The notes under the pieces are model-generated. The model was not told where the DNA came from, did no database searches, and saw only the letters and a list, made by a program, of their open reading frames with translations. This document shows positions 1 through 64,000 of a stretch of DNA of 64,000 bases, in pieces (positions within the stretch are counted from its first letter, which is position 1; every line of letters starts with the position of its first letter). The stretch comes from Rhodococcus sp. CH91 (GTDB taxonomy: Bacteria; Actinomycetota; Actinomycetes; Mycobacteriales; Mycobacteriaceae): positions 496,001 through 560,000 of the forward strand of contig NZ_JAKFYR010000001.1 of NCBI RefSeq assembly GCF_022554085.1. The letters are read 5' to 3'. A program made the translations under genes and the position numbers.

Positions 1-600
1 GCGGAATGCGACGCCCGTCGGGTGCGGGACATGCGGCTGCTGAACGACCCGTTCGGGATGCCGCTCGAGTTGTACAGCGGCCCGTCGCTGGTGCACGACC
101 CGCTAGAAATCCGGCATGTTCGCGAGTTCGTGACCGGTGATCTCGGAATGGGTCACGTCGTCTTCGGTGGTCCCGAAGCCGGCGACGCACTGACCTTCTA
201 CCGCGACGTTCTCGGTTTCGTCGATCGCAACACCATGCGTGCGATGGGGCCGGACGGCACGCGGGGCGACGAACGGATCACGTTCCTCGGCTGCAACCGT
301 CGCCACCACACCGTGGCGTTGATGAAGCGGCCCGGGCCCGCTCAGCTGATCCACTTCATGGTGGAGGTCGGTTCGATCGACGATGTCGGCCGTGTCTACG
401 ATCGTGCGCTCGACTCGGGTATCCCGCAACGCCTTTCGCTGGGCCGGCACAGCAACGACGGGATGGTCTCGTTCTATTCGACGACGCCCGACGGTTTCAC
501 CATCGAGGTGGGATGCGAAGGACGCCTGATCGAGCCCGGGACACCGACCTACGAAACCACGGCCACCAGTTACTGGGGGCACAGAAAGGTGAGTGCATGA
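1..600 (+). CDS. Type I extradiol ring-cleavage dioxygenase, 5' end outside the window
   Basis: The frame is open from base 1, so the N-terminal domain lies outside the window; the GTG at 22 is not a convincing start. The visible C-terminal half is a vicinal-oxygen-chelate domain. Numbering from the GTG at 22, the likely Fe(II) ligands are His45 (GMGHVVF), His111 (LIHFMVEV) and Glu163 (IEVGCEG). Their spacing of 66 and 52 residues is close to that of BphC-type enzymes, and a His at 95/96 and Tyr153 fit the catalytic His and Tyr. The family cleaves catechols next to the hydroxyls, as in HsaC and BphC. It overlaps the next gene by ATGA and shares the operon with a meta-cleavage-product hydrolase at 5854. 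Substrate unknown; a steroid-type or biphenyl-type catechol is possible. Confidence 0.85.
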   Translation, partial: AECDARRVRDMRLLNDPFGMPLELYSGPSLVHDPLEIRHVREFVTGDLGMGHVVFGGPEAGDALTFYRDVLGFVDRNTMRAMGPDGTRGDERITFLGCNRRHHTVALMKRPGPAQLIHFMVEVGSIDDVGRVYDRALDSGIPQRLSLGRHSNDGMVSFYSTTPDGFTIEVGCEGRLIEPGTPTYETTATSYWGHRKVSA

Positions 601-2147
601 CGTCGTCGCTCGAGTGCGATGTCCTCGTGGTCGGCGGCGGTGCAGGCGCCCTGACAGGCGCTCTCACCGCCGCCACTCTCGGTCTCGACGTGATCCTCGC
701 GGAGAAGACCGAGTATCTGGGAGGTACAGCCGCCTACGCCGGAGCCGGACTGTGGTTGCCGCTGAACAAGATCTCCGCCGCTGCCTTCCCCGATTCCCGG
801 GAGGAGGTCGGTGACTATGTCGCCGCGACGACGGACGACACCGGATTCGCCGATCTGCGTACGGCATATCTCGATGCCGCGCCGGAGATGATCGATTTCC
901 TGCTCCAGGACCATTCCCTCGATTTCTACTGGCGCGCATTCCCCGACTACTACCCGGACGCACCCGGTTACAAGCCCCAGGGCCGCGCCATCTTCCCGAA
1001 GCCGCTGCCCGCCTGGGCGCTGGGCGACCTGATCCACCTGATCCGGCCGGAACTGCCGTTGATCCGCGGCGGCCACGACACGGGTAGCCGGGTGGAAGGG
1101 GGACGCGCGCTGCTGGGACGTCTCATCCAGGCCTGTGTGCGTGCGGGTGTGCGGATCGAACTCGAGTCGCCTCTGGTCGAACTCGAAACCCGGGACGGTG
1201 CCGTCGTCGGCGCCCGGCTCGGGGGGCCGGAGGGTGACGTGCGCGTCCGTGCCCGCGCCGGTGTCCTGCTGGCCGCCGGCGGATTCGACCACGACATCGA
1301 GCTGCGGAAGCGGGAGGGCCATCCCGTCGAATCCGGTTGGCAGATGGGCGCTCCCGGAAGTACCGGTGAGGTGCTGGCGGAGGCCCGCCGCATCGGTGCC
1401 GGTGCCGACCTGCTGCACGAAGCCTGGTGGACTCCGGCCTTCCGGACTCCGCTCGGCCCGTCCTTCCGGGTGCGCGAGCGGGGTCACCCCGGTTCGATCG
1501 TCGTCGATCAGGACGGTCGCCGCTTCTGCAACGAATCGCTTCCCTACGACCGCATCGGCCGGGCATTCCGCACCGGGGTACTGAACGGCACCCTGACCCT
1601 GCCGGCCTGGTTCATCGTCGATCAGGCGTACGTCGATCGCTACGGGCTCAACGGTGAGCCGCCGCGTGCCCCTGTTCCGGAGGAGTGGCTCGCCGGCGGG
1701 TTCGCGTATTGCGGCGACGACCTGGAGAAGCTCGCTGCGGCCCTGGGCATTCCGGGGGACAATCTGGTGGAGACGGTGGAGCGGTTCAACGGATTCGCCG
1801 AGACCGGCGTGGACGAGGACTTCGGTCGAGGTGGCAACGCGTTCGACCTGTTCTTCGGCGATCCGGAGGTGGACCCGAATCCGGCGCTCGCGCCGCTGAA
1901 GACGGGTCCCTTCTACGCCCTGCCCATGATCCTCAGTGATCTCGGTACGAAGGGTGGTCTTCGCGCCGATCCGCATGCCCGGGTTCTCGACGAGTCCGGT
2001 ACGCCGATCCCCGGGTTGTACGCGGCCGGGAACATCATGGCCTCGTGGACGGGATCCTGCTATCCCGGTCCCGGTGCCCCGATCGGGTCGTCGATGGTCT
2101 TCGGGTACCTCGCCGCGAGGCACATGGTGGACAGGGCTGCGACGTGA
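597..2147 (+). CDS. KstD-like FAD-dependent dehydrogenase (first of three)
   Basis: A 516-residue flavoprotein of the 3-ketosteroid delta-1-dehydrogenase / fumarate reductase flavoprotein family. The ATG at 597 overlaps the upstream stop (ATGA), so an in-frame extension back to 513 is unlikely. A Rossmann FAD motif VVGGGAGA lies at residues 11-18, and the C-terminal signature GLYAAGNIMAS...YPGPGAPIG is the KstD-type FAD and active-site segment, with its Tyr kept. KstDs introduce a double bond into ring A of 3-ketosteroids using a flavin and an external acceptor. Context with an extradiol dioxygenase and an MCP hydrolase fits ring degradation. It could also be a dehydrogenase for another cyclic ketone; the exact substrate is not visible. 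Confidence 0.85.
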   Translation: MTSSLECDVLVVGGGAGALTGALTAATLGLDVILAEKTEYLGGTAAYAGAGLWLPLNKISAAAFPDSREEVGDYVAATTDDTGFADLRTAYLDAAPEMIDFLLQDHSLDFYWRAFPDYYPDAPGYKPQGRAIFPKPLPAWALGDLIHLIRPELPLIRGGHDTGSRVEGGRALLGRLIQACVRAGVRIELESPLVELETRDGAVVGARLGGPEGDVRVRARAGVLLAAGGFDHDIELRKREGHPVESGWQMGAPGSTGEVLAEARRIGAGADLLHEAWWTPAFRTPLGPSFRVRERGHPGSIVVDQDGRRFCNESLPYDRIGRAFRTGVLNGTLTLPAWFIVDQAYVDRYGLNGEPPRAPVPEEWLAGGFAYCGDDLEKLAAALGIPGDNLVETVERFNGFAETGVDEDFGRGGNAFDLFFGDPEVDPNPALAPLKTGPFYALPMILSDLGTKGGLRADPHARVLDESGTPIPGLYAAGNIMASWTGSCYPGPGAPIGSSMVFGYLAARHMVDRAAT

Positions 2148-3223
2148 GTGGGTCCGGACTGCCGTCCGGCGCGGTGGCGACCGCGACCGGCGATCCGGAT
2201 CCCCGGCTCGCGGACTGGGATCGGCTCGCGCAGTGGCTCCGCGGCCGGGAAATCGGACCCGACCCGGGCAGTCCCGTCGAGGTGCTCGCCGGGGGCACGC
2301 AGAACATCCTCATCCGGTACACGCATGCAGGTCGTGACCTGGTGCTTCGTCGCCCGCCCCTGCATCTGCGCGCGAGCAGCAACGCGGTGCTCCGTCGAGA
2401 GGTCGAGATTCTCGGCGCACTTGCCGGGAGTACCGTCCCGCACGCCGGTCTCGTCGCGGCATGCACCGACGAGAGTGTCACGGGGTGGGTCTTCTACGTC
2501 ATGGAGATGGTCGACGGATTCAACCCCGCCGTCACCCTCCCAGCCCGATTCGTCGACGATCGGAATCTGAGGCGTGATATCGCGTTCCATGCGATGGATG
2601 TCCTCGCCACGATGGGAAACCTGGACTACCGCAGCGTCGGTCTCGGAGAATTCGGGAAGCCCGACGGCTTCCTGGAACGTCAGGTTCCTCGATGGTTGCG
2701 GGAGCTCGAATCGTTCGGCGCCCTGGATGGTTACGAGGGTGTGGAACTTCCGGGTCTCGAGCGCATCGTGGAATGGCTACGAGCTCGGCGGCCGGCCACC
2801 TTCCGGCCCGGCATCATGCACGGCGATTATCATCTCGCCAATCTGATCTTCTCGGAGCGCGATGCCCGCGTCCTCGCGGTGGTCGACTGGGAGATGGCCA
2901 CCATCGGTGATCCACTTCTCGACCTCGGCCGGTTCCTGGCGACCTGGCCGTCTGCCGGCGAACCGATCGGAACCGCCGGGCCCATCTACCTCACTGACGG
3001 GCTTCCCCGGGCCGATGAGCTGGTGGAAAGGTACGCCGCCACCAGCGAACTCGATGTGAGCGCCGTGGATTGGTACATCGTGCTCGCCTGTTTCAAGATC
3101 GGCGTCATCCTCGAAGGAACCCACGCGCGTTCGTGCGCGGGACTGGCCGACCCCGCCGTCGGCGCGCGGTTGCATCGGATGAGCCAAGCCCTGTTCCACC
3201 GCGCAGAAAGAATCGTCTCGTGA
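2144..3223 (+). CDS. APH-like phosphotransferase family protein
   Basis: A 359-residue protein-kinase-like fold of the aminoglycoside phosphotransferase / choline kinase superfamily. The GTG at 2144 overlaps the previous stop (GTGA). The catalytic Brenner motif is present as HGDYHLAN with Asp228, followed by VVDWEMATIGDP with the metal-binding Asp248. Such proteins recur in actinobacterial acyl-CoA and steroid catabolic operons and resemble the APH-like domain of eukaryotic ACAD10/ACAD11, which act on hydroxyacyl-CoA. A role in phosphorylating a hydroxylated catabolic intermediate is therefore more likely than antibiotic resistance. This functional assignment is inference; the family call is firm. 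Confidence 0.85.
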   Translation: MSGSGLPSGAVATATGDPDPRLADWDRLAQWLRGREIGPDPGSPVEVLAGGTQNILIRYTHAGRDLVLRRPPLHLRASSNAVLRREVEILGALAGSTVPHAGLVAACTDESVTGWVFYVMEMVDGFNPAVTLPARFVDDRNLRRDIAFHAMDVLATMGNLDYRSVGLGEFGKPDGFLERQVPRWLRELESFGALDGYEGVELPGLERIVEWLRARRPATFRPGIMHGDYHLANLIFSERDARVLAVVDWEMATIGDPLLDLGRFLATWPSAGEPIGTAGPIYLTDGLPRADELVERYAATSELDVSAVDWYIVLACFKIGVILEGTHARSCAGLADPAVGARLHRMSQALFHRAERIVS

Positions 3224-4002
3224 CCACCATTCCCCAGCACGTCCCCACCGACCCGCTGTTCGACGTCCGCGGCAAGGCGGTGTTGATCACGGGAGGTACG
3301 CGCGGCCTCGGTCTGCAGATGGCCCATGCCTTCGCGGCACGTGGCGCGAACGTGATCGTCGCCAGTCGCAAGTCGGCCGCGTGCGAGGAGGTCGCGGCGG
3401 AGCTGCGCGAGAGCTACGGCGTCGACGCCGGTGCGTATGCCTGCAACGTGAGTGACTGGTCGCAGTGCGACAGCCTGATGGAGACGGTGCACGAGCGGTT
3501 CGGTCAACTCGACGTGCTGGTGAACAACGCGGGACTCTCGCCGTTGTATCCGAGTCTGGACAAGGTCGAGGAAGCCCTGTTCGACAAGGTGATCGGCGTC
3601 AATCTGCGGGGTCCTTTCCGGTTGTCGGTGCTGGCCGGCACCCGGATGGCCGAAGGCCGAGGTGGTTCGATCGTCAACATCACCTCGACCCAGTCGATCA
3701 AGCCGAGACCACATGCTCTGCCCTATGCGGCCGCGAAGGCCGGATTGAATGCTGTGACAGAGGGTCTCGCCCACGCCTTCGGTCCGTCCGTCCGGGTCAA
3801 CGCGATCCTGTGCGGGCCGTTCCTGACCGAAGTGTCCGAGGCGTGGGACATGGAGGAATTCGAGGAGCGGGCACAACGGACGATGGCCCTGCAGCGCGGT
3901 GGTCGCCCGGAGGAGATCGTCGGTGCGGCACTGTATTACGCCAGTGACGCGTCGAGCTTCGCCACCGGGGCAGTGCTGCGTCTCGACGGCGGCTACGTCT
4001 GA
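3220..4002 (+). CDS. Short-chain dehydrogenase/reductase
   Basis: A 260-residue classical SDR. The GTG at 3220 overlaps the upstream stop by four bases, which fixes the start within the operon. The nucleotide-binding glycine motif TGGTRGLG is at residues 24-31, NNAG at 102-105, catalytic Ser156, and the YxxxK pair Tyr169/Lys173 (YAAAK). Basic residues after the second beta strand (VASRK) suggest NADPH preference. It probably interconverts a hydroxyl and a ketone on the operon's cyclic substrate, as hydroxysteroid dehydrogenases do. Substrate not determined. Confidence 0.9.
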   Translation: MTTIPQHVPTDPLFDVRGKAVLITGGTRGLGLQMAHAFAARGANVIVASRKSAACEEVAAELRESYGVDAGAYACNVSDWSQCDSLMETVHERFGQLDVLVNNAGLSPLYPSLDKVEEALFDKVIGVNLRGPFRLSVLAGTRMAEGRGGSIVNITSTQSIKPRPHALPYAAAKAGLNAVTEGLAHAFGPSVRVNAILCGPFLTEVSEAWDMEEFEERAQRTMALQRGGRPEEIVGAALYYASDASSFATGAVLRLDGGYV

Positions 4003-4106
4003 GGGGTCGCGCGGTGTGCCGGGATCCGTGGTGACGGCGGAATCCGGTCTCATCCCCCGGCACAGAACTCTGTCGGCCGCCCTCCGCGACTTCTAGGTTC
4101 GCTCGT

Positions 4107-5825
4107 ATGGGAACGCACAGTTCGGATCTGATCGTCCAGCGGAACGTCGAAGTGCCGATGCGAGACGGCACGATCCTGAGGGCCGATCTCTACCGTCCCG
4201 CAGCCGAGGGCCCCTTCCCGACACTGCTCCAGCGCACGCCGTACAGCAAGGATTTCGACCCCGGTCTCTGGGTGGTGCTCGACCCGATCAAGGCGGCCTC
4301 CGCCGGTTTCGCGGTCGTCGTCCAGGACGTTCGCGGGCGAGGGCGTTCCGACGGCGACTTCTACCCTTTCACCGCCGAAGCCCAGGACGGCGAGGACTCG
4401 GTGGCGTGGGTGCGCGAACAGAGTTGGTGCAACGGAGCTGTCGGCATGTACGGCAGTTCGTACATGGCCGCCGCTGCGTGGCAGGCTGCCAAACGCTCAC
4501 CCGAAGGACTGATGGCCCTCGCTCCGTTCCAGGCCAGCAGCGATTACTACGAGGGTCGCAGCTATCGTGGCGGCGCCTTCGAACTCGGCGCTCTGCTGGG
4601 TGTCTCGCTCAACGCCCTCGGTGGTGGCATCGCGCACCGGATGATCAAACGCGGCGAGTTGCGTCCCTCCGCCGCACGCGAGGCACGGGAAGCCGTCAAC
4701 GATCTGGCTCCCTGGGCGCGGACCGCGCCCGTCGAGAAGCTGCGCGAGACGGTCCTCGGCGACATCGCCCCGTTCTTCTTCGACTGGGCCGCCGCGAACG
4801 ATCCCGCCTCCGAGATCTGGACCTCTCTGTCGGTGGAGTCGTGCTATCCGGATGTCGACATGCCGGTCCTGCACCTCAGCTCGTGGTACGACCAGGCGCA
4901 CGTGGGCACCCTGCGCAATTTCGAGGGCATGACCACGCGCGCCCCCGAATCGGTGCGCGACCAGCAGTTCCTGCTCATGGGTCCGTGGGCACACCGCGTT
5001 CCGCGGGGCAGCACCCTGGGCCAGTTGAAGATCGGCGACCTCTACTTCGGTACCGGCGCAATGTTCGACATGGACAACCTCCAGATCCGTTTCTTCCGTA
5101 GCGTTCTGGACGGTGAGCCCGCGGCGTGGCCGTATCCGGAACGCGTCCGGCTGTTCATGATGGGGGAGAACGCCTGGCGCGACTATCCGCAGTGGCCTCC
5201 GGCCGAGGCGCAGGTACGCCGTCTGCACCTGGCCGGGAACGGCACCGCCACCCGGCAGGACGGCAGCCTGTCCTGGGAAGTACCCGCGGTGGAGGTCTCC
5301 GACAGCTGGCGGCACGACCCGGAGAATCCCGTGCCCACGCTCGGCGGCGCGCACATGACCCCCGAAGCGGTCTGCCCGGCCGGCCCGGTCGAGCAGACCG
5401 ACGTGCAGCGACGGGACGACGTGGTCGTGTTCACCGGCCCCGAACTCACCGAGGATCTGGACGTCATCGGCTGGGTCGACGCCGAACTGTGGGTGGACGG
5501 CAGTGCCGTCGAGGCCGACTACTCGATCACGCTCAGCGACGTCCATCCGGACGGTCGCAGTTACAACGTCTGCGACGGCTACCTGCACGTCCCTGCGGGC
5601 ACCGCGACAGCGGACGCCCCCTTACGGATCGGCCTCGGAGCCACCGCACAACGTTTCCGGGCGGGTCACCGCATCCGCGTGCACATCGCAGGCAGTTCGT
5701 CGCCACGTCACCCGATCGTCGGGGGCATCGACGGCGCGGTGCGCACCCAGACCGTCCGTTCCGGGGGTGTGGCGGCGTCGGCGGTACTGCTACCGGTGGT
5801 CGCCGCGGATCCGACCGCTCCCTGA
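4107..5825 (+). CDS. CocE/NonD family hydrolase
   Basis: A 572-residue X-Pro dipeptidyl-peptidase-like (S15) alpha/beta hydrolase, nearly the length of rhodococcal cocaine esterase. The nucleophile elbow is GSSYM with Ser118; a SSWYDQ segment supplies the likely catalytic Asp and GPWAHR the His. The C-terminal third is the jelly-roll domain of the family (ELTEDLDVIGWVDAEL). No secretion signal is seen, so it should act in the cytoplasm on an ester or amide. It lies 104 bases after the SDR and 28 bases before the next hydrolase, so it probably stays in the same transcript. Substrate unknown. Confidence 0.88.
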   Translation: MGTHSSDLIVQRNVEVPMRDGTILRADLYRPAAEGPFPTLLQRTPYSKDFDPGLWVVLDPIKAASAGFAVVVQDVRGRGRSDGDFYPFTAEAQDGEDSVAWVREQSWCNGAVGMYGSSYMAAAAWQAAKRSPEGLMALAPFQASSDYYEGRSYRGGAFELGALLGVSLNALGGGIAHRMIKRGELRPSAAREAREAVNDLAPWARTAPVEKLRETVLGDIAPFFFDWAAANDPASEIWTSLSVESCYPDVDMPVLHLSSWYDQAHVGTLRNFEGMTTRAPESVRDQQFLLMGPWAHRVPRGSTLGQLKIGDLYFGTGAMFDMDNLQIRFFRSVLDGEPAAWPYPERVRLFMMGENAWRDYPQWPPAEAQVRRLHLAGNGTATRQDGSLSWEVPAVEVSDSWRHDPENPVPTLGGAHMTPEAVCPAGPVEQTDVQRRDDVVVFTGPELTEDLDVIGWVDAELWVDGSAVEADYSITLSDVHPDGRSYNVCDGYLHVPAGTATADAPLRIGLGATAQRFRAGHRIRVHIAGSSSPRHPIVGGIDGAVRTQTVRSGGVAASAVLLPVVAADPTAP

Positions 5826-5853
5826 CCCGTTCGTCACCTCGATAGGAGACCAG

Positions 5854-6735
5854 ATGCTGCACACGGTGGATACGACCCGTGAAGGAACACGACGCACGTT
5901 CGACGGCGTCACTCCGCTGAGCTACCACATCGCCGGCGAGGGTGAGACCCTCGTCATGCTGCACGGTTCCGGACCCGGTGTCTCGGGATGGGGCAATTTC
6001 GGCGCCAACCTCCCGCTGTTCTCGCAGCACTTCCGCACGATCATCCCGGACCAGCCCGGTTTCGGCCGGAGCCCGCGTCCGGAGATGGATCGTCCCTATC
6101 ACCGGATCTCGTCGGACGCGATCGCCGCCCTTCTCGACGACCTGGGCGTGGAGAAGGCGCATGTGCTGGGCAACTCGATGGGCGGCAGCGTCGCGGCCCG
6201 CTTCGCACTCGATCATCCGGACCGTCTCGACAAGCTGGTGCTGATGGGGCCGGGCGGCGTCGGTGCCGCGATCTCGGCGCCCTCCCCGCCCGAGGGGCTC
6301 GCTCGTCTGGTCGAGTTCGCCCAGGACCCCACGCGCGAGCGACTGGTCGCGTGGATGAAGACGATGGTCAGCGACAAGGCTTTCATCACCGAGGAGCTCA
6401 TCGAGGAACGGTGGCGCAACGCGATGGAACCCGGCGCCGTCGAGTGGCTCCGTCTCTTCTTCTCCCACATCGGCGGCAAGAGCAAACGCCCCACAGAGGA
6501 GATCCCGTTGTGGGCCCAGGTGCCCAAGATCGCAGCTCCGACCTTGATCACCTGGGGCCGTGACGACCGGGTCACCCCGCTGGAGATGGCGTGGCTTCCC
6601 CTGCGTCAGATGCGCGAGGTCGAGCTCCACGTCTTCTCGGGGTGCGGCCACTGGGCGATGACGGAGAAGCGTGAACAGTTCGAGCGCGTGGTCATGGAGT
6701 TCCTGACCCGCCCAGTTGCCACATCCGTGGCGTGA
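5854..6735 (+). CDS. Alpha/beta hydrolase, meta-cleavage-product (HsaD/BphD-like) type
   Basis: A 293-residue alpha/beta hydrolase beginning at the ATG at 5854 after a GGAG ribosome site. The triad is visible as Ser108 (GNSMGG), Asp238 (GRDDRVTP, GxxDxxxP) and His266 (GCGHWAM), close to the numbering of BphD, and the oxyanion segment LHGSGPGVSGWGN is typical of C-C bond hydrolases. These enzymes hydrolyse the vinylogous 1,5-diketone made by an extradiol dioxygenase. The dioxygenase at the start of the window is its natural partner. The call is strong by motif; whether the substrate is steroid-derived is inference. Confidence 0.88.
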   Translation: MLHTVDTTREGTRRTFDGVTPLSYHIAGEGETLVMLHGSGPGVSGWGNFGANLPLFSQHFRTIIPDQPGFGRSPRPEMDRPYHRISSDAIAALLDDLGVEKAHVLGNSMGGSVAARFALDHPDRLDKLVLMGPGGVGAAISAPSPPEGLARLVEFAQDPTRERLVAWMKTMVSDKAFITEELIEERWRNAMEPGAVEWLRLFFSHIGGKSKRPTEEIPLWAQVPKIAAPTLITWGRDDRVTPLEMAWLPLRQMREVELHVFSGCGHWAMTEKREQFERVVMEFLTRPVATSVA

Positions 6736-6749
6736 ATCGGAGGTACGAG

Positions 6750-7058
6750 ATGCAGGTTCGTTCGGGTCAGCGCTACATCAGCGCGGTGTGCGCGACGTCG
6801 ATCGTGGTGGTCAAGGGACCGCAGTCCGATATCGATCTGCGCTGCGGCGGAACGGCGATGCTGGCCGCCGGCAGCGAGGTCGAATCCCGCCCGGGGCCCG
6901 CTGCGGGCTACGACCACGGCACGATCATCGGTAAACGCTATTGGGACGAGGAGACCGGCCTCGAGGTCGTGTGCACTTCCGCGGGCCCGGGTTCGCTGAG
7001 TCTGGGTGACCGCGCTCTTCCGGAACGCCCTCCGCAGCCTCTTCCCTCCTCCGACTGA
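6750..7058 (+). CDS. Small conserved protein of unknown function (paralogue A)
   Basis: A 102-residue protein starting at the ATG at 6750, twelve bases after a CGGAGG site; a GTG at 6732 is an alternative. I do not recognise the family. It is clearly homologous along its full length to the 102-residue protein at 29566: both share AT..V.V, L.CGG..M, a GKRY.D.....LE..CT.G.G.L stretch and a PLP.SD C-terminus. Two Cys (in LRCGG and VVCT) are conserved between them. There is no signal peptide or membrane segment. It sits between the MCP hydrolase and two FAD dehydrogenases, so a role in that pathway is likely, but no function is claimed. Confidence 0.8.
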   Translation: MQVRSGQRYISAVCATSIVVVKGPQSDIDLRCGGTAMLAAGSEVESRPGPAAGYDHGTIIGKRYWDEETGLEVVCTSAGPGSLSLGDRALPERPPQPLPSSD

Positions 7059-7102
7059 TCCGCCGACCGACCAGACCGACCGACCCGTAGACAAGGAGTC
7101 CG

Positions 7103-8596
7103 GTGAACGACTTCGCAGCCCTGAAGGAGTCCGAGATCGCCGCGTGGGACCGGCAGGTCGACGTGATCGTCGTCGGGTGCGGTGCCGCCGGCGTCTCGGC
7201 AGCGATCGAGGCGCGCACCACCGGCGCCGAGGTGCTCGCCCTCGAGGCCGCCGGCGAATCCGGTGGCACTTCGGCGATGTCGGGTGGCCTCATCTACCTC
7301 GGAGGCGGAACGGCACTGCAGAAGGCATGCGGATTCGAGGACTCGCCGGAACAGATGGCCCGCTTCCTCATGGCGGCGTGTGGTCCTCACGCCGACGAGG
7401 AGAAGGTGCGGATCTACTGCGAAGGCAGTGTGGCGCACTACGACTGGCTGGTCGAATGCGGTGTGCCGTTCACACCCTCCTTCTGGTCGGCTCCTACCGC
7501 GGAGCCGTGGAACGACGACGGGTTGATGTTCTCGGGAGGAGAGGACGCGGCGCCTTTCGCCGACCTCGTGAAGCCTGCGCCCCGCGGACACTGCCCGGCC
7601 GCACCGACGGCGTCGCGCCATGGAAGTGCCGGTGGGTTCCTGCTCATGCAGGTGCTCGCCCGCCGCGTAGCCGAACTCGGCGTCGAGCAGAGCAACAACA
7701 CGCGCGTGCGGCGCCTGGTCGTCGACGATCGTGGGGCGGTGGTCGGAGTGGTCGCCCGCCGGTTCGGGCAGGATCTGCACCTGGCGGCGCGTCGCGGGGT
7801 GGTACTGGCAGCCGGTGGCTTCATCCACGACGACCGGCTGCTCTCCGAGCATGCTCCGGCCCTGGTCGGCACGGACAAACTCGGGGTGGAGGAGAACGAC
7901 GGATCGGTGCTCCGCGCCGCGATGGCGGTCGGAGCCGCGACGGTACACATGGATGCCGGCGAAGCCGCGTTCTCGGTCCCTCCCGCTCTGGTCAAGCCGG
8001 GCATACTCGTCGATGCGGAGGGCCGGCGGTTCATCAACGAGGATGCCTATCTCGGCCGGGTCGGACAACACGGCCTCTTCCGCCGGGACGGACGGGTCTG
8101 GCTCGTCTTCGACGAGAAGATCTTCGACGCCGCAGAAGAATTCCGCGGCCCGGTGCAGCCCCATGTCGTCGCCGAAACGGTCGAGGAACTCGCGGAGGAA
8201 ACCGGTCTGCCGGTGAGTGCTCTCGTCGAGACCGTAGCGGCCTACAACCGGGCGGCCGAAGCCGGTCGCGACGAGCAGTTCGGAAAATCCGGGCGATGGC
8301 TCGAACCCCTCCGGTCACCCTTCGCGGCCCTCGATGCGCGCGGGCGATTTCGTACCTTCACTCTGGGCGGTCTCCGGACCGACCCGGACGGGGTGGTCCT
8401 CGATCGTGAGGGTCTACCGGTGCCCGGCCTCTATGCAGCCGGCCGGATCGCGTCCGGCATCCCCGCCACCGGCTACGTGAGTGGTGCCTCACTGGGCGAT
8501 TGCACCTTCTTCGGCCGGCGTGCCGGGGCGTCGGCGGCCCTCGCGCGCACCGGGAATTCGACGACAGTGGAGGTCGGCTCGTGCGCAACCAGGTGA
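7103..8596 (+). CDS. KstD-like / fumarate reductase-type FAD dehydrogenase (second of three)
   Basis: A 497-residue flavoprotein starting at a GTG preceded by AAGGAG. The FAD motif VVGCGAAGVSA lies near residues 25-35, with GESGGTSAMSGGLIYLGGG following, and the C-terminal FAD segment is GLYAAGRIASG. Unlike the first copy, the C-terminal active-site stretch is TGYVSGASLG rather than YPGPG, so it belongs to a divergent branch of the family. It probably oxidises or reduces a C=C bond next to a ketone in the same pathway. Its 3' end overlaps the next gene by 16 bases. Confidence 0.82.
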   Translation: MNDFAALKESEIAAWDRQVDVIVVGCGAAGVSAAIEARTTGAEVLALEAAGESGGTSAMSGGLIYLGGGTALQKACGFEDSPEQMARFLMAACGPHADEEKVRIYCEGSVAHYDWLVECGVPFTPSFWSAPTAEPWNDDGLMFSGGEDAAPFADLVKPAPRGHCPAAPTASRHGSAGGFLLMQVLARRVAELGVEQSNNTRVRRLVVDDRGAVVGVVARRFGQDLHLAARRGVVLAAGGFIHDDRLLSEHAPALVGTDKLGVEENDGSVLRAAMAVGAATVHMDAGEAAFSVPPALVKPGILVDAEGRRFINEDAYLGRVGQHGLFRRDGRVWLVFDEKIFDAAEEFRGPVQPHVVAETVEELAEETGLPVSALVETVAAYNRAAEAGRDEQFGKSGRWLEPLRSPFAALDARGRFRTFTLGGLRTDPDGVVLDREGLPVPGLYAAGRIASGIPATGYVSGASLGDCTFFGRRAGASAALARTGNSTTVEVGSCATR

Positions 8597-10209
8597 TCGA
8601 CGATGCCGCCCGGCATCCGTGGCAGGAGACGTTCGACGTCGTCGTGGTCGGAAGCGGCGCAGCCGGTCTCGTCGCTGCAGTGACGGCCGCCGACGGTGGT
8701 GCGTCGGTGCTGCTGCTGGAGAAGAGCGACCGCCTCGGCGGGACGACGGCGCTGTCGGGGGGTGCGGCCTGGATCCCGGCCAACAGTCATGTCGGCGAAC
8801 TGGGCGGGACCGACTCACGATCCGATGCCCTCGCATACATCAGGGCACTGTGCGACGACGATGTTCCCGACCCCGCACTGGTCGACGTCTTCGTGGAGAC
8901 CGCGCCGCAGATGCTGGCCTATCTGGAGGAGCGCACTCCTCTGAAAACGGCCGCGATCCCCGGATTCCCCGATTACTACCTCCACCTCGAGGATCTGCCG
9001 GGCCGGACCGCCGGCGGCCGTGCCGTCGAGGCACTGCCGTTCGCGGTCCGGGACGAACTCCCCGACCACGCCGATGCTCTGCCCATCCGTTCGACGTTGA
9101 ACATATTGGGGGAGAGGACCACTCACGCAGAGGAACGGGCGCCGCAGGACCCCGGGGAACTGGCCGGGTCGATCGCCCGGCGCACGACCGACGATGTGCG
9201 GGTCAAAGGTGTCGCGCTGGTGGCGCGATTGCTCCGTGGTCTCGTGGACCGGGGAGTGGTCGTCCGGACGTCGAGTCCGGTCGACGGTCTGGTCCTCGCC
9301 GACGACGAAGTGGTCGGAGTGCGCACCGACGGTGGCACGGTCGCTGCCCGGCGGGCCGTCGTGCTGGCCAGCGGGGGCTTCGAGTGGGATCCCGATTCGG
9401 TCCGGGGTTTCATCGGATACGACGTCGTGCCCGTCAGTGCCCCCACGAATACCGGTGACGGACTGCAGATGGCGCTGGAGGCCGGTGCCTCGGTGGCGAA
9501 CATGCGGTCCTATTTCGGTACCGCCGTCGCCTACGACCCGACGGTGACCGATCACGATGCGCCGGTGGCGCAAGCGGGACTGCCGATACGTACGCATGCT
9601 TCCTCGCTGATCGTCGATGCCCGCGGCGAACGGTTCCTGAACGAACACACCCGTTACAACGACTTCCCGAAGGTCTTCGGCAATTTCGACACCCGAGGCC
9701 CCGGATTGCCCAATCTCGGTGCGGCATGGCTGATCTTCGATGCCACCGCGCGTTCGCAGACGGCCGTGCTCTCGGCGGCCCCCGGCGATCCGGATCCGGA
9801 CTGGCTGCATCCTTCACCCGACCTCGACCGGCTCGCGCAGCGGTTGGGCATCGACGCTGTGAACCTGGCGACGACGGTGGCGGAGTACAACGACTTCGCG
9901 AAGCGGGGCGAGGACCCGAAGTTCGGACGCCGCGCGATGGCTCCCGTCGAGACGGCGCCCTACTATGCGCTGCGCGTATATCCGGGAACGTTGAGTACCA
10001 CGGGCGGGCCCCGCATCACCCGTCACGGTGAAGTGCTTCGGCGGGACGGCACGCCGCTGCCCGGGCTGTATGCGGCCGGTACGGTGGCTGCGGGAATCTT
10101 CGGTCACCTCTACCCGTCGGGTGGTTCACCCATCGCCATGGCGATGACCTTCGGCTTCCTGGCCGGACGTCACGCTGCTACCGCTCCCGCACGCCGCGTA
10201 GCCGTGTGA
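8581..10209 (+). CDS. KstD-like FAD-dependent dehydrogenase (third of three)
   Basis: A 542-residue flavoprotein of the KstD / FAD-binding-2 family. The GTG at 8581 lies inside the end of the upstream gene; longer in-frame starts would overlap it further. The FAD motif VVVGSGAAGL is at about residues 21-30, followed by GGTTALSGGAAWIP. The C-terminus has GLYAAGTVAAGIFGHLYPSGGSPI, keeping the Tyr-Pro-x-Gly arrangement seen in KstD. Translational coupling with the upstream flavoprotein suggests the two act together. It is the last gene of the ring-degradation operon; a 117-base gap follows. Confidence 0.84.
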   Translation: MRNQVIDDAARHPWQETFDVVVVGSGAAGLVAAVTAADGGASVLLLEKSDRLGGTTALSGGAAWIPANSHVGELGGTDSRSDALAYIRALCDDDVPDPALVDVFVETAPQMLAYLEERTPLKTAAIPGFPDYYLHLEDLPGRTAGGRAVEALPFAVRDELPDHADALPIRSTLNILGERTTHAEERAPQDPGELAGSIARRTTDDVRVKGVALVARLLRGLVDRGVVVRTSSPVDGLVLADDEVVGVRTDGGTVAARRAVVLASGGFEWDPDSVRGFIGYDVVPVSAPTNTGDGLQMALEAGASVANMRSYFGTAVAYDPTVTDHDAPVAQAGLPIRTHASSLIVDARGERFLNEHTRYNDFPKVFGNFDTRGPGLPNLGAAWLIFDATARSQTAVLSAAPGDPDPDWLHPSPDLDRLAQRLGIDAVNLATTVAEYNDFAKRGEDPKFGRRAMAPVETAPYYALRVYPGTLSTTGGPRITRHGEVLRRDGTPLPGLYAAGTVAAGIFGHLYPSGGSPIAMAMTFGFLAGRHAATAPARRVAV

Positions 10210-10326
10210 GCCGGTGGTCCGTTCCTGCGGCGCGCTCCTGCGGGCGGGGGCGACCCGGCCGCCGTTTCGCACTCGGCCGGCTCGGGTAGTCGACGGGCAC
10301 CCGTCCTCGACAGGAGCCGTCACGAC

Positions 10327-10806
10327 ATGAAGCTCAGCACCGTGCTCGCCACCGCCGCTGCCACGACGACCACCGCGATCGTCGGATCGATCGCCTCCCA
10401 GGACACGAACTCCCGGTGGTACCGCAAGCTCCGTAAGCCGGGTTTCCAGCCTCCGGCCGCGGCGTTTCCGATCGTGTGGACGGCCTTGTACGCCGATATC
10501 GCGGTGACCTCGGCCGTCGCGATCGACGAGTACACCGACGCCGACGATCACGTGGGCCGACGTAACTACATCGCGGCGCTGGCCACGAATCTCGTTCTCA
10601 ATGCGTCGTGGTCGTGGGTCTTCTTCAAGTGGCACCGGCTGCTGCCTTCCACCCTGGTGGCTGCCGCGCTCGCTGTCAGCACGGCAGATCTGACGCGGAG
10701 GACCGCGGAGGCGAGCCCGGCAGCAGGGGCGGCGCTGGCTCCGTACTCGGCGTGGACGGCTTTCGCCACGCTTCTGACCGGACGGATCACACAGCTCAAC
10801 CGCTGA
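10327..10806 (+). CDS. tspO: TspO/MBR family membrane protein
   Basis: A 159-residue multi-helix membrane protein. The signature WYRKLRKPGFQPPAAAFPIVW followed by TALYADIAV matches the conserved first half of the TspO / peripheral benzodiazepine receptor family, and ASWSWVFF follows in helix 3. Bacterial TspO binds porphyrins and related tetrapyrroles and has been linked to stress responses. The length is normal for the family. It stands alone between the catabolic operon and the convergent TetR gene, ten bases from that gene's stop. The physiological ligand cannot be read from the sequence. Confidence 0.85.
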   Translation: MKLSTVLATAAATTTTAIVGSIASQDTNSRWYRKLRKPGFQPPAAAFPIVWTALYADIAVTSAVAIDEYTDADDHVGRRNYIAALATNLVLNASWSWVFFKWHRLLPSTLVAAALAVSTADLTRRTAEASPAAGAALAPYSAWTAFATLLTGRITQLNR

Positions 10807-10815
10807 TCCGGGCTC

Positions 10816-11367
10816 TCACGGACGGTAGATCGCCGCGGTGACGTAGGCGGCGATGTCCGCGTGGGTCATGTGCCGGGCCGGGGAGAGCAGCTGAGCGAAG
10901 ACCACGCCGACCATGAACTCCACGGCCGCCTCCGGGGTCGGCCCGAGATGGGGGGCCAGGGGCGAATCGACGACGTGGACGAGAGCTCGGTCGGTGACGA
11001 TGTCGACCAGCGTGTTTCCGTGTTCGGAACGGATGAGCCAAGGCGTGAGGGCCGAGCCGTCGATGCGCAGGGCGGCCTGCAGGGCGTCGTTGCCGGCGTT
11101 GTAGTCCAGGACCTCGCGTACGAGCATGTGGATGGTCTGCTGCGGTTCGTCGGCGAATCGCAGGCGGCCGAGGACGAGGCGCTCGAGTGTGTCGAGTTCG
11201 TGGTCCACGATCACGCCGAGAAGACGTTCCTTCGAGGCGTACCGGCGATAGATGGTCGCCCGGCTGATCCCCGCTTCCCGGGCCACGGCTGCGAGGCTCA
11301 GGGCGCCGACGCCGACCCGCCGCACCACTGTCCGAGCCGCTGCAATCACGTCGTCGCCGTTGGTCAC
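10816..11367 (-). CDS. TetR/AcrR family transcriptional regulator
   Basis: A 183-residue regulator starting at a GTG at 11367. The N-terminal HTH reads LAAVAREAGISRATIYRRYASKERLL, diagnostic for TetR proteins; the C-terminal half is a variable ligand domain (TetR_C-type helices). It is transcribed away from the carotenoid oxygenase gene at 11451, and the 83-base gap holds an inverted repeat (11405-11431). It therefore probably controls that gene and itself. The ligand is unknown; an apocarotenoid or stilbenoid is a guess from context only. Confidence 0.88.
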   Translation of the reverse strand: MTNGDDVIAAARTVVRRVGVGALSLAAVAREAGISRATIYRRYASKERLLGVIVDHELDTLERLVLGRLRFADEPQQTIHMLVREVLDYNAGNDALQAALRIDGSALTPWLIRSEHGNTLVDIVTDRALVHVVDSPLAPHLGPTPEAAVEFMVGVVFAQLLSPARHMTHADIAAYVTAAIYRP

Positions 11368-11404
11368 GGTCCCAGCCTATCGAGGGGAAATCTCCGGTCC
11401 GGAG

Positions 11405-11431
11405 TGAGACGGATATTCCCAATGTGTCTCA
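11405..11431. promoter_or_regulatory. Inverted repeat between tetR and the carotenoid oxygenase gene
   Basis: TGAGAC at 11405-11410 and GTCTCA at 11426-11431 form perfect six-base arms, 15 bases apart, with centres about two helical turns apart. The position in a divergent promoter next to a TetR gene makes it a candidate operator. It also argues that the oxygenase starts at 11451 and not at the ATG at 11424, which would lie inside the repeat. Confidence 0.45.
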
Positions 11432-11450
11432 ACTGTGCGACTGTCGGTAC

Positions 11451-12929
11451 ATGACTGTTGCAACGGGGGAGTCGGAGCAGACCGTTCACGAGCTCGGGCG
11501 ATCACCGTGGGATTCCCAGCATCGCGAGTTCGACTACGAGCTGCGCGACATCGAGGGCGTCTTCCCGGCGGGCTTGCGGGGTTCGCTCTACCGGATCGGG
11601 CCCGGGCGACTCGACATCGACGGGCATCCGCTCGGTCACATCTTCGACGGTGACGGCATGGTCTCCCGGATCCGTATCGGCCCGGACGGCATCCACTACC
11701 GGAACCGGTACGTGCGCACGAAGAGTTTCGGGAGGACCACCGACACCAGGCGTCCTCCGAAAGGTTTCAGCACACAACGTCTCGGCGGCCCTCTCGCCAA
11801 TGCGCTGAGGTTCCCGGAGAACCTGGCGAACACCGGTGTGCTGGTGCACGACGAGGTGCTCTACGCCCTCTGGGAAGGTGGACGTCCACATCGGCTGGAC
11901 GCAGAGACGCTGCAGACCTACGGCCCCGAATCGTTCGATGGTGCACTGAAGAGGCTGGGCGCCTTCTCGGCACATCCGAAGACCGACCCGGCCACGGGAG
12001 AGGTCTTCAATTTCGGGCTGGACTTCTTCCCGCGCCCCGTGATCCGCTGCTACCGGCTCGATCGCGGGGGACGGCTCCACGGGCTCGCGACGATCCCGAT
12101 CCCCAAGCTCGGCTTCGTCCACGACTTCGCGCTCACCGAACGGCACATGGTGTTCGTGCTCGGCCCGCTGGTGGTCCGCAATCCCGTTCCCGTCGCGCTG
12201 GGATTGCGCCCGTTCGACGATGCGCTGTCGTACCGGCCGGAGCTCGGCACCACCATCGTGCTGGTGCCGCGAGACGGGGGCAGCCCGACGGTCTTCGAGC
12301 ACGACGCGCTCTTCCACTTCCACGTCACCAACGCCCACGAGGCGGGGGACCGCACCGTCGTCGAACTCGTCGTGCACGACCCGGCCGGAGGCTGGACCGG
12401 GTGGAACGGCCACCTCCGCAACTTTCGCGGCGACGCCGGACCGGCCTTCGGTGGCACTCTCACCCGACTGTCCGTCGACCACCGGACCCGCCGTGTCGAC
12501 ACGACCGTGCTCGACGATCACGGGTGTGAGTTCCCCCAGCTCGATCAGCGCTTCGCGACCACCGAGCATCGCTTCAGCTACACCGCGTCTGCATCGACCC
12601 CGGGTGGGAATCCCGACTCGATCACCACGGTCGACCACCGCACGGGCTCGTCGAGCCGATACACGGCCGAGGCCGACAACACGGTCTGCGAGCCGTTGTT
12701 CGCGCCGGGCGGCGACGCTGAGGGCGACGGGTGGCTGCTGACCCTGGAACACCGGCCCGCGCGCAAGAGCAGTACGCTCGTCGTCCTGCGGGCGGATCGG
12801 CCGGACGAGGGGCCCGTCGCCTCGGTGCAACTGCGCCATCACGTGCCGATGACCTTCCACGGCGCATTCCGTTCCGACGCTTCCGGTCGGGGGAGCAGAC
12901 CGGCCGAGAACCGGAAACGGCATGGGTGA
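11451..12929 (+). CDS. Carotenoid / lignostilbene oxygenase family protein
   Basis: A 492-residue seven-bladed propeller dioxygenase of the carotenoid cleavage family. An ATG at 11424 would give 501 residues. The family core LRGSLYRIGPG and HIFDGDGMV is present near the N-terminus. Iron-ligand His candidates occur in SAHPKTDP, FVHDFALTE, HVTNAHEAGD and the C-terminal MTFHGAF. Members use Fe(II) and O2 to split conjugated double bonds in carotenoids or stilbenes to aldehydes. The divergent TetR gene and intervening inverted repeat suggest ligand-induced expression. Substrate (carotenoid, apocarotenoid or stilbene) cannot be decided here. Confidence 0.88.
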   Translation: MTVATGESEQTVHELGRSPWDSQHREFDYELRDIEGVFPAGLRGSLYRIGPGRLDIDGHPLGHIFDGDGMVSRIRIGPDGIHYRNRYVRTKSFGRTTDTRRPPKGFSTQRLGGPLANALRFPENLANTGVLVHDEVLYALWEGGRPHRLDAETLQTYGPESFDGALKRLGAFSAHPKTDPATGEVFNFGLDFFPRPVIRCYRLDRGGRLHGLATIPIPKLGFVHDFALTERHMVFVLGPLVVRNPVPVALGLRPFDDALSYRPELGTTIVLVPRDGGSPTVFEHDALFHFHVTNAHEAGDRTVVELVVHDPAGGWTGWNGHLRNFRGDAGPAFGGTLTRLSVDHRTRRVDTTVLDDHGCEFPQLDQRFATTEHRFSYTASASTPGGNPDSITTVDHRTGSSSRYTAEADNTVCEPLFAPGGDAEGDGWLLTLEHRPARKSSTLVVLRADRPDEGPVASVQLRHHVPMTFHGAFRSDASGRGSRPAENRKRHG

Positions 12930-13122
12930 TGATGGAGGCATGCTGGAAACACCCGTCATCATCGGTATCGGATCCATCTGTGTGGGGTTCGTCTTCTTCA
13001 TGCTCGCCGCGACGGGGACGCGCTCACGGTGGGACAGGAAGATCACCATCGCCCTCTTCGTGATCGCCATCGTCTTCATGACGATCATCCCGGTCATCGG
13101 GGCGGTAGGGTTCGCGGCCTGA
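12922..13122 (+). CDS. Small two-helix membrane protein
   Basis: A 66-residue protein overlapping the end of the oxygenase gene by eight bases. The ATG at 12922 is used here; another ATG at 12940 has a GGAGG only one base upstream, too close to serve well. Two hydrophobic segments are visible (PVIIGIGSICVGFVFFML and IALFVIAIVFMTIIPVIGAV) separated by a basic loop SRWDRK, so both ends probably face the same side. The family is not recognised and no function is assigned. Overlap suggests coupling with the oxygenase. Confidence 0.6.
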   Translation: MGDDGGMLETPVIIGIGSICVGFVFFMLAATGTRSRWDRKITIALFVIAIVFMTIIPVIGAVGFAA

Positions 13123-13201
13123 CGGCTGCGGCGGAAGTACTCGCACGTCCCGGATCGCCGTGGAAGTATCCCCCGCAGGAAACCGAGCAGGGGAGGTTGC
13201 G

Positions 13202-14548
13202 GTGGGTGGCGTCAGCGGGGAAATGAAAGATGAACTGACGAAACGTCTTTCGTCTGTACTGGGTGGCCGGTGGACGCTGCGGCGCATCGAGCGGCTCACC
13301 GGTGGCGCGAGCCGGGAGACGTGGGCGCTGACGGCAGTGTCGGCGGGCGGCACCGTGCGTGAGCTGATCCTGCGCCGCGACCCACCCGGACGCGAGGACG
13401 CCGGCAGGATCGCGATGGAAGCGGCGTCGTTCGACGAAGCAGCACGAACCGGTGTGCCCGTGCCCGAGGTGGTCGACCGCAGCGGAGACGAGCCGCGTCC
13501 CGGGATCGGCGCCTATCTCGTGATGTCGCGGGTGCCCGGTGAGGCACTGCCGCAGAAACTGCTGCGCGACGACGAACTGGACGACGTCCGCGCCGCGTTG
13601 CCCTACGAACTCGGCCGCATCCTCGCCCGGATCCACCGCATGGACGTCGGGGCCGTACCGAACCTCCCCGACTACGATCCGCTGTCCTTCCTGTTCGACG
13701 AGTACGTCGCTACCGGGGCGCCCGTGCCGGCCCTCGAGGCGGCCTTCGCGTGGCTGACCCGCAATCGCCCGCCGGCGACCGGGAAGGCGTTCGTGCACGG
13801 CGACTTCCGGAACGGGAATCTGCTGGTCGACGCGGACGGGATACGCGGGGTGCTCGACTGGGAACTGGCGCATGTCGGAGATCCGATGGAGGACCTCGGG
13901 TGGTTGTGCACCCGGACGTGGCGTTTCGGGTCACCCCACCCGGTCGGTGGTTTCGGTTCCCGCGACGACCTGTTCCGCGGTTACGCCGACGAATCGGGGC
14001 GAAGCCCCGACCCCGAGGTCGTCCACTGGTGGGAGGTCTACGGATCGTTGCGGTGGGCGGTGATCTGCCGGATGCAGGCGTCCGCGGCCCCGGGGGACGA
14101 GAACATCCTCGAACTGCTCGCCATCGGACGCCGCGTCGCCGAGTGCGAACACGACCTGCTCGATCTGCTCGGCGTCGCCCCCTACGACGACACGACCACC
14201 CCCGCCCCCGATACGGACGACCTCCTCGGAACGCCGCGGGCGGAGGAGCTGCTCGATGCGGTCCGCGCTTTCGTCCTGGAGGTCGGATCCGGTGCCGACG
14301 CGAAGACCCGCTACCGGAGCCGGGTCGCGGCGCACATGCTGGGAATCGTTGCACGGGAGGCCTCGGTCGCTCCCGCGGTGCGTGAGACGTACCGGGTCCG
14401 GCTCGCCGGGCTCGGCTACCGCGCGGAGAGCGAACTCGCGCTCGGAGTGCGCGCAGGACATGCTCGCATCGACGACCAGCAGGTGGCCGAGGTGATCAGG
14501 GGGCTGGCCGAGAGCCGATTGAAGGTTGCGAATCCGAAATATCGATGA
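13202..14548 (+). CDS. APH-like phosphotransferase with extra C-terminal domain
   Basis: A 448-residue protein. The GTG at 13202 is chosen because GGGGAGG ends six bases upstream; an ATG at 13223 and a GTG at 13160 are alternatives. Residues 1 to about 330 are an APH fold with HGDFRNGN (catalytic Asp201) and LDWELAHVGDP (Asp219). Residues about 340-448 (from LLGTPRAEELLDAV) form a separate helical domain that resembles DUF6285, which is usually encoded as its own gene next to such phosphotransferases. The fusion suggests the two work together on a catabolic, probably acyl-CoA, intermediate. Function is inferred from family context. Confidence 0.82.
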   Translation: MGGVSGEMKDELTKRLSSVLGGRWTLRRIERLTGGASRETWALTAVSAGGTVRELILRRDPPGREDAGRIAMEAASFDEAARTGVPVPEVVDRSGDEPRPGIGAYLVMSRVPGEALPQKLLRDDELDDVRAALPYELGRILARIHRMDVGAVPNLPDYDPLSFLFDEYVATGAPVPALEAAFAWLTRNRPPATGKAFVHGDFRNGNLLVDADGIRGVLDWELAHVGDPMEDLGWLCTRTWRFGSPHPVGGFGSRDDLFRGYADESGRSPDPEVVHWWEVYGSLRWAVICRMQASAAPGDENILELLAIGRRVAECEHDLLDLLGVAPYDDTTTPAPDTDDLLGTPRAEELLDAVRAFVLEVGSGADAKTRYRSRVAAHMLGIVAREASVAPAVRETYRVRLAGLGYRAESELALGVRAGHARIDDQQVAEVIRGLAESRLKVANPKYR

Positions 14549-14617
14549 CCGCGTCCCCGGCGTCCGCGGCCTAGTCTCGGTACGGAAAGCTCATCCGCCA
14601 CCTCGAAAGGGAGTGCA

Positions 14618-15025
14618 GTGCCGAAACGACCCATGCCCGCGGCCGTCGCCGAGTTCCTCGCACAGCCCAACTACGCCACGATCAGTTCCCTGCGCCCGGA
14701 CGGGCAGCCCGTCTCCGTTCCCACCTGGTACCTCTTCGAGAACGGCCGGATCCTCGTCAACATGGACGAAAGCCGTAAGCGCCTCGAGTATCTGCGCAAC
14801 GATCCACGGGTGAGCCTGTCGGCGATGGACCCGCAGGATTGGGTCACGCACGTGAGTATCCAGGGGCGGGTCGTCGAATTCGCCGACGATCCCTCTCTGG
14901 AGGACATCGACCGGATCGCGCGGCACTACACGGGCGAGCCGTACCACGATCGGCGAGGCAAGCGTGTGGACGCGTGGATCGAGATCGACCGCTGGCACGC
15001 GTGGGGGCGTCTGCGCAACGCCTGA
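14618..15025 (+). CDS. PPOX-class F420-dependent oxidoreductase-like protein
   Basis: A 135-residue split-barrel flavin/deazaflavin-binding protein starting at a GTG after GGGAG. YATISSLRPDGQPVSVPTWY is the family N-terminal strand set and VTHVSIQGRVVEF the central strand pair, as in the Rv1155 group. Members use F420 (or FMN/heme) to reduce small substrates. The C-terminal WHAWGRLRN closes the barrel. Length is normal. It stands as a single gene convergent with the HdeD-like gene. Cofactor F420 is the likelier choice in an actinobacterium, but this is not proven by sequence. Confidence 0.82.
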   Translation: MPKRPMPAAVAEFLAQPNYATISSLRPDGQPVSVPTWYLFENGRILVNMDESRKRLEYLRNDPRVSLSAMDPQDWVTHVSIQGRVVEFADDPSLEDIDRIARHYTGEPYHDRRGKRVDAWIEIDRWHAWGRLRNA

Positions 15026-15034
15026 CACGGAGGG

Positions 15035-15061
15035 AGGCCGGCGCTCAGACGACACCGGCCT
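15035..15061. terminator. Possible bidirectional hairpin between convergent genes
   Basis: AGGCCGG at 15035-15041 pairs with CCGGCCT at 15055-15061 across a 13-base loop. It lies between two convergent genes and overlaps the last codons of the minus-strand gene. There is no long T run, so termination here is a weak call. Confidence 0.3.
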
Positions 15062-15626
15062 TCTTCGCGGTGCTGCGCACCTGGAACGCCAGGACCACCA
15101 GCAGCACACCGAACAGGATCGCGTAGACAGCCAGCAGCACGATCAGGCTCAGGATGCCCTCGCCCGGGAAGATCAGCAGCACGATGCCGAACAGGACGGC
15201 GAGGACGCCCGCGAGCACCGACCACACCCATCCGGACGAGTGGACCTTGCGGAACCGGATTCCGGCGACGATGCCGGTGATGCCGTAGAGGATGGCGTAG
15301 AAGGCGATGACGTACAGCAGCGCCAACGCGGTGATGCCGGGCCAGAAGAGAGCCACGAGACCGGCGATGACGGAGACGATGCCCATCGCCAGCCACCAGC
15401 CCCATCCTTCGGCCCTGTCCCGTACGGACTGCACGATCAGCACGATCCCGTCGACGACGGCGTAGATGGCGAAGACCACCACGAGCGCCCACACCGTGAT
15501 GCCGGGCCAGACGAGGGCGACGACGCCGAAGAGGATCGCGAGGATGCCGCGCAGCAGCACCACCCACCAGATCTGCTTCAGCAACGACCGGAACGGATCC
15601 GTGGGCGAAACCGAGCTCGTGGACAT
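15045..15626 (-). CDS. HdeD family (DUF308) membrane protein
   Basis: A 193-residue integral membrane protein with about six hydrophobic helices arranged as repeated pairs (for example GILAILFGVVALVWPGITVWAL, broken here at the WPGIT turn, and again LVALFWPGITALALLY). The repeated FWPGIT/VWPGIT turn is the hallmark of HdeD/DUF308 proteins. HdeD is linked to acid resistance in enterobacteria; in actinobacteria its role is not known. The gene is monocistronic on the minus strand. Confidence 0.85.
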   Translation of the reverse strand: MSTSSVSPTDPFRSLLKQIWWVVLLRGILAILFGVVALVWPGITVWALVVVFAIYAVVDGIVLIVQSVRDRAEGWGWWLAMGIVSVIAGLVALFWPGITALALLYVIAFYAILYGITGIVAGIRFRKVHSSGWVWSVLAGVLAVLFGIVLLIFPGEGILSLIVLLAVYAILFGVLLVVLAFQVRSTAKKAGVV

Positions 15627-15724
15627 GACGGCTCCTGGTGTGCGAAGTGCTCCTGTAGCCCAGAGGATATGTGCGGTCGTGCAGCCGTGCGTGCCGAATC
15701 GGTGAGCGAGGTTACGCTCGGATC

Positions 15725-16540
15725 GTGGCCACGGCGAGGATCGGGATATCCGGCTGGCGTTATCCGAGCTGGCGCGGTGACTTCTACCCGGAGGGGCTGG
15801 TCCAGCGCAGAGAGCTCGAATACGCCGCGCAGCGATTCGATTCGATCGAGATCAACGGGTCGTTCTATTCGCTGCAGCGACCGAGCAGTTACCTCACCTG
15901 GAGGGACGCCGCGCCCGGTGGCGACTTCGTGTTCGCCGTCAAGGGTGGACGATTCGTCACCCACATGAAGCGACTCGCCGGCGTCGACGACGCACTGGCC
16001 AACTTCTTCGCCTCGGGCGTGCTCGCCCTCGGACCGACACTCGGGCCGTTCCTGTGGCAGCTACCTCCCACTCTCGGTTTCGAGGAGGGCAGACTCCGGG
16101 AGTTCTTCACGCGGCTACCGCGCACGACCACGGCCGCGGCCGAACTCGCCCGTCGGCACACCGACACACTCACCGGTGACAGGGCGTGGGTGGACACCGA
16201 TGCCGAACGTCCCCTGCGGCATGCGGTCGAGGTGCGGCACCCGGCTCTCGCGACCCCCGAAGCCGTGAAGTTGCTGCGCGCCCACGATATCGGGCTCGTC
16301 GTGGCCGACACGGCCGGCAGATTCCCCTTCCTCACGGATGTCACGAGCGACTTCGTCTACGTGCGGATGCACGGTGACAAGGAGTTGTACGCGAGCGGGT
16401 ACACGCCCGATGTCCTCGATGTGTGGGCGGAGCGGATCGGCGGGTGGGTGCGCGACGGGAGGGACGTCTACGTGTACTTCGACAACGACATGAAAGGCTA
16501 TGCCCCACACGACGCACTCGCGTTGCAGGAACGCCTGTGA
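15725..16540 (+). CDS. DUF72 family protein
   Basis: A 271-residue protein of the DUF72 family (TIM-barrel-like fold) starting at a GTG at 15725. IGISGWRYPSWRGDFYPEGL and the EINGSFYSLQRPSSYLTW segment are typical N-terminal motifs, and FVYVRMHG plus VYVYFDNDMKGYAPHDA are typical C-terminal ones. The length is usual for the family. Biochemical function is unknown; a nuclease or sugar-isomerase-like activity has been discussed for the fold but cannot be concluded here. It is probably co-transcribed with the gene that follows 32 bases later. Confidence 0.85.
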   Translation: MATARIGISGWRYPSWRGDFYPEGLVQRRELEYAAQRFDSIEINGSFYSLQRPSSYLTWRDAAPGGDFVFAVKGGRFVTHMKRLAGVDDALANFFASGVLALGPTLGPFLWQLPPTLGFEEGRLREFFTRLPRTTTAAAELARRHTDTLTGDRAWVDTDAERPLRHAVEVRHPALATPEAVKLLRAHDIGLVVADTAGRFPFLTDVTSDFVYVRMHGDKELYASGYTPDVLDVWAERIGGWVRDGRDVYVYFDNDMKGYAPHDALALQERL

Positions 16541-16572
16541 CCGGGCGTCCGGGACGAGGACAGGAGATCGCT

Positions 16573-17052
16573 GTGTGGCCCGACCACTGGCCGAGAACGC
16601 CACGGGAGATCGCGGCGGCCACTGCCGATGCCCTCGCCGCTGCCCGCAGCGAGTCGGCCGAGGCCTTCGACGAGGCCATCTCTGTACTGGTCGACCTGCC
16701 CTACGAGCAGGTCACGGCCGTGCACGCGGGCATGGTCCGGGAGTTGCTCGAAGAGCTGCATCCCGACGGTCTGTCCGGTGAGGACGTCCAGGCAGTGCTC
16801 GAACGCTGCGTCCGGTCGGGACTGCGGTGGTTGCCGTCTCTGCAACCCGATGCCGCCGTGACCGTTCTGACGGGTGCGCTCGGTGTGTCCGATCCGGACG
16901 CCGAGCGCCCCACGATCAGCGCCGGGCAGTATCTCGCTGCCGGTGTGCTCGTCGTCGCGGATCTCGTCGCCGCGCGTCGGGTGGCGCCCGAGCCGTATCT
17001 GCGCCGGGCCGTGAGCGAGATCGAACGGGCCGAGACGCAAGAGATGCCCTGA
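16573..17052 (+). CDS. Hypothetical protein, helical
   Basis: A 159-residue protein starting at the GTG at 16573, six bases after AGGAG; a GTG at 16537 overlapping the DUF72 stop would add twelve residues. It is predicted all-helical, acidic and soluble, with stretches such as IAAATADALAAARSESAEAFDEA and LLEELHPDGLSGEDVQAVLE (each shown only in part here). No family is recognised and no catalytic motif is seen. Position directly behind the DUF72 gene suggests a shared transcript. Confidence 0.6.
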   Translation: MWPDHWPRTPREIAAATADALAAARSESAEAFDEAISVLVDLPYEQVTAVHAGMVRELLEELHPDGLSGEDVQAVLERCVRSGLRWLPSLQPDAAVTVLTGALGVSDPDAERPTISAGQYLAAGVLVVADLVAARRVAPEPYLRRAVSEIERAETQEMP

Positions 17053-17062
17053 TCTCCGGGGA

Positions 17063-17575
17063 TCAGGCCGGGTAGTGGTTCTCGACGTTGCGGACGACCT
17101 TGCGCAACAGGTCGGAGAGGGCCTGAATCTCGTCGTCGTCGAGTCCGTCGAGCATCTGCTTCTCGCGCGCCAGGCGCCGCGGGAATTCCTTCTCGACGAG
17201 TGCGCGCCCTTCGTCTGTGAGGGTGAGCAGCACGACGCGGCCGTCGCGCACGAGTCGTTTACGTTCGACGAGGCCGAGTCCGGCGAGTCGTTCGGTGTGC
17301 TTCGTGGTCGACGCACCGGAGATGCCCGTGATGGAGGTGACCTCGCTGGCGCGCAACGGATGATCGCTGCGGGCGAGTGCGCTGAGTACCTCGAATTCGC
17401 TGCGGCTGATGCCGCTCCCCTCGAGTTCCCGATCGAAGTAGGTGAGCGCGAGCGACCCGATGCGGGTGATGCGCCCGATCACGTCGATGGGACGGACGTC
17501 GAGGTCCGGGTACCGGGCGGTCCATCCGAGGCGTACGCGATCGACGTAATCGGGCTGAGGTGTCTCGGAGGGCAT
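17063..17575 (-). CDS. MarR family transcriptional regulator
   Basis: A 170-residue winged-helix regulator. ISRSEFEVLSALARS, ASEVTSITGISGASTTKHTERLAG (recognition helix) and the wing VERKRLVRDGRVVLLTLTDEG follow MarR order; flanking helices form the dimer interface. It is divergent from the FUSC exporter gene with a 70-base, A+T-rich gap, the standard arrangement for a repressor of an aromatic-compound efflux pump. The ligand is probably a small aromatic acid, by analogy only. Confidence 0.88.
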   Translation of the reverse strand: MPSETPQPDYVDRVRLGWTARYPDLDVRPIDVIGRITRIGSLALTYFDRELEGSGISRSEFEVLSALARSDHPLRASEVTSITGISGASTTKHTERLAGLGLVERKRLVRDGRVVLLTLTDEGRALVEKEFPRRLAREKQMLDGLDDDEIQALSDLLRKVVRNVENHYPA

Positions 17576-17645
17576 GTGGCAAGTCTAACTGCAGAAGGAA
17601 AACAACTTCATAGATAATTCACCAGTAAAACAATATGGTGGGTGG
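17576..17645. promoter_or_regulatory. Divergent marR / FUSC promoter region
   Basis: This 70-base gap is much richer in A+T than its surroundings and carries two direct copies of AAAACAA at 17599-17605 and 17627-17633, 28 bases apart, flanking TCATAGATAATTCA. It must hold both promoters and probably the MarR operator, though no clean palindrome was found. Confidence 0.4.
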
Positions 17646-19058
17646 ATGCTTGCCCGCCGACTCGAAGACCGTTCCCGGCTCCGTCACGCCCACGGAGCGC
17701 TCGCGCATTCACTGTCGGCGACCGCGTGGAAGGACGCCCTCGAGGTGCGTCGCGGCGATCCGACCGTGGCCGTCGCGCTCCGTGTGGGGTGCGCGACGCT
17801 GCTCGCTCTCGTCGGCGGCGGTCTGCTCGGTTACGGGCAGGTGGCCGGTTTCGCGGCGCTCGGTGCGCTCACCAGTGCCTTTCTGCGCTACGAACCGTAT
17901 CCGCTTCTGGCGGTACGGCTTCCGTGGATCGGCCTCGGCATCGTCGGGTACACCGCGTTCGGTGCTGCGCTCGGCGCGATGGGCGCTCCGCTGTCGCTGC
18001 AGATCGTCGTGCTCTCGGTGGGATCGGCCGTCGCGTACTGGGTGTTCACGGCATTCTCCTTTGTGGGTCCCGGCCCCGTGATCCTCATCTTCGCGGCGGC
18101 CGGCGCAACCGGTTTCGCCGACGGATGGAATGACGTGGGTCTGGTCGCCGCCGCGGCGGCCATCGGTGCGGCGACAGGATTCGTCGTCGCGATGTTGCCG
18201 GCGCTCTCGCATCCCCACACGCCCGCTCGTCTCGCGGTCGCGCGTGCACTGGCAGCGGTCTCCGCCCTCGAAACCCGAGGTGCCGAAGCGGTTCCCGCCG
18301 CGCGAGGGAGTATCCGGAAGGCCCGCGAGACCGTCGCGCTGAATGCCCCGGGGCGTCCGGATGCCCACGTCCACGAACTGCTCGCCCTGCTCGACGCGGC
18401 CGAAACGGTGCTCGACAACGGGCCGCACGACACCTACCGAGCGCGCCGCGACGACTTCGTCCGATTCGAGGCGGAACTTCGGAAAGCACGACGCGACATC
18501 GAGATTCCGCGTGTCGAGGTCGATGGGCGCCCGGTACTGCCGACACCGCCCGGGTTCGTCCGTGAAGGATGCGGCCGTCTGCTCGACCGTGTCGTTCTGC
18601 TCGGATCGGCCCGGGTGCTCGTCGCGTCGTTGCTCGCCGCGTCGTTCGCCGCGCTGATCGGACTCGATCACCCGCTGTGGGCCGCGATGGGTGCCATGGC
18701 GGCCCTGCAAGGTCTGAACTACCACAACACCGTTCAGCGTGCCATCCAACGTCTGCTCGGAAATGTGGGCGGGGCGATGATCGCTGCCGTGCTGCTGGCC
18801 CTCGACCCGGGCTACTGGCCGGTGGTCGCGGCCGCCGTGCTGTTCCAGACGCTCACCGAACTCACGGTGACCCGGAATTACGGACTCGCCTCGGTCGGGG
18901 TCACGACGATGGCGTTGTTGCTCACCGGTCTCGGTCAGCACGCAGGCCCGGGCATCGCAGTCGACCGGGTGGCGGACACCGTCATCGGTGTGGTCGTCGG
19001 CGTGATCGTCGCTGCGGTCACCATCCGACGCGACGACCGGCACCATCTCGTCGCGTGA
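17646..19058 (+). CDS. FUSC family membrane protein (aromatic acid exporter-like)
   Basis: A 470-residue protein with two hydrophobic blocks of several helices each (about residues 35-170 and 315-455) separated by a soluble helical domain, as in the fusaric acid resistance / aromatic acid exporter superfamily. The second block carries LWAAMGAMAALQGLNYHNTV and GNVGGAMIAAVLLALDPG, typical FUSC_2 signatures. Its ATG at 17646 lies behind GGTGGG. A MarR regulator is divergent from it, which fits inducible efflux of a toxic aromatic compound. The substrate is not known. Confidence 0.85.
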   Translation: MLARRLEDRSRLRHAHGALAHSLSATAWKDALEVRRGDPTVAVALRVGCATLLALVGGGLLGYGQVAGFAALGALTSAFLRYEPYPLLAVRLPWIGLGIVGYTAFGAALGAMGAPLSLQIVVLSVGSAVAYWVFTAFSFVGPGPVILIFAAAGATGFADGWNDVGLVAAAAAIGAATGFVVAMLPALSHPHTPARLAVARALAAVSALETRGAEAVPAARGSIRKARETVALNAPGRPDAHVHELLALLDAAETVLDNGPHDTYRARRDDFVRFEAELRKARRDIEIPRVEVDGRPVLPTPPGFVREGCGRLLDRVVLLGSARVLVASLLAASFAALIGLDHPLWAAMGAMAALQGLNYHNTVQRAIQRLLGNVGGAMIAAVLLALDPGYWPVVAAAVLFQTLTELTVTRNYGLASVGVTTMALLLTGLGQHAGPGIAVDRVADTVIGVVVGVIVAAVTIRRDDRHHLVA

Positions 19059-19117
19059 CGAGACAGCGCCGGTCGTCGGTGAAAATCGTCCGCCCCGGGA
19101 GGCGGCGGTGGTGATGC

Positions 19118-19516
19118 TCAGGAGTGGGCAGCCTCGAACTGTTCGAGGATGTGCCGCGGGATGCGGCCTCGCGAGCTGACGTCGTAACCCTTGTTGCGAG
19201 CCCAATGACGGATCGCGGCGAGTTGCTCCGGAGAGCGCGTGGGCGGAATCGTCTTGTGAGCACCCGACGTCCGGGTGCGGGCCTTCGCCGGAGTCTTCTT
19301 CGGCGTGATCGTGTGAGCGGCCGGACCGTGTTGCGCGGACGCCTTCTCGTGGAGCCACGGGCGGAGTACCGCCAGGAACTTGTCGGCGTTGGATGGCCGA
19401 AGATCGAGTTCGTACTCGTCGTCGTCCACCCTGATTCGGAACGACTGGGCAAGACCGTCCATTATGGGTTGCCCGTCGATATCGTCGAAATACTGGACGC
19501 GCACCTTCTGTGCCAC
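19118..19516 (-). CDS. lsr2: Lsr2 family nucleoid-associated protein
   Basis: A 132-residue Lsr2 protein, an H-NS-like silencer of A+T-rich DNA. It starts at a GTG behind AAGGAG. The N-terminal dimerisation strand region is QKVRVQYFDDIDG, a linker rich in Lys, Thr and Ala follows, and the C-terminal DNA-binding domain contains IRHWARNKGYDVSSRGRIP, with the AT-hook-like RGR. The linker is a little longer than in the mycobacterial protein. Rhodococci often carry several Lsr2 copies; whether this is the main one cannot be told. Confidence 0.92.
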   Translation of the reverse strand: MAQKVRVQYFDDIDGQPIMDGLAQSFRIRVDDDEYELDLRPSNADKFLAVLRPWLHEKASAQHGPAAHTITPKKTPAKARTRTSGAHKTIPPTRSPEQLAAIRHWARNKGYDVSSRGRIPRHILEQFEAAHS

Positions 19517-19555
19517 GCTTTATCTCCTTGTCCCCGAACTTGTGCGCCGTCGACG

Positions 19556-20650
19556 CTAGTTCTTACTCGGGGGTAGGTTCAAGTCGCGAATGTACGATCC
19601 GACCCGCTCGACGAAGTGGTCGAAGAACTCGGCCGGGCGTGTACCCGCCACGATATCGGCGTTCGGCGCCCGCTTCCACATACCCGACCGGTCGGCCACC
19701 GTCGTGCCACGGGTGAGGCGGCCGTCGAGTTCGACGTCGACCGTCGCGGGCCGCGTCGTGTAGGGCACCGCTCCGAGCGCGACCGCGGCGGCGAAGGGGT
19801 CGTGCACGTGCGCGAGGAATCCGATGCCCTGATCACGATGGAACTCCATGTAGAAGCGCAGCGCGTCGGTGATGTGGCGGACAAGGGGCGCCTCGGCCGT
19901 CGACCGTGTCCCGCGCGGGGCGTCCGGTGAGAGTTCCCCGGAGGGTGCCAGGCCGACGATCTCCGCGATGCGGGAGACGTGCTCGGGATACATTTCGATC
20001 GACTCCGTGACATCCAGCGGGCACACGATCGGCCGTCTCTCCGGAGGCACGATCGAGAATGCGTCGAACACGACCTTGGCGGCTTCCGGATCCACCGCGA
20101 CATTCCACTCCGAGGTGGGTGTGGTGTTACCGGGGTGGTGGAAGCAGCCGCCCATGATCACGAGGCGATGCAACCGCAACGGCAGGTCGGGGTCGATACG
20201 GAGCGCGAGCGCGAGGTTGGTGAGCGGTCCGGTGACGAGTCCGGTCAGTTCTCCCGGCTGTTCACGGGTGAGTTCGACCCACGCTTCGGCGGCGGACCGG
20301 GCCGATCGTGACCGCGAGGGTGGGGGCAGCTCCGCATAGCCGACACCCTGCGGGCCGTGGGTGTCCTCCGTCGTCATCAAGGGTGCGACCAGGGGAAGCT
20401 GCGAACCGGCTGCCACTTCGATGTCGGGCCGGCCGCACACTTCCAGCCAGGACAGGGTGTTGACGGTGACCTGGTCCACGGGCACGTTTCCCGCCGTGCA
20501 CAGTGCGGCGGCGATCTCGGCGTCGGGACTCGCCACCAGGTAGAGCAGGGCGAGGGCGTCGTCGATGCCGGTGTCGACATCGACGATCAGGCGAGTTCGC
20601 GTGGGCGTCGCATCGGGTTCGTGTACGTGCACGGTCCCATCTTGGAGCAT
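19556..20650 (-). CDS. Inosine-uridine-type nucleoside hydrolase
   Basis: A 364-residue nucleoside N-ribohydrolase. The diagnostic Ca2+-binding cluster DVDTGIDDALAL is at residues 24-35, just inside the N-terminus, and the AAGSQLPL, GPLTNLAL and EWNVAVDPEAA motifs (the last binding ribose and calcium) follow in family order. It releases a base from a ribonucleoside in purine or pyrimidine salvage. The ATG at 20650 is used; a GTG at codon 7 is possible. It is divergent from the thioesterase gene across only 41 bases. Confidence 0.87.
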   Translation of the reverse strand: MLQDGTVHVHEPDATPTRTRLIVDVDTGIDDALALLYLVASPDAEIAAALCTAGNVPVDQVTVNTLSWLEVCGRPDIEVAAGSQLPLVAPLMTTEDTHGPQGVGYAELPPPSRSRSARSAAEAWVELTREQPGELTGLVTGPLTNLALALRIDPDLPLRLHRLVIMGGCFHHPGNTTPTSEWNVAVDPEAAKVVFDAFSIVPPERRPIVCPLDVTESIEMYPEHVSRIAEIVGLAPSGELSPDAPRGTRSTAEAPLVRHITDALRFYMEFHRDQGIGFLAHVHDPFAAAVALGAVPYTTRPATVDVELDGRLTRGTTVADRSGMWKRAPNADIVAGTRPAEFFDHFVERVGSYIRDLNLPPSKN

Positions 20651-20691
20651 CCCGATGACCGCGCTGTGGCCGGTGCTGGGAGAATCCTCGG

Positions 20692-21498
20692 ATGCACGAG
20701 CGCAAGGACCGCGGTTATTTCACCGAGGACGACGGTGTCTACCTGCCGACGAAGTATGCGGCCAGCCCCTGGTCGGACAAGATGCTCAACGGGCCGTGCG
20801 TGAGCGGTCTGGTGGCACGCGAACTCGAGATGAGCCATGCCGTCGAGGGTTTCGTTCCCTCCCGGTTCACGCTCGATCTCTTCAGGCCGGTACGCAACGA
20901 GCCCATCACCTTCACCACGACCCGCGTGCGCGACGGCAACCGTATCCGGGTCGCCGACGCGAACCTGATGCAGGCCGGCGAGATCTCGGCGCGCGCGACA
21001 CTGACCTTCCTGCGCACGTCGGCACCGCCTCCCGGTTCGGTGTGGACGCGAGGTGAGTCCCCCACCCCGCCGCCCGCCCACCTCGAACGACAGCCCGGCC
21101 CGCTCGAATTCTCCTCGTGGTACGGCAGCGACGGACCGGGTTGGACGCGGGTGCGTTCGGAACATCAGAACGCCGCCCGCAAACGCCTGTGGTCGCGGCA
21201 GCTGCCGATCATCGTCGGTGAGGAGATGTCGCCCTTCGTCAACACCGCGACCGTGGGTGAGGGCACCTCCTTCGTGACCAACTGGTCGGACAAGGGGGTC
21301 GGTTACATCAACTCCGACGTCACCCTTGCGCTGTCCCGGCTGCCGGAGGGGCCCGAGGTGGGAATCGAAGCCGACAATCACATCAGCAGCGAGGGCATCG
21401 CCGTCGGCACCGCCGTGTTGTTCGACCGTCTCGGCGCCTTCGGTACCGGCGTGGTCACCGCCCTCGCGAACGCGCACCGGCAGGTGGACTTCGGCTGA
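20692..21498 (+). CDS. TesB-like double hot-dog acyl-CoA thioesterase family protein
   Basis: A 268-residue double hot-dog protein. The N-terminal half has PWSDKMLNGPCVSGLVAREL and FTLDLFRPVRNEPITF, typical of the thioesterase-like superfamily found in mycobacteria and rhodococci, and the C-terminal half has FVTNWSDKGVGYINSDVT followed by GIEADNHISSEGIAVGTAV. Members hydrolyse acyl-CoA or act as dehydratases. It is followed after 37 bases by a cyclase-family gene, so a small operon is likely. Substrate unknown. Confidence 0.75.
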   Translation: MHERKDRGYFTEDDGVYLPTKYAASPWSDKMLNGPCVSGLVARELEMSHAVEGFVPSRFTLDLFRPVRNEPITFTTTRVRDGNRIRVADANLMQAGEISARATLTFLRTSAPPPGSVWTRGESPTPPPAHLERQPGPLEFSSWYGSDGPGWTRVRSEHQNAARKRLWSRQLPIIVGEEMSPFVNTATVGEGTSFVTNWSDKGVGYINSDVTLALSRLPEGPEVGIEADNHISSEGIAVGTAVLFDRLGAFGTGVVTALANAHRQVDFG

Positions 21499-21535
21499 CG
21501 GCCGGCGGTATCGACGGGCGATTAGCATCGACGTC

Positions 21536-22186
21536 ATGCGTGTGCGGCGGATCGTCGACCTGACCCACGTCGTCTCGCCGGATATCCAGGTCTATCCGGG
21601 AGATCCGGCGCCGACGTTCACCCCGCACGCCACCCTCGGCGCCGACGGGTTCGAGCTGACGCGGATCGACATGGGATCGCAGACCGGCACGCACGTCGAC
21701 GCGCCCCGGCACGTGCGCCGCGGTGGCGCCGCGATCGATGCGGTGGCGCCGGAGGTCTTCGTGGGCCGCGGTGTCGTGCTGGATGTACGGGCGGGTGCCG
21801 GACCTGGTGCGCTCGTCGGCCCGGACCTGTGGGGGGAGTGCGCGCTCGGCCCCGGCGACATCGCGCTGGTGCTGACCGGATGGTCGCAGTATTTCGGGAC
21901 CGATCACTACTTCGAACATCCGGCGCTGAGCGTCGGCGCGTGCCGGTGGCTGCTCGACCGTGGGGTCCGGGCGATCGGTATCGACGCGCCGAGCGTGGAT
22001 CCCACCGGCGGCGAACTGCTCGCAGCACATCACGTGCTCGCCGAGGCGGGCGCGATCATCTGCGAGAATCTGCGCAACCTCGAGGAGGTCGACTTCGCGG
22101 ACCCTCTCGTGTCGTTGCTGCCGATCCCGTTCGCCGGCGCCGACGGAGCGCCGGTGAGGGCCGTCGCGATGGATGTCGAGAACTGA
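21536..22186 (+). CDS. Cyclase family protein (kynurenine formamidase-like)
   Basis: A 216-residue metal-dependent hydrolase of the cyclase / KynB family, starting at the ATG at 21536. The metal-binding signature SQTGTHVDAPRH gives His53, Asp55 and His59, and a later AAHHVLAEAGAIICENL supplies the fourth ligand region and an acid. The VDLTHVVSPDIQVYPGDP start is typical. The family includes N-formylkynurenine formamidase, isatin hydrolase and polyketide cyclases; no kynurenine genes are nearby, so the substrate stays open. Confidence 0.85.
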   Translation: MRVRRIVDLTHVVSPDIQVYPGDPAPTFTPHATLGADGFELTRIDMGSQTGTHVDAPRHVRRGGAAIDAVAPEVFVGRGVVLDVRAGAGPGALVGPDLWGECALGPGDIALVLTGWSQYFGTDHYFEHPALSVGACRWLLDRGVRAIGIDAPSVDPTGGELLAAHHVLAEAGAIICENLRNLEEVDFADPLVSLLPIPFAGADGAPVRAVAMDVEN

Positions 22187-22205
22187 CCCGCAGCAACGAC
22201 TTCCG

Positions 22206-23003
22206 TCAGTCGAGGATGTCGCGGACCTCGGTGTCCTCACGTCCGGCGAGGACGAGCTCCCGTGCCGTGGCCATGTGTTTCTGCCAGTGTGCGAAGGCAC
22301 CCTCGCCGTCGCGCGCACGCAGGAGGCGGATGAGCTTGCGCTGGGAGCGGACGAACAGCCTGTAATGGTCCTCGTACTTCTCCGCGTCGCGCTGCATGCT
22401 CTCGCGTGTGACGTTCGTGGTGTGCCGTTCGTAGATCTCGTGCAGCATCCCGGCGATCAGTGCCAGCGAGGCATTGCCGGCGAGCTGCACCATGCGGAGA
22501 TGGAACAGTGCGGCCGCCTGCCCGAAGGTGCCGTCGGCGAACGACGACGGAATGGTCTCGTCCACGAGACGCTCGAGTTCGTCGAATGCCTCCTCGTTGC
22601 CGGTCTCCGCCAGCAGCCGTGCGGCGGCGGGTTCGACGGCCTCCCGCGCGACGTAGACGTCCGAGACGGTGGCGCCGGCGAGTTCGAGCAGCAGGGAGGC
22701 CGGCCGGGCCACGACCTCGGGACCCGGGACGCAGATGCGTGCGCCCGATCGCGATCCGCGACGTACCTCGACGAGCCGCTCGGCCTCGAGGACACGGACC
22801 GCTTCGCGCAGCGTCGGCCGGCTCACCGAGAAGTGCTCCATGAGCGACGCCTCGTGCGGAAGGTGGTCGCCGTCCTTCAGTTCCCCGTCGATGATCATCC
22901 GGCGAAGTTTGCGGGCCACCAGTTCGGCGGTCTTCGGGGTCCGGATCGCTCGACCCCCCAGGGAACGGGCGTCGAATCCGGGTGCCAACACTTCGTCGCT
23001 CAC
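22206..23003 (-). CDS. FadR-subfamily GntR transcriptional regulator
   Basis: A 265-residue regulator; the GTG at 23003 is chosen because GGAGG lies just upstream on the minus strand, although the frame stays open to 23201. The N-terminal winged helix reads LPHEASLMEHFSVSRPTLRE AVRVLE in GntR order, and the C-terminal FCD sensor domain has FHLRMVQLAGN and a final helix DGEGAFAHWQKHM with a metal-type His. It is divergent from the acyl-CoA island beginning at 23182, with palindromes in the gap, so it is the best local candidate to control that island in response to an acyl-CoA or organic acid. Confidence 0.87.
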   Translation of the reverse strand: MSDEVLAPGFDARSLGGRAIRTPKTAELVARKLRRMIIDGELKDGDHLPHEASLMEHFSVSRPTLREAVRVLEAERLVEVRRGSRSGARICVPGPEVVARPASLLLELAGATVSDVYVAREAVEPAAARLLAETGNEEAFDELERLVDETIPSSFADGTFGQAAALFHLRMVQLAGNASLALIAGMLHEIYERHTTNVTRESMQRDAEKYEDHYRLFVRSQRKLIRLLRARDGEGAFAHWQKHMATARELVLAGREDTEVRDILD

Positions 23004-23124
23004 GGGAACGCCTCCTGCTCCGAGCTGACTTCGACTACTTGGTGAAAGTTCCGGGCCCATCGTACTCACAGGTAACCGGCTGCTGCGGCCCGGCGTGAGG
23101 CGGCGAACGCGCTTGCTGATGCTC

Positions 23125-24168
<1,044 letters not shown>

Positions 24169-24176
24169 GGAAACCG

Positions 24177-24962
24177 ATGTCACCACGAACCGGCACCGCG
24201 GACGACGACCGGACCGGCAATGCGCCTCTGCTGGTCGAGCGCCAGGGCAGCGTCACCGTTCTCACCCTCGACCGGCCCGAGCGCCGCAACGCGATCGATC
24301 GTGCGATGCGGAAGGCGCTGAAGAAGGAACTCTGGCGCGCCGACGCAGACGACGAGGTGAACGTCGTCGTCCTCACAGGAGCCGGCACTTCCTTCTGTGC
24401 GGGTGTCGATCTGCCCGAGGCACTGTCGGGTCCCCCTCCCGCCGCGGAGGGGCCGACCCCCACACACGTGCTGCGTGGCATCTCCAAGCCCGTCATCGCT
24501 GCGGTCAACGGTCCCTGTTACACCGGCGGTTACGAACTCGCGGTGAACTGTTCGTTCATCATCGCGTCGGAGCGTGCCGAATTCGCCGACACGCACGCGC
24601 AGATCGGCCTCCTCAACGGTTGGGGCGGGAGCGCGATGCTGCCCCGGATGGTCGGTCTGCCCGCCGCGATCCAGTTCATCCTCTCCGGGGAACCGATCGA
24701 CGGTGCGACGGCCGCGCGCATCGGACTCGCGAACGAGGTCGTCCCGCACGACGAACTCATGGCTCGCAGCCTGGCCGTCGCCCATCGGATCGCGGCGGGC
24801 CATCCCGGTGCGATCCGGCGGATGCTCCGATTGCTCAAGGAAGGTGCGGGTACTTCGCTCGCGCACGCCCTCGCACTCGAATCCGAAGCCGCGGCGACCT
24901 ATCGCGCCGACGGTGCCGACATCGGCGCCCGCTACGCCCGGCGCCGGTCGCAGTCCGACTGA
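24177..24962 (+). CDS. Enoyl-CoA hydratase/isomerase family protein with altered active site
   Basis: A 261-residue crotonase starting at the ATG at 24177, five bases behind GAGGAAA. The oxyanion-hole segments AGTSFCAGVDL and NGPCYTGGYELAV are normal. Aligned without gaps to rat mitochondrial enoyl-CoA hydratase, the two catalytic glutamates (144 and 164 there) are replaced by His140 and Gln166. Plain hydration of enoyl-CoA is therefore doubtful; isomerase, retro-aldol or hydrolytic ring-opening chemistry, as known for other crotonases, is more likely. It follows the NMO-like gene by eight bases, so both are one transcript. Confidence 0.83.
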   Translation: MSPRTGTADDDRTGNAPLLVERQGSVTVLTLDRPERRNAIDRAMRKALKKELWRADADDEVNVVVLTGAGTSFCAGVDLPEALSGPPPAAEGPTPTHVLRGISKPVIAAVNGPCYTGGYELAVNCSFIIASERAEFADTHAQIGLLNGWGGSAMLPRMVGLPAAIQFILSGEPIDGATAARIGLANEVVPHDELMARSLAVAHRIAAGHPGAIRRMLRLLKEGAGTSLAHALALESEAAATYRADGADIGARYARRRSQSD

Positions 24963-25011
24963 GACACAGCCGGTTTCCGGTCCGAACTGCAACACTCACC
25001 TGGGAGGTGAC

Positions 25012-27309
25012 GTGGAGGAAGGCAAGTCCACGGTGACACTCGAATCCGGTGCGCACAGCGACTGGCGCCCGCGACTGACCGCTCTGCTCGAGGACTACCG
25101 GCGGCGTCCCCGCCCCGAGACGTCGCGGGCACGCTTCGACGCCGCGATCGCATGGCAGTCCGAACTCGTCGACCACGGCCTCGCGGCCCCCGGATGGCCC
25201 GAAGAGGCCGGCGGCATGGGGCTGCCGCTCGAGGATCAGCTCGACTACTACCGGGCGATCACCGAGGCCGGGGCACCGCGACATCCGTGCCCGCTGTCGT
25301 TCATCGTCGCACCGACGATCATCGTCCACGGCACCGCCGAACAGAAACAGCGCTTCCTCGAGCCCCTGTTGCGCGCCGAGGAGTTCTGGTGCCAAGGGTT
25401 CTCGGAGCCCGGCGCCGGCAGCGACCTCGCCTCGCTGTCCACGCGCGCCGTCCGGGACGGGGACGTGTACCGGGTCACCGGCAGCAAGATCTGGACGACG
25501 ATGGCCGACCGTGCCGACTGGATCTTCACCCTCGTGCGCACCGGCCCGCCCGGGCGAGCCACGGCGGGCATCACCTATCTGCTCGTCCCGATGGACTCGC
25601 CCGGTATCGAGGTGCGCCCCCTGCGCGACGCCGCAGGCGGGCACCATTTCGCCCAGGTCTTCTTCGACGATGTCGAGGTCGCGGTGGAGAACCGGGTGGG
25701 GGAGGAAGGACAGGGATGGTCGATCATGCGCACCTCGCTCGGTCACGAGCGAGCCACCGCCTTCCTTGCGGACGAGTTCCGGTACCGGTCGACCGTGGAC
25801 AAGGTCTTCCGCCTCGCCGTGAACCGCGGATACGCGCAGGATCCGCTGATCCGGCAGGAACTCGCGACCATCGAGACCGGAGTACGCGAGATCACAACGA
25901 ACAGTGCACGTGCTCTGGATGCCGTTCTCGCAGGGCGTGATCCGGGAGGAGTCGCGTCGATCAACCGTCTGGTGAAAGCCGAATTCGAGCAGCACCTGCA
26001 CCGTGTCGCCCTGAGGCTGACCGGCTCGGCGGCCGTTCTGGGCACCCGCTCGGAGGGTGTCGTGGAGAAGGGCCGCTGGACCTACGGATATCTCATGTCC
26101 CGGGCCGCGACCATCGGGGCGGGGACTTCGGAGATCCAGCGGAACACGATCGCCGAGAACGTCCTCGGTCTTCCCTCGCACAGAGGAGAGGGCACCCGGG
26201 AACCGGCCGTCGTGCCGGGGCACCCACTCTCCCCACCGGCAGCGGGCGAGGACGATCTCCGTACGATCCTGCGCGACATCCTCTCCCGGAAGGTGGATCT
26301 CGGGGGTCTCACCCGAGCCGATTCATCCGGTGGATACGACGACGAATTGTGGTCGACCCTGGTCGGTTTCGGACTCCCGGGACTCTCGGCTCCCGAGGAG
26401 ATCGGCGGTGGTGGGCAGTCTCTGCGGATGCTGTGTGTCGCCGTCGAGGAGATCGGATTCCATCTCGGAGCCGTGCCTCTCGTCCCCTGTGCCGTCGCGC
26501 TCGAGATCCTGGTCGCGGCAGGTGCGGACGAGCCGGCGCGGCGGGTCGTCGAGGGTGTTCCCGCTGCGTTCGTCGCGGCCGTCACCGATCCCGGCTGGGA
26601 CATCGCGGCGGCGCCCGTGCTGCGCGACGGACGGCTCACCGGCCGTGTCGAGCGCGTCGCGGGAGCGCCGACCGCCGAGGTGCTCGTGGTTCCGGCGAAG
26701 GACGGTGCCACCGGGGAGACCGTACTGCTCTCGGTCGACCGGTCCGAAGTGACCGTCACCGAGCAGGATTCGATCGATCCGACGGCGACCGTCGGCATCG
26801 TCTCGTTCGAGGATGCCGCCGCGACCGTGCTCGCCTCGGGTGTCCGGGCCGACACCGTGCTCGGGTCGGTGTTCCGGGCGGCCGAGCTGCTGGTCGCCGC
26901 GGACGCAGTGGGCGTCGCGAACCGGGCTCTGGCGATGGCGGTGGAGTGGGCGAGGCAGCGCGAACAGTTCGGCCGCCCGATCGGCTCCTACCAGGCGATC
27001 TCGCATCGCTGCGCCGATATGCTCGTCGCTGCCGAGGGGGCACGCGGCCTGGTGCTGTCGGCAGCCGACGACGACCGGCAGGATCCGGGCACGAGTGTGG
27101 CGGTGCACTTGGCGACCGCGGCAGCACTGCGGTCCGCGGTGACCAACTCGGAGGCGTGCATCCAGATCCACGGCGGTATCGGGTTCACCTGGGAGCATCC
27201 CGCACATCTGCTGCTCCGCCGGGCGATCGCCGACGAGGCCCGCATCGCGCGTCCGGACGCCTTGCGGGACCTCGCCGTGGAGGAAGTCGTGGCCGGCTTC
27301 TCGTGCTAG
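25012..27309 (+). CDS. Double-length acyl-CoA dehydrogenase fusion (large-half first)
   Basis: A 765-residue protein with two acyl-CoA dehydrogenase domains. The GTG at 25012 follows GGGAGG; the open frame further upstream overlaps the crotonase gene. Domain 1 (about residues 1-390) has the FAD loop SEPGAGSDLASLSTRAV and ends with GAGTSEIQRNTIAENVLGLP. Domain 2 (about 415-765) has VEWARQREQFGRPIGSYQAI and QIHGGIGFTWEH. In steroid side-chain catabolism these two types are separate subunits of heterotetramers; here they are fused. It oxidises a bulky acyl-CoA to the enoyl-CoA, by family. Its stop overlaps the convergent gene's stop within the bases CTAG. Confidence 0.85.
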   Translation: MEEGKSTVTLESGAHSDWRPRLTALLEDYRRRPRPETSRARFDAAIAWQSELVDHGLAAPGWPEEAGGMGLPLEDQLDYYRAITEAGAPRHPCPLSFIVAPTIIVHGTAEQKQRFLEPLLRAEEFWCQGFSEPGAGSDLASLSTRAVRDGDVYRVTGSKIWTTMADRADWIFTLVRTGPPGRATAGITYLLVPMDSPGIEVRPLRDAAGGHHFAQVFFDDVEVAVENRVGEEGQGWSIMRTSLGHERATAFLADEFRYRSTVDKVFRLAVNRGYAQDPLIRQELATIETGVREITTNSARALDAVLAGRDPGGVASINRLVKAEFEQHLHRVALRLTGSAAVLGTRSEGVVEKGRWTYGYLMSRAATIGAGTSEIQRNTIAENVLGLPSHRGEGTREPAVVPGHPLSPPAAGEDDLRTILRDILSRKVDLGGLTRADSSGGYDDELWSTLVGFGLPGLSAPEEIGGGGQSLRMLCVAVEEIGFHLGAVPLVPCAVALEILVAAGADEPARRVVEGVPAAFVAAVTDPGWDIAAAPVLRDGRLTGRVERVAGAPTAEVLVVPAKDGATGETVLLSVDRSEVTVTEQDSIDPTATVGIVSFEDAAATVLASGVRADTVLGSVFRAAELLVAADAVGVANRALAMAVEWARQREQFGRPIGSYQAISHRCADMLVAAEGARGLVLSAADDDRQDPGTSVAVHLATAAALRSAVTNSEACIQIHGGIGFTWEHPAHLLLRRAIADEARIARPDALRDLAVEEVVAGFSC

Positions 27310-29453
27310 TTCGCGATGTGCTCGCGAGGCAGTCCCAGCAGTCGTTCGGCGATGACATTGCGGTTGATCTCCGAGGTGCCGCCGGCGATGGTCATCGCCC
27401 GGCCCAGCAGGTAGTAATGGGTCCATGTCGGCTCGTCTCCGAGCAGTACCGCGTCACCGGCGATCCGCATCGCGAGTTCTCCCACGTGCTGCGTGTGTTC
27501 GGCGAGCAACATCTTCGTGACGCTGCCTTCGGGGCCGAAATCGCCTCCGGCGACGGCGCGCACGATCTGTCGCAGGTTGAGGATCGCGAAGGCTTCTTCC
27601 CGCGCGATCAGCGCCGCGATCCGGCGGGTCACGGAGACGTCGCCGGGCGCGTATTTCGCCGCGAGGCCGAGCAGTGCGTAGGCGGAATAGTTCTCGTCGG
27701 TCCTGCCCCCACCGATCGAGACGCGTTCGTTCCCGAGCGTCGCGCGTGCCACCGTCCAGCCGTTGTCGACGGCCCCCACGACGTCCTCGTCCGGGACGAA
27801 GACGTCCTCGAAGAACACCTCGTTGAAGGCGGCGTCACCGCTGATCTCCCGCAGCGGACGGACGGTCACCCCCGGGGCCGTCAGGTCGACGACCATCGTG
27901 GTGATGCCCTTGTGTTTCGGAACGTCGCGGTTGGTACGGATGGTCGCGAGACCGCGAGTCGAGTTCTGGGCATCGGAGGTCCACACCTTCTGTCCCGTCA
28001 CCCGCCAGCCACCGTCGACCTTCACCCCCCGCGTCGACACCGCTGCCGCGTCGGAACCCGCACCGGGTTCGGAGAACAACTGACACCACACCTGCTCACC
28101 GATCAATCCGGGGCGGATCCAGCGTTCGATCTGTTCCGGGGTGCCGTGTTGGGTAAGGGTCAGCAGGATCCAGGCGCCGATGCCGAGTCCGTGAGGTTCG
28201 ACCTCGGTGAACTCCTCGTCGATCACGAGTTGTTCGACCGGTGGGGCGCCGCGACCGTAGGGCGGCGGCCAATGCGGCATGAGATAGCCGGAGTCGACGA
28301 GCAGCGCGCGTCGCTCGGATTCGGGGGTCGACGTGTAACGCGCGACGAATTCGCGCGCCGAAGCGCGGAGTTCCTCGGCCTCGGCGGGTAGGTCCACGGC
28401 GTAGTGGCGGCGCAACCCCGCACTGCCCGACTCGGTGAGGGAATCGAGTGCCGAGGTCGGTTCACCGAACAGGATCCGCAGGGCATGGGCGCGACGCAGG
28501 AACAGGTGGCACTCGTGTTCCCAGGTGAAACCGATACCGCCGTGGATCTGGATGCTCTGCTGGGCATTGGCGATGTACGCATCGAAGGCGATGATCCGGG
28601 CGACGTCGAGGGCGAGTCGTGCCTGTTCACCCTCGGCTCCCGCACGTGCCGCGTCCCACGCCACGCCCGTCGCCAGTTCGCTGGTCGCGAGCATGTCGGC
28701 GAGATGGTGCTTGACGGCCTGGAAGGACCCGATCGGGCGTCCGAACTGCTCGCGGACCTTCGCGTAGGACAGGGCGGACTCGAGGGTCGCGCGGGCCCCA
28801 CCGGAGGCCTCTGCGGCGGCCAGGACGCGTGCGACGTGGTTCGCGTACCCGCCGGCGCCCGGGACGACGGCGAGAGCGGGAGTCCCGTCCAGGAGCACTC
28901 GGGCCGATGCCGAGGTCGGATCGAAGGTGTCGGCCCGGAGTGTGGAGACCGACGGATGTGCGGGATCCACGAGGACGAGGTCGGCGCCCACAGTGAGGGC
29001 GAGCAGGGTCGCCCCGAGCCCACCCACGACGAGGCCTGCGTCACCGCTCACCGCACCGTCCGAGACGGTCGGCGATCCGGACAGGCCGAGCCCCGGGACC
29101 ACCGAACCGTCGGCGAAGCCGGGGAGCCATTCGGAGCGGATCGCATCGTCACCCTCGGCTGCGAGCGCGGCCGAGATCGCGACGCTCGCGAGGTAGGGGA
29201 CGGGAACGACGAGCCTGCCGAGTTCCTCGGCCACCACTGCGACCTCGGGGAGCGCGGCGTCCGCGCCTCCGAATTCGGCAGGAAGATGAAGACCCAGCCA
29301 TCCGAGTTCGGCGAGCTGTTTCCACAGCTGCCCCGTGTCGGCGGACGGATCGTCGGTCACCTGCCGGGCGAGCGTCGCGGCGCCGTGGCCGTCGAGGAAG
29401 GACCGGACGGCATCCGCGACGGCACGGTGGTCGTCGGTGAGCGCAAGTGGCAT
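27306..29453 (-). CDS. Double-length acyl-CoA dehydrogenase fusion (FadE34-like, small-half first)
   Basis: A 715-residue fusion, similar in size to mycobacterial FadE34. The ATG at 29453 has GAGGAG eight bases upstream; the frame is open to 29498. Here the order is reversed compared with the gene at 25012: domain 1 (about residues 1-340) carries the REQFGRPIGSFQAVKHH and IHGGIGFTWEH motifs, while domain 2 (about 355-715) carries LFSEPGAGSDAAAVSTRGVK and ends AGGTSEINRNVIAERLLGLP. FadE34 acts on the C5 side chain of bile-acid-type CoA thioesters, a possible analogue. The opposite orders mean two independent fusion events. Confidence 0.85.
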   Translation of the reverse strand: MPLALTDDHRAVADAVRSFLDGHGAATLARQVTDDPSADTGQLWKQLAELGWLGLHLPAEFGGADAALPEVAVVAEELGRLVVPVPYLASVAISAALAAEGDDAIRSEWLPGFADGSVVPGLGLSGSPTVSDGAVSGDAGLVVGGLGATLLALTVGADLVLVDPAHPSVSTLRADTFDPTSASARVLLDGTPALAVVPGAGGYANHVARVLAAAEASGGARATLESALSYAKVREQFGRPIGSFQAVKHHLADMLATSELATGVAWDAARAGAEGEQARLALDVARIIAFDAYIANAQQSIQIHGGIGFTWEHECHLFLRRAHALRILFGEPTSALDSLTESGSAGLRRHYAVDLPAEAEELRASAREFVARYTSTPESERRALLVDSGYLMPHWPPPYGRGAPPVEQLVIDEEFTEVEPHGLGIGAWILLTLTQHGTPEQIERWIRPGLIGEQVWCQLFSEPGAGSDAAAVSTRGVKVDGGWRVTGQKVWTSDAQNSTRGLATIRTNRDVPKHKGITTMVVDLTAPGVTVRPLREISGDAAFNEVFFEDVFVPDEDVVGAVDNGWTVARATLGNERVSIGGGRTDENYSAYALLGLAAKYAPGDVSVTRRIAALIAREEAFAILNLRQIVRAVAGGDFGPEGSVTKMLLAEHTQHVGELAMRIAGDAVLLGDEPTWTHYYLLGRAMTIAGGTSEINRNVIAERLLGLPREHIAN

Positions 29454-29496
29454 GGAAGGTACTCCTCGGCCGTGGCGACATCGGTTCACTTGTAGC

Positions 29497-29512
29497 ACTA
29501 TCTAAACTATGT
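29497..29512. promoter_or_regulatory. Operator half-site candidate (site 2)
   Basis: AACTATGTGAC at 29505-29515 repeats the right arm ACTATGT of site 1 (23134-23140). The left arm ACTATCT fits poorly, so this is only a half-site. It lies between the divergent acyl-CoA dehydrogenase fusion (start 29453) and the small protein gene (start 29566). Confidence 0.35.
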
Positions 29513-29565
29513 GACGCACGCTACTTTGGGAAGTCACAGCACAGCATCGCTCGATCGGAGACATC

Positions 29566-29874
29566 GTGAAACTCGAAGTAGGTCGATCCTGGGCCAGTAG
29601 CGTCGACGCCACCGCCGTGGTGATCGTGCGAGCACCGCACGAGGAGGTCGTCCTGACCTGCGGAGGTGCCGAGATGGTGCCGGGCAGGAAGGGAACGGGC
29701 GACGGCACGGCGATCGGCGATGCGCATCTCGGGCCCACGGCGCTCGGCAAGAGATACACCGACGCCGACGGCGACCTCGAACTCCTGTGCACCACACCCG
29801 GACGCGGCGCTCTCGCCGTCGACGGGGTTCCGCTGTCGTTGAAGGCGGCGAAGCCGTTGCCTGCCTCCGACTGA
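29566..29874 (+). CDS. Small conserved protein of unknown function (paralogue B)
   Basis: A 102-residue protein starting at a GTG behind CGGAG. It has the same length as, and full-length similarity to, the protein at 6750. Shared features are an AT.VV.V strand, LTCGGAEM, GKRYTDADGDLELLCTT with its second conserved Cys, and PLPASD at the end. I know of no named family for it. It leads the operon with the CoA ligase at 29926 and lies opposite the FadE34-like gene. Two copies, each beside ring or side-chain catabolic genes, point to a shared accessory role there. Confidence 0.78.
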   Translation: MKLEVGRSWASSVDATAVVIVRAPHEEVVLTCGGAEMVPGRKGTGDGTAIGDAHLGPTALGKRYTDADGDLELLCTTPGRGALAVDGVPLSLKAAKPLPASD

Positions 29875-29925
29875 CGCCCACTCCGAACCATCCGGCGCAC
29901 GATCGGATCCGCGACGAGGACTTCC

Positions 29926-31437
29926 ATGAACCTCACGATGTTGCTCGACATGGCTGCCGACGGTCTCGGCGACCGCATTCTGGTGGGACGTCGCGACGAC
30001 GGCATCTCCGCCCGGCGCCTGCAGGAGCTGTCCGTCGCCGGCGCCGCCGCGATCCGGGACGCCGGCGCCGATGCCCTCGTCTATCGCGCCGTCAACGGAC
30101 CGGCCTTTCCGGTGGCGCTGTTCTCGGCGGCGCGGGCCGGTGTCCCGCTCGTGCCGATCAACTACCGGCTGGGGTGGGAGCAGACCGATGCGCTGCTCTC
30201 CCATCACGCCGGTGCGCTCGTCGTCGCGGACGACGCGGGTGACGGATCCGGCGTGTTCACGCCGGCAGCCTGGCTCGACCTGCTCGAGAGGACAGGAAAT
30301 GCGAGGGCGGACGATGAGCCGGAGTCCGACGCACCCGCCGTGGTGATCTACACCTCCGGCACCACCTCGGCGCCGAAAGGCGTGTTGCTCCACCATCACA
30401 ATCTCGTGTCGTACGTGCTGGGAGCCGTGGACTTCGCATCGGCCGACGAGGCCGACGCGGCGCTCGTGAGTGTGCCTCCCTATCACATCGCCGCGGTCGC
30501 CAACGTGCTCACGAATCTCTATGCCGGCCGCAGGGCGGTGGTACTCGAACAGTTCACCCCGGCCGAATGGCTCGACACCGTCCGCGAGGAGGGCATCACC
30601 AACGCCCTCATCGTCCCGACGATGCTCGCGCGAATCCTCGACTCCGGCGCCGACTCCGATGTTCCCGCGCTGCGTTCCCTCGCCAGCGGTGGCGCGCCCA
30701 TGCCCCGGCGGGTGGTCGAACGCGCCCTCACCGTGTGGCCGCGGGTCGATTTCGTCAACGCCTACGGGCTGACCGAGACCAGTTCGACGATTGCCGTCCT
30801 GGGGCCCGACGATCATCGGGCGGCGATGACGAGCACCGACGAGCGGGTCCGCGCCCGCCTCGGATCGGTGGGCCGCCCGATCCCCGGTATCGACCTCGAG
30901 ATCCGTGACACGGACGATCGTGCCGTCGGAGCCGGGGTGCCCGGCCGCATCTGGGTTCGGGGGGAGCAGGTTTCGGCCGAATACGCCGGTGTCGGACGAC
31001 TCGTCGACGAACGTGGATTCTTCGATACCCGAGACACCGGATTCGTCGACGAGGACGGATATCTCTTCCTCGGTGGGCGCAGCGACGACACCATCGTCCG
31101 TGGGGCGGAGAACATCGCCCCGGCCGAGATCGAGGACGTGATCATGCGTCATCCCGCGGTGACCGATACGGCGGTCGTAGGGGTTCCCGACGAGGAGTGG
31201 GGCCAGCGGATCGAGGCGGTGGTGGTGCTGCGGCCGGAACGGTCGGTCGACGCCGAGGAGTTGCGATCGTTCGTGCGGGAGACCCTGCGGGGTTCCAGGA
31301 CACCCGACCGCATCGTCTACTGGGACGAACTGCCACGTACCGAGACGGGAAAACTGGTGCGGCGGCACGTGGTCGAGCGACTGGCAGCTGACGGCTGCCG
31401 GACAGAGCCTGACGGCCATGGGTCTTTACATGTATAA
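29926..31437 (+). CDS. Acyl-CoA synthetase (class I adenylate-forming)
   Basis: A 503-residue ANL-superfamily ligase. The P-loop YTSGTTSAPKG is at 142-152, the A5 motif is NAYGLTETSS, and the hinge and A8 region is DTGFVDEDGYLFLGGRSDD. The C-terminal PRTETGKLVRR keeps the catalytic Lys. It activates a carboxylic acid to its CoA thioester through an acyl-adenylate and so feeds the dehydrogenases and hydratases of this island. It follows the 102-residue protein by 51 bases. Chain type cannot be told from the sequence. Confidence 0.87.
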   Translation: MNLTMLLDMAADGLGDRILVGRRDDGISARRLQELSVAGAAAIRDAGADALVYRAVNGPAFPVALFSAARAGVPLVPINYRLGWEQTDALLSHHAGALVVADDAGDGSGVFTPAAWLDLLERTGNARADDEPESDAPAVVIYTSGTTSAPKGVLLHHHNLVSYVLGAVDFASADEADAALVSVPPYHIAAVANVLTNLYAGRRAVVLEQFTPAEWLDTVREEGITNALIVPTMLARILDSGADSDVPALRSLASGGAPMPRRVVERALTVWPRVDFVNAYGLTETSSTIAVLGPDDHRAAMTSTDERVRARLGSVGRPIPGIDLEIRDTDDRAVGAGVPGRIWVRGEQVSAEYAGVGRLVDERGFFDTRDTGFVDEDGYLFLGGRSDDTIVRGAENIAPAEIEDVIMRHPAVTDTAVVGVPDEEWGQRIEAVVVLRPERSVDAEELRSFVRETLRGSRTPDRIVYWDELPRTETGKLVRRHVVERLAADGCRTEPDGHGSLHV

Positions 31438-31443
31438 CTAGGT
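31428..31443. promoter_or_regulatory. Palindromic operator candidate (site 3) before the MaoC-type gene
   Basis: ACATGTA-TA-ACTAGGT matches site 1 (ACATAGT-GA-ACTATGT) at 12 of 16 positions, in a 7-2-7 layout. It overlaps the last codons of the ligase gene and lies about 60 bases before the start at 31505. Confidence 0.45.
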
Positions 31444-31504
31444 TGCCCTACTGTGGTGATGCGACCGCTCGCGTCGGGCGTAGTCCCCTATACGGAGGTA
31501 GTCG

Positions 31505-32797
31505 ATGACCACGTCGGAGAAGACCGAGAAGGATTCGGAGATCTACACATTCCGCGACGAGGACATCGCGCGGGCGCGGGATCTCGTCGGTGTCTATCAC
31601 GCGATGACCCAGCGGGAGCAGTACACCCGCGTCTCACCGGACATCATGCGCAACTTCGCGCGCAGCTACGGAGACGACAATCCGTTGTTCACGGACGAGG
31701 AGTACGGGGCCGGGAGCCGCTGGGGCGGTCAGATCGCCCCACCGATGATCAATATCGGTGTGCGCAAGGAGCTGCTGGCCGAACCCGTCCCACGCGCACA
31801 GCGCCGGCCGTCCTTCCGGGGTATCCACGTGTTCGTCTCCGGCACCACCACCCACTGGTACCGGCCGGTACTCGACGGCGACCTCCTGTACGCCTTCCAC
31901 GGCACGGAAAAGGTCGAGGAGAAGCAGTCCGAGTTCGCCGGGCGGTCGCTCATCATCACAGGCCTCCAGGTGCAGTTCAATCAGCGCGCCGAGGTCGTCC
32001 AGACCCAGCGGGTCATCACGATCCACACCGAACGGCACGAATCGAAGAAGCGCAAGAAGTACGACGCCATCGAGCCTGTTTCCTACACTCCCGACGACAT
32101 CGCGAGAATCGACGAGATCTACGCACACGAGCAGGTGCGCGGTGCGAGCAGCCGGCACTGGGAGGAGGTGGAGGTCGGCGAGCACCTCGGGACGATGGCC
32201 AAGGGGCCGCTGACGACCACCGACATGATCGTCTTCCATTCCGGCGGATACGGTTTCGCACCCTACACACCCTGCTCGAGCCGCCTCGCGTACAAGAACC
32301 GCCTGCGCATCGCACCGTTCTACATCCCGAACGAGCAGGGAGTGCCCGACGTCGCCCAGCGGATCCACTGGGACAGCGGCTACGCCCGTTCGATCGGATT
32401 GCCGGCCGCCTACGACTACGGCATGATGCGCGACTGCTGGCTGAGCCACTATCTCACCGACTGGATGGGCGACGACGCCTGGCTCGAGTCGATGTCGAGC
32501 CAGATGCGCAAGTTCAACTATCTCGGCGACACCCACACCTTCACCGGTGAGGTCGTCGGCAAGAGGGTCGAGGACGGACGCCATCTCGTCGACATCGAAC
32601 TGCGGGGCACCAGCCAGCGCGGCGAGGTCACCTGTCCCGCCACGGCGACCATCGCATTGCCCTCGCGTGCCGGTGGCCCGGTCGAGCTGCCCGCAGCGCC
32701 TGCGGAGTTCGAGCAGCTCGCCGCACGAATGCTCGAGCGCGACGCCGAACTGCGCGAGGACACGCGGCGCGCGGCCGGAAGCCGGACGACGTCGTGA
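31505..32797 (+). CDS. Double hot-dog MaoC-type enoyl-CoA hydratase
   Basis: A 430-residue protein starting at an ATG behind GGAGG. The N-terminal half (to about residue 185) is a FAS1-like / MaoC dehydratase domain with YGDDNPLFTDEEYGAGSRWGG followed by QIAPPM, where the usual His of the hydratase motif is Phe. The C-terminal half (about 215-400) is a second hot-dog domain with RIHWDSGYARSIGLPAAYDYG, which retains a His. The fusion resembles the two-subunit ChsH1-ChsH2 type hydratases of steroid side-chain degradation. It likely hydrates the enoyl-CoA made by the neighbouring dehydrogenases. Confidence 0.8.
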   Translation: MTTSEKTEKDSEIYTFRDEDIARARDLVGVYHAMTQREQYTRVSPDIMRNFARSYGDDNPLFTDEEYGAGSRWGGQIAPPMINIGVRKELLAEPVPRAQRRPSFRGIHVFVSGTTTHWYRPVLDGDLLYAFHGTEKVEEKQSEFAGRSLIITGLQVQFNQRAEVVQTQRVITIHTERHESKKRKKYDAIEPVSYTPDDIARIDEIYAHEQVRGASSRHWEEVEVGEHLGTMAKGPLTTTDMIVFHSGGYGFAPYTPCSSRLAYKNRLRIAPFYIPNEQGVPDVAQRIHWDSGYARSIGLPAAYDYGMMRDCWLSHYLTDWMGDDAWLESMSSQMRKFNYLGDTHTFTGEVVGKRVEDGRHLVDIELRGTSQRGEVTCPATATIALPSRAGGPVELPAAPAEFEQLAARMLERDAELREDTRRAAGSRTTS

Positions 32798-32867
32798 ACG
32801 ACGCTCCGGCCTCGCGGGCGGTGAGCGAGGACGATGCCATGCGGTGCGAACGTCTCGAGGAGGGCTC

Positions 32868-33650
32868 GTGGATCTGAGCAGCACGACCACGGTGATCGCC
32901 GAGGTCAAGGACCACGTCCTGACCATCACTCTCGATCGCCCCGACAAGCTCAACTCCTTCACCGACACGATGCGCGCCGAGTTCCGGGAGCTGTGGCACT
33001 ACGCGTCCGAGACCGACGACGTGCACGTCGTCGTCCTCCGGGCCAACGGTGAGCGTGCCTTCAGTACCGGTGTCGACGTGCACGAGGGAACTTTCCTGTC
33101 CGACAACGTCTTCAGCCGGCGTGATCCCGGTGTCGACCTGTCACCCAAGCAGAACAACTGCTGGAAACCGCTCGTGTGCGCGGTGCACGGCATGGTCGCC
33201 GGCGGGGCGCTCTACTGGTTGAACGAGGCCGACATCATCGTCGCGAGCGAGGACGCCCAGTTCTTCGACCCGCACGTCTCCTACGGCATGGTCGCCGCAC
33301 TGGAACCCATCGGTCTCGCGCACCGCATCCCCATCGGTGAAGTGCTGCGCATGGTGCTGCTCGGTCTCGACGAACGGATGTCCGCGAAGAGGGCTCACGA
33401 GATCGGGTTCGTCAGCGAGATCGTCGCCCGCGACGGACTGTGGGACCGCGCGCAGCATCTCGCGGAACGAATCGCCGCCAAACCACCGGCCGCGATCCAG
33501 GGCAGCATCCGCGCGATCTGGGAGTCCAAGGACCGCACGCGATCCCATGCTCTCGCCACCGGGATGATGTACACCGATCTCGGCAACCCGATAGGGCTGG
33601 CCCAGGTCGACCGATCCCAGGTTCCCACGCGCGATTACGAGGTGCGCTGA
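32868..33650 (+). CDS. Enoyl-CoA hydratase/isomerase family protein with altered active site
   Basis: A 260-residue crotonase starting at a GTG behind GAGGAGG. The oxyanion segments RAFSTGVDVHE and HGMVAGGALYWLNEADI are present. As in the crotonase at 24177, the first catalytic glutamate of classical hydratases is replaced by a histidine (His136, in FFDPHVSYG), and the second aligns with an Arg. Hydration is therefore uncertain. The gene ends one base before the acyl-CoA dehydrogenase at 33652, so the two are co-translated in one operon with the MaoC-type gene and the ligase at 34914. Confidence 0.83.
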   Translation: MDLSSTTTVIAEVKDHVLTITLDRPDKLNSFTDTMRAEFRELWHYASETDDVHVVVLRANGERAFSTGVDVHEGTFLSDNVFSRRDPGVDLSPKQNNCWKPLVCAVHGMVAGGALYWLNEADIIVASEDAQFFDPHVSYGMVAALEPIGLAHRIPIGEVLRMVLLGLDERMSAKRAHEIGFVSEIVARDGLWDRAQHLAERIAAKPPAAIQGSIRAIWESKDRTRSHALATGMMYTDLGNPIGLAQVDRSQVPTRDYEVR

Positions 33651-33651
33651 C

Positions 33652-34842
33652 ATGGACTACGGACTGACGCCGGAACTCGAGCAGTTCCGCAAGGAAGTAC
33701 GCGAGTTCGTCGAGACCCACACACCGGATGTGCCGGTGAAGGCGGGTGTGCGCAGCGCCGACGACGCCGAAGAGCTCGCGGCGCTGAAAGAGTGGACCCG
33801 CACGCTCTTCGAGGCCGGATACATCGGTGCCGACTGGCCGGAACGCTACGGCGGCGCCGGAGCAGCGCATTCACCGGAGAAGGACGTCGTCGTCGGTGAG
33901 GAACTCGCACGCGGCCGGGCCCCGGCCGCGGTGCAGGGAGCCGGACTGCTCGTCGCGCACGCGCTGATCGACTTCGGCACCGAGGAACAACGGGAGAAGT
34001 ATCTGCCGGGCATCCGATCGGGCGAACTCGTCTTCTGTCAGTTGTTCAGTGAGCCGGGATCCGGCAGCGACCTCGCGTCGCTGCGCACGAAAGCCGTACC
34101 GGCCGACGGGGGCGGGTTCACCGTCACCGGCCAGAAGGTGTGGACGACGAACGGACACTGGGCCGACTACGGTTATCTCCTCGCGCGAACCAACCCGGAG
34201 GCCCCGAAACATCGTGGGATCAGTGCATTCCTCGTCGACATGCGGGCGCCCGGTGTCGATGTACGACCGCTCCGGGAGATGACCGGTACGTCGGACTTCA
34301 ACGAGATCTTCCTCGACGACGTGCCCGTCGGACACGACTCGCTCATCGGTGATCTCGACAACGGCTGGCTGATCGCGAATTCGAGTCTCGCCCACGAACG
34401 CAGCGCGGTGGCGTCGGCGGCGGTACGGCTGCGCCAGGATGTCGATGCACTGAAGGATCTCGCCCGCAGGACGATCCGGCACGGCCGGCCCGCGATCGAG
34501 GACGGCGCCGTACAGGAGAGGATCGGCGAACTCCAGGCGTCGGTCGAAGCACTGTCGGCGCTGGTGTATGCGAACATCGGCCGCTGGTCGCGCAGTGCCG
34601 AACGCCCCCATGACGCGGCCATGGCCAAACTGATGTTCAGCGAGATCGGCGTCGAAACAGCCCGATTCGCTCTCGAGCTCGCCGGCGAGGACGGGATCCT
34701 CGTCGAAGGGGATCCGGCGGTCGTGGACCGAGGACGCTGGCAGGACGAATTCCTGTACGCCCGCGCATACACCATCGCCGGTGGTACCTCCGAGATCATG
34801 CGCAACATGATCGCCGAGAGAGGCCTCGGTCTGCCGCGCTGA
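33652..34842 (+). CDS. Acyl-CoA dehydrogenase, large-type subunit
   Basis: A 396-residue acyl-CoA dehydrogenase. It carries LFSEPGSGSDLASLRTKAV, GGGFTVTGQKVWTTNGH and the C-terminal AGGTSEIMRNMIAERGLGLPR, so it matches domain 1 of the fusion at 25012 and domain 2 of the fusion at 27306. It lacks the IHGGIGFTWEH element, which is supplied by the separate small-type gene at 36479. A heterotetramer of the two, as in actinobacterial steroid catabolism, is a reasonable inference. Oxidises acyl-CoA with FAD. Confidence 0.87.
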   Translation: MDYGLTPELEQFRKEVREFVETHTPDVPVKAGVRSADDAEELAALKEWTRTLFEAGYIGADWPERYGGAGAAHSPEKDVVVGEELARGRAPAAVQGAGLLVAHALIDFGTEEQREKYLPGIRSGELVFCQLFSEPGSGSDLASLRTKAVPADGGGFTVTGQKVWTTNGHWADYGYLLARTNPEAPKHRGISAFLVDMRAPGVDVRPLREMTGTSDFNEIFLDDVPVGHDSLIGDLDNGWLIANSSLAHERSAVASAAVRLRQDVDALKDLARRTIRHGRPAIEDGAVQERIGELQASVEALSALVYANIGRWSRSAERPHDAAMAKLMFSEIGVETARFALELAGEDGILVEGDPAVVDRGRWQDEFLYARAYTIAGGTSEIMRNMIAERGLGLPR

Positions 34843-34913
34843 TGCGCTTCCGTCCGGATTCCCGGCCGGCACTACGAACACACCTTCGGGTCGACCGAAG
34901 AGGAGGCTCCGCG

Positions 34914-36425
34914 ATGACGGGCATCAGAGAAGCACTGGCGTTGCTGTGGACCGTTCCCGACAGTGCGAACATGGTGCAGGAGAACGAGGTCTGGCGCACC
35001 TGGGGAGAGGTGCGGCGATCGGCCGAGCGGATCGACGAGGAACTCGCGCGACTCGGGTGCGGACCCCGCAGCCGGATCGGTGTGGTGCTGAGCAACCGGA
35101 CCGAATCCGTCGCGGCATTCGTCGCAATTCTCGGCCGCAGCCGGGTGCTGCTCACCCTCAATCCGGCACAGCCTGCACGCAGGATCGTCGAGGACGCGCT
35201 GCGGGCTCGTCCGGACGTGATCCTCGCCGCGAACGAATACTGGGCGGACGAGGAGTTCGCCGCACCCCTCGCCGCGGCGGGCATCGTCGGACTCGCAGTG
35301 GACGGCCCGGATGCGCGGCACGTCGTCGGCGACGCTCCGATCCAGCAGCGTCCGGACGAGGAGGATCCGGTCGCCGTGGAGATGTTCACCTCCGGCACCA
35401 CCGGTCCGCCCAAGCGTGTGCCACTGACGTGGCGGCAACTCGAGGCCGCACTCTCGGCGGTCCACGGTCACACGGGCAAGGGGAGAGGTGACCACGAGCC
35501 GTTCACCGGCCCCGTCGCGTTGATCTCCCTGTCGATGGTGCACATCGGTGGCTTGTGGGGGGTGATCCAGGCGCTGTCGGAGGCACGCCCGATCGTGCTG
35601 ATGCCACGATTCACCGTCGAAGGATGGGCCGATGCCGTCCACCGACACCGGATGATCGTGGCAGGGCTTCCTCCGGCGGCGATGCGATCGGTCCTCGACG
35701 CAGGCGTGCCGAAGGAGAAACTCGCGAGCCTGCGGGCGATCACGGCAGGGACCACCTTCGTCAGTCCGGAACTGGCCGACGAATTCACGTCCCGCTACGG
35801 CATCCCCATCATGATCATGTACGGCGCAACGGAATTCGGTGGTGCTGTAGCGGGGTGGACGAAGCCTCTGATCACGCAGTGGTGGGAGCACAAGCGCGGT
35901 AGTGTCGGCCGCCCTTTCCCGGGGGTGCAGATGCGGACGGTCGACGAGACCGGAACGGTCCTACCCGAAGGGAGTACCGGTCGCCTCGAAGTGAGCTCGC
36001 CGCAGACCGGTAACGGTGTCGGCGACTGGGTGCGCACCAGCGATCTCGCGCATCTCGACGAGGACGGATTCCTCTACATCGACGGCCGGGCCGACGACGC
36101 GATCGTTCGGGGCGGCTTCAAGATCCAGCCCGAAATCGTGTGCAACGCGCTGCGCGCCCATGCGGCGATCCTCGACGCCTCGGTCTTCGGCAGACCGGAC
36201 GACCGTCTCGGACAGGTGCCGGTCGCGGTCGTCGAAACGGTCGGTGGCGCCGAGAATATCGACGTCGACGAACTGAAGAGCTTCCTGCGTACGCGTCTGA
36301 CGGCCTACGAGATTCCGGTGGAGATCCACACCGTCGACGCCCTGCCACGCAGTGTCTCCCTCAAGGTCGACCGCCGTCGACTGCTGGAGATGGTGGACGA
36401 AATCGAATCGTCCCGCGCCCGGTAG
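34914..36425 (+). CDS. Class I adenylate-forming enzyme (acyl-CoA ligase-like)
   Basis: A 503-residue ANL protein. The ATG at 34914 has AGGAGG seven bases upstream and is preferred to the ATG at 34842 that overlaps the previous stop. The P-loop is FTSGTTGPPKRV, where the residue after the Lys is Arg instead of the usual Gly. The A5 motif is MYGATEFGGA, and the C-terminal motif is PRSVSLKVDRRRL: the catalytic Lys is kept but the Gly before it is Leu. These changes suggest a divergent substrate or rate, not loss of function. A strong terminator follows at 36436. Confidence 0.82.
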   Translation: MTGIREALALLWTVPDSANMVQENEVWRTWGEVRRSAERIDEELARLGCGPRSRIGVVLSNRTESVAAFVAILGRSRVLLTLNPAQPARRIVEDALRARPDVILAANEYWADEEFAAPLAAAGIVGLAVDGPDARHVVGDAPIQQRPDEEDPVAVEMFTSGTTGPPKRVPLTWRQLEAALSAVHGHTGKGRGDHEPFTGPVALISLSMVHIGGLWGVIQALSEARPIVLMPRFTVEGWADAVHRHRMIVAGLPPAAMRSVLDAGVPKEKLASLRAITAGTTFVSPELADEFTSRYGIPIMIMYGATEFGGAVAGWTKPLITQWWEHKRGSVGRPFPGVQMRTVDETGTVLPEGSTGRLEVSSPQTGNGVGDWVRTSDLAHLDEDGFLYIDGRADDAIVRGGFKIQPEIVCNALRAHAAILDASVFGRPDDRLGQVPVAVVETVGGAENIDVDELKSFLRTRLTAYEIPVEIHTVDALPRSVSLKVDRRRLLEMVDEIESSRAR

Positions 36426-36435
36426 CGCGACGGGG

Positions 36436-36471
36436 AAAGGGGCGGGATCCCGATGGATCCCGCCCCCTTTT
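36436..36471. terminator. Bidirectional Rho-independent terminator
   Basis: GGGGCGGGATCC (36439-36450) and GGATCCCGCCCC (36455-36466) form a perfect 12-base-pair stem with a CGAT loop. AAA precedes and CTTTT follows, so it can work in both directions. It separates the convergent ligase (ends 36425) and acyl-CoA dehydrogenase (ends 36479). Confidence 0.85.
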
Positions 36472-36478
36472 CTGTGTT

Positions 36479-37534
36479 TCAGGCGACGGCGAGCCGGCGG
36501 CGGTGGTACGAGACCGAACCGTCGAGCAGTTCGTCGACCTTGATGCGACGCAGCAGCAGGTGCACGTCGTGCTCCCAGGTGAAGCCGATACCGCCGTGCA
36601 CCTGCAGGGCCGTCTGGGCGGTGGTGGACGCTCCGGAACACGCGAACGCGACCGCGGCGGATACCGCTCGGGCGCGTGCCACGGGATCGTCCCCGTCGAG
36701 TGCGACGGCAGCGGCCCAGAGTGCCGCGCGGGACGCCTCCGTCGTGGTCGCCATGTTCGCGCAGTGGTGTTTGACCGCCTGGAAACTTCCGATCGTCTTC
36801 CCGAACTGACTTCGGTTTCCGGCATGGTCGACGCTCATGTCGACGAGGCGCGCGGCAGCACCGAGAGCGTCGACGGCGCGAAAGGCGGCGAGCCGATCAT
36901 GGGTGAAGGCCACGGTGCCGGCCGGCAGGGCGACCCACGAGTCCTCCGGGAGGGTGACGTCGACATCGGCGACGGCCCACGAGCGGGTGAGATCGAGCGT
37001 CTCGAGCGTCCGCACGGTGAGCGTCTCCACGGGTACGGCCGCCGCGACCTCTGCGCCGGTGTCGGTGACCGCGACCAGCAGGAGGTCGTGCGCGTCGATC
37101 AGGCCGGTGATCGGTGCCGTCGTGCCACTCAGGGTCAGTGCGTCCCCGTCGAATCGTGCGTGCAGGCCGGTCTTCTCGGGTGACGACAGGGCGGGCAGTA
37201 CGATGCGTTCGCCTGCCTCTGCCGCTGCGGCCGCGGGATGACCGATCATCTCGAGAAGACTCGCCGCGATCGCCGGTTCGGCGACGGGAACGGCGCTTCC
37301 TGCCCGTCCGTGTTCCTCGACGAGCACGGCCAGATCGACGTGGGTGCCGCCTGTCTCGGGGGTGAGCAGTCCGATCGATCCCGAGTGCGCGAGGTGGCGG
37401 AGTCCCTCGGCGGGAAGGCAGGCCGGCCCGGCGTCGATGCCCGGTCTGCGCGCGGCGATCGGGTCGTTCTTGGCGAGCCACGCGCGCTCGGCTCCGCCGA
37501 GGGCCACCTGTTCGTCGCTCAGCGCGAAGTCCAT
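36479..37534 (-). CDS. Acyl-CoA dehydrogenase, small-type subunit
   Basis: A 351-residue acyl-CoA dehydrogenase of the shorter type. It contains GNRSQFGKTIGSFQAVKHH and QVHGGIGFTWEHDVHLLLRR and lacks the FSEPGxGSD loop, so it corresponds to domain 2 of the fusion at 25012 and domain 1 of the fusion at 27306. It probably needs a partner such as the protein at 33652, though it is on the opposite strand and has its own promoter with a site-1-like palindrome at 37559. FAD-dependent alpha,beta-dehydrogenation of an acyl-CoA is the expected reaction. Confidence 0.86.
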   Translation of the reverse strand: MDFALSDEQVALGGAERAWLAKNDPIAARRPGIDAGPACLPAEGLRHLAHSGSIGLLTPETGGTHVDLAVLVEEHGRAGSAVPVAEPAIAASLLEMIGHPAAAAAEAGERIVLPALSSPEKTGLHARFDGDALTLSGTTAPITGLIDAHDLLLVAVTDTGAEVAAAVPVETLTVRTLETLDLTRSWAVADVDVTLPEDSWVALPAGTVAFTHDRLAAFRAVDALGAAARLVDMSVDHAGNRSQFGKTIGSFQAVKHHCANMATTTEASRAALWAAAVALDGDDPVARARAVSAAVAFACSGASTTAQTALQVHGGIGFTWEHDVHLLLRRIKVDELLDGSVSYHRRRLAVA

Positions 37535-37558
37535 GACGCTCCTTCGATGTGGTCGTCA

Positions 37559-37574
37559 ACGTAGTTAACCATGT
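37559..37574. promoter_or_regulatory. Palindromic operator candidate (site 4) before the small-type acyl-CoA dehydrogenase
   Basis: Read on the minus strand, ACATGGT-TA-ACTACGT matches site 1 at 13 of 16 positions with the same 7-2-7 layout. It lies 25 bases upstream of the start at 37534 and in the gap shared with the divergent ligase gene at 37695. Confidence 0.5.
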
Positions 37575-37653
37575 CGAAGGTCGTTTGTGGACCCTGCCGT
37601 TCGGATCGGAAACCCGGAAAGTTCCCGCCGAAGCCTGGAAACGAGAAGGTTAT

Positions 37654-37668
37654 ACAGGTAATACTTGT
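37654..37668. promoter_or_regulatory. Second palindrome in the divergent gap before the frameshifted ligase
   Basis: ACAGGTA-A-TACTTGT is a 15-base palindrome with one mismatch, containing GT-AAT-AC, which fits the GTNNNAC core of FadR-type GntR operators. It lies about 27 bases upstream of the ligase start at 37695. Confidence 0.35.
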
Positions 37669-37694
37669 CGCGACGTCCGTGAGGAGAGCGACCG

Positions 37695-39244
37695 ATGACG
37701 ATGCCGTCGATGAATCCGACCGATCTCGCTGCCGCCTTCGGTGACAAACCGGCGATCGTCATGGTCGAGGACGGCGCGACTCTCACCTATCGCCGGCTCG
37801 AGTCGTCGTCCAACCGCATCGCCCACCTGTTCCGGCGACACGGTCTGCGGCCCGGTGATCACATCGCGATCCTCATGGAGAACTGCCTCGACGTCTTTCC
37901 GGTGGTGTGGGCCGCGCAACGGACGGGTCTGCTCTACACGCCGGTCAACTGGCACCTGACCGAGGACGAGGCTGCCTACGTCGTGAAGAACTGTGGTGCA
38001 CGGATACTCGTGCACTCGGCTCGGCTCGATCACCTCGGGGCCGTGGTCGCCGACGGGAACCCTCTGCTCGAAGCGAGGTTCACCACCGGAGACCACTCCC
38101 CGAGCGGTGCCGAGATCCTTGCCGACAGCCTCGCGACGCTGCCCCCCACGCCCGTCGGCGACGAAGTCGAGGGGTACTACATGCTGTACTCGTCGGGTAC
38201 CACCGGTCGGCCCAAAGGGATCCTGCCCACGCTGACCGGCGCCCCTTCGGCGCGGGGCTGGCCATCGACTCGACGATGCGTGATGCCTTCGGGTTCGGAG
38301 AGCACACCGTCTACCTCAGCCCCGGACCGCTCTACCACGCCGCACCGCTCGGCTGGACGATGGGAACGGTGCGCAACGGAGGCACCGCCCTCGTGATGGA
38401 GACGTTCGACGCCGAGCGGACACTCGACGCTGTCGACCGCTACCGCGTCACCCACGCCCAGTTCGTGCCGACGATGTTCGTGCGGATGCTGAAACTGCCC
38501 GAGCAGACCCGCGCACGGTACGACGTGTCGAGTCTGCAGGTGGTGATCCACGCGGCGGCGCCCTGTCCGGTCGAGATCAAGGAGCACATGATCGACTGGT
38601 TCGGCCCGAAGATCCTCGAGTTCTACGCGGGCAGCGAGGGCAACGGCTTCTTCATGATCACCACACCGGAGTGGCTCGAGCACCGAGGGTCCGTCGGCCG
38701 GCCCACCCTCGGCCGGGTGCACATCTGCGACGAGACGGGTGCCGAACTCGGACCGGGCGAGGTGGGTACCGTGTGGATCAGCGGCGGTCCGGATTTCGAG
38801 TACCACGGAGACCCGGAGAGGACCGCCGCGGCCTACAACGGCCACGGCTGGAGCACACTCGGCGATCTCGGGCACCTCGACGAAGACGGTTATCTGTACC
38901 TCTCGGCCCGGCGCACCGACCTCATCCTGTCCGGAGGCGTCAACATCTATCCCCTCGAGATCGAGAACGTGCTCACGATGCACCCTGCGGTCCTCGACGT
39001 GGCCGTCGTCGGTCTGCCCGATACGGAGATGGGTCAGCGCGTCCACGCGGTCGTCACACCCGTGGACGGCGTACGGGCGAACGACGCCCTCGCGGACGAC
39101 CTCGTCCGCTACACCCGTGAACGCCTCGCACACTTCAAGGCGCCGCGCACGGTGGAGTTCGGCGACGTTCCACGGCTGCCCAGCGGAAAGATCCTGCGCA
39201 GGGTGCTGCTCGACCGTTACGGCGAGACATCGGCGACGCCCTGA
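37695..39244 (+). pseudogene. Acyl-CoA synthetase gene interrupted by a single-base frameshift
   Basis: The N-terminal part reads from the ATG at 37695 through the P-loop LYSSGTTGRPKGI; the C-terminal part is open in another frame to 39244 and carries the A5 region EFYAGSEGNGF, the A8 region DLGHLDEDGYLYLSARRTD and the final PSGKILRR with the catalytic Lys. The frames change at a run of four C at 38242-38245. One extra C would join GILPTLTGAP to FGAGLAIDS without a gap and restore a 516-residue ligase. All motifs on both sides are intact, so either the mutation is very recent or it is a sequencing error in a C run. Confidence 0.85.
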
Positions 39245-39247
39245 GCG

Positions 39248-39979
39248 TCAGGACAGTTGTGTCACCACGATGCGCGCCGTGCCGTAGAAAGCGGTACCGG
39301 CGGTGACGAGTGCGAAGAGCACGATCCACACCGCGACCGGTATGCGGGTGAGGTCGCGCAACTGGTCGGCATCCGAACCCCGTCCGCGGCCGTTCATGTG
39401 GGTGCGGGCGAGTTCGAGAACCGGGCGGGTCGCGCCGAGCAGGAGAATCCAGGTGATCAGATAGGCCGCGGTGTATCGCACGACCGGGTCTCCGAAATAG
39501 GCCGCGGCGCCCACCAGTGCACCTGCGAGGACGACCGAGACGAAGCCGTAGAGATTGCGGATCAGCAGCAGCAACACCGCGAGAGCAGCGAGGATCGACC
39601 ACAGCACCGCGGCGGGCCGGTCGAGTGTGAGCAGTGTCGCCGCAGCGAAACCGAGCACGGCCGGGCCGGTGTACCCGGCGAAGGTCGTCGCGACCATGCC
39701 GGGGCCTCGCGGATTGCCGGACGACACCATCACCCCCGAGGTGTCACTGTGCAGACGGATCCCCGACAGCTTTCGGCCCACGAGTGCGGCGACGAGCGCG
39801 TGCGACCCCTCGTGCGCCTGCGTGATGACATGACGGGTCTTCAGCCACAGCGGCCGCACGGTCACGAGCACGAGCGCGACGATCGCCGTTCCGGCGACCA
39901 CCGCCGTCGGAGCCGGTTCGTCGACGGTCGACACGGCCTGCCACGCGCCGGACACCGCCTCCGTGAACGAAGTAGACAC
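39248..39979 (-). CDS. M50-like membrane metalloprotease
   Basis: A 243-residue protein with about six membrane helices. The zinc motif HEGSH (HExxH) is at residues 56-60 just after the first helix, as in the M50B peptidase-like family of actinobacteria, where the fold is proposed to cut substrates within the membrane. The first helix VVAGTAIVALVLVTV and several GAL/LLL helices follow. It converges on the frameshifted ligase with a three-base gap and is divergent from azlC. Substrate unknown. Confidence 0.8.
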   Translation of the reverse strand: MSTSFTEAVSGAWQAVSTVDEPAPTAVVAGTAIVALVLVTVRPLWLKTRHVITQAHEGSHALVAALVGRKLSGIRLHSDTSGVMVSSGNPRGPGMVATTFAGYTGPAVLGFAAATLLTLDRPAAVLWSILAALAVLLLLIRNLYGFVSVVLAGALVGAAAYFGDPVVRYTAAYLITWILLLGATRPVLELARTHMNGRGRGSDADQLRDLTRIPVAVWIVLFALVTAGTAFYGTARIVVTQLS

Positions 39980-40032
39980 AGATCACCTTCCTTCGGGCCG
40001 GGCGTAGAGGCTTCGGGCCCGGCGATAGCCTG

Positions 40033-40731
40033 ATGAGCATGCCCGACAGCCGCACTCCCGACGTTCGCGCGGGTATCGCGGACTCGTGGGCCGTGGGTCT
40101 CGGGCTGATTCCGCTGGGACTCGCATTCGGGGTCGTACTCACCCAGGGCGGGTTCGAATGGTGGTGGGCGCCGATCTTCTCGACCGTCATCTACGCGGGG
40201 TCGATGGAGTTCCTCGCGATCGGTCTGATCGCGGCGGTCACTCCGCTCGCGTCGGTCGCGGCGGCGACGCTGCTCGTGAACTTCCGTCACGTCTTCTACG
40301 GGCTGTCGTTCCCGCTGCACCGGATCCGTAGCCGCCTCGGGCGCCTCTACGGCGTGTACGCGCTCACCGACGAGTCGTACGCGATCGTCGCACCGAAGGC
40401 ACGCGAGTCGCTCTCGGGTACCCGGATCCTCACGGTGCAGGTGCTCTGCCAGGTGATGTGGGTGGTGTCGAGCACGGTCGGCGCGTTGATCGGGGCGGTG
40501 CTTCCCGAGGGGCTCTCCGGACTCGAATTCGCCCTCACGGCGCTGTTCGCAGTTCTCGCGATCGACGCCTTCCGTGCGGACCGTGACGTGCCGGCACCGG
40601 TGATCGCGCTGGTCTGTGGTCTCGTCGCACTGCTGGTGGCCGAGGAACAGATGCTCGTCGTCGGGCTCGGCCTGTTCGTGGTGTGCCTGTTCGTCCGGTT
40701 CGTCTACCGGAACAAGGTGGCCCGTGCCTGA
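40033..40731 (+). CDS. azlC: AzlC family branched-chain amino acid exporter large subunit
   Basis: A 232-residue AzlC-type permease with about seven helices. GIADSWAVGLGLIPLGLAFG and FSTVIYAGSMEFLAIGL, then LLVNFRHVFYGLS, are diagnostic. AzlC works with AzlD (BrnF and BrnE in Corynebacterium) to export branched-chain amino acids and methionine. It overlaps the azlD gene by eight bases. No Lrp-type regulator is adjacent. Confidence 0.9.
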   Translation: MSMPDSRTPDVRAGIADSWAVGLGLIPLGLAFGVVLTQGGFEWWWAPIFSTVIYAGSMEFLAIGLIAAVTPLASVAAATLLVNFRHVFYGLSFPLHRIRSRLGRLYGVYALTDESYAIVAPKARESLSGTRILTVQVLCQVMWVVSSTVGALIGAVLPEGLSGLEFALTALFAVLAIDAFRADRDVPAPVIALVCGLVALLVAEEQMLVVGLGLFVVCLFVRFVYRNKVARA

Positions 40732-41053
40732 ATCGGTGCCCGGTATCGGATACGTCTTCGGTGTTCTGGGGGTGATGTTCGCCGTGACGTTCGCGCTGCG
40801 CGCGGCGCCGTTCCTCGCGCTGGCGACGCTGAAGAACTCGGCTTTCGTCGACTTCCTCGGTCGCACGATGCCCGCCGGGGTCATGGTGATCCTCGTGATG
40901 TACACGCTGCGGGATGTGGGGGAGTCGACCTGGCTGCCCGCGATCGTCGGTCTCGCGGGCACGATCGCGGTGCATCTGTGGCGCCGCAACGCCGCACTGA
41001 GCACCGTCGCCGGGACGGGCCTCTACCTCGTCGCGTCGGCGTTCTGGACCTGA
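40724..41053 (+). CDS. azlD: AzlD family branched-chain amino acid exporter small subunit
   Basis: A 109-residue membrane protein with about four helices, starting at the GTG at 40724 inside the end of azlC. TFALRAAPFLAL and FLGRTMPAGVMVILVMYTLRD are the AzlD signature. It forms the exporter with AzlC. Its last 31 bases overlap the convergent glycosyltransferase gene. Confidence 0.88.
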   Translation: MPESVPGIGYVFGVLGVMFAVTFALRAAPFLALATLKNSAFVDFLGRTMPAGVMVILVMYTLRDVGESTWLPAIVGLAGTIAVHLWRRNAALSTVAGTGLYLVASAFWT

Positions 41054-42267
41054 TCCGTCTCCGGGGTGCTCTTCTCGCGCTCGGCGACGACCTCGGAGGC
41101 GAGCCGGGGCCGGCGACTGCGCGCGGCGAACATCGCGGCGACGAAGACGGCGATCGCGGCGAGACACTGCGAGGTTCCCAGCACCTCGAGGAGCAGTTGC
41201 TCGACCCAGCCACCGGAGGATGCTTCACGCAGCAGATGGTTGGGCCCGACGAGGAAGACCACGGTGGCGGGGAGCAGTACCGGCCACCAGCGGCGGTAGG
41301 CCGGCGCGACCAGGAGCGGCACGAGGAACAGCGCGTACACCCAGTGATGGGTGACGGCGATGGGGGCGGCGAGCAGCGATGCCAGGCCCACGAGCGCGAC
41401 GGCGACCACGGGTTCGTCGGCCCGCAGGAACCGGTAGGCGGCCCATGCCGTACCCGCGACGATCAGCGCGGCCCCGACCAGCCACAGCCCCTTGGCGACG
41501 CCGTCCGGGAAATCGAAGCGCGCGATCAAACCGGTCAAGGCCTGGTTGCGGAAGAAGCTGGGATCCCCGGCACGGTCGGTCGCGAAGAATTCGGTCGTCC
41601 AGAAGTAGACGGTCGAGTCGGGACGCAACCAGTATCCGAAGGCGACGGTGGCGACGAAGGCGCCGAATGCGCGGACCGCCGAGGGCAGGTCGCGGCGGAG
41701 GAGGAAGATCAGTCCGAAGGCTGCCGGTGTCACCTTGATCGCGGCGGCCAGAGCGATACCGACACCGCGGAAACGCTTCGGAATCACCCCGAGGAGATCG
41801 GCGACCACCAGGGCCATGAGAACGATGTTGATCTGCCCGAACGTGAAGTTCGACCGGAACGGCTCGAGCCACAGCACGGCGCCGAGGGAGGCCGCCGCGA
41901 TCAGGCTCGGACGGGACATGTCGAGGCGCTGGTAGACGACCTTCAGCACCCACCACACGAGAGCGATGAGCCCGACGGTCCACACCACCTGCAGCGCGGT
42001 ACTTCCCACGAGTGCCATGGGCGCGAACAGGAACGCCGCGAAGGGGGGATAGATGAACCGGAATCCGGAATGGCTGAAGAAGCCCTCGGTGTACAGGGGA
42101 GTGTGGTGCAGGAATGCCCACCCGGCGTCGCGGAAGACGTCGAGATCCATGAGGTACTCGTTCAGCGCGTCGCGCAGGTAACCGGCGACTGCCAGGGCCG
42201 AAACCGTCAGACCTATGGCGATCAGCAGGGATCGAACAGGTCGGGAACGGGCTTCGGACAACAGCAC
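41023..42267 (-). CDS. GT87 family (PimE-like) polyprenol-dependent mannosyltransferase
   Basis: A 414-residue integral membrane protein with about ten helices, starting at a GTG. The first periplasmic loop has YLMDLDVFRDAGWAFL with an acidic DLD, then YPPFAAFLFAPMALV, features of the DUF2029 / GT87 family that includes the phosphatidylinositol mannoside transferase PimE. These enzymes use polyprenyl-phosphate-mannose outside the membrane. The acceptor here is not known; a cell-envelope glycolipid is likely in a mycolate actinobacterium. A CRP/GlxR-type site lies 128 bases upstream. Confidence 0.82.
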   Translation of the reverse strand: MLLSEARSRPVRSLLIAIGLTVSALAVAGYLRDALNEYLMDLDVFRDAGWAFLHHTPLYTEGFFSHSGFRFIYPPFAAFLFAPMALVGSTALQVVWTVGLIALVWWVLKVVYQRLDMSRPSLIAAASLGAVLWLEPFRSNFTFGQINIVLMALVVADLLGVIPKRFRGVGIALAAAIKVTPAAFGLIFLLRRDLPSAVRAFGAFVATVAFGYWLRPDSTVYFWTTEFFATDRAGDPSFFRNQALTGLIARFDFPDGVAKGLWLVGAALIVAGTAWAAYRFLRADEPVVAVALVGLASLLAAPIAVTHHWVYALFLVPLLVAPAYRRWWPVLLPATVVFLVGPNHLLREASSGGWVEQLLLEVLGTSQCLAAIAVFVAAMFAARSRRPRLASEVVAEREKSTPETDQVQNADATR

Positions 42268-42394
42268 GGGCGCTACCTCCCGGTCGGAAACAGATGCCTG
42301 GCCACGTTACACAATCGTTGTCTTCGAGGTGGGACGTCGAGAACAGCTTCTCTGCAAGCGTTTTGACGAAGATTACCGTTTCGCCCGGTTGAGA

Positions 42395-42408
42395 GTGACA
42401 TGAATCAC
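42395..42408. promoter_or_regulatory. CRP/GlxR-type binding site candidate
   Basis: GTGA-CATGAA-TCAC has both half-sites of the CRP/GlxR consensus (TGTGA-N6-TCACA) with the right spacing. It is upstream of the minus-strand glycosyltransferase gene (start 42267), at a distance suited to regulation of its promoter. Confidence 0.45.
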
Positions 42409-42441
42409 GTTGCAGCACCTGTGTGGTCGTTGTCTCCCGAG

Positions 42442-42485
42442 GAGTATTCGGCTTTCTATCTCTAGAGCTAGAAAGCCGAATACTC
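42442..42485. terminator. 44-base near-perfect palindrome downstream of the aztD-like gene
   Basis: GAGTATTCGGCTTTCTA at 42442-42458 is repeated exactly inverted at 42469-42485, and the ten-base centre contains CTCTAGAG, itself a palindrome. In all 21 of 22 base pairs can form. It lies just past the 3' end of the minus-strand gene ending at 42496. There is no T run after it, so it may be a strong terminator, an mRNA-stabilising hairpin or a protein-binding site. Confidence 0.6.
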
Positions 42486-42495
42486 TGATGCATTG

Positions 42496-43734
42496 CTACT
42501 CGGTGCTACTGATCTCGTTGGGCGTGCGGGGCAGGCCGGCCGAGCGGATCTCGCCCGAATCCACGTCCACGGCGTGCAGTGAGTTCGTGGCGGGGTCGGT
42601 GACGAACGCCGTTCCCTCGCGCACCTCGAGCGCCGGCCGGGGTGACTGCCACTCCTCGGGTTCGGTCCACGGATCGATCACCGCGATCCTCCGTGCGATC
42701 TCACCGGACTCGGGGTCTATGACGTGGAGGTTGCCGTCCGTGCCGAGAACGAGTGCTTCACCCCCGGGTCCGCGGCCGAGCGAGCGGAAGGTGTAGCTCG
42801 TGCCGAGGTCCACGAGGCGTATCGATGCCGTGCGGGTGTCGACGAGGGCCACACGTTCGGGGCGTTCGAGTTCGGCCTCGGGATCGGTCTTGTAATCGCC
42901 GAGTACGACGGGAGACTCCTCGGTTCCGGCCTGATTTCCGATCCGGCCGTACGGGTCGGGCGCCGATGCCTTCGTGAACGATCCGTCACGGAAGATCACC
43001 ATGCCGTCTTCGCAACCGAAAGCGACGACGCCGTCGGCCGCGATCGTCTCACCGTGGACACCGGGGCACTCCTCGCTGCGAACGATCTCCGTACCGCTCT
43101 CGTCGAGAAGTGCTACACCCGTGCGCTTCTCGGAGTCTCCGAGAGTGACGAGCATCCCGCCGCCGGGCATCGGCACGGCCACGCCGTGATGTGCTTCGGG
43201 GAGTGTGAGGCCGTCGAGAGCGGGGAGGCCGGTCGCCGAGGCGAGGTCGGTCGGGTCGAATACCTCGATGCGTCCGGTGCCGTCGTCGAACAGCGCGGTG
43301 AGACCGCCGTGCGGCACCACGTGCCCCGGCTTCTCCGCCTCGAATGTCAGGTCTGTGAGGGTGGGTGCGCCGGAATAGTGATGGCCGTGGTCACCGTGGG
43401 TCTCCGACCAGCTGCCGGTGTCGAGAGCGCGGAAACCGCCCTCGGTGGAGATCAGCACGTGGCGTCCGTCCCCGGCGGGGGAGAGGCGGTTGAATCCATC
43501 GAGCTCGACATCACCGACGACGGTGAGGTCGTCTTCGTCGACGACGAGGATGCCCCCGTCGTAGGTGAGGGCGAGGCGGGGTTCGGCGGTCGATACCTCG
43601 GCGGCAGCGGTTGCGGGTGTGGTGGGCGTGGCCGACCCGGAGGGCACGGCCTCGGTCGTGCCCGCGCATGCGGTGGCGAGTGTTGCGGCGACTGCCGTGA
43701 GGGCGGCGCCGCCGTAGCGGGAGAGCGTTGTCAT
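42496..43734 (-). CDS. AztD-like periplasmic zinc metallochaperone (lipoprotein)
   Basis: A 412-residue secreted beta-propeller. The ATG at 43734 begins a signal peptide ending near ATLATACAG, a weak lipobox. Strand repeats such as LALTYDGGILVVDEDD and ALVLGTDGNLHVIDPESG indicate a propeller. A His-rich loop ETHGDHGHHYSG and further His (VVPHGG, EAHHGVAVPMPGGG) match AztD, which hands zinc to the AztC solute-binding protein in the AztABCD system. No aztABC genes lie nearby. A Zur-box-like site upstream (43756-43770) supports a zinc-starvation role. Confidence 0.8.
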   Translation of the reverse strand: MTTLSRYGGAALTAVAATLATACAGTTEAVPSGSATPTTPATAAAEVSTAEPRLALTYDGGILVVDEDDLTVVGDVELDGFNRLSPAGDGRHVLISTEGGFRALDTGSWSETHGDHGHHYSGAPTLTDLTFEAEKPGHVVPHGGLTALFDDGTGRIEVFDPTDLASATGLPALDGLTLPEAHHGVAVPMPGGGMLVTLGDSEKRTGVALLDESGTEIVRSEECPGVHGETIAADGVVAFGCEDGMVIFRDGSFTKASAPDPYGRIGNQAGTEESPVVLGDYKTDPEAELERPERVALVDTRTASIRLVDLGTSYTFRSLGRGPGGEALVLGTDGNLHVIDPESGEIARRIAVIDPWTEPEEWQSPRPALEVREGTAFVTDPATNSLHAVDVDSGEIRSAGLPRTPNEISSTE

Positions 43735-43755
43735 GGTCAAAGGAATAGCCTTTAT

Positions 43756-43770
43756 CGAAAATGAATGTCA
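43756..43770. promoter_or_regulatory. Zur-box-like site before the aztD-like gene
   Basis: On the minus strand TGACATTCATTTTCG matches the actinobacterial Zur pattern TGANAATNATTNTCA with two mismatches. It lies 22 bases from the ATG at 43734, where a repressor would block transcription under zinc-replete conditions. Confidence 0.5.
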
Positions 43771-43862
43771 AAGTCTCCAATGCGCATATGTGCATGCCGC
43801 GCCGCCTACGACACGGCCTCGATGAACGCGGAGAAGAGTGCAGCGCTCGTTAGCATCGACGG

Positions 43863-45050
43863 ATGGATCCGGTCCGCAACCCGTACGCCCCGGGCGCGGG
43901 ACAGCGCCCGCCCGAACTCGCCGGTCGTGAGAAGCAACTCACCGCGTTCGACGTCGTCCTCGAACGCATCGCACGGGAGCGACCCGAACGCAGCGTCGTG
44001 CTCACGGGCCTCCGCGGTGTCGGAAAGACCGTACTTCTCAACCACCTGCGTTCCGCGGCCATCGCGAAGAGCTGGGGCACCGGAAAGATCGAGGCCCGCC
44101 CCGACCAGGGGCTCCGACGTCCGCTGTCGTCGGCGCTGCACATGGCGGTGCGGGAGATCGCTGCGGCACACCCGGATCCGGAATCGGTCGAGTACTTCCT
44201 CGGCGTGCTCAAATCCTTCGCGTTGCGGGCCACCGCCGACAAGGGCATGCGTGAACGCTGGCAACCCGGTATCGACGCTCCGGCCGTGAAGGGACGTGCG
44301 GACTCCGGGGACATCGAGATCGATCTCGTCGAGCTGCTCGTCGACGCCGCCGGACTCGCGCGCGATGTGGGTGTGGGTATCGCCCTGTTCGTCGACGAGA
44401 TGCAGGATCTCGGAGCGGACGACGTCTCCGCGATCTGCGGGGCCTGTCACGAGCTGAGCCAGGACACGGCACCGCTGATCGTCGTCGGAGCCGGCCTGCC
44501 GCATCTGCCCGCCGTGCTCTCGGCGTCGAAGTCCTACTCCGAGCGGTTGTTCACCTACCACCGCATCGACCGGCTCGATCGCGCGGCGGCGGACCATGCC
44601 CTCATCGCGCCCGCCGAACGAGAAGGCGTCGAATTCACGCAGCAGGCGCTCGACCTGCTGTACGAAACTGCCGACGGTTACCCGTATTTCGTGCAGGCCT
44701 ACGGCAAGGCGACATGGGATGTCGCGGCCGGCTCACCGATCACGGACGACGACGTGCGGGTTGCGGCGCCCACGGCCGAGGAAGAACTCGCCGTCGGCTT
44801 CTTCGGCTCACGATACGAACGCGCGACACCTGCGGAACGCGAGTACATGCGGGCGATGGCAGATCTGGCCGGTGACGACGGACCGGTCGCCACATCGAAG
44901 ATCGCCGTGGAACTCGGCCGCAAACCGGCCTCGCTGTCGCCCGCGCGCGACGGGTTGATCAAGAAGGGATTGATCTACTCCGCCGAACGCGGGTTCATCG
45001 GATTCACGGTTCCTCATTTCGGGCGTTATCTGCGCGCCCAGAACGATTGA
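43863..45050 (+). CDS. AAA ATPase of the Orc1/Cdc6-like group with C-terminal winged helix
   Basis: A 395-residue cytoplasmic ATPase. Walker A is GLRGVGKT near residue 49-56 and Walker B is GIALFVDEMQD with the catalytic Glu. A sensor segment IVVGAGLPHLP follows. The C-terminal 70 residues (SKIAVELGRKPASLSPARDG LIKKGL) look like a winged helix. Such stand-alone ATPases occur across actinobacteria; roles in DNA transactions or as STAND-like sensors are possible. No partner gene is adjacent and no function is assigned. Confidence 0.8.
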   Translation: MDPVRNPYAPGAGQRPPELAGREKQLTAFDVVLERIARERPERSVVLTGLRGVGKTVLLNHLRSAAIAKSWGTGKIEARPDQGLRRPLSSALHMAVREIAAAHPDPESVEYFLGVLKSFALRATADKGMRERWQPGIDAPAVKGRADSGDIEIDLVELLVDAAGLARDVGVGIALFVDEMQDLGADDVSAICGACHELSQDTAPLIVVGAGLPHLPAVLSASKSYSERLFTYHRIDRLDRAAADHALIAPAEREGVEFTQQALDLLYETADGYPYFVQAYGKATWDVAAGSPITDDDVRVAAPTAEEELAVGFFGSRYERATPAEREYMRAMADLAGDDGPVATSKIAVELGRKPASLSPARDGLIKKGLIYSAERGFIGFTVPHFGRYLRAQND

Positions 45051-45084
45051 CCGGTCGATCTGCGCCGCGACCAACGGCCGAGGG

Positions 45085-45759
45085 TCAGCCGACCCACTCG
45101 ACGGTGTCGTCCAGCGACGCCCGGTCGGTACGGCACGTATTGGCCGGATGCGCCTCGTCGGCATAGCCGAACGAGATGGCGCAGACGATGTCGCGATCGT
45201 CGCCGATGCTCAGTTCCTGCCGCAGTGCGGTGGACGTCATCGCGACCGCGGCCTGCGGGACGGCCGCGATGCCGAGTGATTCGGCAGCGAGCAGCAGAGT
45301 GGCGACGTAGCCGCCGCAATCGACGGCTCCGTACACGCCGAGCGCCTTGTCGGTGGTGACGATCGCGACGTGCGGTGCGCCGAAGAAACGGTAGTTCTCG
45401 AGCATCTGCTCGGTGCGGCGCTGATAGTCGTCGCGGGCGATTCCCACGGCGTTGTACAGGGCGTAGCCCGCGCTGCGTCGCCGCTCGGCATAGGCGCCAC
45501 GGTATTCGGCCGGGCCCGGGATGTCGGGGTCCATGTTCCCCGAGGTCGCCTGAGCGTAGACGGCGTCACGCAGGCGGTCGACGGCCGCGCCGCTGACGAG
45601 GTGGACCTGCCACGGTTGCGAATTGCACCAGGAGGCCGTGCGCTGGGCCATGCGCAGCATGCGTTCGATGTCGTCGCGCGGAACCTGCTTCGTCAGGAAC
45701 GCACGGCAGCTGAAACGGGTGTCGAGGAGGGACGACAGCGTGTCGGCGGCGGAAGTCAT
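45085..45759 (-). CDS. Nitroreductase family FMN oxidoreductase
   Basis: A 224-residue nitroreductase. The ATG at 45759 is preferred over an in-frame ATG at 45786 because it begins the family's usual N-terminus. The FMN-binding DTRFSCRAF (RxSxRxF type), ASWCNSQPWQVHLVSG and the C-terminal GDDRDIVCAISFGYADE are present. The family reduces nitroaromatics, quinones or unsaturated carbonyls with NAD(P)H. It is a single gene convergent with the ATPase. Confidence 0.85.
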   Translation of the reverse strand: MTSAADTLSSLLDTRFSCRAFLTKQVPRDDIERMLRMAQRTASWCNSQPWQVHLVSGAAVDRLRDAVYAQATSGNMDPDIPGPAEYRGAYAERRRSAGYALYNAVGIARDDYQRRTEQMLENYRFFGAPHVAIVTTDKALGVYGAVDCGGYVATLLLAAESLGIAAVPQAAVAMTSTALRQELSIGDDRDIVCAISFGYADEAHPANTCRTDRASLDDTVEWVG

Positions 45760-45870
45760 GGCACCCACGATGGCACAGCTCTTCATCTAACGTTCGTTCA
45801 GCCCGCAGCGTGGTGGCGACAGCCCATTATTCGTTTTTCTAGGGTTCATCCGAGAAAGCAGTAGAGAAGG

Positions 45871-46878
45871 TCAGACGATGTCCTCCTCGTCACCCGCGGC
45901 GACGCGCCGCAACCCGCGGTACGCGTCGGTCGGTGTGCGCTTCCCGGTCACCACCCCGGCGACCTCGGCTGCGATCGGTAGTTCCACGTCGTGTTCGTCG
46001 GCGAGTTCCATGACCGTCGGTGCGGTCCGCACCCCCTCGGCGACCTGTCCCAGAGCTTCCACGGCTTCGTCGATGCTGAGCCCACGGGCCAGTGCCTCCC
46101 CGATCCTGCGGTTCCGGGACGACGGGCTCATGCACGTGGCGATGAGATCACCCATGCCCGTGAGGCCGGCGAAGGTCCGGGGGTTCGCGCCCATGGCCTC
46201 GCCGAGGCGGGTCATCTCCGCAAGGCCGCGTGAGAGGACCATCGCCCGGGTGTTGTCGCCGACACCGAGCCCTTCGGCCATTCCGGCGGCGATCGCCACG
46301 ATGTTCTTGAGAATGCCACCCAGCTCGCATCCGAGCACGTCGGTGTTGCGATAGACCCGGAACAGCGACGTGGCGAACAGCGGCTGCAGTGCGGCGGCGA
46401 CTGCGTCGTCCTGCATCGCGATCACCGCCGCGGCAGCCATCCCGTCGGCGATCTCCCCGGCGATGTTCGGCCCGGCCAGCAAGCCGACGGGATGCCCCGG
46501 AAAGCACTCGGCGATCACCTCGGTCGGGCGTAGCCGAGTACCCGGCTCGAGACCCTTGACGAGGGAGACGACCGGCACCCACGCGCGCACCTCGTTCGTG
46601 ATCTGTTCGAGTGTCTTGCGCATCGCATGCGACGGGACGCCGACCACCAGCACATCGGCCTCGCGCGCGGCCTCGACGAGATCGGCGGTCGCGCGCAGGC
46701 CGGGAGGAAGGGGGCGCTCTCCGAGATAACGGCGATTGCGGTGTTCCGTGTCGATCTCCCGGGCGGTGTCCTCGCTCCGGGCCCACAACGTCGTCGGGGT
46801 GTTGCGCGCGGACAGCGACGCGAGCGTGGTTCCCCACGATCCCGCTCCGAGAACAACGACGCGAACCGCACGAGCCAT
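45871..46878 (-). CDS. gpsA: NAD(P)H-dependent glycerol-3-phosphate dehydrogenase
   Basis: A 335-residue GpsA. The dinucleotide motif [15 protein letters not shown] is at the N-terminus, [18 protein letters not shown] and [14 protein letters not shown] follow, and [20 protein letters not shown], then [14 protein letters not shown], mark the catalytic domain. It makes sn-glycerol 3-phosphate from dihydroxyacetone phosphate for phospholipid synthesis. Actinobacteria may have two copies; the main one usually sits beside ddl, so this may be the second. The gene is monocistronic. Confidence 0.92.
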
Positions 46879-47036
46879 CGGTGACCTTTCGTCCGTAGAG
46901 ACCAGCTGTGCACAAGGTTGTCAGCTTTCCGTGTCCGACACGTCGTGTTTGTGCCCTCGTAATCCTCGCGCCCCTATCTCGCTGTGGACATCCACGAGAA
47001 CGCGATCGTGACGCCGCTTCGTGGCACCATCGGTAC

Positions 47037-47486
47037 GTGCCCGGTAGACCCGTCACCGATCAGCGTCTGCGTGATCTCGCCCTCCTGCGTCGCGTGCGCG
47101 ACCGGATCGATCGCGAGTACGCGCAACCTCTCGACGTCGAGGCCCTCGCTCGGGGCGTGAACATGTCGGCCGGGCATCTGAGCCGCCAGTTCCGCATCGC
47201 CTACGGCGAGTCGCCCTATGCGTATCTCATGACACGCCGTATCGAGCGGGCCATGACCCTGCTGCGGCGTGGCGATCTCACCGTCACCGAGGTGTGTTTC
47301 GAAGTGGGGTGCTCGTCGCTCGGCACCTTCAGCACCCGTTTCACCGAGCTCGTCGGGGTACCGCCGAGCGTGTACCGCAGGCAGGCATCGGGAACAGTGG
47401 AGGGGATCCCGTCGTGCGTGGCGAAGAACGTCACCAGACCGATCAGGAATCGAGAAGCGCGGACGGCCCCACCGGTCCTACCGTGA
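47037..47486 (+). CDS. AraC family transcriptional regulator (HTH-only)
   Basis: A 149-residue regulator consisting almost only of the AraC double HTH: LDVEALARGVNMSAGHLSRQF (shown in part) and LTVTEVCFEVGCSSLGTFSTRF, followed by GVPPSVYRRQ. There is no N-terminal ligand domain. The start is the GTG at 47037. Its stop overlaps a GTG at 47483 of the VOC-protein gene, so the two form a coupled pair, a common arrangement in actinobacteria. It probably regulates its own operon. Confidence 0.87.
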   Translation: MPGRPVTDQRLRDLALLRRVRDRIDREYAQPLDVEALARGVNMSAGHLSRQFRIAYGESPYAYLMTRRIERAMTLLRRGDLTVTEVCFEVGCSSLGTFSTRFTELVGVPPSVYRRQASGTVEGIPSCVAKNVTRPIRNREARTAPPVLP

Positions 47487-47491
47487 TCGGC

Positions 47492-47902
47492 ATGGACATC
47501 ACCATTCAATCGACATTCCTTCCGCACACCGACCCCGAGGCCTCCCTCGCGTTCTATCGCGACACGCTCGGCTTCGACGTTCTCAACGATGTCGGCTACG
47601 GCGGCAAGCGGTGGATCACCGTCGGCCGCACCGACACTCCCGGTACGTCACTGGTTCTGTACCCACCGGACGCCGACCCCGGCATCACCGAGGACGAAAG
47701 CGCGACCATCGCCGAAATGATGGCCAAGGGCACCTTCGCGTCGATCATTCTCGCGACGAAGGATCTCGACGCGACCTTCGAACAGCTGCAGGCCGGCGAC
47801 ACCGAAGTCGTGCAGGAACCCACCGACCAGCCGTACGGTATCCGCGACTGCGCTCTCCGCGATCCCGCCGGAAACATGGTCCGGATCCAGGAGTTGCGCT
47901 GA
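47492..47902 (+). CDS. VOC (glyoxalase/bleomycin resistance) family protein
   Basis: A 136-residue single-domain vicinal oxygen chelate protein. An ATG at 47492 is used; a GTG at 47483 overlaps the AraC stop. DPEASLAFYRDTLGFDVLND and the C-terminal IRDCALRDPAGNMVRIQEL are typical. Few metal-ligand His are present, so it may bind a drug or catalyse isomerisation without being a true glyoxalase. It is partnered with the AraC gene. Confidence 0.86.
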   Translation: MDITIQSTFLPHTDPEASLAFYRDTLGFDVLNDVGYGGKRWITVGRTDTPGTSLVLYPPDADPGITEDESATIAEMMAKGTFASIILATKDLDATFEQLQAGDTEVVQEPTDQPYGIRDCALRDPAGNMVRIQELR

Positions 47903-47990
47903 CCCGGTCGCAGGGGGCGCTCCACGAAGTGATCCGGCCTACCCTCCGAGGACCGCTCCGGTCCGCCCCCTCTACCTCCGGGAGTTCCGC

Positions 47991-50379
<2,389 letters not shown>

Positions 50380-50390
<11 letters not shown>

Positions 50391-51630
50391 AATCCGGCCG
50401 CTCCATCAGCCACGACACCGTCACGCCCGCCACGAGTCCCCAGAACGCCGCCCCGATGTTCCAGAGGGTGAGGTTCGAGGCGGTGACGACGAACGCGACG
50501 AGCGCGCCCATCGTGTGCTTGTGCGCGAATCCGGCGACGAACGCGCCCTGCAGGGCCTTGAGCATCGCCAGGCCGCCGAGAGTCGCGACGAACGAGGCGG
50601 GTGCCGCGATCATCCACCGGACGAACAGGGGCGCGAACGAACCGAAGACGATCGCCAGAGTGCCGCACGTGACCGCCGCAGTGTACTGACGCGCGCGTTC
50701 CCCGGACGCGACGAGCAGGGCATTGGTCGGCCCGGTGAGACAGGTGGACACCGCACCGACACACGCGGCGGGGAAGGACCACAGACCGCACGCGACCGCG
50801 GAGACGTTGACGGGCGGGTTGTGGCCCGCCGAACGCAGTACCGCGATGCCCTGGCCGTTCTGCACGACCAGCACGGTGATGGCGAGTGGCACGACGAGTT
50901 CGAGGATTGCCGGCCAGGTGAACTGCGGGGCGGTGAAGACCGGCGCGGCGAACACCGCGCTGTCGGTGCCCGACGGCGAGAACCGGCCCGACAGCGCGAC
51001 CGCGCCCACCCCGGCGAGGAGTGCTCCGAGGATCGGCGGCATCCACTTGGCCAGTACTGCGACGGAGCTCAGCAGAAGGAAGACGATCACCATCGGCGCG
51101 GCGATGCCGACATCGGAACCGAGCGCCGTGACGAGGTCGATGCCGAACTTCAGGAACACACCCGCGACCATCGCCATGACGATCGGCATCGGTAGTGCCT
51201 CCATCACCCGGCGCACCAGACCCGATGCCCCCAGTGCCGTGACCAGCGCAGCGGTGACGAAGAATGCCCCGACGACCTCCGCCCAGCTCAGATGGGTCAG
51301 CGATCCGCCGACGAGCACCGTGCCGGGGATCGTCCAGAAGAACCCGAGGGGTTGCCGGTAGACGACGCTCATCACGATCGTGAGCAACCCGTTGAGCACG
51401 AACACACCGAAGATCCACGATGCCAGTTGCTGTGCGCTCAGCCCACCGGCGGCGCCGGCCGCGAGGATCACCGCGACCGGACCGGTACACGAGAAGACGA
51501 GACCGATCAGACCGTTCGCGGCGTATCGCGGCCCCAGGTCGCGCAGCACATCGCGCGGTCCGGCGACGGGCCGCACCGGCCTCTCGAACAGATCTGCCTC
51601 GGCGGCGGGACGATCCCCCACGGCGGTCAT
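50380..51630 (-). CDS. benE: BenE family benzoate/H+ symporter
   Basis: A 416-residue membrane protein with about 12 helices of the BenE family. VFSCTGPVAVILAAGAAGGL and FFWTIPGTVLVGGSLTHLSW near the N-terminus, FGIDLVTALGSDVGIAAPM in the middle and NPPVNVSAVACGLWSFPAACVG are characteristic. It imports benzoate together with BenK. It follows benR by six bases, so benK, benR and benE look like one transcript, as in Corynebacterium glutamicum where these genes also cluster. Confidence 0.9.
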
Positions 51631-51636
51631 CGTTCG

Positions 51637-54366
51637 TCAACCTCGATTCTGTTGCCGGAACTTCGCGGCGAGCTCGCTGCGCGAGCGGATGCCGAATTTC
51701 GAGTACACGCGGGTCAGGTGGTACTGCACCGTCTTGACGGACAGGAACAGTTCACCGGCGACCTCCTTGTTGGTATGGCCCGCCGCGACGAGTGTGGCCA
51801 CCGCACGTTCCTGCGGAGTGAGCGTCGAGGCCGTACGGTCGTTGCCGGTGTCGTCGTCTCCGGCACGGAGTCCGCCGGCTTTGAGTTCCCGGTCGCACCG
51901 TTCGACGTACGAGGTAGCACCGAGCGACGAATACAGTTCGCGCGCAGTGCGTATCACCGCATCGGCGTCACGCCGGCGTCCTGCGCGGCGCAAGGTCTGA
52001 CCGTAGGCGAAATTGATACGCGCACGGTCGTAGGGCAGCGGCAGCGTGTCGATATCGTCGAGTGCCTTCTCGAAGGCATCGCCGGCGGCGTCGAGGTCGC
52101 CCCGTGCGCCGTGGATACGGCCGCGGACACAACCGAGGCGTGCCCCGGCGGATCGGTGACCGCGTGCTGCAGCGAGTTCCTCGTGCGGACGGAGAAATTC
52201 GTCGGCATCGTCGACCCGCCCGGTGAGCACGAGAGCGTTGCCGTACAGATCCGGCCACGGCCAGTGTCCGGGCTCGTCGATCGCACCCCGATCACGCATG
52301 GTGACGATCGGCTGCAGGTAGCGCAGCACGCTCGTGTAGTCCGATGCGACGTCGGCGCACTGTGCCAGACACAGGCAGGCCGGTACGAGCATCAGCGAAT
52401 AGTCGTTGTTCCCGGCGCGAGCCCGATGCGCGTGCTCGCGCGCTGCGTCCCAGTTCCCGCGCAGTGCGTGGACCTGGGCTCCGGTCCAGTGGACGAGAGG
52501 CCGCAGCAGGTCGAGTTGCGTCGTCTCGAGTTGTGCCGCAGCGCGATCCACGGTCAGGAGGGCATCCGACCACGCACCGAGTGCGAACTGCGTTCGTGCG
52601 AGCCACGCCTGCGCCCAGAGAGAGATGCGCAGCGATCCTCCCCGATAGGCGGTCGGTTCTGCCGCCTCGAGTTCGGCTCGCGCGAGATCGGGGCGGTCGC
52701 AGGTCAGCGCGAGCCATCCTTCGGCCATGCGGATGCGCTGACCCTGCGCGCCGAGCCTGATGTTGTCGGACAGTGCGGCGTACGACTCCATCGCCTCGTC
52801 GATACGACCGGTCATCGCCAGTCCGAGTCCGCGGATGGCCTGTGATTCGACGACGGGGGGAGCGGTGTCCGGAAGAGAACCCGACGCCCGGTCGGCCCAC
52901 AGGACGAGGTCGTCCCCGCGCAGGCGGGCCAGCGAATGCAGCACCAGGCGTTGCGAAACGGTTGCAGCGAGTTCGGGTTCGGTGCCCGGGTCGTCGATCA
53001 TCGACCAGGCCTCGGTGAGCAGGCGGTGGGCTTCGGCTGCTCGTCCCTTCTGGAGCGCGAGGTATCCCAGCACCGCGTTGCGCACCGGCCCGCTGGGCAC
53101 ACTCTCGATTTCCGGTACGAATGCCTGGGCCTGAGGCAGATCCGCAGCGCCCGTCAGTGCATCGACCCCGCGGATCATCCTGAGCGACCGTGCATCCCGG
53201 TCGAGGGTGATGCGGCTCGCGGTGATCAATGCCTCGGCTGCCTGTGACCATGCGCCGTCGGCGGCGCAGCGGCGGGCATAGGAGTCGAGACGGGCAGCGA
53301 GTTCTTCGTTCCCGGTGGGAGTCGCGGAGACGAGATGGAACAGTGCGGCGCCCTCGTCGTCGACGAGTGACGCGGCCCGCGCGTGGAGGCTGTGCCAGCG
53401 TGCCGGGCCGATCAGATCGGCGACGGCGGCACCGGTCATCGGATCCGGGAACGACAGCGACACCACGCCGCGTTGTTCCCGGACCGTGAGAAGTCCGAGT
53501 CGATGGGCTTCGTCGAGCGGTGCGGTGGGGTCACCGAGTTCGGCGAGTTCGGCGACGAGCGGCAGCGTTTCGGCCGAATCCCGCACGGCGGCGGTGGTCA
53601 GCGCGGCCACGGCTTCGACGAGCGCCCGGGTGTCCGGCGAGCATCGGGACAGGATGCGGCCCACTCGTGCGGCGTGCTGCTTCGTCGCGGGGAAGCGTGC
53701 CTGCCACCGATACCATTCGGCGCGCGGGATCTCGTCGAGGAGTTGCAGGGCCGAACGGGGATTGCCGAGGGTGTGTTCCTGCAACCGGCGCGCGGTCCAC
53801 GCCGACAAGCCGACACCGGTGCGGCCCAGGGCGAGTTGCGTGATGTCGGTCGGTGTCAGGGGACCGAGGCGAACGGTGTCCATGCGGTGGCTGCCCGCGA
53901 GAAGTTCCACCGTCGCCTGGTCCACGTCGTCGGGAAGGACGTCCGGCACGATCCAGACCATGAGAAGAGGCCGCCCCTGCGCCCGCCGAATCGAGGACGA
54001 GAGTGCCTGCAGCGACTCGATATCCGCGTAGTGCGCATCGTCGACGGCGACGAGGGCGGCCGTCCCGGCGAGGCGGTCGAGGAAGATGTGCGCCGCGTCC
54101 ACCGGTTCGTCCGCCGAGACGGATTCGCCGAGAAGCTGTTCGAGCACGGACCAGGGGCGGCCGGCCTCCCACCGGGCACCGGAGGCGATGTGCACGGTCA
54201 GGTCGTCGTGGCCGGCGGCGAAGTGTGTCACCAGGGAGGATTTTCCGATCCCGGCCGCGCCCTCGACGAGGGCGAGCACGGGATTTCCTGTTCGCGCCTC
54301 GTCGAGAAGGCGTGTCAGGTGCAGTAACTCCGAGTTCCGGCCGATCAGCACAGTAGTGTCCGTCAC
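51637..54366 (-). CDS. benR: LuxR-type large ATP-binding regulator of the ben genes
   Basis: A 909-residue LAL-type regulator. The GTG at 54366 overlaps the benK stop (GTGA), although the frame stays open further upstream. The N-terminus has Walker A GAAGIGKSSL (36-45) and ALVAVDDAHYAD as Walker B; the middle is TPR-like helices; the C-terminus is a LuxR HTH, LTPQERAVATLVAAGHTNKE followed by VAGELFLSVKTVQYHL. Position between benK and benE matches the LuxR-type BenR that activates benABCDKE in C. glutamicum. It probably activates the ben promoter in the presence of benzoate. Confidence 0.85.
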   Translation of the reverse strand: MTDTTVLIGRNSELLHLTRLLDEARTGNPVLALVEGAAGIGKSSLVTHFAAGHDDLTVHIASGARWEAGRPWSVLEQLLGESVSADEPVDAAHIFLDRLAGTAALVAVDDAHYADIESLQALSSSIRRAQGRPLLMVWIVPDVLPDDVDQATVELLAGSHRMDTVRLGPLTPTDITQLALGRTGVGLSAWTARRLQEHTLGNPRSALQLLDEIPRAEWYRWQARFPATKQHAARVGRILSRCSPDTRALVEAVAALTTAAVRDSAETLPLVAELAELGDPTAPLDEAHRLGLLTVREQRGVVSLSFPDPMTGAAVADLIGPARWHSLHARAASLVDDEGAALFHLVSATPTGNEELAARLDSYARRCAADGAWSQAAEALITASRITLDRDARSLRMIRGVDALTGAADLPQAQAFVPEIESVPSGPVRNAVLGYLALQKGRAAEAHRLLTEAWSMIDDPGTEPELAATVSQRLVLHSLARLRGDDLVLWADRASGSLPDTAPPVVESQAIRGLGLAMTGRIDEAMESYAALSDNIRLGAQGQRIRMAEGWLALTCDRPDLARAELEAAEPTAYRGGSLRISLWAQAWLARTQFALGAWSDALLTVDRAAAQLETTQLDLLRPLVHWTGAQVHALRGNWDAAREHAHRARAGNNDYSLMLVPACLCLAQCADVASDYTSVLRYLQPIVTMRDRGAIDEPGHWPWPDLYGNALVLTGRVDDADEFLRPHEELAAARGHRSAGARLGCVRGRIHGARGDLDAAGDAFEKALDDIDTLPLPYDRARINFAYGQTLRRAGRRRDADAVIRTARELYSSLGATSYVERCDRELKAGGLRAGDDDTGNDRTASTLTPQERAVATLVAAGHTNKEVAGELFLSVKTVQYHLTRVYSKFGIRSRSELAAKFRQQNRG

Positions 54367-55706
54367 GCGTCCACGGTAGTCGGCGAGGGTGCTCCGGAAC
54401 TGCGGGTCGACGTGGCTTCGGTGACCGGACGGGGCACGAAGTAGGTGACCAGCCCGCCGGCGAGGGCGATTCCCGCGAAGATGTGGAAATTGATGTTGTT
54501 CGCGAGGCCCGCACCGATGAGCAGACCGCCGATGACCGGTCCGACGATGCCGCCGAGCCGGCCGAAGCCGGCACACCACGCGACACCTGCGCCGCGCGCA
54601 GGGGTGTCGTAGTAGTTGGACACGAAACCGTAGATGAGCACCTGTGTGCCGATCGTGCCGACACCGGCGACCGCCACCGCGGCGAGCAGTACCGGGAGCG
54701 GGAACCCGAGAGTGAGCAGCACCAGGGCCACCGCGGCGAGGAAGAAGGTGGTGACGATGACCGACCGAGGGCCGCGCCTGTCCGCGACCTTCGAGGCGAG
54801 CAGGCCTCCGAGGATGGCTCCGCCGTTGAGGACGAGCAGGAAGGCCAGGGACCCGTCGGCGTTGTACCCGGTGTCGGCCATGATCTTGGGAAGCCACGTG
54901 TTGAGGCCGTAGGTGAGAAGCAGACCTGCGAAGCTCATCATGCCGAGCAGTGAGGTGCCGAGCGCGTATCTGCGGGTGGCGAGTGCTGCGAATCCGATCT
55001 TCTCGGCCGGGGCGGCAGGCGCCGTCGACGGTAGCGGGAAGCCGAACTTCGTGCACACGGCCCGGGCTTCGTCGACGCGTCCTCGCGATTGCAGCCAGGC
55101 CGGCGATTCGGGGAGCTTGACCAGCGCCAGCGGAAGCAGGACGACGAGCGGCAGCGCGCCGATCAGGAACAGCCCCCGCCAGCCGATGGCGTCGCGCAGC
55201 AGAATGGCGAGCAGGGACGCCATGACACCGCCTGCCGGGACACCGCTGTAGACGATGGCGTTGAAGAGATTGCGCTTGCCGGGAGGAGCGAACTCGGCGA
55301 CCACGGCACCGGCGGTGGCGACCAGACCGCCGACACCGATGCCGGTGAAGAAGCGGAGTGCGCCGAACGCCGTGATGCTCGTGGCGAAGGCAGCCGCGCC
55401 CATGCCGACCGAGAACCAGACGATGTTGAGCAGCATCATCTTCCGGCGGCCGACGCGGTCGCCGAAGGCGCCGGTCAGCAGCGCGCCGACCATGACCCCG
55501 ATGAGGGCGTAGGAGCCGAGCGCACCGCCCTGCTGGGCGGAGATCTCACCGAGCTGGCTCGGATCGGCCATCAGAGTGGGAAGGACGGTGCCGTAGACGA
55601 CGAGGTCGTAGCCGTCGAAGATGATCGCGACGGTGGCGAGGGCGACGATCCAGATGACACTGCGCTTGTGTTGCGGACTTGCCCAGGTCTGCGTGGCATC
55701 GGTCAT
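54363..55706 (-). CDS. benK: Benzoate MFS transporter
   Basis: A 447-residue major facilitator protein of the aromatic acid:H+ symporter family with 12 predicted helices. IFDGYDLVVYGTVLPTLM carries the DGYD motif of helix 1 needed in PcaK/BenK, and GDRVGRRKMML is the loop 2-3 MFS signature. The ATG at 55706 lies about 100 bases after benD, beyond a strong terminator hairpin, so it likely has its own promoter or read-through control. It overlaps benR by four bases. Confidence 0.9.
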   Translation of the reverse strand: MTDATQTWASPQHKRSVIWIVALATVAIIFDGYDLVVYGTVLPTLMADPSQLGEISAQQGGALGSYALIGVMVGALLTGAFGDRVGRRKMMLLNIVWFSVGMGAAAFATSITAFGALRFFTGIGVGGLVATAGAVVAEFAPPGKRNLFNAIVYSGVPAGGVMASLLAILLRDAIGWRGLFLIGALPLVVLLPLALVKLPESPAWLQSRGRVDEARAVCTKFGFPLPSTAPAAPAEKIGFAALATRRYALGTSLLGMMSFAGLLLTYGLNTWLPKIMADTGYNADGSLAFLLVLNGGAILGGLLASKVADRRGPRSVIVTTFFLAAVALVLLTLGFPLPVLLAAVAVAGVGTIGTQVLIYGFVSNYYDTPARGAGVAWCAGFGRLGGIVGPVIGGLLIGAGLANNINFHIFAGIALAGGLVTYFVPRPVTEATSTRSSGAPSPTTVDA

Positions 55707-55751
55707 GGGACACTCCGGTCTGTGAGGGGAGTCACTTCTGAACTCGGGTAG

Positions 55752-55792
55752 AAAAATGGCCTCACCGGTGGACGAGCGCCTCCGGTGAGGCC
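55752..55792 (-). terminator. Rho-independent terminator between benD and benK
   Basis: On the minus strand GGCCTCACCGG (fed by 55782-55792) pairs perfectly with CCGGTGAGGCC (55758-55768) across a 13-base loop, and ATTTTTC follows. It is a textbook terminator closing benABCD 13 bases after the benD stop; benK starts 46 bases further on. Confidence 0.88.
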
Positions 55793-55804
55793 CGACGACG
55801 AGGA

Positions 55805-56602
55805 TCAGCCCAGATCGCCTCCGGCGACGGGCAGGACTGTGCCGGTGATGTACGAGGCCTCCTCGGAAGCCAGAAAGCAGATCGCGGCGGCCTGTTCCTC
55901 GAGCGTGCCGTACCGCGCGAGCAGCGAGGAACCGACGGTTTGGTCCACGATCTGCTGGTACCAGATTTTCTCCTGCTCGGTCTGCGGGGACGGGCCACGA
56001 GCGATTCGCCGCTCCGGTGCGGCGGTGCCGCCCGGGGCAGTGGCCACCACGCGGATCCCGTAGGGCGCCAGTTCTAAGGCGAGCGATGCGGTGATCGCGT
56101 TGACGCCGCCCTTCGCTGCCGAATACGGGACGCGGTTGATGCCGCGCGTGGCAACCGACGAGACGTTCACGATCGTTCCGGCACGTCGCTCGATCAGGTA
56201 CGGAGCCGCGGCACGACACGTCCACAGCGTGGGGAAGAGCGAGCGCCGGATCTCCTTCTCGATCTCCTCGGGCGCGTAATGCTCGTACGGCTTCGCCCAG
56301 ATCGTTCCACCGACGACGTTGACGAGCACGTCGATGCGGCCGGTGGTTCCGATCGCGTACGAGACCGCCTCGTCCGCACCCTCGAAGGTCTCCAGATCCG
56401 CGGTCACCGAATGGGCCTTACCGCCGGAGTCGCGCAGTCTCCCGGCGACCTCGTGCACCAGTTCCGAGCGGTCGACGAGCACCACCTCGCCACCCTCGGC
56501 GGCGATCCGTGTCGCGACTTCGAGGCCGATGCCCTGCGCGGCCCCCGTGATCGTCAGGCACCGACCGCCGAACCGGCCGGGAAAGATCCTCGTACCGGTC
56601 AT
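55805..56602 (-). CDS. benD: Benzoate cis-diol dehydrogenase
   Basis: A 265-residue SDR. The ATG at 56602 overlaps the benC stop (ATGA). TGAAQGIGLEVA is the coenzyme motif, with VLVDRS (Asp, NAD preference), NVSSVATRG the catalytic Ser region and YSAAK the Tyr-Lys pair. It oxidises the cis-1,2-dihydrodiol of benzoate (1,6-dihydroxycyclohexa-2,4-diene-1-carboxylate) with loss of CO2 to catechol. Position after benABC makes the assignment firm. Confidence 0.93.
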   Translation of the reverse strand: MTGTRIFPGRFGGRCLTITGAAQGIGLEVATRIAAEGGEVVLVDRSELVHEVAGRLRDSGGKAHSVTADLETFEGADEAVSYAIGTTGRIDVLVNVVGGTIWAKPYEHYAPEEIEKEIRRSLFPTLWTCRAAAPYLIERRAGTIVNVSSVATRGINRVPYSAAKGGVNAITASLALELAPYGIRVVATAPGGTAAPERRIARGPSPQTEQEKIWYQQIVDQTVGSSLLARYGTLEEQAAAICFLASEEASYITGTVLPVAGGDLG

Positions 56603-58218
56603 GCGGACACACCTGCCGTGACCGTGCCGGCGATCGCCCGGCGCATCGTCTCCTTGGCGTGGCGGGAGTGCGCGACGATCAGATCGCGCGCGGTGGCCTT
56701 GTCGCCCTTCTCGAATGCCTCGACCAGCTGGAGGTGCTCGTCGACGATATGCTCCTCGATCCACTGCGCGTCGCGCAGGACCTGCTTCATCAGCCGGGTG
56801 ACCTCGAGCTTGTCGTAGGCCTCGAGCAGCACGGGGTTGGTGCAGCAGCGGAAGAGGAACTCGTGGAAGGCCGCGTTGGTGTCGGTGAACACCGCAGCGT
56901 CGGTGAAGTGATCACCTTCGACCGAGACACCGGACGCCTCGGCGAGGATCCGGAACTCGACGAGCTGCTCGGGGGTGAGCCGGCCGATGGTCAGTTCGAC
57001 GACGCCGAGCTCGAGAGCCATGCGGGCATCGAACTGCTCGTCCGATTCGGCGACGGGCGGATGCTCTTCGCCGATCTCGTAGTTGCCGGGAGCCGGGTTC
57101 TCCAGCGCCACCGGGCGGCCGGTCTCCGCGGCAGCCTTCTCCGCAGCGGCCTTCTCTGCGTCCGTCGCCACCGGTGCGGTCGCTCCGCCCGGAGTCGCAG
57201 AGGTGTTGAACTTCTCGAAGTAGAAGTTCGCCGGATCGATATCGTTCTCGGACAGGTGGTTACGGACGGATTCCACCATGGGCGGGGGACCGCACAGGTA
57301 GATGTCGACATCCCCGTCGTTGAAGTGCGACGGCTCGAACAGACCTGTCACGTATCCGGTGTTGGGTGCGGACGACGACTCGTCGGCGACGCAGTAGTCG
57401 AACGTGAAGTTCGGCAGACGCTTCGTGTACTCCTCGAGCGTGTCGAGTTCGACGAGATCGTGGTCGAAGGTGACACCGTAGATCAGGTGCACCGGATGAT
57501 CGGACCCGTCGGCCTCGATCTTCGACAGGATCGACAGCAGCGGCGCAAGGCCGGTGCCGCCGGCGAGCAACAGCGACGGGCGCTTGCGCTCGCGCAGGAA
57601 GAAGCTACCGAAGGGGCCGGTGAACTCGAGGGTGTCGCCGACCTGCGCGCGGTCGCGCAGGTACTCCGACATCAGACCACCTTCGGTGATCTTCACCAGG
57701 AAGCCCAGCGAGTTCTCGTGCGGGCCGGTGCTGAACGAGTACGAACGGGTCGTCGGCCTGCCGGTACCGTCGTCGCTGCCCGGTACGCCGATGTTGACGT
57801 ACTGGCCGGGCAGGAACACCAGGTCGTCGCGGTTGCCGATCTCCACCGTGAACCCCACGACGCTCTCGGAGTAGCGGCGCAGATCGGTGATGGTCGCCGT
57901 GTACGTGACGGCCGCGGTCTTCGCGACCGCGGAGGTGCTCGCGATCTGCAGCACCAGGTCCGATTCCGGTGTCATCTGGCACGGAAGACAGTAGCCCTTC
58001 TCGGCCTCGTCGTCGGTGAGCGCATCCTCGATGTAGTCGCCGCCGTCGTAACTGCCCGATTCGCAGAATGCCTTGCAGGTTCCGCACGCACCGTCGCGGC
58101 AGTCGAGCGGGATGTTGATGCGAGCCTTGTACGAGGCGTCGGCGACGGTCTCGTTCGGCTTGACCTCGATGAAGCGGGTGACCCCGTCCTCGAAGCTCAA
58201 TGCCACCTGATATGTCAT
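56599..58218 (-). CDS. benC: Benzoate dioxygenase reductase fused to a C-terminal FCD domain
   Basis: A 539-residue protein; usual BenC is about 340. Residues 1-95 are a plant-type 2Fe-2S ferredoxin (Cys40, Cys45, Cys48, Cys80), 105-210 an FAD domain (RSYSFST), 215-340 an NADH domain (GGTGLAPLLS, CGPPPM). After an Ala/Glu-rich linker (about 345-385), residues 395-535 form an FCD domain, the sensor of GntR-family regulators, with Asn448, His452 (NAAFHEF), His495 (DEHLQL), Asp506 and His517 in the metal-ligand pattern. No HTH is present. The reductase moves electrons from NADH to BenAB. The FCD domain may sense benzoate, muconate or a related acid and gate the reductase, or act as a dimerisation module; this is inference. 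Confidence 0.9.
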   Translation of the reverse strand: MTYQVALSFEDGVTRFIEVKPNETVADASYKARINIPLDCRDGACGTCKAFCESGSYDGGDYIEDALTDDEAEKGYCLPCQMTPESDLVLQIASTSAVAKTAAVTYTATITDLRRYSESVVGFTVEIGNRDDLVFLPGQYVNIGVPGSDDGTGRPTTRSYSFSTGPHENSLGFLVKITEGGLMSEYLRDRAQVGDTLEFTGPFGSFFLRERKRPSLLLAGGTGLAPLLSILSKIEADGSDHPVHLIYGVTFDHDLVELDTLEEYTKRLPNFTFDYCVADESSSAPNTGYVTGLFEPSHFNDGDVDIYLCGPPPMVESVRNHLSENDIDPANFYFEKFNTSATPGGATAPVATDAEKAAAEKAAAETGRPVALENPAPGNYEIGEEHPPVAESDEQFDARMALELGVVELTIGRLTPEQLVEFRILAEASGVSVEGDHFTDAAVFTDTNAAFHEFLFRCCTNPVLLEAYDKLEVTRLMKQVLRDAQWIEEHIVDEHLQLVEAFEKGDKATARDLIVAHSRHAKETMRRAIAGTVTAGVSA

Positions 58219-58250
58219 GGCACGTGCCTCCTTTCGTGATCGGGGTCGAA

Positions 58251-58754
58251 CTAGACGACGTAGACGTCGACGATGTGGTGGATGTAATCGTTCTTCAGCA
58301 CGATCTTCTTCTTCTTGATGACCGGCTGCGCACCCGAGACGTCGAGCGTGAGGAAGGTCGTTCCGAAGTAGGTGTCGGTGGTGTTGTACCGGAAGTACAA
58401 CGAGAACCAGTTGTGGCGCAGGTCGATCTCGGTGCCGCGACGCTCGAGGATCTCGACGTTGGTGATGTTGTGACCGGTGCGTGGTTCGGGCAGCGAGGTT
58501 GCCGACGATCGGTCGGTACGGATGCGGAACACGCGGTCTTCGAGGCCACCGCGGTTCGGGTAGTAGATCAGCGAGATCTCGGTCTGCGGGTTCTCCGTGA
58601 GCTCACCGTCGTCGTCCCAGGCCGGCATCCAGTATTCGGCGTCGGGGTGGTAGCAGTCGAGCCACTTCTCGAACTCGCGGTCGTCGAGCAGTCGTGCCTC
58701 TCGGTAGAGGAACTGTTCGATGTCGGTCTGCGTGAATTCGTGTACGGCAGTCAT
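58251..58754 (-). CDS. benB: Benzoate 1,2-dioxygenase small (beta) subunit
   Basis: A 167-residue ring-hydroxylating dioxygenase beta subunit. IEQFLYREARLLDDREFEKW and WLDCYHPDAEYWMPAW are diagnostic for the family, as is the KKKIVLKNDYIHHIVDVYVV C-terminus. It supports the trimer of the terminal oxygenase with BenA. Sixteen bases separate it from benA; benC follows 32 bases later. Length is normal. Confidence 0.93.
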   Translation of the reverse strand: MTAVHEFTQTDIEQFLYREARLLDDREFEKWLDCYHPDAEYWMPAWDDDGELTENPQTEISLIYYPNRGGLEDRVFRIRTDRSSATSLPEPRTGHNITNVEILERRGTEIDLRHNWFSLYFRYNTTDTYFGTTFLTLDVSGAQPVIKKKKIVLKNDYIHHIVDVYVV

Positions 58755-58769
58755 GATTCGACATTCCTC

Positions 58770-60176
58770 TCAGATCAGTGCGGACGAGCCGGACCGGGAC
58801 TGTTCTGCCGCAGCGGGATCGGCTGCGGACTGTTCTGCCGCGACTGCATCGCGCATCGTCTCGAGCCAGTAACCGTGCTGGATGGGATACAGGCCTTCGT
58901 CCTCGGTCTTCACCCCGCTCGACAGCACCTTCGTCATACCGAGATCCTTCGCGACCTCGTCGGGCCCGTCGAGGACGTGGGTCGCGCCGCGGCTCATGTC
59001 GTTCCAGGGAGCGGCCGTGGCGAGATAGGTCTTCTGGCAGGAGCGGAACTCCTCGAGATCGTCCGGGGTGGCCATGCCGGTCGCGTTGAAGAAGTCCTCG
59101 TACTGGCGGATCCGATTGGCGCGGGCCTCGGGGCTCTCACCCTTGGGGGCGATGCAGTAGATCGTCACCTCGGTCTTGTCCACGGCGACCGGACGGAAGT
59201 GCCGGATCTGCGACGAGAACTGGTCCATGATGTAGACGTTCGGGTAGAGGCACAGGTTGCGCGACGCCCCGACCATGAATTCGGCTTTCTTCTCGCCGAA
59301 TTCCTTCGCCAGCTCGTCCTTTCGCGGGTACAGCGGTCGATCTTCGGGGTTGCCCCACCACATCCACAGCAGCAGGTGACCGTGATCGAACGAGTAGTAG
59401 CCGCCGCCCTGCTTGCCCCAGGTACCGGCGTCCATCGCCTTGGTCTCGTTGGAGGACTCACCCGCCGTGCGGCGTGCGGTGGTCGCGGCGTAGTTCCAGT
59501 GGGTGGCCGAGACGTGGTAACCGTCGGCGCCGTTCTCCGCCTGCAGCTTCCAGTTGCCGTCGTAGGTGTAGGTGGACGAGCCGCGCAACACCTCCAGCCC
59601 CTCGGGGGATTGGTCGACGAGCATGTCGATCATCTTCGTGGTGTCGCCGAGATGCTCTTCGAGCGACTTGACGTCGGGTTCGAGGCTGCCGAACAGGAAT
59701 CCGCGGTAGCTCTCGAAACGGGCGACCTTCCGCAGGTCGTGGCTGCCGTCGGTGTTGAACTGCTCGGGGTATCCGGCATCACGCGGATCCTTGACCTTCA
59801 ACAGCTTTCCGTTGTTGCGGAACGTCCAGCCGTGGAAGGGACATGTGAAGGTCGCCCGATTGTCCGTCTTGCGACGGCACAGCATCGCACCGCGGTGACT
59901 GCACGCGTTGATCAGGCAGTGCAGCTCACCGTCCTTGTCGCGCGTGATGACGACGGGTTGCCGTCCGATGTGGGTCGTGAAGTAGTCGCCGGCATTCGGG
60001 AGCTGGCTCTCGTGCGCGAGATACACCCAGTTGCCCTCGAAGATGTACTTCATCTCGAGTTCGAAGATCTCTTCGTCGGTGAAGACGTCGCGGCGGATCT
60101 GGTACCGCCCGGTTGCCGGGTCTTCGACGAGAGCGCCGTCGAGTCGAGCGCGCACGTGCTCCGCGATGTCGGTCAT
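58770..60176 (-). CDS. benA: Benzoate 1,2-dioxygenase large (alpha) subunit
   Basis: A 468-residue Rieske oxygenase alpha subunit. The ATG at 60176 follows GGAGG-type sequence; the frame is open further. The Rieske ligands are Cys92, His94 (CSHRG), Cys112 and His115 (CPFHGW). The mononuclear iron site is in [14 protein letters not shown] with the bridging Asp. It adds O2 to benzoate to give the cis-diol. First gene of benABCD; a 239-base gap with palindromic elements precedes it. Confidence 0.94.
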
Positions 60177-60325
60177 GGGGGTCCTCCAGGTATCGGCGTC
60201 GTTCCGGGACGGACGGGCTGCGTCGACGCGGATGCAGGAGACGGCGGGCAGTGTCGCCCGGTCCTGCTCGGTCGTGTGCGCCCGGCAATACATCCACCAT
60301 GCCAGCATGTGTCTGCGGTCACGCC

Positions 60326-60350
60326 AGGCAAATGCCTAGGGATACCTAGG
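60326..60350. promoter_or_regulatory. Palindromic elements upstream of benA
   Basis: AGGCA-AA-TGCCT at 60326-60337 is a perfect 5-2-5 inverted repeat, and CCTAGG occurs twice, at 60335-60340 and 60345-60350, ten bases apart. They lie about 150-175 bases upstream of the benA start. Binding by BenR is plausible because LuxR-type activators bind such repeats, but it is inferred. The rest of the 60177-60415 gap shows no gene. Confidence 0.45.
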
Positions 60351-60415
60351 ACCCCGCGAAAAGGGCCGGAAGACTCTCGACTGCGTCGATCGCCGTGTGG
60401 GTGAGGCCGACGCGC

Positions 60416-61213
60416 TCAGCGGCGGCGGTAGCCGAGTTCGATGCTGAGTCGCTCCGCGCAGTCCGTCACTCGCTTCGCGGCGAGATCGCGGAACGAGGCG
60501 GGGGTGTGCCGGCCGGTCGACGTCGAACACGCCAGTACACCGACCGCGTACCCGGAAGGATCGAAGACGGGCGCGGCGATCGAGATGAGTCCGTCCTCGA
60601 GTTCTGCGGCGGTGATGGCGTAACCGCGAGTGCGGACCTCGGCCAGTTCGGTGCGCAGGTCGTCCGGGTTGTCGATGGTGGCGCTCGTGAGCCGGTCGAA
60701 GCGGGTCTCGTCGAGTACGCGATCGACCACCTCGGATGGCGCCCATGCCAGCAGTGCGCGGCCCATGGAGGTCGCGTAGGCCGGCACCCGGGTGCCGACG
60801 GAGACGTTGATGCTCATGATCCGGCGTACCGGAACGCGAGCGGCGTAGACGACTTCGGTGCCGTCGAGAACTCCGAGCGATGCGGATTCGGTGGTGTGCT
60901 CCGCGATCTCCACGAGCCTGGGCAGCGCGGAGTCCACGAGGGCATGGGACTCGGTGTAGTGCCGGCCGATGCTCAGCACACGGGGAGTGAGAGACCATCG
61001 CGTTCCGCGGGAGGTGACGTAGCCGAGTTTCTGCAGGGTGAGCAGGATCCGCCGGACCGCCGGGCGCGACAGGCCGGTCTTGGCGGCGAGTTCGGCGAGC
61101 GTGGGATTCGGATCCTTGTCGTCGAAGGCGTGCAATACCGCAAAACCGCGTTCGATGCTCTGAATGAAGTCACGGTCGTTACCTGGGCTGTTCCCTGGTT
61201 CGATCTCCGGCAT
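60416..61213 (-). CDS. catR: IclR family regulator of the catechol genes
   Basis: A 265-residue IclR regulator; the ATG at 61213 has AGGAGG four bases upstream, though the frame is open to 61483. The N-terminal winged helix is SIERGFAVLHAF then PTLAELAAKTGLSRPAVRRI, and the effector domain has GRALLAWAP and a C-terminal FDPSGYAVGVL. It is divergent from catA, as is the IclR-type CatR of Rhodococcus erythropolis, which controls catABC. Muconate is the probable effector by analogy. A 17-base palindrome lies in the gap. Confidence 0.88.
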   Translation of the reverse strand: MPEIEPGNSPGNDRDFIQSIERGFAVLHAFDDKDPNPTLAELAAKTGLSRPAVRRILLTLQKLGYVTSRGTRWSLTPRVLSIGRHYTESHALVDSALPRLVEIAEHTTESASLGVLDGTEVVYAARVPVRRIMSINVSVGTRVPAYATSMGRALLAWAPSEVVDRVLDETRFDRLTSATIDNPDDLRTELAEVRTRGYAITAAELEDGLISIAAPVFDPSGYAVGVLACSTSTGRHTPASFRDLAAKRVTDCAERLSIELGYRRR

Positions 61214-61268
61214 CCTGCCTCCTACCTGCGTACTCGTTGATGCTGCCCGATCCGGTGTTGACAAGTGA

Positions 61269-62249
<981 letters not shown>

Positions 62250-62262
62250 TCCGCCGCACGGA

Positions 62263-62291
62263 TGCCGGTGCTTCTCGGAGGCACCGGCATT
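62263..62291 (+). terminator. Hairpin between catA and catB
   Basis: ATGCCGGTGC (62263-62272) and GCACCGGCAT (62282-62291) form a perfect ten-base stem with a nine-base loop. There is no T run, so partial termination or mRNA stabilisation, giving more catA than catB, is likelier than full stop. Confidence 0.5.
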
Positions 62292-62352
62292 CGTGCCGAT
62301 CACGGCCTGCATGCACGTCCGTCACACCCCGAATCGATTGTGAGCAGTTCCG

Positions 62353-63480
62353 ATGTCCGACCCCGGTCTGAAGATCGCGTCCGTCACCACGACGATCATC
62401 GACGTCCCGTTGATCCGGCCGCACAAGTTCGCCACCACCACCTCGGAGACGCAACCGATCCTGCTCGTCGCCGTGACCACGAAAGACGGTGTCACCGGTT
62501 ACGGTGAGGGTGTCGTGCCGGGGGGACCGTGGTGGGGCGGCGAATCGGTGGAGACGATGCAGCAGATCGTCGATCGCTACATCGGCCCCTACATCATCGG
62601 GCGCGGCGTCGACGAAATCAGCGGTGTCATGGTCGATATCGAGCGCATCGTCGCGAACGCGCGGTTCGCCAAGGCCGCAGTGGACGTCGCGATGCACGAC
62701 GCCTGGGCGCGCAGCCTCGGCATCCCGGTCGCATCGCTGCTGGGGGGGATCTTCCGCACCGGTGTCGACGTGCGCTGGGCGCTCGGCGCTGCACCGCTCG
62801 AGGAGATCGTCGACGAGGTCACGCACAAGCGCGAACAGCGCCTGAATTTCAGCTTCAAACTCAAGATGGGTGCGCTCGATCCCGCTGTCGACACCGACCG
62901 TGTCGTCAGGATCGTCGAAGCGTTCGACGGCGAGGTCGGCTTCAGCATCGACGTCAACGCGCGCTGGGATCGGTTCACCGCGCTGCGCTACGTCCCGCAG
63001 CTCGTCGAGGGCGGAGTCGAGCTCATCGAACAGCCCACGCCCGCAGATCAACTGGATGTTCTCGCCGAGATCAACCGTCGCATTCCCGCGCCGGTCATGG
63101 CCGACGAATCCGTTCGGACCCCCCACGACGCGTACGAGGTCGCCAGGCTCGGCGCCGCCGATGTCGTGGCGCTCAAGACCACCAAGTGCGGGGGATTGCA
63201 ACGCAGCAAGCAGGTGGTCGCCGTGGCGAAGGCCGCCGGCCTGCGCTGCCACGGGGCCACCTCGATCGAAGGCCCCATCGGCACCGCCGCCTCCGTGCAC
63301 TTCGCGTGCTCCGAGCCGGGCATCGACCACGGCACCGAACTGTTCGGGCCGCAGCTGTTCGCCGTCGAACTGCTGCAGAAGCCCCTCGAGTACGCCGAAG
63401 GGCAGGTGCATCTGCCCGAAGGGCCGGGCCTCGGCGTCGAACTGGACATGGACGTCGTGCGGAAGTACGCGCGGTCCTGA
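62353..63480 (+). CDS. catB: Muconate cycloisomerase
   Basis: A 375-residue enolase-superfamily enzyme starting at an ATG. The catalytic KxK is in FSFKLKMG, and the three metal acids are in SIDVNARW, ELIEQPTP and MADESV; the opposite-side Lys is in VALKTTKCGG. It cyclises cis,cis-muconate to muconolactone, with Mn2+. It lies between catA and catC in the usual order. Length is normal for actinobacterial CatB. Confidence 0.93.
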   Translation: MSDPGLKIASVTTTIIDVPLIRPHKFATTTSETQPILLVAVTTKDGVTGYGEGVVPGGPWWGGESVETMQQIVDRYIGPYIIGRGVDEISGVMVDIERIVANARFAKAAVDVAMHDAWARSLGIPVASLLGGIFRTGVDVRWALGAAPLEEIVDEVTHKREQRLNFSFKLKMGALDPAVDTDRVVRIVEAFDGEVGFSIDVNARWDRFTALRYVPQLVEGGVELIEQPTPADQLDVLAEINRRIPAPVMADESVRTPHDAYEVARLGAADVVALKTTKCGGLQRSKQVVAVAKAAGLRCHGATSIEGPIGTAASVHFACSEPGIDHGTELFGPQLFAVELLQKPLEYAEGQVHLPEGPGLGVELDMDVVRKYARS

Positions 63481-63533
63481 ACCACCGGTCCTCGCGAAAC
63501 GGCGTCCCCGCCAGAACAGAAGGAGAAGAAATC

Positions 63534-63815
63534 ATGGCACTGTTCCATGTCCGGATGGACGTCGACATCCCGCGCGATCTGGATCCCGAGGTGCGAGCCG
63601 AGACCATCGCCGAGGAGAAGGCGTACAGCCAGGATCTGCAGCGTCAGGGCAAGTGGCCGCACATCTGGCGCATCGTGGGCCGGTACAGCAACATCTCGAT
63701 CTTCGATGTCGAGTCGGCGGACGAATTGCACGAGATCCTGTGGGGCCTGCCGCTGTTCCCCTACATGAACGTCGAGGTCACACCGCTGACGAAGCACGGC
63801 TCCGACATCAAGTGA
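63534..63815 (+). CDS. catC: Muconolactone delta-isomerase
   Basis: A 93-residue protein starting at the ATG at 63534 after AAGGAGAAG. MALFHVRMDVDIPRDLDPE and the central GKWPHIWRIVGRYSNISIFD are characteristic, as is the SADELHEILWGLPLFPYM run. It isomerises muconolactone to beta-ketoadipate enol-lactone as a decamer. It closes catABC; the downstream pca steps are not in the window. Confidence 0.94.
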   Translation: MALFHVRMDVDIPRDLDPEVRAETIAEEKAYSQDLQRQGKWPHIWRIVGRYSNISIFDVESADELHEILWGLPLFPYMNVEVTPLTKHGSDIK

Positions 63816-63849
63816 CACCGCGCGTGGACGTGTGGCCCATACTCGGGTC

Positions 63850-64000
63850 ATGAGCCTGCCGCTGCGCAACGTCTACGCCGAGCCGACACTCGCCGACCTG
63901 ATGCCGTCGGTGCTCTCGTCCGCGGGGGTCACCGGGGAGGACAACCGACTCGATCTTCCGCCGGCCGACCGGACGGTCGTGCTCCTGGTCGACGGTATGG
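63850..64000 (+). CDS. Alkaline phosphatase / nucleotide pyrophosphatase family protein, 3' end outside the window
   Basis: An open frame from the ATG at 63850 to the end of the window encodes about 50 residues. VVLLVDGM near residues 44-50 is the N-terminal metal-binding strand of the alkaline phosphatase / phosphodiesterase superfamily, in which the Asp binds zinc. It starts 35 bases after catC. Function beyond a phosphoester hydrolase cannot be said from this fragment. Confidence 0.7.
   Translation, partial: MSLPLRNVYAEPTLADLMPSVLSSAGVTGEDNRLDLPPADRTVVLLVDGM

Follow-up and report, generated by a model that had tools for sequence, protein, structure and literature searches.

The window, a stretch of 64,000 nucleotides from Rhodococcus sp. 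CH91, carries a ben/cat gene cluster in which the ben genes follow the order benA-benB-benC-benD. The third of these genes, benC, encodes a benzoate 1,2-dioxygenase reductase extended at its C-terminus by an FCD domain. Beyond benD lie genes for an MFS transporter and a LuxR-type regulator, and the opposite flank of the ben genes is occupied by an IclR/PcaR-type regulator, catA and catB. The features are as follows.

51637..54366, minus strand: regulator with AAA_16 and LuxR-type (GerE) domains, start chosen at GTG
54363..55706, minus strand: MFS transporter in the place of benK (Pfam)
55805..56602, minus strand: benD, cis-diol dehydrogenase, its ATG overlapping the benC stop codon (ATGA)
56599..58218, minus strand: benC-FCD, benzoate 1,2-dioxygenase reductase with C-terminal FCD domain, 539 aa
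57205..58218, minus strand: BenC part (residues 1-338), with [2Fe-2S], FAD and NAD domains
57043..57204, minus strand: linker (residues 339-392), of low model confidence
56665..57033, minus strand: FCD domain (residues 396-518), from Pfam, fold and profile searches
58251..58754, minus strand: benB (TIGR03232)
58770..60176, minus strand: benA, start chosen at MTDIAEHV
60416..61213, minus strand: IclR/PcaR-type regulator, start chosen
61398..62249, plus strand: catA, catechol 1,2-dioxygenase, start chosen
62353..63480, plus strand: catB, muconate cycloisomerase family

Domain composition of the BenC-FCD protein

The benC-FCD reading frame runs for 539 codons, from an ATG preceded by GGAGG to a TGA stop codon. 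Pfam resolves it into Fer2 (residues 10-84), FAD_binding_6 (109-206), NAD_binding_1 (217-319) and FCD (PF07729, 396-518), the last scoring 65.7 bits against a Pfam cut-off of 24.3, and the NCBIfam equivalog for BenC, NF040810, matches residues 3-339 with 495.4 bits (cut-off 430). C40, C45, C48, C80, R158/Y160/S161 and G220-P226 of the reductase are unchanged in 33 of 33 aligned rows. A sequence-only reading of this locus had proposed a complete BenC at residues 1-340 and, behind it, an FCD domain at about residues 395-535. The matches from both databases, the reductase motifs and the presence of benA, benB and benD alongside bear out this domain order, and a fold search agrees, assigning the extension to the all-helical FCD fold shared with FadR-type GntR regulators. 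Pfam and structure comparisons, suggested in that reading as a check that might return no FCD match, thus yielded both the match and the fold. A chance match to helical sequence is ruled out by the Pfam score, the fold search and the conservation of the ligand positions described below.

The same reading had noted the absence of an HTH, and Pfam indeed finds no match to the GntR HTH (PF00392) in the protein up to an E-value of 1. The protein is not a GntR regulator as defined by an N-terminal winged HTH (PF00392), and a surviving HTH or DNA-binding role was rejected because no GntR match was found. Given the missing HTH and the two other regulators encoded in the cluster, the usual role in transcription is unlikely. 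A second FCD locus lies within the window at about 22269-22661, on a GntR-type frame; the genome holds 14 FCD loci, of which the others, in readable frames, look like ordinary GntR regulators.

The model of the full-length protein has a mean pLDDT of 77.7 and a pTM of 0.61, with residues 338-352 and 365-391 below a pLDDT of 50; since this affects much of the linker, contact between the BenC and FCD parts is not confidently predicted. Among PDB sequences, a broader FCD profile (A3) retrieved 11 distinct matches, all of them named regulators or repressors. A narrow profile (A2) retrieved only the designed-looking repeat protein 7rdr (E 1.5e-4), in a match of which no single stretch is significant alone.

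Pocket residues and selection

According to the accessible text of the structural reports, the metal ligands of the PS5454 FCD are Asn144, His148, His192 and His214 (PMC7674646), a carboxylate-binding arginine is present in CitO (R97) and DgoR (R102), and the metal helps FCDs to bind small carboxylates, among them citrate and galactonate (PMC7674646, PMC4746285). The corresponding codons in benC-FCD are the following.

57022..57024, minus strand: R399, which appears to align with the carboxylate-binding Arg of CitO and DgoR
56875..56877, minus strand: N448, metal-ligand position, equivalent to PS5454 Asn144
56863..56865, minus strand: H452, metal-ligand position, equivalent to PS5454 His148
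56734..56736, minus strand: H495, metal-ligand position, equivalent to PS5454 His192
56668..56670, minus strand: H517, metal-ligand position, equivalent to PS5454 His214

The spacing of the metal-ligand positions is 4/43/22 in benC-FCD and 4/44/22 in PS5454. Across 125 non-redundant BenC-type FCDs, which span two phyla, H452, H495 and H517 are each invariant (125/125), position 448 is Asn in 121 and Thr in 4, and position 399 is Arg in 121 and Leu in 4. Five metal-ligand positions had been proposed from the sequence; these four stand, and the fifth, D506, was dropped, as it is no ligand in the structures as described in the available parts of PMC7674646 and PMC4746285. Its conservation (Asp in 119 of the 125 FCDs, Asn in 6) presumably has another reason.

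By its median dN/dS (0.085), the FCD is held as tightly as BenC (0.10) across 14 overlapping Rhodococcus gene pairs, with a value above that of BenC in 4 of them; the linker is looser, its median being 0.23 over 13 pairs.

Distribution of the fusion

A genome scan yielded 52 loci. The FCD is present on all 21 Rhodococcus loci among them, ruling out a recent sequencing or ORF artefact; at the other 31, blastp at 1e-4 finds no FCD. The family survey is one sample of 401 genomes, with at most three candidates per genome scored in the listed matches, and it contains 133 listed BenC loci at E 1e-100 or better; 99 of these were fetched and 34 (genus codes g1 and g24) were judged by matches reaching residue 530 or beyond. 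The search for other BenC-FCD fusions that the sequence-only reading had recommended thereby finds the FCD in 124 of the 133 listed loci, and in 124 of the 129 with a readable 3′ end, the remaining four (g4) stopping at contig ends. The 124 loci comprise the 34 of g1 and g24, in which the FCD occurs without a fused BenD, 12 (g3, g4) with a separate BenD and 78 in which BenD is fused behind the FCD. Two further fusions lie outside the family: BenC-FCD-BenD in another family of the same order (L232) and BenC-FCD in another order (L233). A Tsukamurella plasmid (L244) carries a triple fusion of 860 aa annotated as benC.

Five family loci (L132, L134, L135, L229, L230) are devoid of the FCD, with BenD separate in each. 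In L132, the BenC is 91% identical to that of the window and ends shortly past the reductase, followed by benD. At the four g4 loci with unreadable 3′ ends (L174, L178, L191, L203), benC breaks off at the contig end within the linker, and two of their genomes (G266, G280) have an FCD match on a separate contig; the linker repeats of g4 benC genes may break assemblies. The classified family loci are those at E 1e-100 or better plus four at 34-36% identity. These four (L231, L234, L235, L241; g29) encode a BenC/AntC-like reductase with several hundred additional in-frame residues; the extension of L231, about 500 residues long, has no Pfam match up to 0.001 and resembles an FAD-dependent enzyme in appearance.

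Fusions with BenD, cytochrome P450 and flavin reductase

All 79 triple fusions (the 78 family loci and L232) retain the [2Fe-2S] cysteine and FAD patterns. The NAD pattern reads GGTGVAP in three of them and GGTGLAP in the other 76. BenD has its Tyr-x3-Lys in 79/79, as YSxxK in 59 and as YAAAK or YGAAK in 20. Their BenC-to-FCD linkers span 90-186 aa (e.g. L164:2893-5640, L232:2707-5589) and repeat a motif like ARxIAGQxxxP. The pattern [RK]x[IVL]A[GR]Q occurs in 70 of the 79 linkers, with at least two copies in 50 of them and 133 copies in total, compared to a mean of 0.11 copies in shuffled linkers; the other nine contain near variants, recognized by eye only. This motif may dock the triple-fusion protein on the dioxygenase. 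In L229 and L230, which lie within the triple-fusion part of the tree, the FCD-less BenC ends in one copy (ARCIAGQLVF); there, the motif has survived the loss of the FCD. The linkers of L176, L185, L187, L198, L199 and L202 (g4) measure 142-213 aa and contain another repeat, like ARPVGYxPP, about three times.

Five Paraburkholderia plasmid records (L242, L243, L245, L246, L247) encode a protein whose match to the BenC-FCD of the window, at 46.7-48.3%, covers residues 1-529 or more. In 5/5, Pfam identifies Fer2, FAD, NAD, FCD and cytochrome P450 in a single ORF, which in L242 is 929 aa long, and the spacing between reductase and FCD is only about 20 residues. L242 is the sole annotated record, and the annotation of the 11.5 kb examined there includes neither benA nor benB. 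By their domain content, these BenC-FCD-P450 proteins are candidate self-sufficient P450s with an N-terminal reductase. A search with the Paraburkholderia FCD against 398 genomes from the phylum of an Azospirillum returned 0 matches at 1e-12, which is uninformative as the set holds no known positive.

FCDs also occur on flavin reductases, in 3 of 12 matching genomes from a 396-genome phylum sample and in two more proteins elsewhere. Pfam detects Flavin_Reduct and FCD in all five (L236-L240). Between these domains, only L237 has a GntR HTH that clears its cut-off (36.3 bits). The HTH scores of L239 (24.8 bits), L240 (19.6) and L238 (15.7) fall short of it, and in L236 the HTH was not found (Pfam at 0.001). 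L240 lacks two of the three metal-position histidines, and L237 adjoins an HpaB-like oxygenase, with a score below the HpaB cut-off. The series gives the impression of a sensor retained while DNA binding fades, and L236-L240 may represent intermediates between a regulator and an enzyme-borne sensor.

Phylogenetic history

The FCD tree was built on 70 chosen rows and the BenC-part tree on 51. In the former, 43 BenC-FCDs form one clade (96/83), joined by three Paraburkholderia FCDs at 97/95, and the reductase-attached FCDs, including the five from flavin reductases, group at 89/89; outside them fall the 19 stand-alone GntR FCDs, mostly picked by likeness to the window FCD. The 25 BenC-FCD-BenD forms, L232 among them, constitute one clade (100/97). 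The branching order is unsure because long branches meet, including two flavin reductase rows.

Among the FCD-less rows of the BenC tree, L132 is sister to the window BenC (100/96), L134 groups with L013 (99/89), L229 and L230 group with L218 inside the triple-fusion part (100/97), L032 and L034 group with g3 rows (94/79), and L135 falls near Rhodococcus (89/85). FCD presence requires six changes on this tree, a count that alone can not separate gain from loss. Nesting of the FCD-less rows, together with the single clade of the BenC FCDs, leads us to infer from these sequences one gain and about five losses as the probable history.

Interpretation

A working BenC joined to an HTH-less GntR-type FCD that gates, upon ligand binding, NADH oxidation or the encounter with the oxygenase is, with a probability of roughly one half, the best explanation of the observations above: the fused domain and its fold, the conservation of the metal-ligand and arginine positions, the spread and the losses. 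BenC would pass electrons from NADH through FAD and [2Fe-2S] to BenAB, the dioxygenase. A divalent metal held by the FCD would in turn bind a pathway carboxylate, with benzoate as the first guess and cis,cis-muconate as the second, and the domain would probably dimerize as regulator FCDs do. Its ligand state may then alter the rate at which the reductase oxidizes NADH or meets the oxygenase. By analogy with the reductase of Acinetobacter p-hydroxyphenylacetate 3-hydroxylase (HPAH), the acid-bound FCD might release or speed BenC; electron flow would then be largely confined to times when the acid is there, and oxygen would consume less NADH in vain. The polypeptides of many relatives also include, joined through the FCD, BenD, whose reaction returns NADH.

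That the pocket is invariant, the HTH missing and this FCD branch found repeatedly on NADH reductases suggests an action on the reductase. The gating reading also draws on the low median dN/dS of the FCD and on the short reductase-FCD spacing in the Paraburkholderia P450 fusions. A carboxylate sensor, specifically, is made more likely by the metal histidines invariant in 125 FCDs, the presence of the branch on two kinds of NADH reductase and the HPAH precedent. Against it weigh the approximately five apparent losses, one in the close relative L132, the Leu399 and Thr448 variants (4/125 each), the two histidines missing from L240, the four gene pairs in which FCD dN/dS is above that of BenC, and the lack of a confident BenC-FCD contact in the model. 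Since the FCD was apparently lost repeatedly while BenC stayed, it would not be needed for electron transfer and would instead tune it.

FCDs of GntR proteins dimerize, and the main rival, which we consider rather unlikely overall and strongest for the BenD-fused forms, holds that the domain is kept as a scaffold for dimerization and spacing, making BenC a dimer and, in many genera, tying it to BenD for the reuse of NADH, with any bound metal being structural. The single BenC-FCD-BenD ORF at 78 of the 133 listed family loci speaks for it, as do the single clade of 25 such FCDs (L232 included), the long linkers with repeated short motifs and the retention of the reductase and BenD patterns in 79/79. 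However, the FCD lacks a fused BenD at 34 g1/g24 and 12 g3/g4 loci (BenD being separate in 12/12), the third part in Paraburkholderia is a P450, and the metal and arginine positions, unneeded for spacing, are among the most conserved. A feedback brake, in which the FCD responds to a late product (muconate or a TCA acid) by slowing BenC once ring cleavage backs up, would suit the metal-assisted binding of small carboxylates by FCDs and the adjoining catA and catB, but the P450-type and flavin reductase relatives lie outside the benzoate pathway and would need other ligands; we regard it as improbable. The inferred losses would also be expected of a neutral, functionless relic of a broken regulator. 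Low dN/dS, pocket residues invariant over two phyla and retention at 124 of 129 readable family loci make that very hard to accept.

Ligand gating of BenC by the FCD, the preferred reading, extends tentatively, and at odds well below even, to a distinct FCD branch that would control NADH reductases instead of DNA in a ligand-gated manner, occurring on BenC in Rhodococcus and relatives, between BenC and BenD in a self-contained, NADH-recycling protein with dioxygenase-docking linker motifs, between a BenC-type reductase and a P450 in Paraburkholderia, and on flavin reductases with a fading DNA-binding part. The window benC-FCD is the simplest BenC form of that proposed branch. The regulation of aromatic catabolism has mostly been described at the level of transcription. 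The present results suggest that tuning of the benzoate pathway may occur directly on the enzyme as well as through its genes. Were the FCD to gate BenC, a metabolite would control a Rieske dioxygenase system at the electron-supply step, and coupling and NADH loss would be affected in strains for bioremediation or muconate production. The natural forms with FCD, without it, fused to BenD and fused to P450 make gating testable with few purified proteins.

Comparison with known systems

The fusion itself is already in print. In Gordonia alkanivorans YC-RL2, benC and benD were reported in 2019 as fused with an FCD characteristic of GntR regulators (PMC6362181); this is the same kind of protein plus BenD, which is a separate gene in the window, and the accessible text calls that FCD C-terminal, whereas the triple fusions analyzed here have it between BenC and BenD. 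The benC of a toluene-degrading Rhodococcus is labelled 'FCD domain-containing protein' (PMC11858498), and the accessible portions of both papers propose no enzyme-level role for the FCD. A literature search covering few subscription papers revealed no further recognizable mention of the BenC-FCD fusion and none of the P450 form; as far as it shows, the breadth of the fusion, the single FCD branch, the losses and the P450 form are new.

The BenC of known structure (1KRH) has 337 residues and ends after the reductase, whereas the window BenC continues into an FCD. In PS5454 (3C7J), TM0439, CitO and DgoR, a winged HTH precedes the FCD and the proteins act on DNA; in benC-FCD a reductase takes its place. 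GcoAB, a P450 system without an FCD, consists of two proteins, the reductase GcoB (5OGX) and the P450, whereas the Paraburkholderia proteins combine reductase, FCD and P450 in one chain. The reductase C1 of Acinetobacter baumannii HPAH likewise uses NADH to serve an aromatic oxygenase and carries at its C-terminus a domain derived from a regulator. It is a functional analogue only, built from the unrelated parts of a flavin reductase (PF01613) and a MarR-type domain, neither of which is among the Pfam matches of benC-FCD. In C1, according to the accessible text of the reviews, the MarR-like domain inhibits and binding of 4-HPA relieves the inhibition, with at least 30-fold better flavin reduction (PMC10816480, PMC6165268).
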